From an uncultured Poribacteria bacterium (GTDB lineage Bacteria; Poribacteria; WGA-4E; PCPOR2b), in assembly GCA_958296125.1 (NCBI GenBank), contig OY282444.1, positions 930,001 to 994,000 on the forward strand: 64,000 nt of DNA, given 5' to 3'. Below, piece after piece: positions 1 through 64,000 of the stretch. Made by a program: the position numbers and the translations under genes. How positions within the stretch are numbered: the first letter of the stretch is position 1; the number at the start of each line of letters is the position of its first letter. The notes under the pieces were generated by a model, which saw only the letters and a program-made list of their open reading frames with translations, made no database searches and had not been told where the DNA came from.

Positions 1-1
1 G

Positions 2-199
2 TCCAAACGAGACGGAAAGCGAGATGTGTATGTCATGGATGCCAATGGCGGCGACATCAGAAATCTGAGTAACAATCCCGATGGCAACGATACCCATCCA
101 AGATGGAATCCCTTCTTCGAGCTCCGTTCTGTCGAACCAGGCCAGAAGCGTTTTACAACCCTTGGCGCGGTCAAGCGTGGTGCGCTGTCGGAAGATTAG
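2..199 (+). CDS. C-terminal end of a TolB/PD40-type beta-propeller protein (partial)
   Basis: The window opens inside an open frame that runs to a TAG at 197-199, leaving the last 65 residues. The visible part holds one PD40-like blade, with the pattern DVYVMDANGG-IRNLS-N-DG-D-HPRWNP typical of the WD40-like repeats of TolB. The tail after the blade has no recognisable motif. Proteins of this kind are usually secreted or periplasmic beta-propellers; the N-terminus and any signal peptide lie outside the window, so location and role are open. About 145 bases without a gene follow before the kelch gene. Confidence 0.6.
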   Translation, partial: SKRDGKRDVYVMDANGGDIRNLSNNPDGNDTHPRWNPFFELRSVEPGQKRFTTLGAVKRGALSED

Positions 200-343
200 C
201 CGAATCTCTCTATATCCCAAAGGTATAGAAATCGCATCATCTGTTGCCAATGTTTCTGTGCATAAATGGTGCTGATGACGCAAATGTAAGAGATGTGACT
301 GTGTCCAACCGAGCACAAACCCTGAGAAAGGAAAATCATCAAT

Positions 344-1441
344 ATGGCAATTAATCAGCTGACACCTTACATGAAACCTAATCGCATTTGTCTTTTCACA
401 GGCTTAATCCTGATCGGTCTGTTAGCCATAGCCGGTAGTAGTTTGGCAGCAGATGACAAATGGGAAAGAAAAGAAAACATGCCAGAGTCATCAAGGTGTT
501 GTGTGGCTGCTGCCAGCGTCGGCGGCAAAGTCTACGTCATCGGTGGCATCGAAGTCAACCGAGCACCGCACATTCCGAACCCCGGTGATATGACACTAGA
601 CCGCGTCCAAGCGTATGACCCAGTGACCAATACATGGGCACGGAAGAGGAGTATGCCGACAACAAGAGCGCGCATGGTAGCTGTTACGTTTGATGGCATG
701 ATTTATGTGTTTGGAGGTGCCGAGAGCCGTGGTGGCAAGGTACTTGATGCGGTGGAAGTATTCAACCCAGAAGCAGGAGAGCGAGGGGCATGGAAAAAAC
801 TAGCGAAGTTACCCAAAGGGCTTGCAGCGACTTCCGCGGCTGTGGTCGGTGACAAAATCTATGTGATCGGCGGTTGGGATAGAGGCCCACAGAAAGAGGT
901 GTATGGCACCATTTTTGAGTATGATCCGGAAGAAAACACCTTTGATCAGAAAAGGGATATGCCAACCCCAAGAGGCGGTCTTGGAGCCGCTGCGGTTCAG
1001 GGAAAGATTTATGCAATCGGCGGATGGAATCTCGAAGAGGTCCTGAATGTTGTCGAAGTCTACGATCCAGCGACAGATACATGGGAAGCCAAGAAACCGA
1101 TGCCAATACAAAAAGCTCTCTTTGGAATTACAACTTTGAGCGGTCGAATCTTCACAATCGGCGGCCTGTCCACATTCAGCGACGGTAGCAACGATGAAGT
1201 TCTTAAAAGGGTCGATGTTTACAATCCAGCCCTCGACGAATGGGTCATCGATGAAGCCGTTCCACTACCGCGAGGGAGAGCCGGGGTGCCTGCTACCGTA
1301 GCAGGTGGCAAGATTTACGTGCCGGGCGGCCGGGCTGGGGTACAATCGTTCCCATCAATTTACGAGTACACGCCGGGGGCACTGTCTGTCTCTCCGCAAG
1401 ACAAGTTAACAACGCTATGGGGAAAACTTAAACAATCCTAG
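344..1441 (+). CDS. Secreted kelch-repeat beta-propeller protein
   Basis: A 365-residue protein with an N-terminal signal peptide: hydrophobic core about residues 15-33, likely cleavage after SSLAA. Six kelch repeats fill the rest, each with the hallmark (V/I)YVIGG or FGG strand followed by VxxYDPxTxTW and an MPxxR turn. The repeat cores are GKVYVIGG, GMIYVFGG, DKIYVIGG, GKIYAIGG, GRIFTIGG and GKIYVPGG. Six kelch motifs make a complete propeller, expected outside the cytoplasm. No catalytic residues are evident, so a binding or scaffold role is the cautious reading. An AAAGGA element lies 11 bases before the ATG. An internal ATG ten codons in would also leave a good signal peptide. A DUF6785 membrane protein follows about 110 bases downstream. 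Confidence 0.85.
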   Translation: MAINQLTPYMKPNRICLFTGLILIGLLAIAGSSLAADDKWERKENMPESSRCCVAAASVGGKVYVIGGIEVNRAPHIPNPGDMTLDRVQAYDPVTNTWARKRSMPTTRARMVAVTFDGMIYVFGGAESRGGKVLDAVEVFNPEAGERGAWKKLAKLPKGLAATSAAVVGDKIYVIGGWDRGPQKEVYGTIFEYDPEENTFDQKRDMPTPRGGLGAAAVQGKIYAIGGWNLEEVLNVVEVYDPATDTWEAKKPMPIQKALFGITTLSGRIFTIGGLSTFSDGSNDEVLKRVDVYNPALDEWVIDEAVPLPRGRAGVPATVAGGKIYVPGGRAGVQSFPSIYEYTPGALSVSPQDKLTTLWGKLKQS

Positions 1442-1553
1442 TAGGTTGAACCCTATGTCAATCTCCGACTTATGATTACTCAAGTTGCACGATTTCCTAA
1501 CATGAGTCAAACCAATTTTACTGTGTGAACCTCTATATCACGATAAGGAAGTG

Positions 1554-3500
1554 ATGAACCTGAACGAAAATGGTGAGGCTAAACAGCCAGCTGCCTCTCG
1601 TATTTCGATAAAATCAATTCTGTTTGGACTGCTGTTGATGCCGCTGTGCACATATTTGGTGGCACTTGAGGAGATGATATGGCACTCGCTCCACTGGACA
1701 TCAATGTCCCTGCCGCAACTCTCCATCTTCTTTCTCTTTTTCCTAATTCTCCTCAACAAGGTCGCCGGACGGTTTTTGCCAAGAAATCCGTTCTCGCAAG
1801 CAGAATTGTTAATGATTTATACGACCCTCTCCGCAACCACAGCATACACCGCACATGATAACATGGTTTGCATGATGGGGGTCCTTACCCACGCCTTTTT
1901 CTACGCCACCCCAGAAAATGAGTGGGCAGCGCTCTTCCACAAACACCTCCCCGATCTGCTCGTTATCCGTGACTCCAATGCGGTGAACTATTTCTATAGA
2001 GGCGAATCCTCTTTCTGGACAACAGGCTACTATCGATTCTGGATTAAGCCCGCCATCGGTTGGTCTTTTCTGCTTGCTGTCCTGTTTTTCATGCTGCTCT
2101 GCATCAACGTCATTCTCAGGAAGCAGTGGATTGAAAACGAGCGACTTGCTTATCCCATTATTCAGATCCCGCTGGAGATGACCGATTCACGCGCCGGTTT
2201 CTTCCGCAACCGGATGATGTGGATAGGATTCACTGTCGCTGGCGTGATAAGCCTTCTCAACGGTCTCAATTTCCTCTATCCGAGCGTTCCTCGCATACCG
2301 ATAAAAGAGCCACACTACGACCTAGGTGTCTATTTCAATGAGGAACCGTGGAATGCCATCGGCACACTGCCCCTGAGATTCTATCCGTTTCTGATCGGTC
2401 TCTCGTTCCTTATCCCCTTAGACCTTACCTTCTCAACTTGGTTTTTCTTCCTATTCCGCAAACTGGAGCGATTGGTCGGTGCGATGGTTGGTTGGAGTAC
2501 CATCCCACAATACCCATTTTTTGGTGAACAAGCCACCGGGGCGATGATTGGGCTATGTGTCACGGCAATCTACCTAGGTCGCCGACACTTCGTTGAAGTT
2601 TTTAGAAAGGTGATTGGCTTGCAATCCACGCTTGACGATTCAAACGAACCGATGCGCTATCGCACTGCGGTGCTCAGTTTAGGTGGCGGCATGATTGCGC
2701 TGATGATATTCTGTGGTCACTTAGGAATGTCCCAATGGCTTGTGCCACTCTTCTTCGCGCTTTATTTTATGATTGCCACCGCACTCACACGCATGCGAGC
2801 GGAGTTGGGGCCTCCCTTGCACCCGATCAGACTGGTGAACCCACAAGTTATCCTCGTCGCAGCCTTTGGGACGCGGAGGCTCGGCACAGCCAATCTAACC
2901 ATGTTTTCTCTGCTCTTTTGGTTCAACCGATATAACCGCAGCCATCCGATGCCGCACCAATTGGAAGCGTTCAAGTCAGCAGAACGCACCCACGCTAGCA
3001 CCAGTCGCCTATTCTGGGCGATGATGATCTCTTTGATTGTCGGTCTGCTGGTCTCGTTCTGGATCTACCCTGTTGTCCTGTACCAATACGGCGCATCAAC
3101 CGCCGGGGAGTTGCTGGGCGCAGGCTGGCAGGCATATAATAGCCTAGGTGGATGGTTGCAGTACCCCCGCCCACCGGATCCGGTCGCAGGCAGTATTATT
3201 GGTGGGTCCCTGCTCTTTTCGATGTGGATGTCATGGATGCGAATGCGTTTTCTATGGTTCCCGTTCCACCCGGGCGGATATATCCTAGGTGTCAGCTCCG
3301 GCACAATCGATGTCTACTGGTTCGCCCTTTTCGTCTGTTGGTTGATAAAACTACTGATACTGAGACACGGTGGAGTGAAAACCTATCGGAAGATTTTGCC
3401 TTTCTTTATGGGATTGGTAGTTGGAGATTTCATCGTCGGCACTTACTGGGGACTGCTGAGTATCATCCTAGGAACACCTCTGTACACAACGTGGTTTTAG
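1554..3500 (+). CDS. DUF6785/DUF6784-type polytopic membrane protein, copy 1
   Basis: About 648 residues with roughly 13-14 hydrophobic segments, so an integral inner-membrane protein. It resembles the DUF6785/DUF6784 family, which has no assigned biochemical role. Family-typical blocks include HSLHWTSMSLPQLSIFF near the N-terminus, AHDNMVCMMG, RKQWIENERLAYP, TRMRAELGPPLH, and a C-terminal VGDFIVGTYWGLLSIIL. It is nearly superimposable along its whole length on the next gene and more distantly on the gene at 16005-17918, so the first two are a tandem duplication. The start is uncertain: GTG at 1551 and ATG at 1554 are both in frame, close behind AAGGAAG; ATG is preferred. A transporter-like role is only an inference from topology. 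Confidence 0.8.
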   Translation: MNLNENGEAKQPAASRISIKSILFGLLLMPLCTYLVALEEMIWHSLHWTSMSLPQLSIFFLFFLILLNKVAGRFLPRNPFSQAELLMIYTTLSATTAYTAHDNMVCMMGVLTHAFFYATPENEWAALFHKHLPDLLVIRDSNAVNYFYRGESSFWTTGYYRFWIKPAIGWSFLLAVLFFMLLCINVILRKQWIENERLAYPIIQIPLEMTDSRAGFFRNRMMWIGFTVAGVISLLNGLNFLYPSVPRIPIKEPHYDLGVYFNEEPWNAIGTLPLRFYPFLIGLSFLIPLDLTFSTWFFFLFRKLERLVGAMVGWSTIPQYPFFGEQATGAMIGLCVTAIYLGRRHFVEVFRKVIGLQSTLDDSNEPMRYRTAVLSLGGGMIALMIFCGHLGMSQWLVPLFFALYFMIATALTRMRAELGPPLHPIRLVNPQVILVAAFGTRRLGTANLTMFSLLFWFNRYNRSHPMPHQLEAFKSAERTHASTSRLFWAMMISLIVGLLVSFWIYPVVLYQYGASTAGELLGAGWQAYNSLGGWLQYPRPPDPVAGSIIGGSLLFSMWMSWMRMRFLWFPFHPGGYILGVSSGTIDVYWFALFVCWLIKLLILRHGGVKTYRKILPFFMGLVVGDFIVGTYWGLLSIILGTPLYTTWF

Positions 3501-3616
3501 GACAAAAAGGCGAAGCTTACTTTCACATTTCACGCATCACGTTTTTTTATTTTGAAAATCCTTCATCAATCCTTTAATCCTGATTCAGACAAATATTCAT
3601 CAGTTTAGCAGTTCAT

Positions 3617-3644
3617 TTGCCCTCAACGGGGCAATTAGTATAAA
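3617..3644 (+). promoter_or_regulatory. Putative promoter with overlapping inverted repeat, upstream of DUF6785 copy 2
   Basis: TTGCCC at 3617-3622 and TATAAA at 3639-3644 are separated by 16 bases and lie about 40 bases before the next start codon. The -35 hexamer is one arm of a perfect 6-bp inverted repeat (TTGCCC, six-base loop, GGGCAA at 3629-3634), which could be an operator. Seen only as a sequence pattern. Confidence 0.4.
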
Positions 3645-3682
3645 ATCCCCTCCACGAAACGAAAATTAGACATCGACTTAAA

Positions 3683-5605
3683 ATGAAGCAAGTCGAAACT
3701 TCCCGGCTCTCAATCAAAGCAATCCTGTTTGGGCTGCTGCTCATGCCCCTGTGCCTCTACCTGGTGGCACTTGAGGAGATGATATGGCACTCCCTCCACT
3801 GGACCTCCATGTCCCTCCCGCAGCTTTCAATTTTTTTTCTTTTTTTGGGGATTTTGATCAACAAAGTCGGCGGGCGGTTTATGTCGAAGGAGCCGTTCTC
3901 GCAAGCGGAACTGCTGATGATTTACACCACTGTCTCCGCAACGACAGCAGTCACCGCCCACGACAACATGGTCTGTATGATGGGGGTTATCCCCCATGCC
4001 TATTTTTACGCCACACCTGCAAACGACTGGGAAAATCTCTTTCACAAATACCTTCCAGATGTGCTGCTCCTCCGAGACCCGGCCGCTGTCGAGTATTTCT
4101 ACAAAGGCGAATCTGCCTTCTGGGCGGCAGGTTTCTACCGATTCTGGATTCGACCCGCCATTGCATGGTCATTCCTGATCTCGGTCCTCTTTTTTATGCT
4201 AATCTGTCTCAATGTTATCCTTCGGAAGCAGTGGATCGAAAATGAGAGACTCGCCTATCCGATTATCCAAATCCCGATGGAAATGACCAATCCTACCCGC
4301 GGTTTCTTTCGCAATCGGCTCATGTGGATAGGTTTCAGCGTCGCGGGCGCAATCAGCCTCATCAACGGTGTAAGTTTCATATATCCGAAGATTCCCCATT
4401 TCCCAATCAAGGAGCCAACCTACAATCTAGGTGTCTTTTTCACAGAAGAACCGTGGAATGCCATCGGTGCATTGCCAATTCGGTTCTATCCATTTCTTAT
4501 TGGACTCTCCTTCCTGATACCTTTAGACCTCACCTTTTCGACCTGGTTCTTCTTTCTGTTCCAAAAAATGGAGCGATTAACTGGCGCAATGATGGGTTGG
4601 AGTACCCTGCCACGCTATCCGTTCCTTGGAGAACAAGCCACCGGAGCGATGATCGGGCTATGTGTGATGACGCTTTACATGGGGCGACAGTATTTTTGGG
4701 AAGTCTTCAAGAAGACCATTAACCTACGATCGAAGCTTGATGATTCCGGCGAGCCAATGCGTTATCGGACAGCGGTGCTCTGTTTCATCGGCGGGATGAT
4801 CGCCCTAACGGTGTATTGTAACCGTTTGGGGATGTCTCAATGGCTTGTGCCCATATTCTTCGGACTCTACTTCATCATTGCTACAGCACTCACGCGAATG
4901 CGAGCCGAATTGGGGCCCCCTTTACACGCAATCGTCCTCGTGAATCCACAAGTGGTTCTCATTTCTGCGTTTGGAACGCGCAAAATCGGTGCGGCGAATC
5001 TGACTATGTTTTCGTTGTTTTATTGGTTCAATCGGTTAAACCGAAGTCACCCTATGCCCCACCAATTGGAAGCATTTAAGTCCGCTGAAGGCACCGGTGC
5101 CAGCACCCACCGACTCACCTGGGCAATGATGCTCTCTCTAATTGTTGGGGTTCTCCTGACATTCTGGATCTTTCCGGCCATGCTTTATCGGTACGGTGCT
5201 TCAACCGCTGGGGAATTGTTATCGGCAGGCACCCAAGCGTGCAATAGCCTGAGCGACTGGTTACAGAATCCTAAGCCCCCTGATACTTTAGGCACAAGTA
5301 TCATCAGTGGTTCGGTTGTTTTCTCAATCGTAATGGGATGGATGCGGATGCGTTTTATATGGTTTCCATTCCATCCGGGGGGATATATTCTGGGTATCAG
5401 TTCGGGAACAATTGATGTCTACTGGTTCGCGCTCTTTGTCTGTTGGGCGATAAAACTGCTGATCTTAAAGCACGGCGGGGTGACGACCTATCGGAAGGTC
5501 GTCCCGTTTTTCATGGGGTTGGTGGTTGGAGACTTCATCGTCGGCACTTATTGGGGACTGTTGAGTATCATTCTTAAGACACCCCTGTATACGACATGGT
5601 TCTGA
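3683..5605 (+). CDS. DUF6785/DUF6784-type polytopic membrane protein, copy 2
   Basis: A 640-residue integral membrane protein, a close paralogue of the gene at 1554-3500. Long blocks are identical, including the region around HDNMVCMMG, RKQWIENERLAYPIIQIP and the last 30 residues. Differences are mostly conservative, as expected from an old tandem duplication with both copies kept functional. About 13-14 hydrophobic segments are visible and there is no cleaved signal. The N-terminus is shorter than in copy 1 (MKQVETSRLSIK), which helps locate the true start of the family. The 180-base gap to copy 1 carries its own promoter candidate, so the two may be separately regulated. Function is not known; transport of a small solute or peptide is possible but unproved. 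Confidence 0.82.
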   Translation: MKQVETSRLSIKAILFGLLLMPLCLYLVALEEMIWHSLHWTSMSLPQLSIFFLFLGILINKVGGRFMSKEPFSQAELLMIYTTVSATTAVTAHDNMVCMMGVIPHAYFYATPANDWENLFHKYLPDVLLLRDPAAVEYFYKGESAFWAAGFYRFWIRPAIAWSFLISVLFFMLICLNVILRKQWIENERLAYPIIQIPMEMTNPTRGFFRNRLMWIGFSVAGAISLINGVSFIYPKIPHFPIKEPTYNLGVFFTEEPWNAIGALPIRFYPFLIGLSFLIPLDLTFSTWFFFLFQKMERLTGAMMGWSTLPRYPFLGEQATGAMIGLCVMTLYMGRQYFWEVFKKTINLRSKLDDSGEPMRYRTAVLCFIGGMIALTVYCNRLGMSQWLVPIFFGLYFIIATALTRMRAELGPPLHAIVLVNPQVVLISAFGTRKIGAANLTMFSLFYWFNRLNRSHPMPHQLEAFKSAEGTGASTHRLTWAMMLSLIVGVLLTFWIFPAMLYRYGASTAGELLSAGTQACNSLSDWLQNPKPPDTLGTSIISGSVVFSIVMGWMRMRFIWFPFHPGGYILGISSGTIDVYWFALFVCWAIKLLILKHGGVTTYRKVVPFFMGLVVGDFIVGTYWGLLSIILKTPLYTTWF

Positions 5606-5619
5606 CCGAGATATAGGAC

Positions 5620-5654
5620 GGGCAAACGAGAAGATACCGCTTTCTCGCTTGCCC
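5620..5654. terminator. Stem-loop between convergent genes (probable bidirectional terminator)
   Basis: Arms GGGCAAACGAGAA (5620-5632) and TTCTCGCTTGCCC (5642-5654) pair over 13 positions with one A-C mismatch around a nine-base loop. The element sits midway between the convergent ends of the DUF6785 copy 2 gene and the esterase gene. A short ATTT follows on the plus strand; there is no long T-run, so intrinsic termination is likely but not certain. Confidence 0.5.
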
Positions 5655-5710
5655 ATTTCCCCGGTCTGTTTCTTAGACTTGGTAGCCTGCTAGGGGCCCA
5701 TACCAACAGC

Positions 5711-6673
5711 TCACGGATTCAGCCGATGTGCCCACTCGATTACCTTCTCCTTGTGTGCGTCACCGCCACCACTGTGCATGTCGTAGGGATAATACAAGAT
5801 CTCTTTCTCGCAGGTGAGATGGTTATAGGTACTATAAACGGTCGAGGGCGGACAAGTGGTGTCCCGCAAGCCGACAGAGACCAACGTCGGACAGGTTATC
5901 CACGGCGCGAGGTTCATATTGTCAAAGTAACTCAACGTCTTCATCCCTTCCGTTTCCCGCTCAGGATAGCGAATGAAGTAGTTGTTCAACTCGCCGTATT
6001 GGTTCTCTCGTGCCATCTTGACAGCATCGGGGTAGTTGCATAGGTAGGGGACCATCGGCATCGCGACAGCGGGTCGGTCACTGAGGGCGGCAACAGCGAG
6101 ACTCAAGGCACCGCCTTGTGAGCCACCTAGCACCCCAATCCGATCGGGATCTACCTCCGGACGGCCCGCGATAAATTCGACACCGCGCACGCAGTCCATA
6201 TAGGCGAAGCGGTAGAGGTATTCCTCCTTGTTCATGATGCCCCGCGTCATCCAGCCGAGTCCGTGTCCTCCTTCATACTCAGTCCAGTCCGGTGCCTCAC
6301 CACGCCCACGCACATCCATCGCTAACACGACGAAGCCCAGTAGTGCCCAATACAGATGGCTCGATATTCTATCGCGATAGCCGTGGTAACCGTGGTAGAT
6401 TACCAACGCAGGACGTGGGGCAGGGTCTTCGGGAATGAAAAACCAACCGCCCGCTCGCGGTGGTTGGTCACTACCGCCCGCGAACCCATCAAACGTCGCA
6501 GAAAAAACCTGAACCCGTTTTACCGGATAGTCAACAGAGACCAACTTAGGGTTCAACGGCTGTGCCAATCCCTCCGCTTTCGTGCGTTCCCAAAACTCCT
6601 CAAAGTCCGGCTGTGCGGTGCGGGGTGGTTTGTAAATCTCCAACTCTTCTAATGGTAAGTCAAATGTCCACAT
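5711..6673 (-). CDS. Acetylxylan esterase / cephalosporin-C deacetylase family (AXE1) hydrolase
   Basis: A 320-residue alpha/beta-hydrolase of the AXE1 family, which removes acetyl groups from xylo-oligosaccharides, other acetylated sugars or cephalosporins. The catalytic triad can be read directly: Ser185 in GGSQGG, Asp271 in GLRDTTCPP and His300 in YPYDMHSGGG. The N-terminal block DLPLEELEIYKP and the PDFEEFWERT segment are typical of the family. No signal peptide, so cytoplasmic, acting on imported acetylated sugars. The ATG is preceded by AGGAG at a good distance. It is the last gene of a minus-strand run and lies 74 bases downstream of a paralogue that has lost two of the three catalytic residues. 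Confidence 0.9.
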   Translation of the reverse strand: MWTFDLPLEELEIYKPPRTAQPDFEEFWERTKAEGLAQPLNPKLVSVDYPVKRVQVFSATFDGFAGGSDQPPRAGGWFFIPEDPAPRPALVIYHGYHGYRDRISSHLYWALLGFVVLAMDVRGRGEAPDWTEYEGGHGLGWMTRGIMNKEEYLYRFAYMDCVRGVEFIAGRPEVDPDRIGVLGGSQGGALSLAVAALSDRPAVAMPMVPYLCNYPDAVKMARENQYGELNNYFIRYPERETEGMKTLSYFDNMNLAPWITCPTLVSVGLRDTTCPPSTVYSTYNHLTCEKEILYYPYDMHSGGGDAHKEKVIEWAHRLNP

Positions 6674-6747
6674 CTTATAAGTCTCCTATTATCGCACAAA
6701 CTGATGGTCGGGAATAACGCTTGTTACTCTCTGCCGCATACGGTTTG

Positions 6748-7692
6748 CTACGGTTTTAACCGTTCTTGCATCCAGCAAATCAATTCTTCAATCCCTGCGC
6801 CGTGCCCGTCGTAAGGCAGCACTTTTAGCTCCTTTTCACCCGCGATTAGGTTGTAGATACCCACTGAGTCTTGAGGCGGTGCAGTGTTGCCCTGTAAACC
6901 GATTGGGAACAACGAAGGACAGTTCACACGGTGAGCGATATTGATCGGGTCAAAATAACTCAACGTTTTCCAGACCGTCTCTTCCTGCTCAGGATAGCGC
7001 GTCAGGTAAATCTTGACTTCATCCGCGGCAATGCTGCTTGCACCGACAACGTGTCGTTCCCAATCGCAAGGATACGGTGCGACGGGAGCAATCGTGTTAA
7101 TCTGCGGGTGAAGTGCTGCTGTCCATAAGCTAACCAACCCGCCTAACCCATCTCCAATAATCCCAATCCGATTTGGATTGACCTCCCCACACCCGCTCAG
7201 AAAATGAACCGCTCGCAGCCCATCGGCGATGCAGCCGCGCAAGTAGTATTCGCGCGGTTCCTGGATACCTTGGGGGAAGTAGCCTTTATTATTGCCCCAC
7301 GAGTAATGCGTCAAGTCGGAAGAATCCCCATGCCCCCGAATATCTGGCACGAGCACGACAAATCCCTGAAGTGCCCACGTCAAGTGTGTGCCGATACGCC
7401 CACGAAAACCGAGGTAGTCGTGCCAGCGGATGAGTGCGGGAAGTTTCTCCGATGTGGAGGTAGTAGGTACAAGAAGCCATGCCTGAATACGACCACGGTC
7501 AAAAGCGTCGAACGAGATCTGATAAGCAGATAGCTTCTTTGAAGGGTAGTCCACAGAAACAACCTCTGGATTCAGCGGTTGGGATTGAGCCAGCCATTGT
7601 GTCTCGTCCCAGAACGCTTCAAAATCAGCCGCCGCTGTGCGTTCCGGTTCCTCGGCAAGCCATTCGTTGAGTTGGCGTTCCCATAGTGGCAT
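6748..7692 (-). CDS. AXE1-family esterase homologue lacking catalytic Ser and Asp (pseudo-enzyme)
   Basis: A 314-residue paralogue of the neighbouring esterase, alignable from end to end (FWDETQWLAQSQPLNP, VSVDYPSKK, DIRGHGDSSD). At the nucleophile position GGSQGG is replaced by GDGLGG, so Ser becomes Gly182 (codon GGG on the minus strand). In the acid loop LRDTTCPP is replaced by LQGNTAPP, so Asp becomes Gly268. The His is kept (His297). The fold appears intact and the frame open, so this looks like a maintained non-catalytic protein rather than a decaying gene; a binding or regulatory role is an inference. The start at 7692 is chosen because AAGGAG lies seven bases upstream; an upstream in-frame start at 7719 lacks such a site. 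No signal peptide. Confidence 0.85.
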   Translation of the reverse strand: MPLWERQLNEWLAEEPERTAAADFEAFWDETQWLAQSQPLNPEVVSVDYPSKKLSAYQISFDAFDRGRIQAWLLVPTTSTSEKLPALIRWHDYLGFRGRIGTHLTWALQGFVVLVPDIRGHGDSSDLTHYSWGNNKGYFPQGIQEPREYYLRGCIADGLRAVHFLSGCGEVNPNRIGIIGDGLGGLVSLWTAALHPQINTIAPVAPYPCDWERHVVGASSIAADEVKIYLTRYPEQEETVWKTLSYFDPINIAHRVNCPSLFPIGLQGNTAPPQDSVGIYNLIAGEKELKVLPYDGHGAGIEELICWMQERLKP

Positions 7693-7831
7693 AAATAATC
7701 TCCTTGTATGGAACAACAAATGTTGTTACCTACCCACACCCCCTAGCGAAGGAGAGGCAGGGACAGGTTTCTAGTTTTCCAATAATCACAAAAGTTAGCG
7801 CAAACTGATAGCTTGCGTTGTAACAATCAAT

Positions 7832-8959
7832 TTAAGCCATCAGGACTTCTTTCAACCGATCTGCGAGAACCTGTATATCATCGTCAATTAGATTCGATAC
7901 AGCGATATGTAGCGAACCGTTACCACCATGCAGACAGATACTTGGATCGCCATCAAGTAGGGTAGCGGCAATCTCACCAGCGGTTTTACCCAACGCACCC
8001 TCGTCCATGTTTACCAGAAGTCCATTACCGAGGGTTCGCTCATCCGAAACCGGCTTGCAGGAGATATGAGGAACACCATTGAGGGACTCCTGAATGGCGC
8101 GCGCTTTCCACCCATGTTCCGCGATTCGTGCGGCGTGGTCCATGGAAAACCACTCGCGTAACGCAGCGACAACGGCGACAATCTCCTGACGGTCAAGCTT
8201 CAGAGGTCTACCAACCGAGCGAGAATCCTGCGTTTCATAACCGATGAAGCTGTGCACGAAAGCAGCATCTATCAAATCTTTCCGACCACATAACACCCCC
8301 GTCGAGTTACACGCACCGAAGTATTTCGCACCGTAGCCGATTAGGTCCGCACCCGCCGCTGGATAGCGACGCATCTGGTCCAGTGGATAGACCTGACTCG
8401 CCGCATCAACGATTACCGGAATATCATGGGTGTGGGCAATGCTAATGACCTCTTCCAGCGATACAACCCCCGCACCATCTCCGGGCGCGACGTAGTGGAT
8501 AGCGGCGGTTTTGTCGGTGATGGCGGCTTCCACCTGCTCCGCAGTAGTCTGATCATCACCCGCTTCAATCATCTTGGCACCAAAAATGGTTATACATCGG
8601 TCGTAATGGTATCGCTGCGATTTTTGAATGATGATTTCATCTTTCATCCCGGTTGTATCCGGCAGTTGCTGAATCTTATCAGGGTCATCTCCAGCCATGC
8701 AGGTTGCCGAACTCAGCGCAAGTGCTGCCGCACAACCGGGTGTCACCAAAGCGGCTTCGCCCCCTAGCAGCTCTGCGATGATATTACCCGTTTTCTTCAG
8801 GAGTTCCTCCATGTCAGCGAAGTACCGGCTGGCGTGATTCATCGCCGCCTGAACCCCCGGTGAAGGACGGGAACCGCCAAGTACGGTCATGAAGCCCATT
8901 GCGTTGATAACAGGCTTGACACCTAAATCTTGGTAAACCTTAAGACCATCGTTACTCAT
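7832..8959 (-). CDS. SelA-like PLP-dependent enzyme (aminotransferase class V fold)
   Basis: A 375-residue pyridoxal-phosphate enzyme resembling the SelA-like group that also includes D-glucosaminate-6-phosphate ammonia-lyase. Visible landmarks are the glycine-rich PGCAAALALSSA near residues 74-85, Asp185 in VIVDAAS (expected to contact the PLP pyridine nitrogen) and Lys212 in GYGAKYFGA (expected Schiff-base lysine). A true selenocysteine synthase is unlikely: the protein is shorter than SelA and no selB or tRNA-Sec is seen nearby. A lyase or racemase acting on an amino acid or amino sugar is more plausible; the substrate cannot be read from sequence. Its start overlaps the end of mutY by eight bases, so translation is probably coupled. 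Confidence 0.75.
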   Translation of the reverse strand: MSNDGLKVYQDLGVKPVINAMGFMTVLGGSRPSPGVQAAMNHASRYFADMEELLKKTGNIIAELLGGEAALVTPGCAAALALSSATCMAGDDPDKIQQLPDTTGMKDEIIIQKSQRYHYDRCITIFGAKMIEAGDDQTTAEQVEAAITDKTAAIHYVAPGDGAGVVSLEEVISIAHTHDIPVIVDAASQVYPLDQMRRYPAAGADLIGYGAKYFGACNSTGVLCGRKDLIDAAFVHSFIGYETQDSRSVGRPLKLDRQEIVAVVAALREWFSMDHAARIAEHGWKARAIQESLNGVPHISCKPVSDERTLGNGLLVNMDEGALGKTAGEIAATLLDGDPSICLHGGNGSLHIAVSNLIDDDIQVLADRLKEVLMA

Positions 8960-10043
8960 TACTATCCTCCTTGCCCTGTGTCAACAGGGAGATAAATTTA
9001 TGGTTAGAACGTGGAAAAGGGAATTGATCAATCTGATCAACGGTAATCCAGCGATAATCTACCGCCTCGTTGAGGACAACTTCGCCGGATCGGTAATGAC
9101 AATGAAAAACGTCCATCACAATCTTAAAATGCGTGTAGGTATGCTTGACGCGGGTCAGGTATTCGATCGGTTCGACGAGAAGGTTTGTCTCTTCCCGAAT
9201 TGCTCGGCTACAGGCTTGTTCAGCAGCTTCTTTCTCCCAGATCTTTCCACCGGGAAACTCCCACAACCCGCCGAGTAAGCCCTCCAGTTTGCGTTGGGTG
9301 ATTAAAATCCGGTCGCTTTTGTGGATGACCCCCGCGACGATATGATACTCCGGGAGAGGTTTCGATTTCCTTCTGACCGGAAACTCCGCTTGTCGAGCAG
9401 TCTGAAATGCGCGACACCCCGTATTCACCGGACAAATGACACAGGTTGGTGATTGCGGGCGGCAGAGGGTTGCCCCCAATTCCATCATCGCCTGATTAAA
9501 AATCCCCGGCGCGGTGTGGTCTAGCAGCAGATCAGCTTTTTCTTGAAAAACCTTCCCCGAAGCGGATTGGTTGATAGGTGCATTGATAAGAAACAGTCGT
9601 GCGATAACCCGTTTAACGTTTCCATCTACAACAGCATAGGAATGGTTAAACGCAATGCTCTGCACCGCGGCGGCGATGTACTCCCCCACACCGGGCAGCT
9701 CTCGGAATGCGGCATAATCCGCAGGTACTTTCCCCTTCAGATCTCGTATGACAACTTGGGCGGCTTTGTGGAGATTCCGCGCCCTGGCATAGTATCCCAA
9801 TCCTTCCCAAGTTTTCAACAAATCCTGTAGTGGAGCCGCTGCCAGACTCTTCACATCGGGAAACTTGCTCACAAACTTCTGATAATACTCCAGCACTTTT
9901 TTGACCTGTGTTTGCTGGAGCATCACCTCCGAAACCCAGATGCGATAGGGATCTTCAGTTTCGCGCCAAGGGAGTTTGCGGTGATAGGTCTCAAACCACG
10001 TGAGCAGGTTTTCTCGGAATAGCGTAATCTCTTTGGAGGTCAT
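8952..10043 (-). CDS. mutY: A/G-specific adenine DNA glycosylase MutY
   Basis: A 363-residue base-excision repair enzyme that removes adenine mispaired with 8-oxoguanine or guanine. The HhH region ELPGVGEYIAAA lies about residues 115-126. The catalytic pair is Glu39 (WVSEVMLQQT) and Asp140 (VVDGNVKR). The [4Fe-4S] cluster cysteines C194, C201, C204 and C210 follow the C-x6-C-x2-C-x5-C spacing. The C-terminal third is the MutT-like domain that recognises 8-oxoG, with a degenerate Nudix segment around GGKIWEKEAAEQA. All key residues are present and length is normal. It lies 31 bases after the GTPase gene and overlaps the SelA-like gene, suggesting a three-gene operon. Confidence 0.96.
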   Translation of the reverse strand: MTSKEITLFRENLLTWFETYHRKLPWRETEDPYRIWVSEVMLQQTQVKKVLEYYQKFVSKFPDVKSLAAAPLQDLLKTWEGLGYYARARNLHKAAQVVIRDLKGKVPADYAAFRELPGVGEYIAAAVQSIAFNHSYAVVDGNVKRVIARLFLINAPINQSASGKVFQEKADLLLDHTAPGIFNQAMMELGATLCRPQSPTCVICPVNTGCRAFQTARQAEFPVRRKSKPLPEYHIVAGVIHKSDRILITQRKLEGLLGGLWEFPGGKIWEKEAAEQACSRAIREETNLLVEPIEYLTRVKHTYTHFKIVMDVFHCHYRSGEVVLNEAVDYRWITVDQIDQFPFPRSNHKFISLLTQGKEDSNE

Positions 10044-10074
10044 ATCACCGACCCCTGAACGACTTAGGAGTTAA

Positions 10075-11070
10075 TCATACATGGAACTCCAGAACATCCC
10101 CATCGTGAACCACATCATCACGGCTGACGGTCTGCCCGTCATACCAGTTAGCTCCCCAAATCCGAGCGGACTTGAAATCTTGAGCGAACTCTTTGTGCAA
10201 TGCCATCGCCGCTTCAATAACCTTGCTACCGTTGGGAAGCACGATTGGATCCTCGTAATCAACAGGCTTGGCTGGAGACTTTGTGTAAACGCGGGAAATC
10301 CCGAGCTGTTCATAGACCACTTCCTGTAATCGAGAAAGCCCTTCGCCAGTAATAGCAGAAAGCGGATAGATCTGGAAATCCTCAGAATAAAATTCGTGCA
10401 GTATATCTAATCGATCTGCAGCTCCCTCTTCATCTGCTTGGTTGGCAATAAGCAGGACGGTTTTCGTGAAATTCGCACTAAATTCTTCATCCGCCTCGTC
10501 TAACGGTTCCTCGATATCCGCAATTTGAATCTTTGCCTCAGTCAACCTTGATTTAACGATTTCAACCTGGTCTAGAATTTCATCGCTGGCCAGACTAACA
10601 ACGAGCAGGACGAGATCGGCATTTCTTACAAGGTCGAATACCCACGGCTGCACGAAGTCCTGTGTGATTGGCGGTGTGTCAACCAATTGAAATTGGATGT
10701 TCTCATAAACCAACATCCCGACGCTAGGCTCTTGGGTCGTATATGGTGTTGGGGAGACATTCGGTTTCGCCTTCGTAAAGTTGGCAATAATTTGCGACTT
10801 GCCAACATTAGGGGTGCCAATTAGCACAAGCTGGCCCGCCCCCTGTTTGGGGACATGATAACTGCGTCCTTTCTTCGACTGTTTTTTCCCAGCGGCTTTC
10901 CTCAACTTTGAAATGCGAGACCGGAGATCCGCGCGAACCTTTTCGGTTCCCTTATGCTTTGGCGTGATTCGCGTCATCTCCTCCAATAGTTGGAGCCGTT
11001 CCTCATCAGTCCGTGCCGCTTCAAGTTCATGCTTCAGTTTGTAGTATTCGGGAGGAAGATTTGCTGGCAT
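10075..11070 (-). CDS. TGS-domain GTPase of the Obg/DRG class
   Basis: A 331-residue GTP-binding protein. The N-terminal 75 residues are a charged, helical segment. The G domain follows, with P-loop GTPNVGKS (85-92), a switch region with PYTTQEP, DTPP for G3 (131-134) and NQAD for G4 near residue 210. The last 65 residues form a TGS-like domain ending in GDVLEFHV. This architecture is that of archaeal/eukaryotic-type DRG and related bacterial Obg-class proteins, thought to act with ribosomes or RNA. Start supported by GGAGG before the ATG. A consensus-like promoter (11159-11187) drives it, divergent from the dehydrogenase gene. Confidence 0.85.
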   Translation of the reverse strand: MPANLPPEYYKLKHELEAARTDEERLQLLEEMTRITPKHKGTEKVRADLRSRISKLRKAAGKKQSKKGRSYHVPKQGAGQLVLIGTPNVGKSQIIANFTKAKPNVSPTPYTTQEPSVGMLVYENIQFQLVDTPPITQDFVQPWVFDLVRNADLVLLVVSLASDEILDQVEIVKSRLTEAKIQIADIEEPLDEADEEFSANFTKTVLLIANQADEEGAADRLDILHEFYSEDFQIYPLSAITGEGLSRLQEVVYEQLGISRVYTKSPAKPVDYEDPIVLPNGSKVIEAAMALHKEFAQDFKSARIWGANWYDGQTVSRDDVVHDGDVLEFHV

Positions 11071-11158
11071 AGTCGCCTCCGTGAATGTCGGGAATCGTGG
11101 ATTTTGGTATTATCATTTTTCGTTTTTGAGTGTGTTCCGATATGCCACAATGAGAGAG

Positions 11159-11187
11159 ATTATAAGCCATAGAAAAACGAAGATCAA
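11159..11187 (-). promoter_or_regulatory. Promoter for the GTPase-mutY-SelA-like operon
   Basis: On the minus strand TTGATC (11187-11182) and TATAAT (11164-11159) are separated by exactly 17 bases, a sigma70-type arrangement. A leader of about 80 bases precedes the ATG at 11070. The divergent intergenic region 11071-11327 otherwise holds only the facing promoter. Confidence 0.6.
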
Positions 11188-11244
11188 GGAAAAAAATCGA
11201 AGCGTGGACGCAAGCAGTAGTGGTGAGCAAATTCTCCCTTTCCC

Positions 11245-11273
11245 TTTACAGAATGGCGGTGAAATGCTATACT
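11245..11273 (+). promoter_or_regulatory. Promoter for the hydroxyacid dehydrogenase operon
   Basis: TTTACA (11245-11250) and TATACT (11268-11273) with a 17-base spacer, about 50 bases before the first possible start codon of the dehydrogenase. It faces away from the GTPase promoter, so the two transcripts diverge from the same short region. Confidence 0.55.
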
Positions 11274-11327
11274 ACTATTTAGTGTACTTATTGACGTAAA
11301 TTCTCGCATAATTTAAGAAAACAAAAT

Positions 11328-12287
11328 ATGGTGGTATTCTATTCAATGAAATTCCTAATCTATCCCGCAGTTGATGAAAACGAACTGCGAGCGATCCAAT
11401 CCGTTTCAAGTGATGTTGAAATTCAGAACGTTGAAAACGAACCACAAGCCCTTGAAATCATTGGCGAAATTGATGCCATGTATGGTCGAATCACCCCGGA
11501 ACTGTTAGAGCGGGCGAAAAAACTGCGCTGGATTCAGACCCCGATGGCGGGTCTCGAACACTATATGTTCTCCGCACTGGCAGAGAGCGACGTAACATTG
11601 TCTAACATGCAGGGCATTTACAGCGATAACATCGCAGACCATGTGATGGGGTATATCTTGATGTTTGCGCGCGGTTTTCATATCTTTCTGCGGCGACAAC
11701 TTGAGCGAGACTGGGCAAAAGGTGTTCCCGTCCTCCACCTCGCAGATAAAACGCTTGGGGTCATCGGACTTGGTGGAATCGGGACAGCGGTGGCAAAACG
11801 TGGTGCGGCAGCGGAGATGCGCGTTATCGCGACGAACGCAGTGGAAATCGAAAAGCCCGATTTCGTTGATACGTTATGGGGTATTGACCGGCTGGACAAT
11901 CTCCTAGCGGCATCTGATTTCGTCGTCAGCTGCGTACCCCATACCCCCGAAACCTTTAAGTTGATTAACACCAATCAGCTCAAGCGGATGAAAAAAACAG
12001 GGTATCTCATCAATATCTCGCGGGGCGTTGTCGTGGACCTTGCGGCTTTGACTGATGCGCTACAGGCGGGTGAAATCGCCGGTGCTGGACTCGATGTGTT
12101 TGAAACCGAGCCCCTCCCCGCCGACCATCCACTCTGGGACATGGAGAATGTCATCATTACCCCGCATACTGCGGGAGCGGGCCCCTATACAACAGAGCGG
12201 CGCATCGAAGTCGTAACGGCAAACCTTCGCCGATTTGTCGCAGGTGAGCCGGTGCGAAATATAGTAGACAAGAATCGCTGGTGTTGA
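11328..12287 (+). CDS. NAD-dependent D-2-hydroxyacid dehydrogenase
   Basis: Up to 319 residues, matching the D-isomer-specific 2-hydroxyacid dehydrogenase family (interconversion of 2-oxoacids and D-2-hydroxyacids with NAD(P)H). The Rossmann motif is GLGGIGTAVAKRG in the middle. The catalytic set is Arg in NISRGVVVD, Glu in FETEPLP and His in ITPHTAGAGP. It resembles the glyoxylate/hydroxypyruvate reductase subgroup, but substrate cannot be fixed. Two starts are possible: ATG 11328 and ATG 11346 (MKFLIYPAV, the more usual N-terminus); neither has a clear Shine-Dalgarno. It is followed after 34 bases by the DUF4159 gene and then the aminotransferase, so the three probably form one transcript. 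Confidence 0.88.
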   Translation: MVVFYSMKFLIYPAVDENELRAIQSVSSDVEIQNVENEPQALEIIGEIDAMYGRITPELLERAKKLRWIQTPMAGLEHYMFSALAESDVTLSNMQGIYSDNIADHVMGYILMFARGFHIFLRRQLERDWAKGVPVLHLADKTLGVIGLGGIGTAVAKRGAAAEMRVIATNAVEIEKPDFVDTLWGIDRLDNLLAASDFVVSCVPHTPETFKLINTNQLKRMKKTGYLINISRGVVVDLAALTDALQAGEIAGAGLDVFETEPLPADHPLWDMENVIITPHTAGAGPYTTERRIEVVTANLRRFVAGEPVRNIVDKNRWC

Positions 12288-12321
12288 AGCTTAACCGCTC
12301 TCAACTTGGGAGGGTATATCC

Positions 12322-13230
12322 ATGGAAACTAGCAACCCAAAAAATGGAGCTATATTTAAGGGCAAACCAATCCATCTTCGGGAACAAGGGGCAGTGTGTC
12401 CGCATGTGTCGCGCCGCGGATTTCTCAGGGGTGCAGCAGGGATTGCAGCGTCAGTTCTCACCGCGGATCGGTTTGCTGGCTGGTGTCAGGCGGCTCCTTT
12501 TAGAGAATACATTCCATACGATCCCTCACGAGACGCACATTACGGTCATCAGTTCGGCTGGATTGAACACCACCACCCATCGCCGGATTCGATCGGTGAA
12601 AAATTTGTCTTTGTCCGACTCAAATATCCGGGGGGAGATTGGTTCACAAACGCGGTGAACTACTATCGTTGGCCCGCCGATACAAAGTTTACAGAGATAT
12701 TAGCCAAATATACATCAATTGACGTTGAACTCCACGATAACCCACAATACGTTTCAATCGAAGAGGATGACATCGATCACCTCTGTAGCTATCCTTTCAT
12801 TTTTATGACGGGGCACTTGGGTGTCCGTTTTTCGGAGGATGATATCCGAAAATTACGGGAATATCTGGAGCGCGGCGGTTTTCTCCACGTCGAAGATTGT
12901 GATATCCGCGTTGACCGGATGCGTCCTTCGGTGTATCGCTTGATGCAACGCATTTTTCCAGATAAAAAGTTTGAACGGATTGATATGAGCCACCCAATCT
13001 ATCACACCCTCTACGATCACGATGAATATCTCGGCGGCGACAAGCTGGTTACACCTGACGGAGATTTTGACGAGGCAATCATGATCGATGGCCGGATCGC
13101 TGTCTACTTCTGTCCAAGCGATCTCAACTGTGCATGGGAGGGGAGGGTGTGTGAACCGGGCGGCGAGGACCAGCGGCGGTGGGCATTTGAGCAGGGGATG
13201 AACGTTGTGACATACGCCCTCACCCACTAA
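12322..13230 (+). CDS. Tat-exported DUF4159 domain protein
   Basis: A 302-residue protein with a twin-arginine signal: SRRGFLRGA (Arg31-Arg32) followed by a hydrophobic stretch and probable cleavage near GWCQAA, about residue 58. The mature part matches DUF4159: NYYRWPADTKFTEIL, the strand PFIFMTGH, the GGFLHVEDCD segment and an HPIYH motif. The domain has a flavodoxin/ThuA-like appearance but no assigned reaction. Export through Tat suggests folding, or cofactor loading, before secretion. GGGAGGG lies eight bases before the ATG. Genes for a 2-hydroxyacid dehydrogenase and a GSA-type aminotransferase flank it closely. Confidence 0.85.
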   Translation: METSNPKNGAIFKGKPIHLREQGAVCPHVSRRGFLRGAAGIAASVLTADRFAGWCQAAPFREYIPYDPSRDAHYGHQFGWIEHHHPSPDSIGEKFVFVRLKYPGGDWFTNAVNYYRWPADTKFTEILAKYTSIDVELHDNPQYVSIEEDDIDHLCSYPFIFMTGHLGVRFSEDDIRKLREYLERGGFLHVEDCDIRVDRMRPSVYRLMQRIFPDKKFERIDMSHPIYHTLYDHDEYLGGDKLVTPDGDFDEAIMIDGRIAVYFCPSDLNCAWEGRVCEPGGEDQRRWAFEQGMNVVTYALTH

Positions 13231-13240
13231 GGAATTAACC

Positions 13241-14533
13241 ATGAAAAGATTTGATCAATCTAAGAAACGCCTTGCTAACTTTGCGACATATCTGCCCGGA
13301 GGGGTCAACAGCAACTTTCGGATGGGCATTTCCCCGACTCCACTTGTCTTTGAACGGGCAGAGGGACCTTATCTTTACGATGTTGATGGCAATCGGCTAA
13401 TTGATTACTATCTGGGGATGGGGCCAATGCTTCTGGGGCATAATCCTGAACCGGTTCTCAAAGCGGTAGCGGAGCAGCTCAAATACGGGATTCTATACGC
13501 CGGTCAGAGCGAGATTGAGTTTGAAGCGGCGCGGCTGCTCTGTGAAATTGTGCCGTGTGCGGAGATGGTGCGTTTTAACTGCGCGGGGAGTGAGGTGGTT
13601 CAGGCAGCCCTTCGATTAGCTCGTGCTGCTACCGGGCGTTCCATTATCGTCAAGTTTGAGGGACACTACCACGGCTGGCTCGACAATGTGCTTTGGAGCA
13701 TCGCCCCTACACCGGACCAGTTCGGACCTGAAGCCTCACCGACACCCATTCCTGCGAGTGCCGGACAGGATTTACCCGCCGGTCAGCATACCGAAGTGCT
13801 CCCTTGGAATCACCTTTCCTTATTAGAGGCTCGTTTGAGACGTGGCGACGTGGCAGCGGTGATTATGGAACCAGCGATGTGCAACACCAGCGCGATCGCA
13901 CCCGCCCAAGGCTATTTAGAAGGGGTGCGGGAGGTTTGCACCGAAACGGGAACCGTCCTCATCTTTGACGAAATCATCACCGGCTTCCGGTTGGCGCCCG
14001 GTGGAGCACAGCAGCGTTTAGGCGTTATCCCGGATCTAGCGACGTTTGGCAAAGCTATCGCTAACGGTTTTCCAGTTTCGGCGTTGGCAGGACGGCGGGA
14101 TCTGATGGAGCAAATGGCAACCGGCGGTGTCTTGCACGGTGGCAGTTACAACGCGTTACCGGCGGCGATGGCAGCTGTCGTTGCAACGCTGAACGAACTG
14201 GCCAAACCAGAGATCTTTAGCATCCTTGAAGAGCAGGGTAAGAAACTGATGACCGGGATCAAGGATGCCCTGGCTAACACCGATATCGAGGCACAGGTAC
14301 AAGGTTTCCCTCAAATCTTCCACGTCGCTTTGGGTGCCAGTTCATCATTTTCTAATTATCGTGATTCTCTAGCAGCAGACAAGGCGCATTACATCAATTT
14401 CACGACCGCTCTACTTTCTCACGGTGTCCGTGCGCTCGAACGAGGGGCTTGGTTCCTCTCCACCGCCCACAACGATGCGGTGATTGACGAAACCATCGCA
14501 GCTGTCGCAGCAGTAGCAAAAGAACTAGAATAA
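13241..14533 (+). CDS. Class III aminotransferase of the glutamate-1-semialdehyde aminomutase type
   Basis: A 430-residue fold-type I PLP enzyme. Recognisable features are LPGGVNSNFR near the N-terminus, NCAGSEVVQAALRLAR (phosphate-binding region), GHYHGWLD, the FDEIITGFR strand with the PLP-contacting Asp, and the Schiff-base Lys in TFGKAIANG. Length and motifs match HemL-like proteins, which move an amino group within glutamate-1-semialdehyde for tetrapyrrole synthesis. Many relatives are instead aminotransferases or aminomutases of other substrates, and the neighbours (hydroxyacid dehydrogenase, DUF4159) are not haem genes, so hemL is not assigned. AAGGA lies ahead of the ATG, ten bases after the DUF4159 gene. 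Confidence 0.85.
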   Translation: MKRFDQSKKRLANFATYLPGGVNSNFRMGISPTPLVFERAEGPYLYDVDGNRLIDYYLGMGPMLLGHNPEPVLKAVAEQLKYGILYAGQSEIEFEAARLLCEIVPCAEMVRFNCAGSEVVQAALRLARAATGRSIIVKFEGHYHGWLDNVLWSIAPTPDQFGPEASPTPIPASAGQDLPAGQHTEVLPWNHLSLLEARLRRGDVAAVIMEPAMCNTSAIAPAQGYLEGVREVCTETGTVLIFDEIITGFRLAPGGAQQRLGVIPDLATFGKAIANGFPVSALAGRRDLMEQMATGGVLHGGSYNALPAAMAAVVATLNELAKPEIFSILEEQGKKLMTGIKDALANTDIEAQVQGFPQIFHVALGASSSFSNYRDSLAADKAHYINFTTALLSHGVRALERGAWFLSTAHNDAVIDETIAAVAAVAKELE

Positions 14534-14577
14534 CGATTGGCTTGGTATAATCTGATTACACACGGTGAAGCGGGGTT

Positions 14578-14697
14578 ATGATGATACGCACGAACGAATA
14601 TGAAGCACGCTTCAAGCCGATCATAACGGCGTGGGAGCCCCTCGATTTCGACTCACACGATAAGCTGGTTGTCTTAATCGACGGCACAAAAAGATAG
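14578..14697 (+). CDS. Possible 39-residue small protein
   Basis: A short frame starting ATG-ATG after GGTGAAGCGGGG, reading MMIRTNEYEARFKPI and ending IDGTKR. It lies between the aminotransferase and the coiled-coil protein on the same strand. No family is recognised and no signal or membrane segment is present. It may be a genuine small gene or the remnant of a longer one. Confidence 0.25.
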   Translation: MMIRTNEYEARFKPIITAWEPLDFDSHDKLVVLIDGTKR

Positions 14698-14756
14698 GTG
14701 CGTAACGGTTTACAGCAAATTTACGTAGAGTTGTTCAGGTTGAAAGGGTGATACTT

Positions 14757-15107
14757 ATGGATTTTGGCTCATGGTCTCCAAGCCACACGATACTGGCTCT
14801 ATTTATCGTGCTTGGTTTCGTGGGGCAGGTGGCAATCTTATTTCATCGTATGAATGAGCAAGAGAAACGGATGAACAAGCAATCGGACGAAATCAAACAG
14901 AGGTCCGAGACATTCTTTCACGCACTCGAACGGCTCGAGGAACGGATAGATAAGCGGTTCGTTGAAATGAATCAAAGGCTTTCTGATATGCAAGCGGAAA
15001 TGAATCATCGCTTTGCTGAGCTGAATCAACGGCTGTCTGATATGGATGCGAACATCAGACAACTCAACCAGAATCACATTGATCACTTGAACCGGCATCA
15101 CGGTTGA
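14757..15107 (+). CDS. Small membrane-anchored coiled-coil protein
   Basis: A 116-residue protein with one hydrophobic segment near the N-terminus (TILALFIVLGFVGQVAILF) followed by about 85 residues of continuous heptad-like helix rich in Met, Arg, Glu and Asn. The helix contains an internal 10- to 14-residue periodicity (RFVEMNQRLSDMQAEMN, then RFAELNQRLSDMDANIR), suggesting duplication inside the coiled coil. The ATG at 14757 is preferred over the in-frame GTG at 14748 because AAAGGG is eight bases upstream of it. No enzyme function is expected; oligomeric membrane-attached rods of this type are common and mostly uncharacterised. Confidence 0.65.
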   Translation: MDFGSWSPSHTILALFIVLGFVGQVAILFHRMNEQEKRMNKQSDEIKQRSETFFHALERLEERIDKRFVEMNQRLSDMQAEMNHRFAELNQRLSDMDANIRQLNQNHIDHLNRHHG

Positions 15108-15181
15108 AAAAAAACGCTTGTTCGGTTTCTAATAGGGGTACTACCGAAGAAAAGCCGCCTACGCTGCACCTCCAAAGATTA

Positions 15182-15904
15182 TCACCCACGACCAAGATAG
15201 GGCTGTTGCACAGGTAAAACGATTGCTTCAAGCATATTCACATGTGGCGGTAACGTCGCCATGAGCACCGCAGCCTGCGCCAGTTCGTCCACCTGCATCC
15301 TGTCCACCTGTTCACCGCCATCTGGAACCTCCCTGACTTGCGTGGCCCCCGGATGTAGACAACTCGCAACGATTCCGTGTGGCCGCCCCTCTAAGGCTGT
15401 CACCTGAGTCAACCCCCAAATACCAAACTTGGAGGCACAGTAAGGGCCTGCCTGCGGTCGAACTCGCTGCGCGGATATACTTCCAATGTTGATGATGCGC
15501 CCACCGCCCTGCTGCTTCATTATCCGCATCGCTGCCCGCGTACACAGGAAAGGAGCGCGGAGATTGACAGAAAGCACATTATCCAACGCTTCTGTCGAAA
15601 GTTCGTCAAGCGGACCTCCATCGAACACTCCCGAATTATTGACCAGAATATCCAAGCGGTTGAACACTTCCATCGTGCGCTCGAACATCGCTTCAATTTG
15701 TGCCTCGTCCGTAACATCAGTCGGTACAGTGAGCACAGTTGTGCCGACCTCTCTCAATTCTTCGGCGGTCTGATTCAGCTCTTCAACACCCCGTGCAGCC
15801 AATACAAGGGTCGCTCCTTCATTCGCCAAGCCACGTGCGATCCCTTTACCAATCCCTTTATTGCCTCCTGTGATGAGAGCAACTTTACCATCTAGCTTAC
15901 CCAT
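15182..15904 (-). CDS. Short-chain dehydrogenase/reductase (SDR)
   Basis: A 240-residue classical SDR. The NAD(P)-binding TGGNKGIGKGIA is at residues 13-24, followed by the structural NNSGVF and the catalytic Ser in IGSISA with YCASK (Tyr-x3-Lys). Length is normal. The family oxidises or reduces alcohol and keto groups on sugars, fatty acyl chains or many metabolites; no feature fixes the substrate. The start is supported by AGGAG seven bases upstream. It is convergent with the coiled-coil gene and lies 100 bases downstream of DUF6785 copy 3 on the same strand. Confidence 0.9.
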   Translation of the reverse strand: MGKLDGKVALITGGNKGIGKGIARGLANEGATLVLAARGVEELNQTAEELREVGTTVLTVPTDVTDEAQIEAMFERTMEVFNRLDILVNNSGVFDGGPLDELSTEALDNVLSVNLRAPFLCTRAAMRIMKQQGGGRIINIGSISAQRVRPQAGPYCASKFGIWGLTQVTALEGRPHGIVASCLHPGATQVREVPDGGEQVDRMQVDELAQAAVLMATLPPHVNMLEAIVLPVQQPYLGRG

Positions 15905-16004
15905 CAGGTTCTCCTTTCATCTCTCTTAGTTGTTTTCAAGGCTTTTAAACTGGGTTACAGGCATTATGAACTAAGATTAATCGTTTAAGGCCCATCATGG
16001 GTTA

Positions 16005-17918
16005 TTAGGGAAAGAAATTATACAATGGGGTATTAGTTAGAATACTCAAAATGCTCCAGATAAACCCCACAATATAGTCGCCGAGCGCGAGGCCCAAAAA
16101 GAAGGGAACTGCCCGACGATAGGATCCAAGCCCACCATAACGTAGCACCATCGTCTTAATCAACCAGGCGACGAAGATACAAGACCATAGGTTGAACATC
16201 CCCCAACTATCCGCTGTCACATAGCCGAGTGGGTGCAGGGGCCACCACAGAAACCGTGTTCGCAAGAACATCAACACGACGGTCAACCCAAATCCACCTC
16301 CCATAAACGCAAGTGCCGGACCATCAGCCTCACGAGGATAGTTTAGCCAATTTTCAAGATGACCGTATGCCATACGCCCATACCATAACGAATGCGGGTG
16401 GAAATGTGCGGAATCATGGCCATGTCGGTAGAAGCCGTCTAGCAGGAACCAAAAACTCACAACCAACCCAATCGCCGTTGCAAGCAGAATGGCGATCGCG
16501 GTATGGCGTAGGTTGATATTTCGCCTTTCCGACATTTTGAACGCTTCCAAGTGCTCTGGCATCGGATTAACCCAATAAGCACGATTAAAAAACATGTACA
16601 TCGAAAAAACGGTGAGTGTGCTGGTGCTAAGTTGCCAAGTGCCAAACCCAGTAACAATCATGCTGTGCGGGTCGATACCCGGACGATAACCGTGTCCGTG
16701 AACGATGAATCCCAACTCAGCACGCAACCGGGTAATCATAATCGATAATAAGAAATAAATCCCAAAGAAAATAGGTATCACCCACAACGACATGCCGGCT
16801 TTATAGGAGAAGACCGTCAAGAAGGTCATACCAAGCAGGATGCCCATGACCGCTAAGCGATACGGCATCGGCTCGCGGGTGTCATCAAGTTGCGATGGAG
16901 ATTTGGACGATGTGAATAGATGACGCACCAACCCTATGAAATGCGACCTACCGATCCAGAGCGCGAATATCAACAGCCCCATATACACGCCAAACCCTTG
17001 TTCAGCCGCATAAGGGAAGCGCGGAAGATTTTGCCAGCCCATCATATCACCGATCATCAATTCAATCTTGTAAAGCCAGTAAAACCCCCAGCATGAGAAC
17101 AGGAGATCTCGCGGCATCATAAAACTCATCCCAATAACGAACGGGTAGAAAGAGACTCGGATGCCTCCCCCTATCCCCTGCCGTTTGATCGGGATATACG
17201 GAATAACAGGGTAGATTGAATGGAGCAAATTAACGAGACTAATCAGTGCGGCAATACTGAAACCAATCCACATCAGTCGATTCCTGAAGAAACGCAACCG
17301 AAGATTGGTCATTTCTAGTGGAAGTTGTGTTAGGGGATAACTTAATCGCTCATGCTCAGTCCACTGAATCCGCAAGAGGGTGTTAATGCACAATAACACA
17401 ACCATCAAGACGAAGATGAACGCACTCCACGCGACAACCGGCGTGAGCCATGCCTGCAAATGAGGGAGGGTGTATAGGCTTGAATCCCCTTCATAGTAAC
17501 CGAGTAGGGTTTTTTCGTCCGAAACAGTGAGCCACTCCGGGATATTCCGCCAAAACAGGTTGCGCCAGTCGTTTTCAGGGGTGGCAAATCGAAATGGATA
17601 ACTCATGATTGGCATTAAGATTTGCAACATATCCCACGAACAGAGACAAGAGACAATGCACAACATGAAATAGATGGTCAATAGTTCCTGCTGAGAGAGG
17701 CCAAGTTTCGGGGATATTTTGCGGAGTCCGTATCCAATCAAAAGGAGCCAAAAAACAATAAAAATGACATTCGCCTGTGGATGGATGATCGTTGGGTAGC
17801 CGACGCGGACCACTTCCAGTTGGATGAGCCACCAGACATTGAATGGAATAAGCACAAGGGCAAGTAGGAAGGATTTGAGCGTTAGCCCGCTTTGGAAGGT
17901 GCCTGGCGTATTTTGCAT
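16005..17918 (-). CDS. DUF6785/DUF6784-type polytopic membrane protein, copy 3
   Basis: A 637-residue membrane protein with about 13-14 hydrophobic segments, homologous over its length to the two genes at 1554-5605 but clearly more diverged. Shared blocks include LGLSQQELLTIYF (corresponding to FSQAELLMIYT), RIQWTEHERLSYPLTQLPLEMT, RLRAELGFIVHGH, and the C-terminal PFFLGLALGDYIVGFIWSILSIL. The pattern of retained charged and proline residues suggests the same basic machine with a different specificity. No Shine-Dalgarno is obvious before the ATG. It lies 100 bases downstream of the alpha-2-macroglobulin gene on the same strand. Function unknown. Confidence 0.8.
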   Translation of the reverse strand: MQNTPGTFQSGLTLKSFLLALVLIPFNVWWLIQLEVVRVGYPTIIHPQANVIFIVFWLLLIGYGLRKISPKLGLSQQELLTIYFMLCIVSCLCSWDMLQILMPIMSYPFRFATPENDWRNLFWRNIPEWLTVSDEKTLLGYYEGDSSLYTLPHLQAWLTPVVAWSAFIFVLMVVLLCINTLLRIQWTEHERLSYPLTQLPLEMTNLRLRFFRNRLMWIGFSIAALISLVNLLHSIYPVIPYIPIKRQGIGGGIRVSFYPFVIGMSFMMPRDLLFSCWGFYWLYKIELMIGDMMGWQNLPRFPYAAEQGFGVYMGLLIFALWIGRSHFIGLVRHLFTSSKSPSQLDDTREPMPYRLAVMGILLGMTFLTVFSYKAGMSLWVIPIFFGIYFLLSIMITRLRAELGFIVHGHGYRPGIDPHSMIVTGFGTWQLSTSTLTVFSMYMFFNRAYWVNPMPEHLEAFKMSERRNINLRHTAIAILLATAIGLVVSFWFLLDGFYRHGHDSAHFHPHSLWYGRMAYGHLENWLNYPREADGPALAFMGGGFGLTVVLMFLRTRFLWWPLHPLGYVTADSWGMFNLWSCIFVAWLIKTMVLRYGGLGSYRRAVPFFLGLALGDYIVGFIWSILSILTNTPLYNFFP

Positions 17919-18020
17919 AAATGTGAAAGAGTAAGAGGTATCAATTCTTTAATCCTGCTTCGATCAAGGATTGTTGCGGACTAAATCACCATCTTATTCG
18001 CATCATCCACGTTATCGGTT

Positions 18021-21000
18021 TCATTTGCGATCAGGTTTGACAATGATGCGCGTTCCATCGGAGCGGCCTCGGACCGTTTCTCTGTACATCAGCTCCGCCT
18101 TCGCCGGCGGGTGGACGAAGCTCCCCTCAATACTGGCCTTCAGCCGGAAGTAAAAGTCATAAGTTCCCTTTGAAAGGGCATCGTAATAGAAGACGACCTG
18201 ATCATCCTCATACTGTGCGTAAGCCGGCTCTTGCGTCAGCGTCCCTGCAGGCTTCGCTGCTTTCGAGGCAGTGGCGAGATTCGGATTCATTGGCTCAAAG
18301 CCAGCGGCAAACGGCGCAGCCACTGCAACATAATGCCGCGCCTCCGGGTTGACCACGCGGATGTGGTCCTCTACGATAGTCCCCATCTCTAGTTCAAGGG
18401 CTTCTCCCGCTTTGACCGGACGCACGACAGGTGGATCGGCTTCACCTCGGATAATCTGAAGCTGCCGCTCGACGACAAATCCTTCGTTTTTGCTGGCAAC
18501 CTGATTTCCGCTTGCCGCGGGCATGTAGTCCAGCGTCAATCGCGCATGGGGCAGGCTATCGGTGGGCCCCGATTTCCACATCACGCTACCGGGACTAGAA
18601 GCGACCGTTTCGTATTGACTGACAATCTTTCCAGCGGTGTTAAGTTCTATAGATTCATCTCCAAATTGCAGCACAAATTGATGACCGATTGATGGCGGTG
18701 TTTGCAGTCGAAATACTTCGCCCAAAGCGAGCAGGGCAGCGGCGTTGGCATTGGTACTTCCCCACCCGTTTGTTTCCCCACGAGCAGTCAGTTCGTCGAT
18801 GAGCAGCTGCGTTTTCGGATCTTCTGGGTCAACGGTGTAAAGCGATTTAGCGACGCTGGCGAGCGTCTTGACCTCACTGGAATTGATTAACCCGTCCCAG
18901 CTTTGCGCCCGATACTGCAACCCTTGGTATACTTCTTCCCCATTTCGGAGCGCGAAGGTCAAACTTTTTGAAAGATCTTGGCTGAGCCGATTAATCGACG
19001 CTGTCTCATTGGGTGCCTTTGTAAGAAAGGCATACAGAATTTTAGCCTCGCTGTAGAGATCCATCGTCAAGGCGCGAGCGAGCAAGTCATGCGCGTAGGC
19101 ATCTTGAAAGTCACCCGCCATCGCCAACGCATGAAGGGCTTCCGCCCGCTCGACATAAGAAGCACCATCAATAAAATGGCTGTAATCCGATCGCAGGGAG
19201 GCTCTCAACCCATCAAGTCCCTTTTCCAAGAGTTTCTCATTAAATTCGTACCCTTGTCCCTTCGCCATCAGCAGAAATTCTACCACATAGGCGGTTAGGC
19301 TGACATAACCGTCGGAGCCGGGCCAATAGCTATAAAGCCCGTTGGATTGTAGCACACCCTCCAGATAGGTGAAGTTCTCTCGCATCGACAGATCAATGGC
19401 TTCGGCGCGGCCTCCCCGACCAATCTGATCGAGGAGGCCTTTGAGCACCAATTCAGGCATCAACTGGCTGATGCGCTGCTCGGTACAGTGATATCGGTAA
19501 CGGGCCAAGTAATCGAGTCCCGATAACATCTTCACTAACGTGGGTTGGTAGCTCAATAACACAGATTGGCGAACGGTTCCTGGTCGGGGCTCTTCCTCAA
19601 GGGACGGGAATGAAACGGCCTCCTCCGACTTGACCGGCACAAAGGCTTCTAACCGGTGTCTCTCGCGGTCGTTCTTGATCGGTAATGTTACTTCAAATGC
19701 ATCCATCGCCCCATCGATTTCTCGCGTGACAGCAAGGCGAACCTTCACCCAACCGGTTTCGCCTTCAGCAAGGGCGGACGTAGCAACCTTCATTGGAAAG
19801 TAGAGTTGTTCGGGTTTATCCTTCACCCAGTTTACTGAGCGATGTATCTCACCGTCCACCTCCAAACCCTCAACCTGAAGTTCGACCTGTCCCGGTCCAC
19901 CTTCGCCCGCAACGACACGACCGATACCACCTGCAACAAAGCTATCACCCGGACGTACAAAACGCGGCAGCGCAGATTGAACGATCAATGGCAGACGAAT
20001 AGAGAGGACGGATTTAGCGTAACCGAAACGGGCAGCACCGTCGGTTGCCACCGCTCGTACAGCAAAGTCCGTTAGATTATCGGGCAGGTCAATGGTGAGC
20101 GTTGCGACCCCATCGACCACCTGTACGAGGGGATTGTAATAGGGCACAGACCTGAAGTTTCTCCGTACCGTTATATTGGCAGCGGCTGTGATTCGCGGCC
20201 TCATACGCCCATCCCCGCCGGGTCTTTCGTTCACAGTCAAATCTCCGACCACCTCGTTTCGGGTGTCGCGGATACGAATGTGCGCTTTGACTGAGTCAAT
20301 GAAGGAAGGCACAGGGTCCAACCGTTTTTCCCGACCGAGGGCAAGGACCGCCCGATCGACTAGCCAGAGGGTAACTTCCCCGTTTAGCGGGTTTCCATCG
20401 AGATCGGTGAGTCTAACCGTCATTGGCATAGATGCGCCGGGGAGGTTTTGAGCGGGATGGTCCAATTCAATCTTGAGTTGATTATCCCGTGGGTTGACGC
20501 GGATCCAAGCGGTGCTCGCCATGGCAATCGGTTTGGCGAGATCAACTGTGCTCACATCATCCATCTCTACCCCCTTGAGGCGTCCACGCAACAGCAGCGC
20601 ATGTACCGGTACGCGTGGTGTCATGTCTCCGGTAATCGGGATGGGGAAAACCCCCTGACCCTTTTTAATATCAGTCCAATGGTATTGATTGGCTTTCGGG
20701 CCTTCCACTATAATCAAGGCACTTGCCTGCTGAAATGGACTTTTCAGGAGTAGGTTGGCTACCTCCCCCGGGTCGTATGCGGTTTCGTCCGGTGTGGTTT
20801 CAAAGACATTCGCCTGCGGCTTCTCCCACGCTACGGCGGTATCGCCTGCAACGTAAAGGTCGGCGGACACACTTTGTCGCCTGCCAAGTCTGTCTTGGGC
20901 TGCAATTTCAACAACGTAAACGCCCGCCGCTTCAACGGGAAATGATAGTGCCATCGGTGCAGTGGTTGAAATCAGCATTTGTTGGATTAGGGGAACATCT

Positions 21001-23753
21001 ACCACGTCAGTTACATACTCCGCCTTTCCTGTTGTGAAATCGCTCTCCTTGAGATACGAATGCCACTGGCGGTGCATCAGCCGCAAGTGGAATTCCAATC
21101 CTTCCCGCGGTTTTCCCTCATGGTTCAGTACCAAAATTTCTGGGTTGATAATTAATGTGTCTTTGAGAAACCGATCCAATTTTAACCCTAAAATGAAGGC
21201 AGGGACAGCCCTCACAAATTTACCAGCTGTGACGGTCTGTTCATCGGCACCCCGCACCGTCGCTTCCACTACATATAGACGAGATCTGCCATCCGGCTCC
21301 AAGGTAGGGTTAAGTTCCAACGTTGCAGAACCGTTTTCGTCTGTAAATTCCCTTTTTGTAATGCCTGTTGCGCGGAAAGGAGTACCGTCGCTAAAACGCT
21401 GATCTGTTGAAAATAGAAACCCAGGATGTTCAGCTGGTGCATCAAAACCATCAGGATGCTGCGTAACCTCCCAAGTTACCTCCTGACCGACCACCCTGCC
21501 ACCGGCATAGTAGTCAGCGGTCATCGTCAATGTGAAAGCTCTATCCGTCGGAACGGTATCCGGTCCGAACAGTTGAACTTCAAAGCGAGGGATACGATAA
21601 CTCTCCTTTTTAAAGGTCATAGAAGCCAGACTTCTCTCATTGATATCAAGAAGGCTCGCCTGATAGTCTCCTGTGGGCAGATTCTTTTCATCAAATTTGT
21701 GATAAAAACTACCAATCTCCGTAAAGGTGATCGGGTATGTCCACGTTTTATCCCCCGGTCCCTCCACCCGCAGACTTCTGCGGCGATGCCCTTCATATGT
21801 GAGGCTGCCCCTTTGTCGCAAACGTAAATATCCCTTGATGTGGACAGGTTCCTCCGGGCGATACACCGGGCGTTCTGTAAAAATATGTGCCTTTCGCACC
21901 GGCTTGTCTTTGATTTGATGTGGCTTCCTCTCTAGCCAAGCGAGCCAATCTCTGCGTGAGCTATACCAGTGGTTGTCCAGAAAATGGGGCGGCGGCTTAG
22001 CAGGGTTGAGTGTCAGCACATCCCCTTCGTGACTGACCACAATACGGCGTAGATAGGCCTTAATCTTCTCCGTATGCCTATAACGGTACTGTCCTGTGCT
22101 GTCTGTGACACCCGAAATAATCGGCAGCCAGACCTTCTCCGAGTCTCTATAATACCGCCCTTCGACGAGAACCTTCGCCCCGACCACAGGCACGCCGGTA
22201 CTCAAGGAGGTTACAACAAAATTCACTGCTGATTCCTCCTCAACTGTGCTGAGACTCAAATCGGTCACCTGAATGCGGGCGTAATTCCGTTGGGGGCTGC
22301 TACCGATTCGACGGTAGCCCAGAAGGTATGTCCCCGGTCGATTGTCACCGGAGATTTTCATCAATAAGGCTTTCAGGTCAAGACCAAATCGGAGGTTGCC
22401 CATCCGATCTTTCATCGGCAGCGGAACCAATCGGGAAACGAGCGGACTTCCTAGCAACTGAATCTGTTTTGGTATATTTGTGGCGAAAGCGGGCTCCTCG
22501 CCCGGTCCAGGCGGGCGGGATTCCTCATTGACTCCCACAGGCTGGTCCGGGAAGGGCCAAAAATTCCGATCCAGGGGATCTAGCTTATAAATCCGCAGAT
22601 CTATCTGTTCCTCACCGCGTCCTTCCATCGGAAATTTCTGCGCCCCGTAGCGTTCAAGGATACCCCTGCTCTGCCGCCACCGCAGGTAGGGATCAGCATG
22701 TGTATAGTAAAAATAAAGACTGGTTTCACCAAATGTCAATAGATCTCTGCCGTTTCCGTCCGTTAAATCCGTTTCTTGAAGAGTTAATCGGTAAATCTGC
22801 TCTCTTTCGGGCCTAAAGTGGAGATTGAGCCGCTTTCCAGAAACCGTAAAACGGAAATTCTTCACGGCAGGCTCAAATCGCACCAATCGCTTTACTGTTG
22901 CGATCGAAACCGGGCCTAATTCGTGGCTGAATTCGAGAAAAAGTGGCTCATCGTCACCTCCACCCTGGAGCGGCTGCTCCACCGGATACACGCTCCCTTT
23001 GGCAGCAATGGGAAAGACGACGCTCCCACAACCGATGCCGGTCAACCTAAAAATGGTTTGGGTTGCAAAGGTGTACCGGACGAGTGCCCCTTTGAGACGT
23101 TCATCCAATGAAAGCTGCAGCGTCATAGTGACCACTCTGCCATAAGGGATAGGGGCATCAAAAGTAATCTGGTATTGGACCGCATCCCGAATCGATGTCC
23201 GTTCAATCTCTTTTACAGTGAAGTCCCGATTTGTCAGTTGTACAGACGCGGGCACTTTTCCATCGCCGGTAGGTTCTAGCCCCGGTGTTGGTCGCACCTC
23301 GAAACGAAGCATTGCGCCTAATTCTTCAATATTTAGTGGGTCTGCAAAGGATAGCTGTATCTCCTGAATTCGCTCCAGTTCTCGACTGCCGCTGGATGGC
23401 AAGATACTTTTCGGGGCTGCCATCAGCGTAACCAGCGTGTGCGCTACCCCGTTGACGGTTATCGTAAAGCGCCGTAGGGCGGGCCAACGCACGGTCGGAA
23501 GGAATTGTAAGGTCTTGGCATCCAACCAGCGGTATTCGCCGGGGTGATCGGGTTCAATCTGAAGCAGCGTGCCGGGCTCATCCGCCGGTCCGCCAGCTTT
23601 CGGTCCACTGTCTTTAGAAAAAAAAACGGTCACAGGATCGTAGCTTCTGAGGAAGATTTCGGGAATAACAGTTGGTCCTCCCTGACCAAAGACATCCCAA
23701 ACGATATTCAGCATAAGGATTAAACTAACGAGTATTGTTGCTTTTGTTTTCAT
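18021..23753 (-). CDS. Bacterial alpha-2-macroglobulin family protein with intact thioester
   Basis: A 1910-residue exported protein with an N-terminal signal peptide (hydrophobic residues 7-19, then DVFGQ). No lipobox cysteine, so probably periplasmic or secreted, unlike the lipoprotein YfhM of E. coli. The MG-type domains fill the N-terminal half, including the MG2-like stretch KAHIFTERPVYRPEEPVHIKG. The A2M domain follows with LPDNLTDFAVRAVATDG, then the thioester motif Cys1423-Thr-Glu-Gln1426 in YHCTEQRISQL and the alpha/alpha toroid. In this family the Cys-Gln thioester covalently traps proteases that cleave a bait region; the residues needed are present. No pbpC, the common partner, is nearby. 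Neighbours on the same strand are a PhyH protein upstream (55 bases) and DUF6785 copy 3 downstream. Confidence 0.92.
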   Translation of the reverse strand: MKTKATILVSLILMLNIVWDVFGQGGPTVIPEIFLRSYDPVTVFFSKDSGPKAGGPADEPGTLLQIEPDHPGEYRWLDAKTLQFLPTVRWPALRRFTITVNGVAHTLVTLMAAPKSILPSSGSRELERIQEIQLSFADPLNIEELGAMLRFEVRPTPGLEPTGDGKVPASVQLTNRDFTVKEIERTSIRDAVQYQITFDAPIPYGRVVTMTLQLSLDERLKGALVRYTFATQTIFRLTGIGCGSVVFPIAAKGSVYPVEQPLQGGGDDEPLFLEFSHELGPVSIATVKRLVRFEPAVKNFRFTVSGKRLNLHFRPEREQIYRLTLQETDLTDGNGRDLLTFGETSLYFYYTHADPYLRWRQSRGILERYGAQKFPMEGRGEEQIDLRIYKLDPLDRNFWPFPDQPVGVNEESRPPGPGEEPAFATNIPKQIQLLGSPLVSRLVPLPMKDRMGNLRFGLDLKALLMKISGDNRPGTYLLGYRRIGSSPQRNYARIQVTDLSLSTVEEESAVNFVVTSLSTGVPVVGAKVLVEGRYYRDSEKVWLPIISGVTDSTGQYRYRHTEKIKAYLRRIVVSHEGDVLTLNPAKPPPHFLDNHWYSSRRDWLAWLERKPHQIKDKPVRKAHIFTERPVYRPEEPVHIKGYLRLRQRGSLTYEGHRRRSLRVEGPGDKTWTYPITFTEIGSFYHKFDEKNLPTGDYQASLLDINERSLASMTFKKESYRIPRFEVQLFGPDTVPTDRAFTLTMTADYYAGGRVVGQEVTWEVTQHPDGFDAPAEHPGFLFSTDQRFSDGTPFRATGITKREFTDENGSATLELNPTLEPDGRSRLYVVEATVRGADEQTVTAGKFVRAVPAFILGLKLDRFLKDTLIINPEILVLNHEGKPREGLEFHLRLMHRQWHSYLKESDFTTGKAEYVTDVVDVPLIQQMLISTTAPMALSFPVEAAGVYVVEIAAQDRLGRRQSVSADLYVAGDTAVAWEKPQANVFETTPDETAYDPGEVANLLLKSPFQQASALIIVEGPKANQYHWTDIKKGQGVFPIPITGDMTPRVPVHALLLRGRLKGVEMDDVSTVDLAKPIAMASTAWIRVNPRDNQLKIELDHPAQNLPGASMPMTVRLTDLDGNPLNGEVTLWLVDRAVLALGREKRLDPVPSFIDSVKAHIRIRDTRNEVVGDLTVNERPGGDGRMRPRITAAANITVRRNFRSVPYYNPLVQVVDGVATLTIDLPDNLTDFAVRAVATDGAARFGYAKSVLSIRLPLIVQSALPRFVRPGDSFVAGGIGRVVAGEGGPGQVELQVEGLEVDGEIHRSVNWVKDKPEQLYFPMKVATSALAEGETGWVKVRLAVTREIDGAMDAFEVTLPIKNDRERHRLEAFVPVKSEEAVSFPSLEEEPRPGTVRQSVLLSYQPTLVKMLSGLDYLARYRYHCTEQRISQLMPELVLKGLLDQIGRGGRAEAIDLSMRENFTYLEGVLQSNGLYSYWPGSDGYVSLTAYVVEFLLMAKGQGYEFNEKLLEKGLDGLRASLRSDYSHFIDGASYVERAEALHALAMAGDFQDAYAHDLLARALTMDLYSEAKILYAFLTKAPNETASINRLSQDLSKSLTFALRNGEEVYQGLQYRAQSWDGLINSSEVKTLASVAKSLYTVDPEDPKTQLLIDELTARGETNGWGSTNANAAALLALGEVFRLQTPPSIGHQFVLQFGDESIELNTAGKIVSQYETVASSPGSVMWKSGPTDSLPHARLTLDYMPAASGNQVASKNEGFVVERQLQIIRGEADPPVVRPVKAGEALELEMGTIVEDHIRVVNPEARHYVAVAAPFAAGFEPMNPNLATASKAAKPAGTLTQEPAYAQYEDDQVVFYYDALSKGTYDFYFRLKASIEGSFVHPPAKAELMYRETVRGRSDGTRIIVKPDRK

Positions 23754-23808
23754 GACTTTCTCTATTCCTTTCGGCTACTCAAAGTCCTCCTGTCCGTTCT
23801 AAGAACGA

Positions 23809-24675
23809 TTAACTATAGAGGCTATCCGGGCGGCTTCGACCCAATAGGTTCAACAGGCGATCATCAACTGTCTGCAAGTAATCTTCGGGAACGGGAACCT
23901 GATTGCACAAGTTAAATCGCCAATATGCCCACCGCGCAGCGTACTGCGATTGTAAGATATAGCGCGTGCGGTTCGATCGGTTGGGCGCACCGCGGTGCCA
24001 GCACTGGGGGTCTTGCAAGTAGATATCTCCAGCCTTACAAAGGATCGACGTGGGTCCACGGCCCTCAAACTCCGGGTGCTCCTGATCATTCGGGTTGCGG
24101 CCAGAATAGTGGCTGCCGGCGACATACTGCGTTGGACCGTGATCAATAGACTCAATGTCGGTCAGTGCCATCTGAACAGTAATCCACAAGACCTGCATCT
24201 GAATCCGTGGATCGAAGCGAGGGACATCATCGGGGAGCGGGAAATGAACCTGGCCATCGACATGCCACCGCTCAATTGACAGACCGGGCAAGTTTCGCAG
24301 GACGTTTTGACCGCAGAATTTACAGTCTGGCCCCACGACAGCCTCAGCCAAACTGAGAATCGGCTCCCGAAGGAGCATATCCCGAAAGATTGGATCAAGT
24401 TCAATGGTATTCCTTAAAATGAACGGGAGTTCCTCCCCCGATTCATCATGCTCCCTAACTTGGATGTATCTCGTGTCGGCGAGGTGGGGGTTCGTTTTTT
24501 CGGCGAGGGACGTATCTGCGAAAAGTCTGTCGGTTGTATCACGTAGGGCGGTGATCTCTTCAGGCATCAGCACGCCGGGGATGTGCACGAAGCCATCACG
24601 ATGGAACTGTTGGACAATCTGCTGGGTCTTTTCTTTGCTGAATGGCTCACCTCGGATAATTGGACTGGTATTCAT
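23809..24675 (-). CDS. Phytanoyl-CoA dioxygenase (PhyH) family protein
   Basis: A 288-residue member of the Fe(II)/2-oxoglutarate-dependent PhyH family, which hydroxylates lipids, amino acids or secondary metabolites. The iron-binding facial triad is visible as His138 and Asp140 (ERWHVDGQVHF) and His227 (PQCWHRGAPN). Arg236 or Arg238 nearby is the expected 2-oxoglutarate carboxylate anchor. The N-terminal FHRDGFVHIPGVL is the usual opening strand. Cytoplasmic. AAAGGAT precedes the start. Substrate cannot be predicted. It is probably transcribed together with the alpha-2-macroglobulin gene, 55 bases downstream. Confidence 0.92.
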   Translation of the reverse strand: MNTSPIIRGEPFSKEKTQQIVQQFHRDGFVHIPGVLMPEEITALRDTTDRLFADTSLAEKTNPHLADTRYIQVREHDESGEELPFILRNTIELDPIFRDMLLREPILSLAEAVVGPDCKFCGQNVLRNLPGLSIERWHVDGQVHFPLPDDVPRFDPRIQMQVLWITVQMALTDIESIDHGPTQYVAGSHYSGRNPNDQEHPEFEGRGPTSILCKAGDIYLQDPQCWHRGAPNRSNRTRYILQSQYAARWAYWRFNLCNQVPVPEDYLQTVDDRLLNLLGRSRPDSLYS

Positions 24676-25006
24676 GATAATCCTTTCTTTAGGAGAACGT
24701 AGCCAAATTCATGAGAATTAGGTTGAGGGGTGCCCATAATAATGGTCTGAATCCAGATTTTCAGGAGTTAAGGATTAACAGGGGACTCCTCAACACCTGA
24801 ACTGATGTGAGGGGGTCGGGATTCACTAGGTAAATGTAGCCCGCTATTTATAGCACCCCTCAATTAAGCTATGCCCCGACAGAACGGGGAAACAAAGTTC
24901 CTTCAAAGGACAGAATGAGTCGAATCCATTCTATCATACGCTAACCGGTAAATCCACACAAAGGCATCATTGGTCTGCTTCTGCGTGCTTGGACAGAACA
25001 CCTGAT

Positions 25007-25137
25007 TTGAAGTCTCATGGTAGTTGGATCGTAGCCATAATTATCTGCCGCATCAACTCAACGGCTTCTAAGCGTTCCTGTGGCGTTTTGTTGATCCGTA
25101 TCGGGACTTTGCTGAAAACGATCGCCCCACTGCGGTT
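25007..25137 (-). pseudogene. Frameshifted remnant of a short protein-coding gene
   Basis: In the 500-base stretch between the PhyH and dehydratase genes, the minus strand carries a protein-like segment in two frames. One frame reads INKTPQERLEAVELMRQ (ending at a stop at 25015-25017). A second frame continues as DNYGYDPTTMRLQ over the same region. Joined, they give a plausible conserved helical peptide that a frameshift has split. No start codon or Shine-Dalgarno remains. The parent family is not named with confidence. Nothing else is seen in 24676-25175. Confidence 0.3.
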
Positions 25138-25175
25138 TTAGGGGACAACTTAGATTATTTAACACAGCCCAACCG

Positions 25176-26333
25176 CTACGCATTGGTCACCGATCCATCG
25201 CGTCGGCGGAGAAAAGCTCCCTGCCCAGTCTCCGTAGGATTTGCAAGTGCCAACTCCTCATTGAACTCGACCCCAAGCCCCGGCAACTCAGGGACTGGGA
25301 AACGCGAACCCTCAGCCTGTGGTTGAACGGGAAACAGGTCCGTGTCATAACGTCCCGAACGTTCCGTCGGTGATTCCCTTATCTCCAGCCATGCAAAATT
25401 GGGCACCGCCGCCGCCAAGTGAATCGTCGCCGCAGTACAAACTGTTCCTAAGGGGTTATGTGGCATGAGGTCAATATAGTGCACTTCCGCCAAACTAGCG
25501 ACCTTCATCGCCTCCGTCAGCCCTCCAACATTGCAGACATCAAGGCGGACGAAATTGGTGATACCCCGCTCAATATAAGGGAGAAATCCCCACTTGCTCG
25601 ATATCTCTTCCCCAATCGCGAAAGGAACGTCAACCATAGTCCGCAACGATTCGTAAGCCTCCGGTGTCTCATCTCGGATCGGCTCCTCCAAAAAGTCAAG
25701 GGTTCCGGGAGGCATCCGATGACAGAAAGATGCCGCTTCCGCAACGCTGAGGCGGTGGTGATAGTCAACGCCGAGGACAGGTTCAGGACCAATAGCCTCC
25801 CGCAGCTGTGTCAGCCACGTCGCTGTCAGCGCAATAGACTCACGTGGCTCGAAAATATCTCCATTGGGTCCCTGCGCCCCCCGCGCTATCCATGTTCGGA
25901 TGACATTCCACCCATTCTCGATCAGTAAATTGGCATCCGCGATTAGCTGCTCCGCCGATTGTGCGTGCGTTGTTGCGAAGCAGGGGACATAATCCCGCTG
26001 TTTCCCACCAAGCAGTTGATAGACGGGAACCCCCAAGGCTTTACCAGCAATGTCATGAAGCGCGATGTCAATCGCGGCGATGGCGGCGGTGAGGATACGT
26101 CCGCCCTCAAAATACTGGCTCCGATACATCTCCTGCCACAATGCGCCAATACGCATCGGGTCTCGACCGATCAGAAATTCACGATAATGTCGAACCGCTC
26201 CAATTACAGCCAAAGCGCGGCTGGGTATGCCAGCCTCGCCTACTCCATAAATACCCGCATCGGTCTCCACTTTCACCACAAGTTGGGTGCCGCCCACCCG
26301 TACCGGAAACGTCCTAATATCAGTAATCTTCAT
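25176..26333 (-). CDS. Mandelate racemase/muconate lactonizing enzyme family sugar-acid dehydratase
   Basis: A 385-residue enolase-superfamily enzyme. Metal ligands can be read: Asp190 in GVDYHH, Glu216 in LEEP and Glu242 in GEE. His192, two residues after the first metal Asp, and His292 in MPHNPLG are the acid/base residues characteristic of D-galactonate/D-mannonate-type dehydratases. The N-terminal capping domain ends in the IDIALHDIAGKALGVP motif of the superfamily. The likely reaction is dehydration of a C6 aldonate to a 2-keto-3-deoxy acid, but exact sugar is not fixed. The ATG at 26333 is chosen (AGGAGG about seven bases upstream) over the in-frame TTG at 26336. Its own promoter lies at 26398-26426. 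Confidence 0.9.
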   Translation of the reverse strand: MKITDIRTFPVRVGGTQLVVKVETDAGIYGVGEAGIPSRALAVIGAVRHYREFLIGRDPMRIGALWQEMYRSQYFEGGRILTAAIAAIDIALHDIAGKALGVPVYQLLGGKQRDYVPCFATTHAQSAEQLIADANLLIENGWNVIRTWIARGAQGPNGDIFEPRESIALTATWLTQLREAIGPEPVLGVDYHHRLSVAEAASFCHRMPPGTLDFLEEPIRDETPEAYESLRTMVDVPFAIGEEISSKWGFLPYIERGITNFVRLDVCNVGGLTEAMKVASLAEVHYIDLMPHNPLGTVCTAATIHLAAAVPNFAWLEIRESPTERSGRYDTDLFPVQPQAEGSRFPVPELPGLGVEFNEELALANPTETGQGAFLRRRDGSVTNA

Positions 26334-26397
26334 CAAATGCCCTCCTGTATGATTGGATATTTCAATTGACTCAATTTATTCGTCGTGGTATATTTTT

Positions 26398-26426
26398 ATT
26401 GTACCCAGTTTCGGCACTTTGCTCAA
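26398..26426 (-). promoter_or_regulatory. Promoter for the enolase-superfamily dehydratase
   Basis: TTGAGC (26426-26421) and TACAAT (26403-26398) on the minus strand with a 17-base spacer, giving a leader of about 58 bases. The rest of the 450-base region 26334-26783 shows no gene I can support; a 92-codon open frame at 26482 is discussed among the rejected items. Confidence 0.55.
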
Positions 26427-26783
26427 CACAATTATTTGGTATCAACCTGTATCGATATTAACAAAAGGAAGGTGACTCACGATGAGCGAGGAGGTGTGGA
26501 GAACTGAGGCTACGAAACAGTGCTCACAACACCACCAATCTCATTGGAGTTATGGAGCAAATAGTGTGCCAGCTAACCTTGCAAGTTACCCTATTTGCTC
26601 TGATGATTTCAAAAAGCCGCAGAGCAAGATTATTTTATGGCACAGTTTAAATTTGGTGCGATGTAGAAAATGGCAGGGGTGTTGCTCAAAACTATGTCAT
26701 GGCACCCGTTTGGCGCGTGAATGGAAACCGAAGAAGAAGGACTATACGGACAAGCGCTAACGCGGAATGGAAAGGAGTACTGG

Positions 26784-27770
26784 ATGAAACGAGTCGCTAA
26801 GCCAGCAGGGAAATTTAACGTTGTTATCGAAGACGCACCGATGCCTGAACCCGGGCCCGGCGAGGTCCGTGTCAAAGCTGTCCGGAGCCTTATCAGTCGA
26901 GGTTCAGAGATGGGCGGACGGTATACCCGCGAATATGCGGTCAACCCCGAAAGCATGGGGTATTCACTCGCAGGAATTGTTGATGCCGTTGGCGATGGCA
27001 TCGAACACTACGCTGTCGGCGACCGGGTCGTCGCTTCAGCACCGCATGCACAATACACCGTCCGTCCCGTCCGTTTGAGCTCACCCCAAGACCAAGCCCA
27101 GGTCGTCCCCATGCTACCGTCGGTGAATTTCGACCAAGCCCCCTACTATCCGCTTACCTCCGGTGCTGTATCTTGGATAGACATTGAGGACATTCAACCT
27201 TACGATACAGTTGTCATCATCGGGCAGGGTTTGGTCGGTAGCCTCCTGATGCAGGTTGCAAAAGCCAACGGACGCGGACGTATTATCACGGTGGATGCAC
27301 TTGATAACCGATGCACACTCTCTGAGGAGTTGGGGGCAGACGCGGTCATCAATGCCAGCGATGAGGATCCCGTCCGAGCTGTCCGGAAACTCACCAACGG
27401 GGTCGGTGCGAATATAGTGGCGTACGCTGTCGGTGGACCGGCGGGTCCAAAAGTCTTCGATCAGGGCTTGGATATGTTAGCAGTTGGTGGGCTGCTGCAT
27501 CTGATTGGTCTGTATGAAGATCAACCATTGCCTCTCATGTCAAGCAAGATCCAGCGGCGGAGACTTCTTGGCGGCTACTATGGTCAGGTCGTGCCTGCTG
27601 GTGTTGCGTTTCGAGCGATGCAGCTCCTTGGCTCAGGCATCATCCAGACAGAGAAAATGACAACCCACCGCTTCCCCTACACCGAAGCCGCCGCTGCATT
27701 TGATCTGCTCTACACCCGAATGAATGAGGCGTTGGGTGTGCTGCTCGATTGGGAAGTGCCAGACGCTTGA
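26784..27770 (+). CDS. MDR-superfamily zinc-type dehydrogenase-like protein
   Basis: A 328-residue medium-chain dehydrogenase/reductase. The N-terminal GroES-like domain carries PEPGPGEVRVKAVRS followed by LISRGSE. The usual catalytic-zinc cysteine of alcohol dehydrogenases is missing at this place, as in the subgroup related to sorbitol-dehydrogenase-like and bi-domain oxidoreductases. The Rossmann domain has GQGLVGSLLMQVAKANG. It therefore probably acts without catalytic zinc on a sugar or polyol-type substrate. The ATG at 26784 is selected because AAAGGAG is six bases upstream; an earlier in-frame start at 26721 lacks a site and adds an unusual tail. A gamma-glutamyltransferase-family gene follows 145 bases downstream. 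Confidence 0.85.
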   Translation: MKRVAKPAGKFNVVIEDAPMPEPGPGEVRVKAVRSLISRGSEMGGRYTREYAVNPESMGYSLAGIVDAVGDGIEHYAVGDRVVASAPHAQYTVRPVRLSSPQDQAQVVPMLPSVNFDQAPYYPLTSGAVSWIDIEDIQPYDTVVIIGQGLVGSLLMQVAKANGRGRIITVDALDNRCTLSEELGADAVINASDEDPVRAVRKLTNGVGANIVAYAVGGPAGPKVFDQGLDMLAVGGLLHLIGLYEDQPLPLMSSKIQRRRLLGGYYGQVVPAGVAFRAMQLLGSGIIQTEKMTTHRFPYTEAAAAFDLLYTRMNEALGVLLDWEVPDA

Positions 27771-27915
27771 TTTAGCCAAGAATCCCATGAGCTATAATTT
27801 CTCACACACTTTCTGAGTAGTGAGATATGTCTATAGAATGCGTGAAACGTGCCGCGTAAACGCAATGTACACGGTCCATCAGTTCAATGAACGTCTTAAG
27901 AGAGGAGAAATACCC

Positions 27916-29652
27916 ATGCCAAACAGTCACCGCCCCTCAATGCGAGGGAAACGTTATCTTGTCTCATCACTTCACTATCTCGCAACGATGGCGGGGGTTC
28001 GCATCCTCGAAAGTGGAGGCAACGCCGCCGATGCCGGCGTTGCAACCGGCATCTGTATCAACGTTCTGCAGCCCGGGTCCGCCCACTTTGGAGGCGTTGC
28101 GCCGATTATTTACTGTCCAGCGTCAGGTGAACCCGTTGAAACAGTTAGCGGACTCGGACGGTGGCCCAAAGCTGCGACGATGGACTACTTCCACGAACAT
28201 CACAACGGCGATCTGCCTGCTGGGATTCTGCGTACGGTCATGCCCGCAGCCCCCGATGGGTGGCTGACAGCACTTGCGCGATTCGGCACAATGACGTTTG
28301 AACAGGTCCTCCAACCCGCCTTAGACCTCGTCGAAAACGGGAGACCTGTGGATGACCAGTTTTACGGACTTGTGAGTGGGGATGGCATCAGAAATTGCCC
28401 CTCAACCGCCGCGGTGTACAACCCCGGTGGACAGGTGCCACAAATTGGGGAGATCTTCGTCCAAAAAGACCTTGCGGAAACCTTCAAGCGGATGATCGAA
28501 GCCGAGCGTAAAGCTAGCGGTGATCGACACGCCGGCATCCGTGCGGCACGCGACCTAATCTATAAGGGTGAAATTGCCCACGAAATCGCCGATTTCTATC
28601 GGGCGGAAGGCGGTCTGCTGACCTACGAGGATCTGGCATCGTTTTCGGTGCGCGTCGAGCCACCGGAGCATATCACCTACAAAGGCTATGACGTTTACAC
28701 TTGTGGGCCTTGGTGTCAAGGCCCCACGCTAAACATGGCGTTGAAAATCCTCGAAGGGTTCGATCTAAAGGGTATTGGACACAACACCGCGAACTATCTT
28801 CATACCGTCCTTGAATCCCTCAAACTCGCTTTTGCAGACCGGCACGCGTACTTCGGCGACCCCGATTTTGTGCAGGTGCCGATGGCAGGATTGCTGGACG
28901 GAAGATATGCCGCCGAAAGGCGAGCAGCCATTGATTCACAGCGCGCTGCTCCCAATATGCCGGCTCCCGGCAATCCGTGGCGATTCCATCCCGAACCCCG
29001 TCGCGAAAATGGTCCGTTCCCAACCTTGAACCCGGATCGTCCCCAACCAGAATATACATCGGAATGGGAGACAGATACCAGTTATCTCTGCGTGGTTGAT
29101 GAAGCGGGAAACGCCTTTTCAGCGACACCGTCAGACGGGGTTGGCAGCACGCCAGTCGTTCCGGGCTTGGGCTTCCCAATCTCGTCGCGTGGGACACAGA
29201 CTTGGCTCGATCCAGAGCATCCCTGTTGCCTGCAGCCCTGGAAGCGTCCACGACTTACGCCGAACCCCGCGCTCGCTCTCAAAGATGGAAAGCCGTTCAT
29301 GCCCTTTGGCTGCCCCGGCGGCGATGCACAGATTCAGGGAATGCTACAGGTCTTTCTCAATATCGTTGAATTTGGGATGGAGCCACAGGAGGCTATCGAG
29401 GCACCTCGCGCTGTCACACACAGTTTTCCCAACTCCTTCTGGCCTCACGGCATTCAGCCCGGAGAAGCAACAGTTGAAGCGCGTGTCGATGCGGGGGTAC
29501 GAGAGGCTTTAAGAGAGCGAGGACATATTGTCCACGATAATCAAGACTGGGGATCGGTCAGTTGTGTATGCGCTATCACGGTTGACCCCGATACCGGTGT
29601 CCGTACCGGTGGGGCGGATCCAAGGTCAACGTCGTATGCGATCGGATGGTAG
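27916..29652 (+). CDS. Gamma-glutamyltransferase family protein (Ntn hydrolase)
   Basis: A 578-residue homologue of gamma-glutamyltranspeptidase, an N-terminal nucleophile hydrolase that self-cleaves into two subunits and transfers or hydrolyses gamma-glutamyl groups. The large-subunit landmark ESGGNAADAGVATGICINVLQPGSAH is represented around residues 32-57. The processing site is Thr388 in WETDTSYLCVVDEAGN, the expected N-terminal nucleophile of the small subunit. The C-terminal region has RLTPNPALALKDGKP and GCPGGDAQIQGMLQV. There is no signal peptide, unlike the periplasmic enzyme of E. coli. The ATG at 27916 is favoured by GAGAGGAG about eight bases upstream; the frame is open further upstream to 27820. 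Confidence 0.88.
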   Translation: MPNSHRPSMRGKRYLVSSLHYLATMAGVRILESGGNAADAGVATGICINVLQPGSAHFGGVAPIIYCPASGEPVETVSGLGRWPKAATMDYFHEHHNGDLPAGILRTVMPAAPDGWLTALARFGTMTFEQVLQPALDLVENGRPVDDQFYGLVSGDGIRNCPSTAAVYNPGGQVPQIGEIFVQKDLAETFKRMIEAERKASGDRHAGIRAARDLIYKGEIAHEIADFYRAEGGLLTYEDLASFSVRVEPPEHITYKGYDVYTCGPWCQGPTLNMALKILEGFDLKGIGHNTANYLHTVLESLKLAFADRHAYFGDPDFVQVPMAGLLDGRYAAERRAAIDSQRAAPNMPAPGNPWRFHPEPRRENGPFPTLNPDRPQPEYTSEWETDTSYLCVVDEAGNAFSATPSDGVGSTPVVPGLGFPISSRGTQTWLDPEHPCCLQPWKRPRLTPNPALALKDGKPFMPFGCPGGDAQIQGMLQVFLNIVEFGMEPQEAIEAPRAVTHSFPNSFWPHGIQPGEATVEARVDAGVREALRERGHIVHDNQDWGSVSCVCAITVDPDTGVRTGGADPRSTSYAIGW

Positions 29653-29717
29653 GAAAGGATGTGCTCGTTCCCGCCGCTCGATCTGGAAAAACGGAGTAGC
29701 AGTTGTAGGAGTTCAGA

Positions 29718-31196
29718 ATGTCAAACACCTCAAACCGAAAACAGGCTATCGTCATCGGCGGCGGTATCGCCGGACTGACGACATGCTACCGCTTGGTCAC
29801 TAAATCAGCCGAGCGCGGCATCCCCCTCAATGTGAAACTGCTCGAAGCGGGAGACCGCGTCGGGGGCGCGATCTGCACGTCAAAACAGGACGGCTATGTC
29901 ATCGAACACGGTCCCGATGTTTTCCTCTCCACAAAGCCGTGGGCAAAGGCCTTGTCCGAAGAGTTGGGCATCGCCGACCAGTTTCTCGGTACAAATCCGA
30001 TGGAGCGACGCAGCTTCGTCCTGCACAAAGGCAGGTTGCATCCCGTCCCTGATGGCTTCTACCTAATGGCACCCGCTTCTTTCTTGCCCTTCGTGAAGAC
30101 ACCAATCTTCAGTTGGCACGGAAAACTGCGGATGGCGTTAGATTGGGTCATACCCCGTCGACGAAAGGATACCGATGAATCGCTGGAAAGTTTCATCACA
30201 CGACGGTTGGGCAAGGAAGCGTTCACGCGGATAGCACAACCGATGATAGGTGGCATTTATACGGCAGACGGAAAGGACCTGAGCCTCAAAGCTACGATGC
30301 CCCAATTTCTTGGGATGGAAAAGCAGCATCGCAGCATCATCAAAGCCTTAGTAGCACGGAAGAAAGAATCCCAAGGTGGGGCTAGCGGTACAAGTGGCCC
30401 CCGCTACAGTATGTTCCTCTCTTTCAAATCTGGGATGCAAACCCTGACCGATACCCTTGCCGAGCGTTTGCCCGACGATTGCATACAACTTGGAACGAAA
30501 GTCAGTCGTCTGGATTACCGAAGCCAAGTTGAGGCGCAGCCGAAATCCCGATCCATCGGGGAGGAAAAATGGCACGTTCACCTAGCGAATGGAGAGCAGA
30601 TGGAGGGCGATCTGGTCTGCGTTGCGCTCCCTGCATACCGTGCAGCGGGCTTGGTCGAAACGGTCGCTCCAAGCCTGTCGGGATCCCTCGCCTCTATCCC
30701 CTATGCCTCCTCCGCCATTGTGAACCTCGCTTTCCGCCGATCCGATATTGAACACCCCCTCAACGGGATGGGCTTTGTTGTGCCTGCCATTGAGGAACGC
30801 TCGATTATCGGATGCACATTCAGCAGCGTTAAATTTGCGGGCCGTGCGCCAGAGGATTATGCCCTGTTACGCGCTTATGTGGGGGGGACAGGCAGCAGGG
30901 GAGAGATGTATTTCCAACGCCCCGAATCGGAGATAGTCGAATCAGTTCTCAGAGAACTACACGGATTGCTTGGTCTTAAAGGGGATCCGCAGTTGGCTCT
31001 CGTGTACAAACACCCAAATGCAATGGCGCAATACCATCTAGGGCATCTGGATCTAGTGGCAGAAATCGAAGCACAGGCGAGAAAACTGCCCGGATTTGCA
31101 CTCGCCGGAAACGCTTATCGTGGAATCGGCATCCCCGATTGCATCAATAGCGGGGAGCAGGCGGCATCTCTGCTGCTTGAACAAGGCTTAAAATGA
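29718..31196 (+). CDS. hemY: Oxygen-dependent protoporphyrinogen/coproporphyrinogen oxidase (HemY/CgoX type)
   Basis: A 492-residue FAD enzyme of late haem synthesis, oxidising protoporphyrinogen IX or coproporphyrinogen III. The dinucleotide-binding motif is VIGGGIAGLTTCYRL (12-26), followed by EAGDRVGGAICT and the substrate-side EHGPDVFLSTKPW. The C-terminal FAD motif is GFALAGNAYRGIGIPDCINSGEQAA. AGGAG lies six bases before the ATG. Its last codons overlap the next gene by four bases (ATGA), so synthesis of this enzyme is translationally coupled to a five-haem cytochrome, an informative pairing of haem supply with a haem-rich product. Confidence 0.92.
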   Translation: MSNTSNRKQAIVIGGGIAGLTTCYRLVTKSAERGIPLNVKLLEAGDRVGGAICTSKQDGYVIEHGPDVFLSTKPWAKALSEELGIADQFLGTNPMERRSFVLHKGRLHPVPDGFYLMAPASFLPFVKTPIFSWHGKLRMALDWVIPRRRKDTDESLESFITRRLGKEAFTRIAQPMIGGIYTADGKDLSLKATMPQFLGMEKQHRSIIKALVARKKESQGGASGTSGPRYSMFLSFKSGMQTLTDTLAERLPDDCIQLGTKVSRLDYRSQVEAQPKSRSIGEEKWHVHLANGEQMEGDLVCVALPAYRAAGLVETVAPSLSGSLASIPYASSAIVNLAFRRSDIEHPLNGMGFVVPAIEERSIIGCTFSSVKFAGRAPEDYALLRAYVGGTGSRGEMYFQRPESEIVESVLRELHGLLGLKGDPQLALVYKHPNAMAQYHLGHLDLVAEIEAQARKLPGFALAGNAYRGIGIPDCINSGEQAASLLLEQGLK

Positions 31197-32224
31197 CATC
31201 GGCTTTAATTATACGAATAGCACTGATCTGTCTGCCCCTCCCACTCATAATGTTCTGTGCACCCCAATTCATCGGGGCTGACGAAATGGGAGACGAATCA
31301 ATCTTCGAGCCTAGCTATCTTAGCTACGCTGACATCTATCGAGATTTTACACAGAAAAAAATGTGCAAGAGATGTCACCCCGCAATCTGGCGTGAATGGG
31401 AGAGATCGATGCACGCTAAGGCGTGGGAGGATCCAATCTACCAAGAAGCCGCAAGTCAGGTCGAAGATCGGGAAAAGAGATGTGATCCGTGCCATGCCCC
31501 CGAACCGATTCTCATCACCGGTATCGGCAAAATGCCGAAGCTGCGAGCTGCGGATCGGAAGTATGGTGTCTCTTGTATTGTATGCCATATCGACGCACAC
31601 GGCGCGATGCACGGACCACACAAAAGTGCCAATCCAATGTATCACGCGAACGTGACTTCCGAGGCTCACGCCAAGCCAACTGAGCTTTGCGCTACTTGCC
31701 ACGGTCAACCAAGCGTGCCCGAACACAATCAGGTTGCCAGCTTCAGAAATAGTCCCGCAGCAGAAAAGGGACTGAACTGTGCTTCCTGCCACATGCCCGC
31801 TGTCAAACGGCAGCTAAGTGTTCATACTTACGAGACTGTCACGGTCCGGCGGCATACGTGGATGGGCAGTCGTAGTGTTAGCAAACTCAAAAGTGCCGCA
31901 AACCTAAAAATTGTGCGTGCGGAGGACAAAGCAACCATTCGCTTGACCAATAAGGCGGGACATCTCCTTCCGGGTGAAGCCTTGCGGGCGATTATCCTCG
32001 ACGTGAAAATCTACGATGCCAACGGAACAGTGAATCGCCATGAGCAAGTTTTCATCTCTGCCGCATCGGAAAAACCCGAAACCAACCGAATATCACCCGG
32101 TGAAACGCGAGAGTTTATGTATACTCTCAGCGATACAGAAAAGGTTGAAGCAAAGCTGCGTTATCGTCTGATACCGACGACACCAGAAACCGAGTGGATC
32201 ACAATGGCGGAGGCAAGTCAATAG
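31193..32224 (+). CDS. Exported five-haem c-type cytochrome (cytochrome c554-like)
   Basis: A 343-residue protein with an N-terminal signal peptide (hydrophobic residues 3-25). Five CxxCH haem-binding motifs are present: CKRCH (58-62), CDPCH (97-101), CIVCH (128-132), CATCH (166-170) and CASCH (196-200). Additional histidines between them (SMHAKAW, MHGPHKSANPMYHANV) can serve as distal ligands. Arrangement and spacing resemble the cytochrome c554 family. The C-terminal 130 residues are haem-free and beta-rich. It probably works in periplasmic electron transfer, but partner and direction are unknown. The start overlaps hemY by four bases. Confidence 0.9.
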   Translation: MTSALIIRIALICLPLPLIMFCAPQFIGADEMGDESIFEPSYLSYADIYRDFTQKKMCKRCHPAIWREWERSMHAKAWEDPIYQEAASQVEDREKRCDPCHAPEPILITGIGKMPKLRAADRKYGVSCIVCHIDAHGAMHGPHKSANPMYHANVTSEAHAKPTELCATCHGQPSVPEHNQVASFRNSPAAEKGLNCASCHMPAVKRQLSVHTYETVTVRRHTWMGSRSVSKLKSAANLKIVRAEDKATIRLTNKAGHLLPGEALRAIILDVKIYDANGTVNRHEQVFISAASEKPETNRISPGETREFMYTLSDTEKVEAKLRYRLIPTTPETEWITMAEASQ

Positions 32225-32285
32225 CCCTGTCCTCGCTGCATGTGACCCACCCCTACCAACAATTCACAGGAGGTAAACTGACAGG

Positions 32286-32417
32286 ATGAAACTTTCAAAT
32301 CGTTCCGTTCAACGCAGGAGTTCATGGAAGCGTGTTATATGGTATCTTATTTTGCTAGCTGTAATTTTGATCTTGATCTGGCAGATGCCCGCAATCGTCC
32401 GTCGGCTGCCCATCTAA
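32286..32417 (+). CDS. 43-residue single-pass membrane protein
   Basis: A small gene with a strong Shine-Dalgarno (AGGAGGT at 32269-32275, ten bases before ATG). The peptide starts MKLSNRSVQRRSSWKR, very basic, followed by one transmembrane helix (WYLILLAVILILIW) and a short RRLPI tail. The positive-inside rule places the N-terminus in the cytoplasm. It lies 61 bases after the multihaem cytochrome on the same strand and could be a small subunit or anchor of that electron-transfer module. No family is recognised. Confidence 0.55.
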   Translation: MKLSNRSVQRRSSWKRVIWYLILLAVILILIWQMPAIVRRLPI

Positions 32418-32513
32418 CTTTTATCGCCGATTCACCAGCTAAACGCGGATTCAAATCTGCGCCATCTGTGAAATTCACCCAATCCACCATCTCACTAATA
32501 AGGATATCTCACT

Positions 32514-33959
32514 ATGTCAAAACCAAAGAATAGATTAACGTTTTCAATGTTCATCACCCTCTGTAGTGTCATCGCTTTAATCTTCGGACAAACCGCCTCC
32601 GCCCAAGATAAACTCGTTATTATATCTCCACACTGGGAAGGGATCGAAACAGAGTTCGATACCGCGTTTAAGGCATGGTACGCCAAGGAAACAGGACACC
32701 AAGTCACTGTAGATTGGCTGGATCAGGGCGGATCTTCTTCCGACTTCCGCTTCATTGAATCAGAGTTCAAGCGGCTGCCCGAAGGCATCGGGATAGATCT
32801 CTTTTTCGGCGGTGGGACGGACAATTACCTCAAGCTCGCTGATAAGGGCTTGCTCGCTCCCTACAAACTATCAGAAACCCAACTGGCACGAATCCCGAAA
32901 GAGATTTTTGGCATCCCCGTTTACGACCCAGAATACCGCTGGTACGGCGCGGCGTTGTCAACTTTTGGAATTATGTATAACGAGGAGTTGCGCGCTCTTT
33001 TTAGCCTACCCGAAATCCAGAGGTGGAATGATCTGACAAACCCGAAACTCATCAACCGCGTCGGCGCAGCAGACCCCCGTGAAAGCGGGAGTGCACACAT
33101 GATGTATGAACTCATCTTGCAAGGCTACGGCTGGGAGAAAGGGTTCGAGTTAATTACGCAACTCGGCGCGAATGTCAGAGGGTTTTCCGCAGGGTCAAAT
33201 GCAATTCCCAGAGATGTCGTCGCGGGGCAGGTCCTCTACGGCATGGCAATTGATTTCTACGCCTACGGTCAGATCGCCGTCATCGGCGCAGACAAAATTA
33301 AATACGTTGTGCCACCTGACGCTGCTGTCGTCAGCCCTGACTCGATCGCCATCCTCAAAGGTGCGCCCAATATGGCGGTTGCCCAGAAATTCCTCGATTT
33401 TGTTCTTTCGGATGAAGCACAAAAACTCTGGGTGTTACGCGACAGCGACCCAGAGGGGCCGAAGTGGAAAGGGGGCTTGAACCGTAGCAGTGTTATCCCC
33501 TCCCTATACGATGAACTTGGAGATCGCTGTGTTGCCTCCAACCCATTTAAGATGAATCTGACCCCCATTGACTACGATGCGGAAAAAGGTGGGAAACGTT
33601 GGGACATTGTGGGCGATCTTATCGGCGCGCTTGTCATTGAGCCACACAAAGATCTGGTCAACACATGGAAAGCCATTAATAAAAGTGGAGATCCAGAGAA
33701 ACGCGCCGCTGCGATTCAGATCTTGGGTCAGGTCCCAATTACGGAAGCGGAAGCGATGAGACTCTCTCAACCGCCTGATGTTAGTCCAACACCGATAGAT
33801 AGCAATATCCCAATAACAGGAATGGCAGCAACGCAGACGCTAAAAATGGAGTTTCCTAAGAGCGATTGGGAGAAGCCAGACTTCCGAAACCAGAAACTGA
33901 AGGAATGGAGAGCATTTGCCAAAGAGAAATTCAAGAAAGCGAAGAAGATAGTGAAGTGA
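32514..33959 (+). CDS. Extracellular solute-binding protein, iron/thiamine/spermidine-binding-like (orphan)
   Basis: A 481-residue exported protein: signal peptide about residues 1-30 ending QTASAQ. The mature part resembles family 1 or FbpA-like ABC substrate-binding proteins (KLVIISPHWEGIETEFDTAF, DLFFGGGTDNYLKLADKG, GIMYNEE). The C-terminal 100 residues are charged and helical, an extension beyond usual binding proteins. No permease or ATPase gene of the same system is adjacent; the next genes are modABC, transcribed from the opposite strand and with their own binding protein. It follows the multihaem cytochrome gene and the small membrane protein on the same strand. Ligand cannot be assigned; Fe(III) or an anion are reasonable candidates. 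Confidence 0.85.
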   Translation: MSKPKNRLTFSMFITLCSVIALIFGQTASAQDKLVIISPHWEGIETEFDTAFKAWYAKETGHQVTVDWLDQGGSSSDFRFIESEFKRLPEGIGIDLFFGGGTDNYLKLADKGLLAPYKLSETQLARIPKEIFGIPVYDPEYRWYGAALSTFGIMYNEELRALFSLPEIQRWNDLTNPKLINRVGAADPRESGSAHMMYELILQGYGWEKGFELITQLGANVRGFSAGSNAIPRDVVAGQVLYGMAIDFYAYGQIAVIGADKIKYVVPPDAAVVSPDSIAILKGAPNMAVAQKFLDFVLSDEAQKLWVLRDSDPEGPKWKGGLNRSSVIPSLYDELGDRCVASNPFKMNLTPIDYDAEKGGKRWDIVGDLIGALVIEPHKDLVNTWKAINKSGDPEKRAAAIQILGQVPITEAEAMRLSQPPDVSPTPIDSNIPITGMAATQTLKMEFPKSDWEKPDFRNQKLKEWRAFAKEKFKKAKKIVK

Positions 33960-33979
33960 TAAGGTACAGTGCACACCCG

Positions 33980-34004
33980 TAGGTCGAGCATCTTGCCCGA
34001 CCTA
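33980..34004. terminator. Stem-loop between convergent genes
   Basis: TAGGTCG (33980-33986) pairs with CGACCTA (33998-34004); an inner GC/GC extends the stem past one mismatch around ATCTT. It lies 21 bases after the solute-binding protein stop and before the convergent modC end. No T-run follows, so it could be a factor-assisted terminator or an intergenic repeat element. The remaining 220 bases to modC show nothing else. Confidence 0.4.
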
Positions 34005-34225
34005 TAGCCCTAGTTCCTATGGCTCCCAATCTTATCGGGGCGAGTCGCCGGGTGTATTTTCGCTCCAGAGGAAGCGTAATGTGTATAGAAAGACAGAATT
34101 GGAGTCAACCGGTTGTCTTTATGTATTGTTGATAGCTATTGTTGGGCGGTTATGATTTTAACCTTCCGTGCGATGTTGATGATAGGAGAGGTGGTCGATA
34201 TGGTTCTGGTTGAGTTTGCTGAGTT

Positions 34226-35305
34226 CTAAGCCTCCCAAAGTAGGTTAATCGCACTCGCCTTGATGATAAAGTAACACACCGTCCCCTCCGCAAGCTCAAG
34301 CTGCTCATGGGCATCGCTCGTAACCTCCACCGACAACAGATGCCCCTCAATATCGACCGATAGCATCACACGCCCCCCTTGGACAGCGATCTGCCGGATC
34401 GTTCCGCGCAGAATATTCCGCGCACTCATCCGCAGATCTGGATCCATTGCGACGATGATATCCCGCGCCCTGATAGCGATTGGCATCGTTGCGCCGGGCT
34501 CCGCCTTCGTATACGAAACTATCAATCGCTGTTCCCCCAATGCCAATTCCGTCACGCCGCGCTTCTCCGACGCAACGACCACCGGCAAAGCGAGAATATT
34601 TTCCACGCCTGTCATCTGGGCAACAGGCAACGCCGAAGGAGAAGCTAATAGTTGATGGGGTTCTCCACGCGCCGTGATCCGCCCCTCGGAGAGCACAAAC
34701 GCTTCGTCTGCAAGTGCCATCACCTCTGAAATGGAGTGGGTCACGTAAAGGAGGGGGATGTCAAACGCCTGTTTGATGTGATAGAGGTAGGGCAGGATGC
34801 GGTTTTTCAAGCCGGCATCCAGAGACGTAAGCGGCTCGTCCATTAACAGGAAGCGCGGCGACATTCCCAAAGCGCGAGCAATGGCAACCCGCTGCTGTTG
34901 CCCACCGGAAAGTTGACTTGGATACCTGTCCAACAATTCCCCAATTTCAAGGATAGCGATAATTGCATCCGTGTCAATCCGTTTCCCACTGTCGAGGCGG
35001 CGGGGACGACCATAGGAGATGTTCTGTCGAACCTTCAGGTGCGGAAAAAGATACCCTTCCTGAAAGACATATCCGAAGTGACGTTTTTCTGGTGGCAGAC
35101 ACTTTTTCTGCTGAGAGGAATATAACGTTTGGCCGGAAAACAGGAGCTCCCCTTCGTCAGGGTGTAGGATGCCACTAACACAGTTGAGTAGCGTGCTTTT
35201 GCCGCTGCCTGACGGTCCCAGAACTGCTGTCACTTTCTCCGTAATAATCTGATCAATCTCAAGTTGAAAATTGCCAAGTCGCTTGCGAAAACTCAGTTTT
35301 AACAT
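34226..35305 (-). CDS. modC: Molybdate ABC transporter ATP-binding protein ModC
   Basis: A 359-residue ABC ATPase. Walker A is GPSGSGKST, the signature is LSGGQQQRVAIARAL, Walker B is FLLMDEP and the H-loop His is in VTHSI. The last 65 residues form a TOBE/Mop-type domain (ARNILRGTIRQI, then a VTSDAHEQL segment), typical of ModC and able to bind molybdate. It couples ATP hydrolysis to molybdate import through ModB. The gene lies 44 bases downstream of modB on the same strand, so modABC are one operon. Confidence 0.94.
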   Translation of the reverse strand: MLKLSFRKRLGNFQLEIDQIITEKVTAVLGPSGSGKSTLLNCVSGILHPDEGELLFSGQTLYSSQQKKCLPPEKRHFGYVFQEGYLFPHLKVRQNISYGRPRRLDSGKRIDTDAIIAILEIGELLDRYPSQLSGGQQQRVAIARALGMSPRFLLMDEPLTSLDAGLKNRILPYLYHIKQAFDIPLLYVTHSISEVMALADEAFVLSEGRITARGEPHQLLASPSALPVAQMTGVENILALPVVVASEKRGVTELALGEQRLIVSYTKAEPGATMPIAIRARDIIVAMDPDLRMSARNILRGTIRQIAVQGGRVMLSVDIEGHLLSVEVTSDAHEQLELAEGTVCYFIIKASAINLLWEA

Positions 35306-35349
35306 GGGCCGTAACCCCTAAAACGTAACAGTGGGTTGGGTGGGGACAC

Positions 35350-36015
35350 CTATTTCCTGATATACAGCCGTTCCGCTATCCACAGCGTAGCGAAAGCGAT
35401 TAAGGTGGATAGAAACACCAGACGGTAGGCACTCACATCTTGACCGATCTGAACGAAGTTATAGATTGCTAGAGGCAGTGTCTGTGTTTTTCTGGGGATG
35501 TTTCCCGCCACCATCATAGTCGCACCAAATTCGCCGAGACTTCTGGAAAAACTGAGGATTGCTCCTCCGATAACCCCACGATACGACAGGGGCAGCGTGA
35601 CAGTGAAAAACACCTTCAACGGCGAGGCACCCAGCGTTCTCGCAGCATTCTCTAGTTGGGGGTTCACCGCCTCCATCGCTGTGACGATGCCGCGTACTAA
35701 CAGCGGAAACGAAAGCACAGAGATCGCCAACACCACCGCTAACCACGAAAAGACAATCTCAAGGCCGAAAAACCGGTAGAGCATCCCCCCGATTGGGCCA
35801 CGCTTGCTAAAAAGAATCAAAAGGAAAAAACCGCTGACGACCGGTGGTAATACCATCGGCAACATGACAACAGTATTGAGAAGTGATTTGCCGGGGAATG
35901 ACAACTTGGCGAGGATCCAACCGATGAGAAGGCCCGGAGGCAGGATCAATAGCAGACTCAATGAGGCAGCTTTGATAGATAAAACCAGCGCACTGACTTC
36001 CGCTGCTGTTAGCAT
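35350..36015 (-). CDS. modB: Molybdate ABC transporter permease ModB
   Basis: A 221-residue inner-membrane permease with five or six hydrophobic segments. The cytoplasmic EAA-type loop reads EAVNPQLENAARTLGASPLKVFFTV, the coupling site for ModC. SFSRSLGEFGATMMVAGN is characteristic of ModB. The start ATG shares one base with the modA stop (TAATG), a translational-coupling arrangement. Confidence 0.95.
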   Translation of the reverse strand: MLTAAEVSALVLSIKAASLSLLLILPPGLLIGWILAKLSFPGKSLLNTVVMLPMVLPPVVSGFFLLILFSKRGPIGGMLYRFFGLEIVFSWLAVVLAISVLSFPLLVRGIVTAMEAVNPQLENAARTLGASPLKVFFTVTLPLSYRGVIGGAILSFSRSLGEFGATMMVAGNIPRKTQTLPLAIYNFVQIGQDVSAYRLVFLSTLIAFATLWIAERLYIRK

Positions 36016-36767
36016 TATTTCACCACAGAGAACCCATATTTTTCAAAGATTGCTGCAACTTCGGCGGTTTGTAGATACTCCAAAAACGTTTGAGCGAGAA
36101 CTTTACGCTCGGTGCCTCGGAGGACCGCTGCAGGATACACGATTGGGGTATGGCTTGAATCAGGAAATTGGTAGATAATTCTGACCTTCTTACTGAACCC
36201 TGCGTCCGTTTGATAGACAATAGCGACATCAACTTCACCAGATTCGACATACGCCAAAGTGGATCGAACATTGGCACTAGGAATCAACTTTGGCTGTATA
36301 GCACTCCAAATTCCCAAGTGCGTCAACGCCTCTCTCCCATAAATACCAGCAGGGACTGAATTCGGTTCGCCGATAGCAATCCGTCGAACCGAGTCTTGGG
36401 CAAGCATCTCCACATCAGTCATGGTAAGTAGACTGTTGACAGGTGCAACCAACACCAATCGGTTGTTCAAGATTGCCCGGCGTGTATTATCATCAATCAG
36501 TCCCTGCTGTTGTAAGGCATCAATCTGCTTGGGACTGGCAGAAATGAACACATCCGCCGGTGCACCTTTCTCGATCTGGCGTTGTAAGGTTGAAGAACTG
36601 GCGAAATTGCAATACACCCTGATATTCCGCACCTTACCAAAACGTTGGCTGACTTCTGTAAGCGCGTCTGTCAGGCTCATCGCGCCAAAGATAACCAACT
36701 CCTCGCTTGAACACCCAATAAACAGACAAGCAAAACTCAGAAAAGTAAGAAGATAGAGTTTCATCAA
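36015..36767 (-). CDS. modA: Molybdate-binding lipoprotein ModA
   Basis: A 250-residue periplasmic binding protein. The N-terminus is a lipoprotein signal, MKLYLLTFLSFACLFIGC, with the lipid-modified Cys preceding SSEE. The mature part has FGAMSLTDALTEVSQRF, NFASSSTLQRQIEKGAPADVF and GIYGREALTHLG, all typical of ModA; Ser in AMSL and SSST are expected oxyanion contacts. A lipid-anchored ModA fits a membrane-tethered high-affinity uptake system. Supplies molybdenum for molybdopterin enzymes, none of which is in the window. Near-consensus promoter at 36849-36876. Confidence 0.94.
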   Translation of the reverse strand: MMKLYLLTFLSFACLFIGCSSEELVIFGAMSLTDALTEVSQRFGKVRNIRVYCNFASSSTLQRQIEKGAPADVFISASPKQIDALQQQGLIDDNTRRAILNNRLVLVAPVNSLLTMTDVEMLAQDSVRRIAIGEPNSVPAGIYGREALTHLGIWSAIQPKLIPSANVRSTLAYVESGEVDVAIVYQTDAGFSKKVRIIYQFPDSSHTPIVYPAAVLRGTERKVLAQTFLEYLQTAEVAAIFEKYGFSVVK

Positions 36768-36848
36768 TTTTAATCAGTTCAGTATTCACCAATTAAGATT
36801 GGCAGATCTTACTAATCCACCGATCCCATGAATCCTAACTCAGAGGAC

Positions 36849-36876
36849 ATTATACACACGCCCCTTGTTCTGTCAA
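36849..36876 (-). promoter_or_regulatory. Near-consensus promoter for modABC
   Basis: On the minus strand a perfect TTGACA (36876-36871) and a perfect TATAAT (36854-36849) separated by 16 bases. This is the best sigma70-type match in the window. The leader to modA is about 75 bases. No Moco riboswitch or ModE-type palindrome was recognised in it. Confidence 0.7.
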
Positions 36877-36964
36877 GTGGTTTTGACGACGCTCCAGAAT
36901 ACTATGCAAACCCGTTTTTTATATTGCCTAATTTTTGATAATATGTTACTTTTTACGAGTCTAT

Positions 36965-37295
36965 ATGAGCAACACTCCCAAACATTTGAGGCCATTGATG
37001 GTATTAGGTCAGTTGAAAATCAAGGATTTTCTTCAGAGGACTTTAGGGCACGTTAGAGGAACACTCGTTTCCGATGCCAAACGGCGTTGGTATGCCGCGG
37101 ATTACCAGAGCGGGGATATTCCTCAAAGGTCAATGGCCTCGGTCAAAGGAAATGCAGCTCTACCCGATCCTCCGAGTCAATCCACTATGGTGTTATACGT
37201 CTGGATTATACCTTGCCGAAGGCACAACACCTAAATCTATTCTCTTTCAGATGTTTAAGTCAACACCGAAGAATTGGAATCCATCGGTACTTTAG
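36965..37295 (+). pseudogene. Frameshifted remnant with a LAGLIDADG-like segment
   Basis: In the 610-base space between modA and the PhyH gene, a protein-like reading starts at ATG 36965 (MSNTPKHLRPLMVLGQLKIK) and runs to about KRRWY near 37090. From there a different frame continues as GMPRITRAGIFLKGQWPRS and then SGLYLAEGTTPKSILFQMF, ending at a stop at 37293-37295. The joined reading is about 110 residues and seems to be one gene split by a frameshift and cut short. SGLYLAEG resembles the catalytic helix of LAGLIDADG proteins (xAGLxxAEG). The family assignment is tentative. Confidence 0.35.
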
Positions 37296-37379
37296 ACACC
37301 GCCTGATGACCTAACAACCATTTTATCTTGCTTGATAGTAGTTGACCGCAATAACTGAAGGCTCCACGGAGGAATTGAC

Positions 37380-38171
37380 ATGACAAACCCAAGTAAAAAC
37401 AGTTCTCCCATTTCAGAAGCGCAAATTGAGCAATACAACCGCGATGGTTACCTGCTCGTTTCTGGGGTGATTCCTGCGAACATTGCTGCAAAGGCGGAGG
37501 CTGCAATGTGGCGTTGTGCGGGAATCGATCCCAGTAATCCACCCTCCGCTTGGGATAACCTCCAAGGAGGCATCTGTCTATACAACAGCGCGGATCTTGT
37601 CAACTGTTTTACCCCACAATGCCTTGCCGCAGCGGCGCAGTTGACGGGGGAAGCCCCATCTACATTTAGCAAGCTCCATCGGCATCCGAAAACCTATTGT
37701 GCACCAGACTTCCTAGCAGCGCAAGAGACAAAGGAAGATATCTCCAAGTTCTTCAGATGGGATTGCGCCTACACCATCAATATCTATCCCACCTCAGATG
37801 AATGGGAGGCTCCAACAATCACATCGGGGGGACACCTAGACCACTCCCTTGAGGAACACTATCACAAGACCTTCCCGCCCGTTTTCCGAATCGGCGCACT
37901 GATTTATCTGAACGATATCGCGCCGCATGGCGGCGGCACGTTCGTCTGGCCTGGATCACATCACGAACTGGAGCGCGTTGCAAAAAAAAATCAGGTGCGT
38001 TACGAATATCGCAACACGCTGAACGGAGACCTTCCCGATCTCGATCTTGGCGACCCCGTTGGCTTATCCCTTCGGCGTGGCGATGTACTATTCCTACACC
38101 ATCTGTGTATCCATGCGGGAAGTAAAAACGTGAGTAATCAACCACGATTTGCTATGAATATGAAATGGTAA
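37380..38171 (+). CDS. Phytanoyl-CoA dioxygenase (PhyH) family protein, second copy
   Basis: A 263-residue Fe(II)/2-oxoglutarate dioxygenase. Iron ligands are His152 and Asp154 (SGGHLDHS) and His245 (CIHAGSKN); Arg256 in NQPRFAMN is the probable 2-oxoglutarate anchor. The jelly-roll strand APHGGGTFVWPGSHH is typical of the family. It is only distantly related to the PhyH protein at 23809-24675, so the two probably have different substrates. GGAGGAATT before the ATG supports the start. It stands alone, convergent with the ATP sulfurylase gene. Confidence 0.92.
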   Translation: MTNPSKNSSPISEAQIEQYNRDGYLLVSGVIPANIAAKAEAAMWRCAGIDPSNPPSAWDNLQGGICLYNSADLVNCFTPQCLAAAAQLTGEAPSTFSKLHRHPKTYCAPDFLAAQETKEDISKFFRWDCAYTINIYPTSDEWEAPTITSGGHLDHSLEEHYHKTFPPVFRIGALIYLNDIAPHGGGTFVWPGSHHELERVAKKNQVRYEYRNTLNGDLPDLDLGDPVGLSLRRGDVLFLHHLCIHAGSKNVSNQPRFAMNMKW

Positions 38172-38211
38172 CGAAGATTTTTAGCACCGATTGTACAAAG
38201 GGCTTGGGGAA

Positions 38212-39405
38212 TTACCCCTCTGAATCTTGGTAGAATTCCATCAAGATTTCTGCAACTTCGGGGCGCGAAAACTCCGGTGGCAACATCTCCCCCGCTGCTA
38301 GCATGTCCCTGACCTTGGTCCCTGACAGGAATAGGTAGTCTTCCGGTCCATGCGGACAGTCACGCATCATCACAATCTCGCCACACTGGTTGCACCAAAC
38401 GGTATGGTCGCCCCGAAAAATCTCGATTGCGAGCGCATTTTCAGGGATGTCATTAAAAATTGTCTGTGCATCAAAGGGCCCATAGTAATCCCCAACTCCC
38501 GCATGGTCTCGACCGACAATCAGATGTGTGCAGCCACAATTCTGCCGGAACACCGCGTGCAATACAGCTTCGCGGGGCCCAGCGTAGAGCATATCAAATC
38601 CATAACCTGTAATTGAGACGGTATTTTCGGGGAAATACAATTCGACCATTTTGCGGATGGACGCATCACGAATATCGGCGGGAATATCGCCCGGCTTCAA
38701 CTTGCCAAGCAGCATGTGAATCAGGATTCCGTCAGCACCAACTTCGTTTTGTGCAATTTTGCATAATTCTTCATGGGCGCGGTGCATCGGGTTCCTTGTC
38801 TGGAAGGCAACAACCGTATTCCATCCTCGTTTCTCAATGTCTTCTCGGATTTCGGGGGCGGTGCGGAAGGTATCAGGGAAGTCAGATCTGAAGTAGGAAT
38901 AGTTGAGGACTTGGATGGGGCCAGAGATTACCTGATTCCCCATCTCAGTAAATGCTTCCACACCGGGGTGTGCCGGATCCGTCGTCCGAAAAATCTGCTC
39001 AATTAAGTACATTTTCTGATCATCGGAAATTTCTTCGATCTCTGAAATCTCCATGACAGCGATAGGCGGCTGACCGTCCACATTTGGATCAAGCAACGCA
39101 ATCCGTTCAGCGTGTTTAATCGCATCGGTGACCTGCTCCTCCTTGACGATATTCATCACTGGGACGGGCCAAAATAGACCGTTCGGCAGGGTCATCTTTT
39201 GAGAGACACTCGTGGCTTCAGCGAGGTTCATGTAGCCAGTGAGTGGATTAAAATAGCCCGAACCGAGCATCACCGCAGATGCGGCAGCTCCTGAAGAGAT
39301 TGGGATAGCCGGTAAGTTTTCAACCTCTTTAATCAACGCAGCACGTTCGGCATCGTCGGTAACGTAAAGGGGATTCAAAGTATCAGAACCATGCGGTTTA
39401 ATCAT
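38212..39405 (-). CDS. sat: Sulfate adenylyltransferase (ATP sulfurylase, homo-oligomeric type)
   Basis: A 397-residue enzyme that makes adenosine 5'-phosphosulfate and PPi from ATP and sulfate, or the reverse in sulfur oxidisers. The active-site motifs QTRNPMHRAH (202-211) and GRDHAG (298-303) are intact. A cysteine group in WCNQCG and RDCPHG near residue 345 fits the metal site seen in many bacterial Sat proteins. There is no APS kinase fusion. The usual companions (APS reductase, APS kinase, sulfate permease) are not adjacent, so assimilation and dissimilation cannot be told apart. The promoter candidate is about 250 bases upstream, leaving a long leader. Confidence 0.95.
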   Translation of the reverse strand: MIKPHGSDTLNPLYVTDDAERAALIKEVENLPAIPISSGAAASAVMLGSGYFNPLTGYMNLAEATSVSQKMTLPNGLFWPVPVMNIVKEEQVTDAIKHAERIALLDPNVDGQPPIAVMEISEIEEISDDQKMYLIEQIFRTTDPAHPGVEAFTEMGNQVISGPIQVLNYSYFRSDFPDTFRTAPEIREDIEKRGWNTVVAFQTRNPMHRAHEELCKIAQNEVGADGILIHMLLGKLKPGDIPADIRDASIRKMVELYFPENTVSITGYGFDMLYAGPREAVLHAVFRQNCGCTHLIVGRDHAGVGDYYGPFDAQTIFNDIPENALAIEIFRGDHTVWCNQCGEIVMMRDCPHGPEDYLFLSGTKVRDMLAAGEMLPPEFSRPEVAEILMEFYQDSEG

Positions 39406-39663
39406 TCAGTGCTCCTTCGATAGATAAAAAAATAACGCAAGTTGTCACTTATAGCCCCAGTTGCTTTGAATCCCGAAGATACCAGCAACGTCGCGCCATA
39501 GTTCTAGGCTCAATCAGCCCGGCGTGTAGCACAACACAAAGGGTATTTTCGGGGCGGGGCGATAGGTTTACAGCATTATAGGGGATGCCGCAACTTGGCT
39601 TAGAATACCTCTGTTGTCGTCTTATTCACTTCAAAAGATTTCGAGTTTAACCTCATAACAATT

Positions 39664-39692
39664 ATAATAGCGAATTTATACCTCATTGTCAA
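39664..39692 (-). promoter_or_regulatory. Promoter for sat with a long leader
   Basis: TTGACA (39692-39687) and TATTAT (39669-39664) on the minus strand with a 17-base spacer. The transcript would have a leader of about 250 bases before the sat start. I see no known riboswitch in that leader; another TATAAT-like hexamer near 39580 could be a second promoter. Confidence 0.5.
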
Positions 39693-39876
39693 TCGGTTTC
39701 TAGGCTTCACTTGCCCCAGCTTCTTGTGAGTTGATATCCGACCTCTCCCCATTTTTCACGCACCGGCTTTGCCTCCCTTCTTGGCAAGCTGTCTCACACA
39801 TCTCATATCTAAAGCCACATCAACACTAAATGCTTGAAAAAAATGAGGTTAAACGAATCTTTTCTGAAATTTCCCC

Positions 39877-39905
39877 TTGATACTTAACGTACGTTATGTT
39901 ATAAT
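39877..39905 (+). promoter_or_regulatory. Promoter with palindromic operator, upstream of the Rieske-fusion operon
   Basis: TTGATA (39877-39882) and a perfect TATAAT (39900-39905) with a 17-base spacer. Inside the spacer lies a perfect 12-bp palindrome, TAACGTACGTTA (39885-39896), placed where a repressor or MerR-like activator would act. The start codon of the first Rieske-fusion gene is about 75 bases further on. Apart from this and the sat promoter, the 580-base region 39406-39987 appears empty. Confidence 0.6.
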
Positions 39906-39987
39906 TGCATCCATCATCTCATTTTTTGGGACGATTTAATCTATAATCGCTATGAAACACAATATTATTGGAAAGGGAAAATAACGC

Positions 39988-41721
39988 ATGGCAACCCAAG
40001 AAGCGAAATGGACAAAATTGGCAGATTTGAGCGAAGTGCCCGTCGGGGAAGCAAAGGCGGTGCAGATAGGCGTAGGACGGAGTATCGCACTGTTCAACGT
40101 GGACAGCAAACTCTATGCAACCGACAACCAATGCCCCCACATGGGCTATCCGTTGACACGCGGGCGCATTCGACATGGCATCCTCACCTGCGATTGGCAC
40201 GAGCGTAGTTTCGACCTTGAAGGGGGAGGTTGTTTCAACGTCGAGTGCGATGACCTGCAAACCTTCCCCGCCGAAGTAAGGGACGGTGAAATCTGGGTGC
40301 AGCTCGGCGATTTGACCTACAGACGGAAGGCAGAGCATCTCAGTCTATTATGGGAAGGACTTCTGAGCGGAGACCGTTGGACAATGTCGAAGGCAATTGC
40401 CCTACTTCTCAAAGGGGGCGTGCCGGAGGTGGAGATTGTCGAGTTGATTCTACGGCATCTTGGGCGACACATCGCTAGCTCGCACGGCTCGGAAGCGGGC
40501 TGGGATGTCGCTCGACTGATGAACGGCCTTTCGGTTGGACGGCGATACAAAGATGCCGATCGACTGATTGCGATGACAACTGCAGCCTGTGCCGCCTCCG
40601 GTGGAGCTGCTGAACGCCTTGAGGTCGTGCCGTTGCCGGATCCGGTGGCTTGGGAGAATATCGAACCATGGGTGCACAGTTTTTCTCGCGACGGTCACTC
40701 CGGGCGTATCGAACGGTGCCTCTTCACCGCCTACACGCTCGGTGATGCGGATAAAATTCTGCCCCTCCTCTTTGAATGTACAGTTGAGCCGCACTTTCTC
40801 GGCTTCCCAGATAATCTCATCTCACTCAGTTACCTCTCGGAAGCGGTCGACGAATTTGGCTGGGAAAAAGCCTTTGAGCTGGTCTTCAATCTCAGTGCCA
40901 AGCTGATTGGGCGTAGGCGCGGCGATCCGCAACGGTTTCGTCGAGATGCCATCGGGATCATGAGAGAGAAACTCCGCGAACTGGATACCTCAGATATCGC
41001 AACGACCAATTATGACGAGGATGCTTTCGTGAGCGCGTTGACAAGCGTGGACATTCAGAAGTCATTCAACGGTGTTGCAGATGCTCTGCAATGTGGCGTT
41101 CAAATTGACCGGCTCATTTCAACGTTGGTGCTCCTCGCCGCCGACCGGATGGCGCGAACACCGGTGAACGTGGATGCCGGTTGGGAGTGTTTGACAACAG
41201 AGCTCAATCTCGCCGCCTCACTCCGCACGGTGCAACGCATCGCTGGTGATGCCGCTGCGGCAAAGGGAATCTTCCACGCAGCATGGCTCATTTTCGACGA
41301 CCGTTGGCTCAACATTCCGTCACGCACACTGACCCCGCCGCCGGTCGAAGCCGCATTCAACGCCTCCAACGAGGAGGAAGGTATCCAACAGATTACCAAC
41401 GCCATTGAAACCCTCAATGTGCCATCGGTCGGTGGACAGGTGCTCGCGTATCTTAATGCTGGCTACTCCGGTGACACCTTGCTCTACGCGCTCGGTAAAG
41501 CTATCCTCTGGAACGATACCGCTACCGAAATCCTCCCCACACTCCGCACCGTTTTCGATGAGTGGAACAATTGTGCCGAACATCCCGCTCGCAATCAACT
41601 GCTTGTCGCACTTGCCCGTTACGCCACCGACATCCGCACGAACAAGGATGGCCAATCCGCCACAACCACGGCGATACGCTTTGCGGAAGGGCGAACAACG
41701 GTGGAGATATTTGAGGATTAA
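39988..41721 (+). CDS. Rieske [2Fe-2S] domain fused to a large unassigned helical domain, copy 1
   Basis: A 577-residue cytoplasmic protein. Residues 1-107 are a Rieske ferredoxin domain: Cys49 and His51 in CPHMGYP, Cys68 and His71 in CDWHE. The glycine that usually follows the second ligand pair is Glu here. Residues 110-577 form a mostly helical region I cannot assign, with blocks shared with the next gene: EGLLSGDxWTxSKA, LxxHxGRH, RWLNI, and a final HPARNQLLVxLARxxTD. A Rieske centre attached to a non-Rieske catalytic partner suggests an electron-delivering fusion oxygenase or reductase; this is inference. GAAAGGGA lies nine bases before the ATG. Promoter at 39877-39905. Confidence 0.75.
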   Translation: MATQEAKWTKLADLSEVPVGEAKAVQIGVGRSIALFNVDSKLYATDNQCPHMGYPLTRGRIRHGILTCDWHERSFDLEGGGCFNVECDDLQTFPAEVRDGEIWVQLGDLTYRRKAEHLSLLWEGLLSGDRWTMSKAIALLLKGGVPEVEIVELILRHLGRHIASSHGSEAGWDVARLMNGLSVGRRYKDADRLIAMTTAACAASGGAAERLEVVPLPDPVAWENIEPWVHSFSRDGHSGRIERCLFTAYTLGDADKILPLLFECTVEPHFLGFPDNLISLSYLSEAVDEFGWEKAFELVFNLSAKLIGRRRGDPQRFRRDAIGIMREKLRELDTSDIATTNYDEDAFVSALTSVDIQKSFNGVADALQCGVQIDRLISTLVLLAADRMARTPVNVDAGWECLTTELNLAASLRTVQRIAGDAAAAKGIFHAAWLIFDDRWLNIPSRTLTPPPVEAAFNASNEEEGIQQITNAIETLNVPSVGGQVLAYLNAGYSGDTLLYALGKAILWNDTATEILPTLRTVFDEWNNCAEHPARNQLLVALARYATDIRTNKDGQSATTTAIRFAEGRTTVEIFED

Positions 41722-41790
41722 GCCAAGCATTCAAACATTCATGGAATTTCTTGAAAACCACTTCAAATAGAACAACAATGGAGGTTAATC

Positions 41791-43539
41791 ATGTTGAGCA
41801 CACCATCCAACTTCGTCAAAGTCGCCGATCTGGACGAACTCGCCGAAGGGAAACCGAGAACTGTTAGAGTTAAAGGGCAAAGCATCGCCCTATTTAAGCA
41901 CAACGGTCACATCTACGCTACCGATAATCAGTGCCCGCACATGGGCTATCCGCTAACACGTGGGCGCGTCCGTGGCGGCGTGCTCACCTGCGATTGGCAC
42001 GGTTGGAGTTACGATATGGGGGGCGGTGGCTGTTTCACCGGCGGTTGCGATGACCTAGCGACCTTCCCCGTCGAAGTGCGTGAAGCCGAAATATACATTG
42101 ATATTGCCAGCGGTGGAAAGAAGCGGGACGATGCCCACTTCCTGCTGCTCCAAGAAGGATTGTTGAGTGGTGACAATTGGACACTCTCAAAGGCGGTTGC
42201 GATTATGCTCGCCAAAGGGGTTTCTGAAGCTGAGGTCCTGAACCGATTGGTGCAACATGCGGGACGACACTTTGTGACCGAGCTTGATGCCGGAGAGGGG
42301 GGATGGCAACTCGCGTATCTGGTCAACGGTGTGAAGGTTGCTAGTCAGTATAAACCGGAAGACCGGCTTATTCCGCTGATGATAGCAGCGTCGGGCGCAT
42401 CGGGCCGGGCAGGGGACCGCCCGGCTGTCACTCTCTTGCCCGGAGAGATTACATGGGAGAAGTTGGAGCGATGGATTCGCGTCTTTTCTGCTGACCGAGA
42501 ATGGGAAGGTATCGAAAAGTGCCTTATCACCGCACGGTGTCTCGGCGGACACGACGATAAAATTATCCCGTTGGCGTATGAATGCGTTGTCGAGCCGTTC
42601 TTCTTGGGACATACCGACAGTCTACTCTATATCGGTTATCTTGCCGAGCTGCTTGAGCAATTCGGTTGGGAGGTCGCCGAAGAGTTGGTTTGCAATCTCA
42701 CAGCGAAAATCCTCGGTCGGGAGCGTGGTGCGCCCGACGAAATTCGGCGTGAGGCAATCAGTAAGCTGGAATCGCTAGAGGATTTTATCGCCGATTTAGC
42801 CGCCAATCCATCCACTCAAACGACCGATTTTGACGAGGACACATTCGCCGCGGGGCTTGTCAGCGGTGACCTCAACCACACATTCGATACAATTACCGAC
42901 GCACTGAAAAGCGGTGTCGATATGAACCGTATTATTTCGACGATGGTGCTTTTGGGGGCAGATCGGATGGCACGCACCCCGGCAAGTATGAGTCCGGGAT
43001 GGTGGGAATTGGGACGGGAGATTTCCCTCGCCTCGTCCATCCGCACAGCATTGCGATTCGCTGGTTTTCAGGCTGCCGCCAAAGCACTCTACCACGTAGC
43101 ATGGCAATTCTTCAGCGACCGCTGGCTTAACATCAGGCAGATACCGCTCAACACACCGAGAGGCACAACCCCATCGGATGCACCAAACGAAGAGGCTGCA
43201 ATTGAGGGTGTCATCAACGCCATCGAAACGATTCAGATGCAGGAGATCGGGCGGATAACGCGACAATACCTCAATCATGACTTTTCCGCTGACCGCCTAC
43301 TGTCCGAACTGGGACAAAGCATCCTCAAGGACGATAACGGTTGGGATATCCTCAACACACTGCGAACCACTTTTGACGAGTGGAAATTGTGCCAAGGACA
43401 CCCCGCTCGAAATCAGTTGCTCGTTGGACTGGCACGTTGGACAACCGATGTGCGTAAAAACACCAACAGCGATTCCGCCGCGAGAACAGCGCAGCGATTC
43501 GCACGGGGTGAGACAGCGGTTGACCTGTATGAACAGTAG
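41791..43539 (+). CDS. Rieske [2Fe-2S] domain fused to a large unassigned helical domain, copy 2
   Basis: A 582-residue tandem paralogue of the preceding gene, alignable along its full length. The Rieske domain has canonical boxes: Cys48/His50 in CPHMG and Cys67/His70 in CDWHGW. The helical part keeps conserved His and acidic positions such as HAGRHF, DFDEDTF, ADRMARTP, ALYHVAW and DRWLNI. Identity is strongest in the Rieske domain and around these blocks, which therefore probably form the second active or binding site. GGAGGT is seven bases before the ATG. The stop overlaps the next gene by 11 bases. With two similar subunits, a hetero-oligomer is plausible. Confidence 0.75.
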   Translation: MLSTPSNFVKVADLDELAEGKPRTVRVKGQSIALFKHNGHIYATDNQCPHMGYPLTRGRVRGGVLTCDWHGWSYDMGGGGCFTGGCDDLATFPVEVREAEIYIDIASGGKKRDDAHFLLLQEGLLSGDNWTLSKAVAIMLAKGVSEAEVLNRLVQHAGRHFVTELDAGEGGWQLAYLVNGVKVASQYKPEDRLIPLMIAASGASGRAGDRPAVTLLPGEITWEKLERWIRVFSADREWEGIEKCLITARCLGGHDDKIIPLAYECVVEPFFLGHTDSLLYIGYLAELLEQFGWEVAEELVCNLTAKILGRERGAPDEIRREAISKLESLEDFIADLAANPSTQTTDFDEDTFAAGLVSGDLNHTFDTITDALKSGVDMNRIISTMVLLGADRMARTPASMSPGWWELGREISLASSIRTALRFAGFQAAAKALYHVAWQFFSDRWLNIRQIPLNTPRGTTPSDAPNEEAAIEGVINAIETIQMQEIGRITRQYLNHDFSADRLLSELGQSILKDDNGWDILNTLRTTFDEWKLCQGHPARNQLLVGLARWTTDVRKNTNSDSAARTAQRFARGETAVDLYEQ

Positions 43540-43885
43540 AGATGCTAGATTGAAAAAACTTACCTGTTATCTAGTGGTAGCTGTCTTATTGCTAAGTCCT
43601 ATTTCAACTGTCCACAGCATAAGTGTGAAAACACAGGGAAAATTGGTACTCGTAGCAATTTTAGGCGGCGTTGCGATTCTGACGAAGTATCTCATTGGAG
43701 GCGATCAACAGGCTGCCGAGGCACTCCACGCCAAACTTGGTCCACCGGAGCGCGTTATCAAGTTTGAGCAGGGGTTTGATCGGTGGCGAATCGAATGGTA
43801 TGGAAATCAAAGATATCTATTCCGAAACAACGTTTTGCAGAAAGAGACCCGCACAAAACCGGATGAGACCTCTCAAGCATTTTAA
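43529..43885 (+). CDS. Small exported or membrane-anchored protein in the Rieske operon
   Basis: A 118-residue protein beginning MNSRDARLKKLTCYLV, with a signal-like hydrophobic stretch about residues 12-28 and a second one about 39-54 (LVLVAILGGVAILTKYLIG). The C-terminal 60 residues are polar: AKLGPPERVIKFEQGFDRW, YGNQRYLFRNN. This tail resembles small outer-membrane-assembly-like folds only vaguely; no family is claimed. Its ATG lies inside the last codons of Rieske copy 2 (11-base overlap) and its end overlaps the next gene by 23 bases, so all are one translationally linked unit. Confidence 0.55.
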   Translation: MNSRDARLKKLTCYLVVAVLLLSPISTVHSISVKTQGKLVLVAILGGVAILTKYLIGGDQQAAEALHAKLGPPERVIKFEQGFDRWRIEWYGNQRYLFRNNVLQKETRTKPDETSQAF

Positions 43886-44633
43886 GTCGTTCAAAAGTTG
43901 GATCTGGCTCTTACCGATCTGCATCTCTGTTTTGATACTCATCGGTTGCAGCAATGATGAAACGCTAATCCAGCCGATGCAGCAGCATACTTTAGAAATT
44001 AGCGAGCTAAACCTGACAAATCAGACATTAAGCACGGGTGGCACGACAACGGTTACCGCAACGTTTGATTATTCAGGGGACGAAGCAGACCTGATCTTCA
44101 CATGGGAGGCAAGCAGCGGGCAGATTGTTGGGAACGCATCAAGTGGGACCTACATTGCGTCGGACGCGGCTGGCATGCATACCATCACCCTAACATTGAC
44201 CGATGGGTTTGAAGTGGAAGAGCGTTCCATTACGGTTGAGGTCGTTGCCCCACAATCACTCTCAATCGATTCTGATACCTATTGGGCAGGTCAAGGCGAA
44301 ACGCTTGTGTTAAAATATCAGGTCAGTATCACACAAATCCTGCGTCAACCCGTCACACTGCGATATACCATCCTTCAGGATGAGGCTAAGACCGGCGCAT
44401 TTTTGAGCGTTGAGGTCAATGGGACTCTGCTTGTCGAAGAAGAGGCGATTGGAGAGGTACAGCCTGTTGAAAGGATAGTCATCGCAGGAGAGGTCGATCT
44501 ATCAGGAATTATCACAGGCCCAGGGACGTATGAAGTGACACTGACTTTGGCTATTGTAAACGCCATCGAACGTGGATGGTTATTACAAAATGCGGAGTTA
44601 ATCGGAGCGGAGGGATCGGCAGTTCGACTGTGA
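43863..44633 (+). CDS. Lipoprotein with an Ig-like/PKD-type domain
   Basis: A 256-residue lipoprotein: after the start MRPLKHFKSFKSW a hydrophobic stretch leads to the lipobox LIGC, so Cys at about residue 29 would be lipidated. Residues 45-135 form one PKD or Ig-like domain (GGTTTVTATFDYSGDEADLIFTW, SGTYIASDAAGMHTITLTL). The rest is beta-rich and unassigned. The ATG at 43863 is preferred over an upstream in-frame ATG at 43695, which would remove the lipobox from the N-terminus and overlap the previous gene extensively. Last gene of the Rieske-fusion operon; the envelope location contrasts with the cytoplasmic Rieske proteins. Confidence 0.6.
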   Translation: MRPLKHFKSFKSWIWLLPICISVLILIGCSNDETLIQPMQQHTLEISELNLTNQTLSTGGTTTVTATFDYSGDEADLIFTWEASSGQIVGNASSGTYIASDAAGMHTITLTLTDGFEVEERSITVEVVAPQSLSIDSDTYWAGQGETLVLKYQVSITQILRQPVTLRYTILQDEAKTGAFLSVEVNGTLLVEEEAIGEVQPVERIVIAGEVDLSGIITGPGTYEVTLTLAIVNAIERGWLLQNAELIGAEGSAVRL

Positions 44634-44785
44634 TAGGATATGTAACCCAAACTCACACCGATGAGACATTCTGGGCACTCGTTGCAAGGAATGGTCGGCT
44701 CGACAGCAACGCGGGCACCTGCCTTGTGTTCCACAGCTGGAAAACCGCCCCAACCCCTCTTAGCAGATTTGGCAGCCTAAGTTAT

Positions 44786-45310
44786 TCATTCAAAGATCTC
44801 TGCGCCCGAACACTGAAAGCCTTCAATGACATTTTCTCCTGTGAGAGAATCATTGATAGTAAGGGTTCTGATATCATTGGGTGAACGATAAACAGTGATT
44901 GTCTTTAAAACGGGTTCAACAACCCAAACCATGCGGGCACCGGCGGCGAGGTATTCCAACACCTTCTCTTGAATTTCGTAGGTCTTATCAGTTGGCGAAA
45001 CAACTTCGATGGCAAGATCTGGCGGGATGGGACTGGCTTGGCGTCTGTTTTCGGGGAGCCGCTCCTGCGAAACAAACGCAACATCCGGTTTACGTCCACC
45101 TGGTCCGATTTGGAACGTAGTTGCTGCTGTGTAAATTCTACCCAATCGATGCTGTCGCACGTAGGTGCCCAGTAAAATAACAAGATTGGAGCTCACCTCT
45201 CCATGTTCCATAGTTGGGTCGCCCATTGGCACAAGTTCTCCCTTTGTGTACTCATAGGATTCATAGTCGTTTGCCAAGAATTCTTCGAGGGTAATGGATT
45301 TTGCACTCAT
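44786..45310 (-). CDS. Uma2 family putative restriction-like endonuclease (DUF820)
   Basis: A 174-residue protein of the Uma2/DUF820 group, which has a PD-(D/E)xK nuclease fold. Features are the opening TLEEFLANDYESYEYTKGELVPM, Glu in the MEHGEVSSNL helix, the catalytic-type GGRKPDVAFV and DLAIEVVSPTDKTYEIQEKVLEYLAAGARMVWVV. Asp, Glu and Lys of the nuclease motif are present (PDVAFV ... AIEVVSP ... K). Such proteins are abundant in Cyanobacteria and other bacteria; their physiological role is not known. The ATG at 45310 is chosen because AAGGAAG is eight bases upstream; the in-frame GTG at 45319 abuts that site. Its own promoter is at 45349-45377. Confidence 0.88.
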   Translation of the reverse strand: MSAKSITLEEFLANDYESYEYTKGELVPMGDPTMEHGEVSSNLVILLGTYVRQHRLGRIYTAATTFQIGPGGRKPDVAFVSQERLPENRRQASPIPPDLAIEVVSPTDKTYEIQEKVLEYLAAGARMVWVVEPVLKTITVYRSPNDIRTLTINDSLTGENVIEGFQCSGAEIFE

Positions 45311-45348
45311 CGTTTGCACTTCCTTAACATTGACTTGATTCCTGTCGC

Positions 45349-45377
45349 ATTATACCACTAAATTCCAAAGTAAACAA
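45349..45377 (-). promoter_or_regulatory. Promoter for the Uma2-family gene
   Basis: TTGTTT (45377-45372) and a perfect TATAAT (45354-45349) on the minus strand with a 17-base spacer. Leader about 35 bases. Confidence 0.5.
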
Positions 45378-45458
45378 GAGATGTAGAACCACATGATACG
45401 GGTGTCGGTCTTGGAAACCCGTAGCAGGTGCCCCCCTTTGCCCATGGACTGTTTGTAG

Positions 45459-45478
45459 GGCGAGTTTCCAAACTCGCC
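45459..45478. repeat. Intergenic inverted repeat
   Basis: A perfect 9-bp inverted repeat, GGCGAGTTT then CC then AAACTCGCC, in the 480-base region between the Uma2 and WD40 genes. The nearby CTTGGAAACCC (about 45412) resembles one half of it. The compact hairpin looks like a dispersed intergenic repeat rather than a terminator, since the two flanking genes diverge. Confidence 0.45.
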
Positions 45479-45671
45479 GATCTGCTTACATAGTTAGCAC
45501 TTCAGGGATGATAGGCGATTCTGAGGAAATAATCAAGGAAAAAATGCGGAGGTGGCTTTGACATACTTTAGGAGGGAACACCGATCCGCTGTAGGGTTTT
45601 AATCGATGGCGCGTGCTATCCCCGTTCAACATACCCGATGAAGTTTATGTGCTGTGAGCGTGTATTTCTGC

Positions 45672-45742
45672 TTGCAGGGTTTGTAGTTTTCGTTTATCAT
45701 ACTAGAATCTATACACTAGTAAGGTTCAACGATCATTGAACC
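45672..45742 (+). promoter_or_regulatory. Possible promoter and operator-like repeats upstream of the WD40 gene
   Basis: TTGCAG (45672-45677) and TATCAT (45695-45700) are separated by 17 bases. Immediately downstream are two inverted repeats: ACTAG...CTAGT (45701-45720) and GGTTCAA-six bases-TTGAACC (45723-45742). They would lie at and just after the transcription start, suited to a repressor or to a leader hairpin. Evidence is pattern only. Confidence 0.35.
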
Positions 45743-45791
45743 CTACCTTGTAACTCGTTAATAATCAGTTTTCAAGCAGGAGAACAACATA

Positions 45792-48347
45792 ATGAAAACA
45801 ATACTTTTTTGGATGCTTACACTTATTTTTGTGATGTTCACGTTTCTACCAAACACCCTCGCCCAAGATTCCACACAATGGCACCTACCCGAAGGTGCCA
45901 AAGCGCGCCTCGGTAAAGGGTGGATATCTGGCAATATCGCGTATTCTCCCGATGGTGCTCGGCTCGCGGTGCCGAGTGTCATCGGTATTTGGCTCTACGA
46001 TACCGCCACAGGTCAAGAGGTCGCTCTGTTGACCGGGCATACGGGTTGGGTCTCAAGCGTAGCGTTCAGTCCCGATGGGAGGACACTCGCCAGTGGGAGT
46101 TTCGACCAGACGGTGCGGCTGTGGGATGTGAACACGGGCGCGCACAAACGCACCCTCACCGAGCATACAAGTTTGGTCTCAAGCGTAGCGTTCAGCCCCG
46201 ATGGAAACACACTCGCCAGTGGGAGTGACGACCGGGCGGTGCGGCTGTGGGACGTGAACACAGGCGCGAACAAACGCACCCTCACCGAGCATACGAATGA
46301 TGTCACAAGCGTAGCGTTCAGCCCCGATGGAAACACACTCGCTAGTGGAAGTTCGGACAATACGGTGCGGCTGTGGGACGTGAACACGGGCGCGCACAAA
46401 CGCACCCTCACCGAGCATACGAATGATGTCACAAGCGTAGCGTTCAGCCCCGATGGAAACACACTCGCTAGTGGGAGTTCGGACGAGACGGTGCGGCTGT
46501 GGGATGTAAACACGGGCGCGCACAAACGCACCCTCACCGAGCATACGAATGATGTCACAAGCGTAGCGTTCAGCCCCGATGGAAACACACTCGCCAGTGG
46601 GAGTCGGGACGCTACGGTGCGGCTGTGGGAGGTGAACACAGGCGTGAACACCCGCACCCTCACCGAGCATACGGGTGGGGTCTTTAGCGTAGCGTTCAGT
46701 CCTGATGGAAACACACTCGCCAGTGAGAGTGGGGACGAGACGGTGCGGCTGTGGGATGTAAACACGGGCGCGCACAAACGCACCCTCACCGGGCATACAA
46801 GGCCGGTCTATAGCGTAGCGTTTAGTCCCGATGGGAGGGCACTAGCTAGTGGGAGTTACGACGCTACGGTGCGGCTGTGGGACGTGAACACGGGCGCGCA
46901 CAAACGCACCCTCACCGGGCATACGGATGCGGTCTATAGCGTAGCGTTCAGCCCCGATGGGAGGGCACTCGCCAGTGGGAGTGTGGACCAGACGGTGCGG
47001 CTGTGGGACGTGAACACGGGCGCGCACAAACGCACCCTCACCGGGCATACGGGGTCTGTCACAAGCGTAGCGTTCAGCCCCGATGGAAACACACTCGCCA
47101 GTGCTGGAGGTTACAACGACCAGACGGTGCGGCTGTGGGATGTGAACACAGGCGCGCACAAACGCACCCTCACCGGGCATACGGGTTGGGTCTCAAGCGT
47201 AGCGTTCAGCCCCGATGGAAACACACTCGCCAGTGGTGGAGGTTGGGACGACGATACGGTGCGGCTGTGGGACGTGAACACGGGCGCGCACAAACACACC
47301 CTCACCGGGCATACGGGGGATGTCAGAAGCGTAGCGTTTAGTCCCGATGGAAACACACTCGCCAGTGGTGGAGGTTGGGACGACGATACGGTGCGGCTGT
47401 GGGACGTGAACACAGGCGCGCACAAACGCACCCTCACCGGGCATACACAGGCTGTCAGAAGCGTAGCGTTCAGTCCCGATGGAAACACACTCGCCAGTGG
47501 TGGAGGTTGGGACGACGATACGGTGCGGCTGTGGGACGTGAACACGGGCGCGCACAAACGCACCCTCACCGGGCATACGTGGGATGTCAGTAGCGTAGCG
47601 TTCAGCCCCGATGGAAACACACTCGCCGGTGGGAGTGGGGACGGCACAATCCTCCTGTGGGAGCTCACTCCCACAACGGAACCATCACGACTCGGAGATG
47701 TTAATCGCGATGGTGTGGTGAACATTTTGGATTTAGTGCTCGTTGGATCAAACTTGGGACAGACAGGCCCGAATGATGCCGACATCAACGGGGATGGCAT
47801 TATTGATATTCGGGATCTTGTTCAGGTTGCTAGTGCACTGAGTGAAACGATAACCCCCGCCGCCCCGATTGCATACTTGTCCCCTGAAAATGGTAAGAGC
47901 GGCGGTTTGTTGAATCTCAACCGAGGTATGATTCAGGCATGGCTTGATATGGCGCACGGGGCAGATGACGGTTCGCTCACCTATCGCCGCGGTATTGCTA
48001 ACCTCAAACGATTGCTCTTGACCGTGGAGAACGCGGATCTGCGTTCCTTACCTGAGACAACTGCCCTACTCCCCAACTACCCCAACCCGTTCAATCCAGA
48101 GACGTGGATACCGTATCAACTCGCCCACGCCGCCGATGTTGAAGTCACCATTTATGATATAAAGGGGGCGGTCGTGCGTCAATTAGCACTCGGACATCAG
48201 ACGGTGGGGGATTACACGGGACGGTCAAAGGCAGCGTATTGGGATGGACGCAATGAAACTGGCGAATCGGTCGCAAGCGGCATCTATTTCTACCAATTCC
48301 GGGCGGGCGATTATGCCGCTACAAAGCGGATGGTCATCCTCAAGTAG
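45792..48347 (+). CDS. Secreted 14-blade WD40 protein with dockerin and C-terminal sorting-type domain
   Basis: An 851-residue exported protein. The signal peptide covers about residues 1-25 (TFLPNTLAQ). Residues about 50-625 hold 14 WD40 blades with the core SVAFSPDGxTLASGSxDxTVRLWDVNTG, enough for two seven-bladed propellers. Then a dockerin type I pair of calcium-binding loops: GDVNRDGVVNILDLV and ADINGDGIIDIRDLV. The C-terminus carries LLPNYPNPFNPETWIPY and a FlgD/T9SS-sorting-like beta domain ending TKRMVILK. Dockerin suggests docking to cohesin-bearing partners, and the last domain suggests surface export. Variation between blades is limited to a few positions (see the repeat entry). 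A promoter candidate with inverted repeats lies just upstream. Confidence 0.9.
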   Translation: MKTILFWMLTLIFVMFTFLPNTLAQDSTQWHLPEGAKARLGKGWISGNIAYSPDGARLAVPSVIGIWLYDTATGQEVALLTGHTGWVSSVAFSPDGRTLASGSFDQTVRLWDVNTGAHKRTLTEHTSLVSSVAFSPDGNTLASGSDDRAVRLWDVNTGANKRTLTEHTNDVTSVAFSPDGNTLASGSSDNTVRLWDVNTGAHKRTLTEHTNDVTSVAFSPDGNTLASGSSDETVRLWDVNTGAHKRTLTEHTNDVTSVAFSPDGNTLASGSRDATVRLWEVNTGVNTRTLTEHTGGVFSVAFSPDGNTLASESGDETVRLWDVNTGAHKRTLTGHTRPVYSVAFSPDGRALASGSYDATVRLWDVNTGAHKRTLTGHTDAVYSVAFSPDGRALASGSVDQTVRLWDVNTGAHKRTLTGHTGSVTSVAFSPDGNTLASAGGYNDQTVRLWDVNTGAHKRTLTGHTGWVSSVAFSPDGNTLASGGGWDDDTVRLWDVNTGAHKHTLTGHTGDVRSVAFSPDGNTLASGGGWDDDTVRLWDVNTGAHKRTLTGHTQAVRSVAFSPDGNTLASGGGWDDDTVRLWDVNTGAHKRTLTGHTWDVSSVAFSPDGNTLAGGSGDGTILLWELTPTTEPSRLGDVNRDGVVNILDLVLVGSNLGQTGPNDADINGDGIIDIRDLVQVASALSETITPAAPIAYLSPENGKSGGLLNLNRGMIQAWLDMAHGADDGSLTYRRGIANLKRLLLTVENADLRSLPETTALLPNYPNPFNPETWIPYQLAHAADVEVTIYDIKGAVVRQLALGHQTVGDYTGRSKAAYWDGRNETGESVASGIYFYQFRAGDYAATKRMVILK
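46050..47669 (+). repeat. Tandem DNA array encoding WD40 blades
   Basis: Eight units of exactly 126 bases start at 46050 (46050, 46176, 46302 and so on to 46932), followed by four units of 132 bases from 47058, then a last diverged unit at 47586. The 132-base units encode two extra residues (GGGWDDDT in place of GSxDxT). Units 47190, 47322 and 47454 are nearly identical in DNA, indicating very recent amplification or gene conversion. Changes cluster in codons for the loop before each VxSVAF strand and for the GSxDxT turn. Confidence 0.9.
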
Positions 48348-48516
48348 CCCCAGATGCGGGTTATCTCTATCCTTTGGAAACTTATGATGTTGGTAAGGAG
48401 CCGTGGTGGGTGCTTATCGTGAAAGGGGCAAGTTAGCCATCAAACCGTTTGTATCGAATCTTACGCACATCGGGAGACATGCGCTACAAGTGAAGTGTGA
48501 CGCGCGAGTAGCGGCT

Positions 48517-49422
48517 CTAGAACAGGACAGCCTCGTATAATTGATGATAGCGGTCTTCAATCTCAGATCGGGTGAGCCGACGTTGACGGTTTAAACTGAA
48601 GTCCTCAACATTGAAGGAGGCGATCACCGTTCCGTAGATAATCGCTTTGCGGATCGCTGCCTCTGAGGTCTCTCCAACAGAGGCGAGATACCCCAAAAAT
48701 CCACCGGCGAAGCTGTCACCCGCCCCGGTTGGATCAGATACCGATTCCAACGGATAGGCAGGTGCAGCAAAGAATGTGGAATCGGTCAGGGTAATCGCCC
48801 CATGCTCCCCTTTTTTGATAACAACTCGATCTGGCCCATAGGTGAGAATCTTCTTCCCCGCGCGGATCAGGTTGCTCTCTCCCGTCAATAGACGCGCTTC
48901 CCCATCATTTAGGATTAAGATGTCTACTTCACCCAGCGTTTGCATCAGTGCATCAAGGCTGTTATCAATCCAGAGATTCATCGTATCGCATACGATTAAT
49001 TTTGAGCCTGTCGCCTGCCGAAGCACATTCAGCTGCAATTCAGGGTTAATGTTAGCTAAGAAAACGTAAGGAGTATCTTTATACGTTTCTGGCAATTTCG
49101 GATCGAAATCACCGTAGACATTCAAGGCTGTAAAGAGCGTCGTCGCAGCGTTGAGATCGCTGGTGTAGTCTCCGCCCCAACGGAAGGTTTTGCCACCTTG
49201 GATCTGTTCCAAACCTTCGAGCCCAATCCCTCGCGCTTCGAGGAAATCGAGATGCTCTTGTGGAAAATCATCGCCGACGACAGCGACCAATCGGATAGAA
49301 TCATAGAAGAAACTCGCCGCAGTCGAAAAGTAGATCGCGGATCCGCCAAGTGCATTTTCGACTTTGCCGGCGAGGGTTTCAACATCGTCCAACCCGACGG
49401 ATCCGACGACTAAAATACTCAT
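48517..49422 (-). CDS. PfkB-family carbohydrate/nucleoside kinase
   Basis: A 301-residue ribokinase-fold kinase. The N-terminal strand is SILVVGSVGLDDVET and the sugar-binding GGSAIYFSTAAS follows. The C-terminal PfkB signature is DPTGAGDSFAGGFLGYL with GAGD at 233-236 and catalytic Asp236. It transfers phosphate from ATP to a sugar or nucleoside hydroxyl. Its place downstream of metK and ahcY on the same strand suggests adenosine as a substrate, removing the product of SAH hydrolysis; this is contextual inference. Confidence 0.88.
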   Translation of the reverse strand: MSILVVGSVGLDDVETLAGKVENALGGSAIYFSTAASFFYDSIRLVAVVGDDFPQEHLDFLEARGIGLEGLEQIQGGKTFRWGGDYTSDLNAATTLFTALNVYGDFDPKLPETYKDTPYVFLANINPELQLNVLRQATGSKLIVCDTMNLWIDNSLDALMQTLGEVDILILNDGEARLLTGESNLIRAGKKILTYGPDRVVIKKGEHGAITLTDSTFFAAPAYPLESVSDPTGAGDSFAGGFLGYLASVGETSEAAIRKAIIYGTVIASFNVEDFSLNRQRRLTRSEIEDRYHQLYEAVLF

Positions 49423-49477
49423 GAATCAACCTCACAACCAAATCTGACGAGAACGGGGCTAGTATGTGAAAGTGGAT

Positions 49478-49714
49478 TTAGAAAGGAAAGGGTCCCTGAC
49501 GGTTTTTGTTTTCACGCATCGCGGCCATGACGCGTCGAACACGACGAATTAGGATAGAAACAAGGACGACCACTAACACAACTTGCAGTATCTGAAACGG
49601 TTTGAGCATTCCGTCAGATAATGTATGTTGGTTGGAGGCGAATATCCAGATTGGCACGAGTAGAATCGCCGACAGAAGCAAAATGATATTTTCCCAGAGA
49701 TCCAAATTTTTCAT
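49478..49714 (-). CDS. Small two-helix membrane protein
   Basis: A 78-residue protein with two hydrophobic segments (about 11-26 and 44-60), a short polar loop and a basic C-terminus (RRVRRVMAAMRENKNRQ). No family is recognised. It sits between the PfkB kinase (55 bases downstream) and ahcY (121 bases upstream) on the same strand. Could be a bystander of the operon. Confidence 0.55.
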   Translation of the reverse strand: MKNLDLWENIILLLSAILLVPIWIFASNQHTLSDGMLKPFQILQVVLVVVLVSILIRRVRRVMAAMRENKNRQGPFPF

Positions 49715-49835
49715 AAGTCAAGCCTCCCTTACTTTTTTCACTACCCATTGGATGACATCAATAATCAGATCGGGCTAATCCCGTTGAATCAAATGCCCAC
49801 TCTTTATGGCAAACCTTAGCCTTTCACGTTTCGGG

Positions 49836-51098
49836 TTACGTTCCCATCGTCCAAGAATTGAGATAGGTTTGCTGCTCTTCTGTCAGTTGGTCAATTGCAA
49901 CGCCGAGGGCTTGCAACTTCAATTTTGCAATAGAAGCATCCAGCTCTTCCGGCACGTCATAAACACAGTTGTCCATCTGCTCGTGGTTTTTAACAACGTA
50001 CTCCGCAGACAACGCCTGATTCGCAAAACTCATATCCATGACGCTAGCGGGGTGCCCTTCCGCCGCGACAAGATTTATCAACCTTCCTTCGCCGAGCAGG
50101 TAAAGCTTGCGCCCATCCTTGAGGGAATATTCCTCGACCAACTCTCGCGTCGTTCTCACCTCGGTGCTCAAATCTTTGAGATCGGGGATGTTAATTTCGA
50201 CATTGAAATGCCCCGAATTACAAATAATCGCGCCATCCTTCATCGTTTCAAAGTGCTCGCGGCGCAACACATGAATATTGCCTGTCAGCGTAACAACGAG
50301 ATCGGCTTCAGCAGCAGCTTGAATCATGGGCAAAACGCGGAAGCCGTCCATCACCGCTTCCAAGGCATTCAACGGGTCAACCTCCGTAACGATGACATTC
50401 GCCCCTAACCCCCGCGCCCGATCGGCAAACCCCCGCCCACACCAACCATAGCCCACAACAGCGACGGTAGTGCCGGCGATTAGCAGATTGGTTGCGCGAA
50501 TGATGCCGTCCAGTGTGCTTTGCCCGGTCCCGTAGCGATTATCAAAGAAATGCTTGGTTTGGGCATCGTTTACAGCGATAATCGGATACCTGAGGACCCC
50601 TTCGGCTGCCATACTCTTGAGGCGGATAACCCCTGTTGTCGTCTCCTCTGTTCCGGCGAGCACATTTTCCACGTAAGAAGGATTTGCCTCCTCAGAGTGA
50701 AGACGAGAGACCAAATCCGCTCCGTCGTCCATAGTCACCATCGGTTGAAAGTTGACCGCTTCATCAATATGTTGGTAATAGGTTTCGGTATCCTCCCCCT
50801 TAATTGCAAAAATGGGGATACTGTCATGCACCACAAGCGACGCAGCAACATCGTCCTGGGTACTCAGCGGGTTAGAGGCACATAGGAGAACTTCGGCACC
50901 CCCCGCTTTCAGCACTCGGGCTAAGTTCGCCGTTTCCGTCGTGACATGCAAACACGCAGAAAGTCGCACCCCTTCCAGTGGACGCTCCTGTTCAAACCGT
51001 TGGCGAATCAGACGCAGGACCGGCATGAAACGGTCTGCCCAGTCAATCCGTCGTTTTCCATCGTCTGCGAGTTCTCGGTCTTTGATGTCGTGATTCAC
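49836..51098 (-). CDS. ahcY: Adenosylhomocysteinase
   Basis: A 420-residue NAD-containing enzyme that splits S-adenosylhomocysteine into homocysteine and adenosine. Hallmarks: [18 protein letters not shown] near the N-terminus, [40 protein letters not shown] with the catalytic Lys and Asp region, and the NAD-binding [20 protein letters not shown]. The C-terminus is shorter than in eukaryotes, as in many bacteria. It lies 25 bases downstream of metK, so SAM synthesis and SAH disposal are on one transcript. Confidence 0.97.
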
Positions 51099-51123
51099 AG
51101 CTTCTCCTTTCGCGGGCTTACCT

Positions 51124-52284
51124 CTACACGCCTGCCTCCGATTTCAGCAAATCTGCGTAGTCGGTCAATTCCCATGTGAAACCCGGCTCCTCACGTCCGA
51201 AATGCCCGTAAGCCGCTGTTGCTGAGTAAATCGGTTTCTGGAGATTAAGGCACTCAATAATCCCGGCTGGCGTTAGATTGAAATGCTTCCTCACAAGCTG
51301 CGTCAGCTTTTCATCGGGAATTGTACCCGTGCCGAATGTCTCAAGCATGATTGAGATCGGTTCAACGACACCGATGGCATAAGAGAGCTGGACTTCACAC
51401 CGCTCTGCCAATCCAGCGGCGACAATGTTTTTCGCAACGTGCCTCGCTGCATACGCCGCGCTCCGATCTACTTTCGTCGGATCTTTGCCAGAAAATGCTC
51501 CACCACCGTGTCGTCCCATGCCGCCGTAAGTGTCAGCGATGATCTTTCTGCCCGTTAAGCCGCAATCGCCTTGCGGCCCGCCGACAACAAAACGCCCTGT
51601 TGGATTGACATGATAGGTGGTGTCAGATTGCTTTGAATCTTGACGCAGTTCCTCAGGGATGATGGGTTTGATAATTTCTTCGATAACGGCTTCTCTCAAC
51701 TCGTCATTTGTGACCTCCGGAGCATGTTGGGTCGAAACCACGACGGTATTAACGCCTACAGGTTGTCCATCAAGGTATTCAACAGTTACCTGCGATTTTC
51801 CATCAGGTCGCAGGAAATCCAATATCCCCTCCTTCCGTACCTGTGCGAGCCGGCGCGTCAGTCGATGCGCTAATGTAATCGGCATCGGCATGAGTTCCGG
51901 CGTTTCGCGGCAGGCATAGCCGAACATCATCCCTTGATCGCCCGCACCAAGTCGATCCACGCCCATGGCAATATCGGGAGATTGATCATCAATTGCAGTC
52001 AACAAGGCGCAGTGCTCATAGTCAAACCCATAGGTTGCCTTAACGTAGCCAACCTGTTGGATGGTGTGACGGACTAGTGCGGGAATATCAATGAAATTGG
52101 CAGAGGTCGTGATTTCACCGGTGATGAGCGCGAGCCCGGTTGTTACCAACGTTTCGCAAGCAACGCGCCCCATCGGATCTTCTGCCATGACCGCGTCAAG
52201 CACGGCATCAGAGATCTGATCTGCAAGTTTATCGGGATGTCCTTCGGTTACGGATTCAGATGTAAATACAAAGTTTTGAGCCAA
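51124..52284 (-). CDS. metK: S-adenosylmethionine synthetase MetK
   Basis: A 386-residue methionine adenosyltransferase that makes SAM from methionine and ATP. Motifs: [17 protein letters not shown] (ATP and Mg site), [12 protein letters not shown], and the C-terminal [23 protein letters not shown]. The initiation codon is TTG at 52284, supported by AGGAG seven bases upstream; there is no ATG at this position and the sequence before it belongs to the truncated murJ, whose stop is at 52299. The Shine-Dalgarno lies in the 14-base space between that stop and the TTG. Confidence 0.97.
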
Positions 52285-52298
52285 TTGATTTCTCCTGA

Positions 52299-52547
52299 TT
52301 AAATTTCATTTGCCTTGCTCAACGCACCTTCGCCGAACAGATCTCGCATCAAGTTCGGAATCCGAAACGCTGCATAAAACGCATCACCGTCGATGCCAGC
52401 GGCAAAGTAGTGAGCGATCACCCTCTCGCGAACCAGTCCAAGTAGGCGCGATGCCATCACAACGATACTGACAATCCCCGCAGATCGGGTCACTCGCTGT
52501 TGGTTTTCAGAGGTTGTGGCTGTGGCGGTATCGATTCCATTTTCCAT
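52299..52547 (-). pseudogene. murJ: Truncated MurJ (lipid II flippase), N-terminal fragment
   Basis: An 82-residue frame reads as the N-terminus of the MurJ/MviN lipid II flippase: TRSAGIVSIVVMASRLLGLVRERV, then DAFYAAFRIPNLMRDLFGEGALS, after which KANEI and a stop follow. Full MurJ is about 500 residues with 14 transmembrane helices, so more than 80 percent is missing. The cut comes precisely after the FGEGALS motif and abuts the metK ribosome-binding site, as if a deletion or insertion joined the two loci. A functional murJ is expected elsewhere in the genome. Confidence 0.8.
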
Positions 52548-52599
52548 CTATAGCTAACACTTTTTCGGTCTATTCGGCGGTCTCGTTCTCCTCGGGAAG

Positions 52600-53067
52600 C
52601 TAATCGCTGGCACCGAGTGCTTTAACTCGCGGCGAGAAAACTCTGTGAAAGATTTTGAGTTGTTCAGATAGCCACTGATGCTGTCTGGCCCAGTCTTGGC
52701 GATTTCCAGGATTGGTGTTATACAGAAAGAGTTCTATGTGTTTCTCTATCCGCCCAGGGTTTTCCCTCCACTTCAATTCAGCCCCGATCCCCTTTTCGAT
52801 ATCTACCCTATCCCTTTTCAAGAGATAGAAGTAGGAATCTGCATCTTGATCATTCAGCATAAGATGCACATTGATCCATTTTTCTGTTGCGTTGGCTCTA
52901 GCAACGATCTGGAACCCAGAACGACCAATAGCAAAGCTGACCCAATTCTCCGGTGAAGGTTTTCTGGGGGCGATTACATCATTGTGTTGTTCTAAAAGAT
53001 CTCGTAGCCCTGCCCAGTATTCGAGATACCCCCGCTCTGTGGGAGTTAATCCTCTAAGTTGCGCCAT
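52600..53067 (-). CDS. DUF4268-like protein
   Basis: A 155-residue soluble protein. The pattern RGYLEYWAGLRDLLEQ, then WVSFAIGRSGFQIVARAN and WINVHLMLNDQDADSYFYLL resembles the DUF4268 domain, which is often joined to nuclease or restriction-related regions in other proteins. Here it is alone. The C-terminal WARQHQWLSEQLKIFHRVFSPRVKAL is typical of the end of the domain. Function unknown. It starts five bases after the end of the CinA-like gene on the same strand, so is probably co-transcribed. Confidence 0.6.
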   Translation of the reverse strand: MAQLRGLTPTERGYLEYWAGLRDLLEQHNDVIAPRKPSPENWVSFAIGRSGFQIVARANATEKWINVHLMLNDQDADSYFYLLKRDRVDIEKGIGAELKWRENPGRIEKHIELFLYNTNPGNRQDWARQHQWLSEQLKIFHRVFSPRVKALGASD

Positions 53068-53072
53068 TAGCC

Positions 53073-53570
53073 TTATCTCCTTTCAGTCAATTCCAATCTA
53101 CCGGCGACTTCATTTGCCCTAACAACGTGCGTCGAATCCAATCTAACGCTTGGACAACCAACCACCAACGAATATAGTTCGGTATCCTGATAGTTGCGGC
53201 TCCGTTCAAAGAGACAAACCTCCCCCGGTCCATTCAAGGCGATAAAGGTGGACGACTCTTCAAAGGGACCAATCATAGCAAGCCCTATGCCATCGGGGGG
53301 TGTCACGCTCTCTGCCAGAGAAACAGCGTAGGAACGTGCCTCCTCAACAGCCGGAGGGTTACTTGTATCGGCACCGGAATCTTTCAATGCCTCCGTTAAG
53401 TTAGCGGGAGACAGGTCGGTTGCAACTAAGTCGGAATAACCGGACTCAATAAGATCTCGCGCGAGTTGACCACCGGTGAGTGTGTCAACTACGCCCAATT
53501 TGAGCGATTTCCCCTGCATCAAATCGCCGCCGACCTCCGCCACCGTTACCTTTTGCCGATCTGTAGCCAC
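53073..53570 (-). CDS. CinA C-terminal-domain-like protein with altered active-site motif
   Basis: A 165-residue protein starting at GTG 53570. The segment LKLGVVDTLTGGQLARDLIESGYSD resembles the CinA/PncC amidohydrolase domain, in which the corresponding motif is AESCTGG. Here Ser is replaced by Thr and Glu by Asp. GIGLAMIGPFEES and the VGCPSVRLDSTHVVRANEVAGRL tail match the rest of the domain loosely. CinA C-domain enzymes remove the amide of nicotinamide mononucleotide; with the changed motif that activity is doubtful. Upstream on the same strand is rpsA, downstream the DUF4268-like gene. Confidence 0.5.
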   Translation of the reverse strand: MATDRQKVTVAEVGGDLMQGKSLKLGVVDTLTGGQLARDLIESGYSDLVATDLSPANLTEALKDSGADTSNPPAVEEARSYAVSLAESVTPPDGIGLAMIGPFEESSTFIALNGPGEVCLFERSRNYQDTELYSLVVGCPSVRLDSTHVVRANEVAGRLELTERR

Positions 53571-53696
53571 ACCCGAAAGGATGGGGATACAGATCGGAAG
53601 ATTACAGTAATTTGGAATGCTACGGAACGGTCCAATAGCACGTAAGGGCTCAGATACAAAACGGAAAGGAAGCTAACCGCCCTAAACGCTTACGTC

Positions 53697-55748
53697 TCAA
53701 TTGTCTTCGGAACCCGATTTATTTAGTTCTTCCTTTAGTAATCCTCCAAACGCTGTCATCTCCTCCCGGTCTTTTTGTCGAGGCTGGGAGCTCTCTTGTT
53801 GTTTTTGCTGATACTGAGTAATGGTTGCACGTTCCTGTTCAGCCTGTGCGGCTTTTAGGGACAGACCAATTCGACGTTCAGTTGGATCCAGGTGAATCAC
53901 TTTCAGATTCAATTCTTCACCAACCGAAACGATATCTTCTGGCTTTTCAATGCGCTGTTCAGCAAGTTCAGAAATATGGATTAACCCTTCAATGTCGTCT
54001 TCGAGTTGTGCAAACACACCGAAACTGGTGATGTTCACAACCTTGCCACGCACCACGGATCCAATTTTGTACTTATTCGGAACTTCTATCCATGGATCAG
54101 GTTCGATCTGTTTGAGCCCTAAAGAAATCTTCTGTTGCGCTGGATCGATGCTTAAAACCATGACTTCAACTTTGTCGCCCTCTTTGAGCACCTCGCGAGG
54201 GTCGACAATCCGCTTCAGCCAAGAAAGATCAGAAATATGGATTAAACCATCAATTCCCTCCTCAATTTCCACAAAGGCACCAAAATTAGTCAGGTTACGC
54301 ACACGCCCCATGAGTTTTGTCCCGACAGGATATTTTGTCTCCAAAAGCTCCCACGGATTGGGATGGAGTTGCTTCAATCCAAGAGATAGCTTCTGGTTGC
54401 CCCTGTCTATATCCAGAACAACTGCGTCAATAACATCATCCTTTGCGACAACCTTTGACGGCGCAATGTTTCGGCGTGTCCAAGACATTTCCGATATATG
54501 GATCAGTCCTTCAACACCCTCTTCAAGTTCAAGAAATGCCCCGTAGTTGACAATGCCAACCACTTTCCCTGTAACGGTGGAGCTAATAGGGTATTTCTCT
54601 TCAACGGATTCCCATGGATCCAGCGTCTTCTGTTTTAATCCAAGAGAGACCTTTTCGGTGTCACGGTCAACAGAGATAACCATCACCTCTATTTCGTCCC
54701 CCACCGAAACGACCTCCGATGGATGGTTGACTCGACGCCAAGACATATCCGTTTTATGGAGTAATCCATCAATACCACCAAGGTCAACAAATGCGCCAAA
54801 GGTGGTGATACTCTTTACAACCCCGGACCGAATTTGTTCCGTTGCAAGGTTCTCAAAGAGCGCTGTCTTTTGTGCTGCCAACTCCTCTTCAAGGACCACA
54901 CGGCGTGACAGGACAATATTGCGGCGACGTTTGCTAAGTTTAACAACCTTTGCTTCAAGATTTTGACCGATATATTGCTCAAAATCTTGTGGGGGTCGTA
55001 ACTCAATCTGAGAAGCAGGTAGGAACGCCCGTAATTTACCGAGGTCTACCTGAAGCCCGCCCTTAATCCGCTGTACAACGGTCCCTGTCACAATTCGTTC
55101 TGCTTCGTAAGCCTCAGTGATTTCGTCCCAAACCAACTTCTGGTCGGCAATCTCCTTGGATAGAACAAGCTGACCTTCGGCATCTTCTCTGCGGACGATG
55201 TAAACATCAATCGAGTCACCGACATTTACGGCAGGCATACGGTTTTCATCAACTTCAAATTCCGATACTGGGATATATCCCTCCGACTTGAACCCAATAT
55301 CAACCATAACTTCGTCATGATCGACGTTAATCACCGTTCCCTTAACAATTTCCCCTTCTGAGAAAGCTCTCAGGGAATTGTCATAGGCTTCTTCAAGCGA
55401 TTCGATTTCGGCAAGTTCCGATATCGCTTCCGGCGCATCGGTAGATACCTCTACTGCTGCGGACTCATCAACAGAAGGGGTTTCATCGGTCGACTGGGCT
55501 TCGTCCGATTCACCCTCAGACAGCGGAACCTCCTCGCCATTTTCCCCCGTCTCCTCCGTTGGCTGCGCGCCCTGTTCCTCATCTTGTGGATGACGCTCTT
55601 CAGCAGATTGCTCCTCCGATTGACTATCGTCGTCACTCGCTGGAGAAGATTCCAACTTCTCCTCAGTTTCAACTGCGGAAGTGGTTTCCACTTCGACTGT
55701 GGGCTGATCTGTTGTTTCCTGTTCGTTTTTTGAATCCTCGTTCATCAT
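53697..55748 (-). CDS. rpsA: Ribosomal protein S1 with long acidic N-terminal extension
   Basis: About 683 residues from the ATG at 55748 (a TTG at 55766 is also in frame). The first 125 residues are extremely acidic (Glu/Asp/Gln/Ser-rich) and low-complexity. Six S1 RNA-binding OB-fold domains follow. Core strands are KGTVINVDHDEVMVDIG, TGTVVQRIKGGLQVDLG, SGVVKSITTFGAFVDLG, TGKVVGIVNYGAFLELE, MGRVRNLTNFGAFVEIE and RGKVVNITSFGVFAQLE. S1 brings mRNA to the 30S subunit. Length is longer than E. coli S1 (557) because of the N-terminal extension. The last 50 residues are again Gln/Glu-rich. A promoter candidate lies about 285 bases upstream. Confidence 0.93.
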   Translation of the reverse strand: MMNEDSKNEQETTDQPTVEVETTSAVETEEKLESSPASDDDSQSEEQSAEERHPQDEEQGAQPTEETGENGEEVPLSEGESDEAQSTDETPSVDESAAVEVSTDAPEAISELAEIESLEEAYDNSLRAFSEGEIVKGTVINVDHDEVMVDIGFKSEGYIPVSEFEVDENRMPAVNVGDSIDVYIVRREDAEGQLVLSKEIADQKLVWDEITEAYEAERIVTGTVVQRIKGGLQVDLGKLRAFLPASQIELRPPQDFEQYIGQNLEAKVVKLSKRRRNIVLSRRVVLEEELAAQKTALFENLATEQIRSGVVKSITTFGAFVDLGGIDGLLHKTDMSWRRVNHPSEVVSVGDEIEVMVISVDRDTEKVSLGLKQKTLDPWESVEEKYPISSTVTGKVVGIVNYGAFLELEEGVEGLIHISEMSWTRRNIAPSKVVAKDDVIDAVVLDIDRGNQKLSLGLKQLHPNPWELLETKYPVGTKLMGRVRNLTNFGAFVEIEEGIDGLIHISDLSWLKRIVDPREVLKEGDKVEVMVLSIDPAQQKISLGLKQIEPDPWIEVPNKYKIGSVVRGKVVNITSFGVFAQLEDDIEGLIHISELAEQRIEKPEDIVSVGEELNLKVIHLDPTERRIGLSLKAAQAEQERATITQYQQKQQESSQPRQKDREEMTAFGGLLKEELNKSGSEDN

Positions 55749-56033
55749 GTGACTGGCTCTATTCAAAACCCGATGACGGCATTAGATTTGATAGATTTGA
55801 TTCACCAGTTCCTCCTTTTTTCAAGGTGACTATTGACCTACATCGGTCGAAATTCTGACATAGATCAACGTATATAACCAATGGTGCTAGCACAGGATGG
55901 GCAAGCACGAGACCTGCCCAATTCTTAACATGAGTGCCAATTTGTTCATGGGGTCATGGGTCCATAAATGAACTCTTGAACTTGTGAACGATGTGGAAAT
56001 GACATCCTTACCAACTAGCATCAAAGATTATAT

Positions 56034-56063
56034 AGTATAGCACAAATGGACAGAAAGACGCAA
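56034..56063 (-). promoter_or_regulatory. Putative promoter for rpsA with a long leader
   Basis: On the minus strand TTGCGT (56063-56058) and TATACT (56039-56034) are separated by 18 bases; a second TATAAT overlaps just downstream. The leader to rpsA is about 285 bases, long enough for autoregulatory structure, as known for S1 in other bacteria. The remaining sequence between here and rpsA shows no gene. Confidence 0.4.
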
Positions 56064-56211
56064 CGGAATTTCCAAATAGATACAAATATCTAAGCGAGCA
56101 CAGGAATTTAGGGGATTTGACGGGGGACAGCAGCGGGCAAATGCAGTCCCCACCGACATTCTTACGAGCTATGTGAGAACACATGGCTTTTTACCCATAC
56201 AATTTTTTTCG

Positions 56212-56240
56212 TTGCAGAATTGATTCTGCTTTGTTATGAT
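56212..56240 (+). promoter_or_regulatory. Promoter with palindrome in the spacer, upstream of the thi operon
   Basis: TTGCAG (56212-56217) and TATGAT (56235-56240) with a 17-base spacer. A perfect 7-bp inverted repeat, GCAGAAT-tg-ATTCTGC (56214-56229), overlaps the -35 box and most of the spacer. A repressor site is an attractive reading. No TPP riboswitch motif is visible between here and thiO. Confidence 0.55.
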
Positions 56241-56325
56241 AGCTGGTGCTCCATCGATTTCGGTAAATTTGTACTTCGGGCTTTCAGTTCTAGAATTCGG
56301 TGCGATATGATGGAAATTTAGCCTC

Positions 56326-56583
56326 ATGACTGTATATATCGGATTGGGTAGGGTTTCATTGGTGCTATCGACCTGTTATGTGTTCAAAAACAAAAAAGAA
56401 ACGAGAGTCAGAATTGTCCGCGTAGCATTTTGTGTGGCGTTGTTCGCCCCCATGGGAACTGCCTACCAGCAATTTTATATGAGATTAACTCCAAAATTCA
56501 CCCAAGAGTATAAAGAAAAATGGGAAGCAGTGCAACGCTTGGAGAAGGAAAGTAATGCAAAATCACAACCCACACTCAAATAA
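56326..56583 (+). CDS. Hypothetical small membrane protein ahead of thiO
   Basis: An 85-residue frame with one or two hydrophobic stretches (YIGLGRVSLVLSTCYVF, IVRVAFCVALFAPMGTAY) and a charged C-terminus. It overlaps the start of thiO by 29 bases and lies about 80 bases after the promoter at 56212-56240, so it could be the first gene of the thiamine operon. No clear ribosome-binding site and no recognised family, so it may be a chance frame in the leader. Confidence 0.35.
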   Translation: MTVYIGLGRVSLVLSTCYVFKNKKETRVRIVRVAFCVALFAPMGTAYQQFYMRLTPKFTQEYKEKWEAVQRLEKESNAKSQPTLK

Positions 56584-57706
56584 ACGAGTCGTCATCATCG
56601 GCGGCGGGGTCATTGGACTGGGCATCGGCTGGCAACTGGCGAAGGCGGGCTGCACTGTCTCGATCTACGAACGCGATCAAGCCGGACGCGCGGCATCGTG
56701 GGCGGCTGCGGGGATGTTAGCCCCCCACGCGGAAGTCCACTTTGAGGAACGCGCACTCCTCAAATTGGGCGTTCAAAGTTGCCGAATGTATCCGGAGTGG
56801 GTTGTCGAGTTAGAAACCGACAGTCAGATAAGCGTCGGCTACCGGGCGGAGGGAACACTCATCGTCGGAGTCGATCGAGACGACGCACGTGAGTTAGAAC
56901 ACCACTACGAATCTCAGCAACTCTTAGACCTGAAAGTTGAGTGGCTCATCGGCGCAGCAGCGCGTGAGATGGAGCCCCTGCTTTCTCCCAAAATTACCGC
57001 AGCCATTTGGAGTAGAGATGACCATCAGGTTGACAACCGGGCGATGGTGAAGGCATTGATTGGAGCATATCAGAAAGCAAACGGGACACTACACGAAAAC
57101 ACACCTATTGACAAAATTGAGATCGTCAAGGGAAAAGCAAAAGGGGTTTGGGTCAAAAACAATTTAGAAGAAGCCGATGTCATTGTGCTGGCGGCGGGCT
57201 GCTGGTCGAGTGATATTGACGGCTTGCCGCAAGCGGTGAAACCACCTGTCCGTCCAGTCAAAGGACAGATGCTCGCGTTGCAGATGGAGGAGGGAATTGT
57301 TTTGCAAAAGGTCATCCGTGCGCCGCGTGCCAAGTATCCGACGGATGTCTATTTGGTCCCGAAAGATGATGGTCGTCTAGTAATCGGTGCAACAAGCGAA
57401 GAGATGGGATTCGACACCCGCCTAACAGCCGGTGGCTTATTTGAACTCCTCAGAGGCACTTGGGAAGCTGTGCCGGGAATATACGATCTCCCCATTTTGG
57501 AAACATGGACCGGATTGCGGCCCGGAAGTCGAGACAACGCACCAATTCTCGGCGAAACAGGTGTCGAAAACCTAATCATGGCAACCGGACACTACCGCAA
57601 CGGCATCCTGCTTACCCCCGTCACCGCCTGTGAAATCGCTTCGCTCATCTTAACAGGGAAAACTTCGGAAACCATCGCGCCTTTTCAACTATCTCGGTTT
57701 TGGTAA
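56555..57706 (+). CDS. thiO: Glycine oxidase ThiO (FAD-dependent)
   Basis: A 383-residue DAAO-family flavoenzyme. FAD-binding IIGGGVIGLGIGWQLAKAG is near residues 13-31, RAASWAAAGMLAPH is the ThiO-characteristic segment and WTGLRPGSRDNAPILG with GHYRNGILLTP closes the active site. It oxidises glycine to iminoglycine for thiazole synthesis by ThiG. GGAGAAGGAAAG precedes the ATG. thiS follows 15 bases downstream. Confidence 0.93.
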   Translation: MQNHNPHSNKRVVIIGGGVIGLGIGWQLAKAGCTVSIYERDQAGRAASWAAAGMLAPHAEVHFEERALLKLGVQSCRMYPEWVVELETDSQISVGYRAEGTLIVGVDRDDARELEHHYESQQLLDLKVEWLIGAAAREMEPLLSPKITAAIWSRDDHQVDNRAMVKALIGAYQKANGTLHENTPIDKIEIVKGKAKGVWVKNNLEEADVIVLAAGCWSSDIDGLPQAVKPPVRPVKGQMLALQMEEGIVLQKVIRAPRAKYPTDVYLVPKDDGRLVIGATSEEMGFDTRLTAGGLFELLRGTWEAVPGIYDLPILETWTGLRPGSRDNAPILGETGVENLIMATGHYRNGILLTPVTACEIASLILTGKTSETIAPFQLSRFW

Positions 57707-57721
57707 TCAGGAGGGAAACAC

Positions 57722-57928
57722 ATGAATATACAAGTAAACGGCGAAGTCAAGGAAGTTTCACCGGGATTAACCCTCTATCAGCTGCTTTTAGACATAGAAA
57801 TAGACCCCGCCCGACCGGGGATTGCTGTCGCTATTGACCAAGAAGTGGTTCTCAGAACACAGTGGGAGGAAACGGAAATTCAACCGGATAGCGAAATCGA
57901 GGTTATTCGAGCAGCGCAGGGAGGCTAG
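57722..57928 (+). CDS. thiS: Sulfur carrier protein ThiS
   Basis: A 68-residue ubiquitin-like protein ending in the required Gly-Gly (QGG). It is thiocarboxylated at its C-terminus and gives sulfur to the thiazole ring made by ThiG. AGGAGGG lies shortly before the ATG, and the gene follows thiO by 15 bases. The TAG stop is followed in the same frame by a DNA methyltransferase fragment (next entry). Confidence 0.93.
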   Translation: MNIQVNGEVKEVSPGLTLYQLLLDIEIDPARPGIAVAIDQEVVLRTQWEETEIQPDSEIEVIRAAQGG

Positions 57929-58102
57929 ACGTTCAATGTTCTTGACCCTTTCGCTGGCACATTTACGACATCTTTTGTTGCAAAAAAATTAGGCCGTCAA
58001 TCAATTGGGATAGAGATAGAAGAGGATTACGTCAAAATTGGGTTGAGAAGGCTTCAAATAATGAAGAAAGAGGAAAAAAATGGAAGGACTCAAAATTGGT
58101 GA
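57929..58102 (+). pseudogene. 3' fragment of a DNA methyltransferase gene (N4/N6 type) between thiS and thiG
   Basis: Directly after the thiS stop, in the same frame, comes a 57-residue reading: [20 protein letters not shown], then [20 protein letters not shown], and a stop at 58100-58102. This is the C-terminal SAM-binding block of site-specific DNA methyltransferases (consensus LDPFAGSGTT, then RxxIGIEI-xxYV-IA). No start codon or N-terminal catalytic motif exists, so it cannot make an active enzyme. Its last 23 bases overlap the thiG start, and the GAAAGAGG just before that start lies inside the fragment, so it supplies thiG's ribosome-binding site. Confidence 0.8.
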
Positions 58103-58856
58103 TACCGTTTATCAATCACGACTGTTAATCGGCACAGCCGGTTACCCCAATTTCGACCTGATGATTCGATCGCTCGAAGCGAGCGGGGCGGAAATTGCCA
58201 CCGTCGCCATGCGCAGGGTGAAACTCAGCGACGCTTCAGGGGAAAATCTATTCAACCTCCTCCGAGAGAAGGGATACACGATTTTACCGAACACCTCAGG
58301 CTGCTTCACGGCAAAGGACGCTGTGCTGACAGCGCAGCTCGCACGTGAGGCACTCGATACCTCACTTGTCAAGTTAGAGGTTATCGGCGACGACCAAACC
58401 CTGTTCCCCGATGTTGAACAATTATTACCCGCAGCCGCAACGCTGGTCAAAGATGGATTCACCGTGATGCCGTACTGCAACGACGATCCAATTACCTGCA
58501 AGAAATTGGAAGACATCGGGTGTGCGACGGTGATGCCGCTGGGGGCACCGATTGGGTCGGGCATGGGCATTCGCAACCCGTACAACATTCAGATTATCCG
58601 CGACACCGTCAGCGTCCCTGTGATCGTGGATGCGGGGGTCGGGACCGCTTCCGATGCAGCGATTGCGATGGAACTCGGCTGCGACGGTGTCCTCCTCAGC
58701 ACCGCGGTCGCCAAAGCACGTCAACCTGTACTGATGGCAACCGCCATGCGAAAGGCGGTTGAGGCAGGCAGGGAAGCATTTCTTGCGGGACGGATTCCGA
58801 GAAAACTCTACGCAACAGCATCGAGTCCTTGGGAAGGTATGATTAACAAAGCGTGA
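58080..58856 (+). CDS. thiG: Thiazole synthase ThiG
   Basis: A 258-residue TIM-barrel enzyme that condenses 1-deoxy-D-xylulose 5-phosphate, iminoglycine (from ThiO) and ThiS-thiocarboxylate into the thiazole phosphate. The Schiff-base Lys98 is in [24 protein letters not shown] and [24 protein letters not shown] form the phosphate-binding end. The ATG at 58080 lies inside the methyltransferase remnant. thiC, thiE and thiF are not in the window. Confidence 0.95.
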
Positions 58857-58882
58857 TAGGGTAGATTTTGAGGGAAATTCTC

Positions 58883-59095
58883 ATGCCAGATGACCACACA
58901 TCATCAGCATATCAACAGATTAAAACCGAAGAACGAAAACGGGAAATAGAGACACCAAGGGAATTGCGACCACTCGCCGATCCAAGCGATGCCAAGGCGC
59001 AGTTCAACCTTGGCAAGAGATATGTAGTTGGCGAGGACATCGCTCAAGACGACGCAGAAGCGGTCAACTGGTTTCGCAAAGCCGCTTCGGGTTGA
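58883..59095 (+). CDS. Short Sel1-like (TPR-like) repeat protein
   Basis: A 70-residue protein with a charged, helical N-terminus (YQQIKTEERKREIETPRE) and a single Sel1 repeat: AKAQFNLGKRYVVGEDIAQDD followed by AEAVNWFRKAASG. Sel1 proteins normally have many repeats in a row, so this is probably the N-terminal piece of a longer gene, cut by a stop. The ATG at 58883 follows GAGGG by eight bases; the in-frame TTG at 58868 is less likely. Convergent with leuC. Confidence 0.5.
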   Translation: MPDDHTSSAYQQIKTEERKREIETPRELRPLADPSDAKAQFNLGKRYVVGEDIAQDDAEAVNWFRKAASG

Positions 59096-59103
59096 CACAG
59101 GAG

Positions 59104-60507
59104 CTATTCCCAAGTCCGAATATCAACAAAATGACCGGCAATCGCAGCCCCCGCAGCCATCTGTGGACTAACGAGATGCGTTCGGCCGCCCTTGCCCTGT
59201 CTGCCCTCAAAATTTCGGTTCGACGTGCTCGCACACCGCTCACCCGGCATCAGGATATCCGGGTTCATGCCGAGGCACATGCTACAGCCGGACTCACGCC
59301 ACTCAAACCCAGCTGCGCGAAAAATCTCGTCCAAGCCTTCCGCTTCTGCTTGTCGTTTGACAGCCTGTGACCCCGGCACGACGAGCGCGTTCACCGTTGG
59401 GGCAACCTTGCGTCCCTTGGCAACCTTAGCAGCAACGCGGAGATCGTTAATCCGAGAATTGGTACAACTCCCGATGAACACCTTATCGATCTGAATATCC
59501 TCAATCGGTGTCAGCGGTTTTAAGTCCATATACGTCAATGCGTGCTCCGCTGCCCGTTTTTGATCTTGCGTCGGCATCTGATCCGGATCCGGCACCTGTC
59601 CCGTAACCTCAGTGACCATCCCCGGATTCGTCCCCCACGTCACTTGGGGCGCGAGTGTTGCAGCGTCAATGGCAATGGATTTATCGTAGACCGCTCCCTC
59701 ATCCGTCGGCAACTGTTTCCACGCTTCGACCGCACGATCGAACGCCTCACCCTGTGGACAGAATTGACATCCCGCGAGGTATTCGTAGGTCTTATCATCG
59801 GGCGCAATCATGCCAGCACGCGCACCCGCTTCAATCGACATATTGCAAACCGTCATCCGCTCCTCAACGCTCAAGCCCCGAATGGTGGAGCCCGTGTATT
59901 CAATGACCATGCCCGTTCCGCCAGCGGTCCCGATCCTGCCAATAATCCCCAGAATGATGTCTTTTGCCGTAACGCCGCGTTTCAGTTCCCCGTCGATCTG
60001 AATCTGGAAGGTTTGGGGACGTTGCTGCAAGAGGCACTGAGTCGCGAGCACATGCTCCACCTCACTGGTCCCAATACCGATGGCAAGTGTCCCCAATGCA
60101 CCGTGTGTTGAGGTGTGGCTATCGCCGCAAACAATCGTCTTCCCCGGTTGGGTGATGCCGAGTTCGGGCCCAATCACATGAACGATACCCTGATTGGGGC
60201 TCTGCCGATCATATAACGTAATGCCAGCCTCGGCACAATTCTCCGCCAACACCTCCATCTGTTTAGCGGCAATCTGATCTTGGATCGGAAGAAACCGATC
60301 CGTAGTGGGCACATTGTGATCCATAGTCGCAAAAGTGAGGTCCGGTCGGCGCACCTTTCGGCCCGCGAGCCGGAGTCCTTCAAACGCCTGTGCAGAGGTG
60401 ATTTCGTGAACGAGATGCGTGTCAATATAGAGAATCGTTGTTTCGCCCGGTATTTCATGGACGATGTGTGCATCCCAAATTTTTTCAAACATCGTTTTCG
60501 GTGTCAT
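59104..60507 (-). CDS. leuC: 3-isopropylmalate dehydratase large subunit LeuC
   Basis: A 467-residue [4Fe-4S] aconitase-family enzyme of leucine synthesis, converting 2-isopropylmalate to 3-isopropylmalate with Leu[24 protein letters not shown] and [31 protein letters not shown] are typical; the cluster cysteines are in GSCTNSR and [11 protein letters not shown]. All catalytic residues are present. No leuD is adjacent, and downstream is the unrelated Sel1 fragment, so the small subunit must lie elsewhere. The upstream 435 bases have a TATAAT-like hexamer on the minus strand (60600-60595) with a poor -35. Confidence 0.96.
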
Positions 60508-60751
60508 CTATCTCTCCTGCCTATGAACAACTTAATAAAATGCGTTTTAATTTTCAGCCATTAAGTATATCCGATTTTTCCTCTCCGGTGCAATATTATA
60601 AGTATCTAGATAAGGTCATTTAATTCTCCGATATTGGGGAATTGTATCTGTTATAGAGATTAGGCAGTTGAGAAATCAGCACCTGGGGTTAGCCGCCCAA
60701 AGTTCTACACAATATTTACATGCGATTGCCCTGCCCATAACTGCTTCGTAC

Positions 60752-60780
60752 TTGTCCGATATGCTCAATTGTGGTAAAAT
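60752..60780 (+). promoter_or_regulatory. Putative promoter for the lipoprotein-ispE gene group
   Basis: TTGTCC (60752-60757) and TAAAAT (60775-60780) with a 17-base spacer, about 160 bases before the lipoprotein start codon. The rest of the 435-base divergent region between leuC and the lipoprotein holds no gene I can support. Confidence 0.45.
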
Positions 60781-60942
60781 AGACGAATCGATAACTCCAA
60801 AAAGGAGTGAAAACATTGATAGTTACAGCTTGGAATCAACCATATCGGTTGATTTCTCCGACCGACAGAGAAGGCCACACAACAAGAGGCGCGGCTTGAT
60901 CCCTACAAATCAATTCAGGGGTTTCCACCGCGAAGAGAGTCT

Positions 60943-62235
60943 ATGAAGAAACTTACAACCGCACCTTTCATTATTGCATACCTGATGCTGATCTGTGGCT
61001 GCCAACAAACACTCAAACAAGCTTTTGTCGAGTCAAGTGAAATTGACAAGCAGCTTGTCAACTATGCCCTCCCCGAAAATGGAGGTATGATTTTTGTTTC
61101 CCAAGATAATCCCAATCATCCCGCCTCAACCTTAACGAACGGAATTGTTGGCTCCGAAAACTGGCATAGGGGTGAGGGGTGGGAAGTGCGCTTTGATGGT
61201 GCCTATGAATATGGGGGATACATGGAGGTTGGAGAACGTGAAGGACTAGCGGCCTTCGGTCTGGAAGGCAGCGCAACCCGTCAGCGCGATGATACGAGTC
61301 AAATGGATTACCAAAGTAGAGACCTTTATAGCGGTGGGTTGGCTGGTAACACTTCCTCAGAAGTGGGGTGGGTTGTTATTAACCTCGCGGCGGAAAAGCT
61401 GGTGACGCGCGTCATCGTCCATACCGTCAATTCCGAAAAGTATCCCGCTAACCAGTATGGCATCAGTGATTTTGCTGTGCAATATTGGACACCACACGCA
61501 AAAGGATGGAAGAATGTTGATCGGATCGGCAAAAAAATTGGAGAGCAACACAATAGCATCCGCAATAACAAACAGGGGCGAGTTGTCGTACGTTTTAAGC
61601 CGATGCGGACTTCGAGGATTCGTTTGCTTATTCGGCTGACAAACGACACCGAGACCTACAAAAAAAGACGTTCCATTGGTTACGTCCGTGGAATGCTCAG
61701 TCGTATCAAAATCCGCTATATGCGCGGGACCATTCGCCTCACCGAAATCGAAATTTATGGACTGGAAAAAAGGGACGAAGTTGCATCAGTGACATCAAGC
61801 CAAGCTGCAGCTAACGAACAAATGCTTGATGAGATCTTCGCAGTGGAATCTCCACTCACTAGGACAGATATGGAGATCAATCCACGGGGACACATTGAAG
61901 CCGTTATCCGCGGATATGTGTCCGCTTACACAAACCGAGATCTGTCCGCATTGATGGCGACCATATCGCCCAACTATTCGAGAGATGGTGAAAATTACGA
62001 GCAATTGCGAGAAAAAATGGCAGGACTGTTCCGAAGATATACGCAGATTGATTTTTCGCTGCAAAGATTGCGTACCCAAGGCGAAACCGGGACAGCGACA
62101 GTTGACGTAGATTACGTCATTGTCTTAACTTCGGCGGGCAACTTACCTTCAACGCTCTCAGGCAAGCTGTTTTTTGAATTGATTGAGTCTGAAAATGGAT
62201 GGCAGATTTCGAGAATTGATACACAAAGGCGGTGA
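60943..62235 (+). CDS. Lipoprotein with a discoidin-like domain and an NTF2/SnoaL-like domain
   Basis: A 430-residue protein. Lipoprotein signal: after MKKLTTAPFIIAYLM the lipobox is LICGC, with Cys about residue 20 lipidated. Residues about 50-275 look like an F5/8 type C (discoidin) domain: HPASTLTNGIVGSENW, VVINLAAEKLVTRVIVH, NQYGISDFAVQYW, and TSRIRLLIRLTND with IRLTEIEIYG. This fold commonly binds carbohydrates. Residues about 310-430 have an NTF2/SnoaL pattern (IEAVIRGYVSAYTNRDLSALMATISPNY, ending NGWQISRIDTQ). The second ATG-started gene follows immediately. A surface carbohydrate-binding role is inferred from the domains only. Confidence 0.75.
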   Translation: MKKLTTAPFIIAYLMLICGCQQTLKQAFVESSEIDKQLVNYALPENGGMIFVSQDNPNHPASTLTNGIVGSENWHRGEGWEVRFDGAYEYGGYMEVGEREGLAAFGLEGSATRQRDDTSQMDYQSRDLYSGGLAGNTSSEVGWVVINLAAEKLVTRVIVHTVNSEKYPANQYGISDFAVQYWTPHAKGWKNVDRIGKKIGEQHNSIRNNKQGRVVVRFKPMRTSRIRLLIRLTNDTETYKKRRSIGYVRGMLSRIKIRYMRGTIRLTEIEIYGLEKRDEVASVTSSQAAANEQMLDEIFAVESPLTRTDMEINPRGHIEAVIRGYVSAYTNRDLSALMATISPNYSRDGENYEQLREKMAGLFRRYTQIDFSLQRLRTQGETGTATVDVDYVIVLTSAGNLPSTLSGKLFFELIESENGWQISRIDTQRR

Positions 62236-62317
62236 CATGAATTTTGCACATCTGTGTTCTATGCTTCACGTTTCACAGTTCCGTTTTGAGAATCCAAGAA
62301 TCGGAGTCCGCCACACG

Positions 62318-63169
62318 ATGCCCAGTTTCTTAATCCCGATCCATCGAGGTTTCACGTTTCACCTCTTGTCTATCGTTCTCTGCTCTCTTGTCGCGCTCAG
62401 TGGATGCGGAGGTACGGCCGCTAGTTTTCGGTTGTCCCCCGCCGATGCCGAAAAATTGAACCCAATTCTCGCAGAGCTCCAATTGAGTTATGATCTGACT
62501 TCAACCTTAAGAATACTGCAGCTCATCGTGACCATTGAGGAAGAAGGCAAAAAGGAGGAAGTCCGAGAATCCCTCTGGTACAAGAAATCGGAGACAGACG
62601 GCGATCTTCTGCACATTCAAGCGATGGGCCCCCTGAATGAACCGCGGGTAGTTGCTATCGCTGCACGAAACCAGTTTTTGCTCTATCTCGTCAATGAGGA
62701 GGAAGTTATTTTTGAACCGTTGGAAGATCAGGTGCTTCAAGAGATTTTTGGGGTAGACCTGCGGGTTTCTGATGTTCGTAGCGCGATTTTTGCTAACCCC
62801 TTCCTTGATGGGCGGACCCGCGAATTATCCCTAGCACACTCTGGCGCAAAATATGTTGTGACACGCCCCGGCACTGCAGCAGGACAGGTTGAGCAGATAA
62901 CAATCTTCGTGCGCGATTCCGAACCACAGGTCAGCGATTGGAAGGTGCGGGATAAGAGTGGCACCATCATTCAACAGGCAAAGTTCTCAGACTATCGAGA
63001 GGTCGGTGGTATTTTCCGACCGCATCAAATTGAGATCGAACGCCCCATCGAAAAAACGCGAGTCGTGCTGAAAATCGTGAAACCTGAGATTAACGGTGAT
63101 ATCAGCAATAAAAAGTTTGAGTTTGAACCATTTCTGACGGAAGGTACAAAGCGCAGATTTTTGAGGTAA
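62318..63169 (+). CDS. LolB/DUF4292-like lipoprotein upstream of ispE
   Basis: A 283-residue lipoprotein from ATG 62318: MPSFLIPIHRGFTFHLLSIV, then LCSLVALSGCGG, so Cys at about residue 31 is lipidated. An in-frame ATG at 62237, one base after the previous stop, would add 27 residues before the signal. The mature part is a beta-rich half-barrel-like fold: YDLTSTLRILQLIVTIEEEGKKEE, LLHIQAMGPLNEPRVVAIA, QFLLYLVNEEEVIFE. It is related in style to LolA/LolB and DUF4292 proteins that handle lipoproteins. The position directly before ispE (63174) matches lolB-ispE order in gammaproteobacteria, supporting a LolB-like role, still unproved. Confidence 0.6.
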   Translation: MPSFLIPIHRGFTFHLLSIVLCSLVALSGCGGTAASFRLSPADAEKLNPILAELQLSYDLTSTLRILQLIVTIEEEGKKEEVRESLWYKKSETDGDLLHIQAMGPLNEPRVVAIAARNQFLLYLVNEEEVIFEPLEDQVLQEIFGVDLRVSDVRSAIFANPFLDGRTRELSLAHSGAKYVVTRPGTAAGQVEQITIFVRDSEPQVSDWKVRDKSGTIIQQAKFSDYREVGGIFRPHQIEIERPIEKTRVVLKIVKPEINGDISNKKFEFEPFLTEGTKRRFLR

Positions 63170-63173
63170 TAGC

Positions 63174-64000
63174 ATGGCAGATTTTGACCCCGACGAATCG
63201 GGATGCGAGCACTTGCGCGTACAGGCGCACGCGAAGGTTAACCTATATCTCGACATTATTGGGAGCCGCTCCGATGGGTATCACGAAATCGAAACAATCT
63301 TCCATTCGATCGGGCTCCATGACGATATCTACCTTCGCAAACGCATCGATAGACAAATCACAGTGCACTGCGAACACCCACATGTGCCGTGCGACCCACG
63401 CAACCTCGCCTATCGCGCTGCAAAGCTGCTGCTGGACAATACGCCCGATCTGAGCGGTGTCGAGATTCAGATTCTGAAACGGATACCGGTTGCAGCAGGG
63501 CTTGGCGGCGGCAGCGCGGATGCCGCCGCAGTGCTTTATGGGATGAACGCCCTGTTTGACCTGAATTTGACACAGCGGGATTTGATGCAGTTGGGCGTAC
63601 AACTTGGCGCAGATGTGCCGTTTTGTATTTTGGGCGGTGCTGCCCTCGGACGCGGCATCGGCGAAATTTTGACACCATTGCCCCCCCTAGAGGAAGCGTG
63701 GATCTTGCTTGTAAACCCCGGCTTTGAAATTCCCACCGCGTGGGTTTACCAACAAATCAATTTATCATTGACGGTGCCGAAAAAAAATGTTACAATTCTG
63801 GCTCGTTGTTTGCAGAATGGCGAGTTTGTTAACGTCGCGCGCCATCTCTATAACGGCTTAGAAGTACCTGTTCTCTCGAAATACCCTGCTGTCGCTGAAA
63901 TCAAAACGAAGCTGGGCAACCGCCCTGGTAGTTGCGGGGTGCTCATGTCAGGGAGCGGCGCAACGGTGTTCGCGCTCATGCAAAGCCAAGCTGAAGCGAA
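63174..64000 (+). CDS. ispE: 4-diphosphocytidyl-2-C-methyl-D-erythritol kinase IspE (3' end outside window)
   Basis: At least 275 residues of a GHMP kinase of the MEP isoprenoid pathway, phosphorylating CDP-methylerythritol. The opening HAKVNLYLDIIGSRSDGYHEI carries the substrate Lys, and the ATP-binding PVAAGLGGGSADAAAVL follows. GVQLGADVPFCILGGAALGRGIGE and the C-terminal GVLMSGSGATVFAL complete the motifs. The reading frame is still open at base 64000. The ATG at 63174 follows GAGGT by about eight bases and begins four bases after the stop of the lipoprotein gene. The first ten residues (MADFDPDESG) are an unusual acidic leader. Confidence 0.94.
   Translation, partial: MADFDPDESGCEHLRVQAHAKVNLYLDIIGSRSDGYHEIETIFHSIGLHDDIYLRKRIDRQITVHCEHPHVPCDPRNLAYRAAKLLLDNTPDLSGVEIQILKRIPVAAGLGGGSADAAAVLYGMNALFDLNLTQRDLMQLGVQLGADVPFCILGGAALGRGIGEILTPLPPLEEAWILLVNPGFEIPTAWVYQQINLSLTVPKKNVTILARCLQNGEFVNVARHLYNGLEVPVLSKYPAVAEIKTKLGNRPGSCGVLMSGSGATVFALMQSQAEA

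Follow-up and report, generated by a model that had tools for sequence, protein, structure and literature searches.

The Rieske-helical proteins A and B of Poribacteria form a conserved tandem pair and a divergent branch of a widespread family

The 64,000-nucleotide stretch of Poribacteria DNA analysed here (the window) encodes two tandem proteins, A and B, in which a Rieske [2Fe-2S] domain is fused to a helical domain. The pair recurs across the phylum and is homologous to a much wider Rieske-helical family, here called family C, to which a third full-length relative in the same genome belongs. Most of the polar signature that is invariant in family C has disappeared from A and B, although both remain under strong constraint. 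The initial annotation had suggested an undescribed redox system at this place; the helical part is indeed undescribed in Pfam-A, NCBIfam and among PDB sequences, but the system is not isolated, since A and B are a divergent branch of the wider family.

Gene layout and promoter

The four open reading frames of the locus were found exactly where the initial annotation had placed them (Table 1), and the description of A and B as two paralogues, each joining a complete Rieske domain to about 470 residues without assignment, was confirmed. The PF00355 Rieske profile scored above its cut-off in both proteins (E 3e-16 in A and 2e-20 in B), and nothing was detected by Pfam after this domain. No match to a Pfam-A, NCBIfam or PDB sequence family was obtained for the helical half of A/B, and that of C is covered by no Pfam or NCBIfam model. 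The Glu that follows the second ligand pair in A (CDWHE), where B has Gly (CDWHG), had been read correctly, but the position varies by lineage and is occupied in A by Arg (13/20), Glu (5/20) or Gly (2/20), and in family C by His in 105 of the 109 sequences. The lipoprotein encoded by gene 4 carries a PKD/Ig-like domain, for which the Pfam score (PKD, PF00801, E 1.2e-4) was just under the cut-off.

Table 1. Features of the A-B locus (window coordinates)
Feature	Position	Strand	Details
Promoter of the A-B operon	39877..39905	+	sigma-70-type, TTGATA-17-TATAAT; 11/12 consensus matches
Inverted repeat between -35 and -10	39885-39896		TAACGTACGTTA
Protein A gene	39988..41721	+	577 aa
Protein A, Rieske [2Fe-2S] domain	residues ~7-105		ligands C49, H51, C68, H71; all-helical domain ~111-577
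Protein B gene	41791..43539	+	582 aa
Protein B, Rieske domain	residues 6-105		ligands C48, H50, C67, H70; all-helical domain 115-582
Gene 3, small membrane/exported protein	43529..43885	+	118 aa; ATG start; 11 nt overlap with B
Gene 4, lipoprotein	43863..44633	+	256 aa; ATG start; lipobox LIGC; 23 nt overlap with gene 3

The first gene had been credited with its own promoter containing a palindromic spacer, and this feature proved to be real. The half-sites of the inverted repeat, TAAC-N4-GTTA, are kept in all five genomes that have this layout within the family, a second genus included, while the middle bases vary among them. This is the pattern that an operator would show, and the repeat may be regarded as a candidate operator. 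Apart from two weak sites, the combination of promoter and repeat has a single occurrence in its own genome at up to three mismatches, so that a dedicated repressor or activator of the A-B promoter is possible.

Conservation of the A-B pair

Of 59 genomes in the search of relatives, 57 contained the helical domain, and A and B were present together in 58 of the 85 genomes of the phylum searched. The only single-copy cases (A or B alone) came from two genomes, in both of which the copy lies at a contig start. In each of the 20 loci compared, A and B have the same order and strand and are adjacent or near-adjacent, at a distance of 15 to ~2600 bp. The pair spans families and reaches at least one further family of the class, and it was found only in Poribacteria. 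The A-B locus thus recurs in other genomes with its gene order preserved. Genes 3 and 4, on the other hand, were found only in the window's genus, where one or both follow B in three other genomes; gene 4 was not found in one genome of this genus, and the A-B loci of other genera yielded neither gene. Given this difference between the wide spread of A-B and the restriction of genes 3-4 to a single genus, the conserved unit is the pair and not the four genes. The gene order and the overlaps described for a four-gene operon stand, whereas the operon as one functional unit was rejected.

In 15 of the 20 loci, all from other genera and families, A and B are separated or flanked by an ankyrin-repeat gene, which the locus does not have in the window's genus. 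One assembly (G036) contains two A-B pairs, on contigs C17 and C61, with identical match scores, which may reflect either duplication or an assembly artefact.

The wider Rieske-helical family C

A genome scan with C only returned at least 300 relatives, distributed over Poribacteria, Latescibacterota, Gemmatimonadota, Chloroflexi/Thermomicrobiota, Acidobacteriota, Zixibacteria and Bacillota. Plasmid searches added members in haloarchaea, cyanobacteria and proteobacteria, which are annotated merely as Rieske proteins. At least nine phyla of bacteria and archaea have members of family C, with examples in Cytobacillus oceanisediminis, on Priestia megaterium plasmids, in Halorussus and in Nostoc. 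Wherever the contig reaches far enough, the helical domain is preceded by and fused to a Rieske domain. The gene usually stands alone, outside any conserved operon; six of the plasmid contexts read had a gene for a short-chain dehydrogenase or an alpha/beta hydrolase nearby, a neighbourhood that is suggestive only.

In the numbering of the third paralogue of the window's own genome (L059), sixteen positions are invariant in 109/109 sequences: K166, W197, H308, D311, N314, K315, E318, E346, E347, N432, D435, R476, N479, E546, H551 and Q554. The polar signature of the family reads HxxDxxNKxxE, EE, NxxD and ExxxxHxxQ. Full invariance does not extend to H429 and H467, which vary in haloarchaea and proteobacteria, and a His-rich metal site in C is therefore not assured. 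The Rieske ligands C-x-H/C-x-x-H are kept in all 109 C sequences, as they are in all 40 sequences of A and B. Within the C domain, two central segments are similar to one another (hhalign P 1.2e-4), which hints at internal repeats.

Divergently from the third paralogue lies a gene for a 723-aa protein (L059:8307-10475; G000:C1:760306-762474) with the domain order Rieske-GAF-PAS-sigma-54 AAA+-Fis-type HTH, which is a Rieske-fused transcription activator. Such activators are also encoded near C-type genes in L072 and L091 (56-68% identity).

Loss of the C signature under constraint in A and B

The helical domain of A and B is homologous to that of C (hhalign 99.9%, E 4e-37, 448 columns). A and B thus share with family C both this homology and the fusion to a Rieske domain, but not the polar signature. 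D311, N314, K315, E347, N432, D435 and E546 of C are replaced in 40/40 A/B sequences, and H308, H551 and Q554 in most of them; E318, D547 and H467 are retained, of which H467 is not fully invariant in C itself. The tree places A and B in a single clade (100/100 support) on a long branch. Monophyly is fully supported for A and supported at 91/92 for B, and it follows that an old tandem duplication made the pair. The loss of the signature is not decay, because dN/dS is low in A and B (0.056-0.081) and the two proteins have invariant residues of their own. In B numbering these are H116, H156, H435, H537, E286, D515, D391 and N447, all present in 40/40 sequences, and H116, H156 and H537 are specific to A/B as compared with C.

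A second active site had been proposed in the LxxHxGRH, DFDEDTF and DRWLNI blocks of the helical part. In the first block, LxxH (H156 of B) is kept throughout A/B, but the RH that follows varies, and some B proteins, which read GKA here, have no second His. DEDxF was not found in family C, and RWLN occurs in C as well, as R[WF][LF]N. Judged by this conservation, the three blocks alone do not mark a catalytic site, and the catalytic residues of the wider family are likely to lie elsewhere, at positions largely missing in A and B.

Predicted fold and the questin oxidase lead

The Pfam-A, NCBIfam and PDB sequence searches gave no clear match of the C-terminal region to a known oxygenase or hydrolase family. 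AlphaFold2 modelled B with confidence (pLDDT 87.6), as a beta-type Rieske domain followed by helices only. With full-length B as a Foldseek query, all 50 matches listed were to Rieske structures, and for this reason the helical domain of C was modelled alone (pLDDT 90.4). This model had one confident match in the PDB, 8yxs (probability 1.00, E 8.6e-3, TM-score 0.37-0.39), the next one by E-value having a probability of 0.08. The matched protein is AflY, which matches the bacterial questin oxidase profile, as do BTG13 (7y3w) and PaD (8z4q); the latter two were not among the top 50 Foldseek matches of the C domain. Questin oxidases were searched for in the genome's own relatives, Chloroflexi, Bacillota and Acidobacteria, and the profile-profile comparison of bacterial members with C was not significant (probability ~1%). 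In Pfam, the questin oxidase family PF14027 was matched neither by A/B, nor by 35 A/B/C members, nor by 7 C members. Foldseek against viral models returned nothing usable, and the literature on Rieske proteins together with Poribacteria or with questin oxidase yielded nothing relevant. The link between the C domain and questin oxidases may be considered a lead. Enzymes of the questin oxidase type carry out ring cleavage of reduced anthraquinones, and GedK acts as a dioxygenase after the reductase GedF (PMC9890505).

Discussion

Several known systems resemble the proteins described here in part. Within PF14027 (AflY, BTG13, PaD, GedK), AflY is the protein whose fold comes closest to the C helical domain and, by eye, the order of some His motifs looks alike; these enzymes, however, are devoid of a Rieske domain, C scores below the Pfam cut-off of the family, and A and B do not have the His motifs. 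The alpha subunits of ring-hydroxylating oxygenases, like A, B and C, fuse a Rieske domain to a presumed catalytic domain. Their catalytic domain has the SRPBCC fold, whereas the C-terminal part is here all-helical and unrelated by sequence, and no SRPBCC domain with a 2-His-1-carboxylate iron site was matched by Pfam in A or B. Closest in sequence and fold to residues 1-105 are the Rieske-type ferredoxins (BphA3, CarAc, NDO ferredoxin), one-electron [2Fe-2S] carriers which, unlike the A/B fusions, are stand-alone proteins of ~105 aa. Family C has the same Rieske and helical architecture; A and B differ from it in the loss of most of the polar signature and as an obligate tandem pair that was found only in Poribacteria.

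Family C is best read as a Rieske-coupled oxidoreductase, probably an all-helical oxygenase. Its Rieske cluster would most likely feed electrons to a metal, probably iron, in a site of the helical domain built from the four motifs of the polar signature. There, O2 would be activated on an organic substrate, perhaps a quinone- or aromatic-like one. In A and B the Rieske ligands are intact and most of this site is gone, while the fold and the pair-specific residues are held by strong purifying selection, and from this combination the two proteins most likely work as a heteromer. Such a heteromer may carry or sense electrons or, alternatively, perform new chemistry at a remodelled site (H116, H156, H435, H537, E286 and D515 of B). 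The chances of this reading as a whole, of C as well as of A and B as its obligate offshoot, appear evenly balanced. Against it stand the low TM-score of the AflY match and its missing siblings, the non-significant profile comparison with questin oxidases, the variation of H429 and H467 in C, and the fact that A-B has no linked partner reductase. The fusion, the homology to C, the loss of the signature, the pairing, the constraint and the conserved operator-like promoter are shown by the sequences, while cluster binding, the heteromer, the metal, the oxygen chemistry and the direction of electron flow are inferred. More tentatively, and with rather limited confidence, family C may constitute a second, all-helical class of Rieske oxygenases shared by bacteria and archaea and unrelated to the ring-hydroxylating oxygenases, A-B being a derived heteromer whose site was lost or rebuilt.

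A Rieske domain fused to an unassigned helical partner, whose polar signature is strongly conserved across two domains of life and at least nine phyla, represents a major blind spot. Should a non-heme iron site be present in the helical half, it would be a new architecture for Rieske-driven oxygen chemistry. The A-B pair is a natural experiment of active-site loss inside the family.

The pair-specific residues also allow A and B to be viewed as neofunctionalised oxygenases which, rather than carrying electrons, form a new metal site from their own invariant His and acidic residues. The full invariance of these positions, the restriction of three of the His to A/B and the low dN/dS are consistent with such a role, but the same residues occur in both copies, which a simple division of labour between subunits would not need, and this explanation is considered somewhat unlikely. 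A role as redox sensor or scaffold is unlikely; here the Rieske cluster would respond to oxygen or to the redox state, while the helical repeats would dock onto a partner, for instance the ankyrin protein encoded at the locus in other families. This reading draws on the frequency of the ankyrin gene in the A-B loci and on the activator beside the third paralogue, which suggests sensing by Rieske domains in the phylum; the window's genus, however, has no ankyrin gene in the locus, and neither A nor B contains a signalling domain. Least credible, to the point of being highly improbable, is a single system of four genes in which A and B pass electrons to an extracytoplasmic target through the two exported proteins. 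The overlaps that join gene 2 to gene 3 and gene 3 to gene 4, together with the recurrence of genes 3 and/or 4 behind B within the genus, speak for it; against it stand the failure to find genes 3-4 in A-B loci of other genera, the genome of the same genus in which gene 4 was not found, and the lack of an evident signal peptide in A and B, which places them in a compartment different from that of the exported proteins.

Downstream of gene 4, positions 44657-44746 of the window hold the remnant of a zinc alcohol dehydrogenase, 30 aa long and 67% identical to an intact copy. In three genomes of the genus, the gene for the intact enzyme (346 aa) follows the A-B locus.
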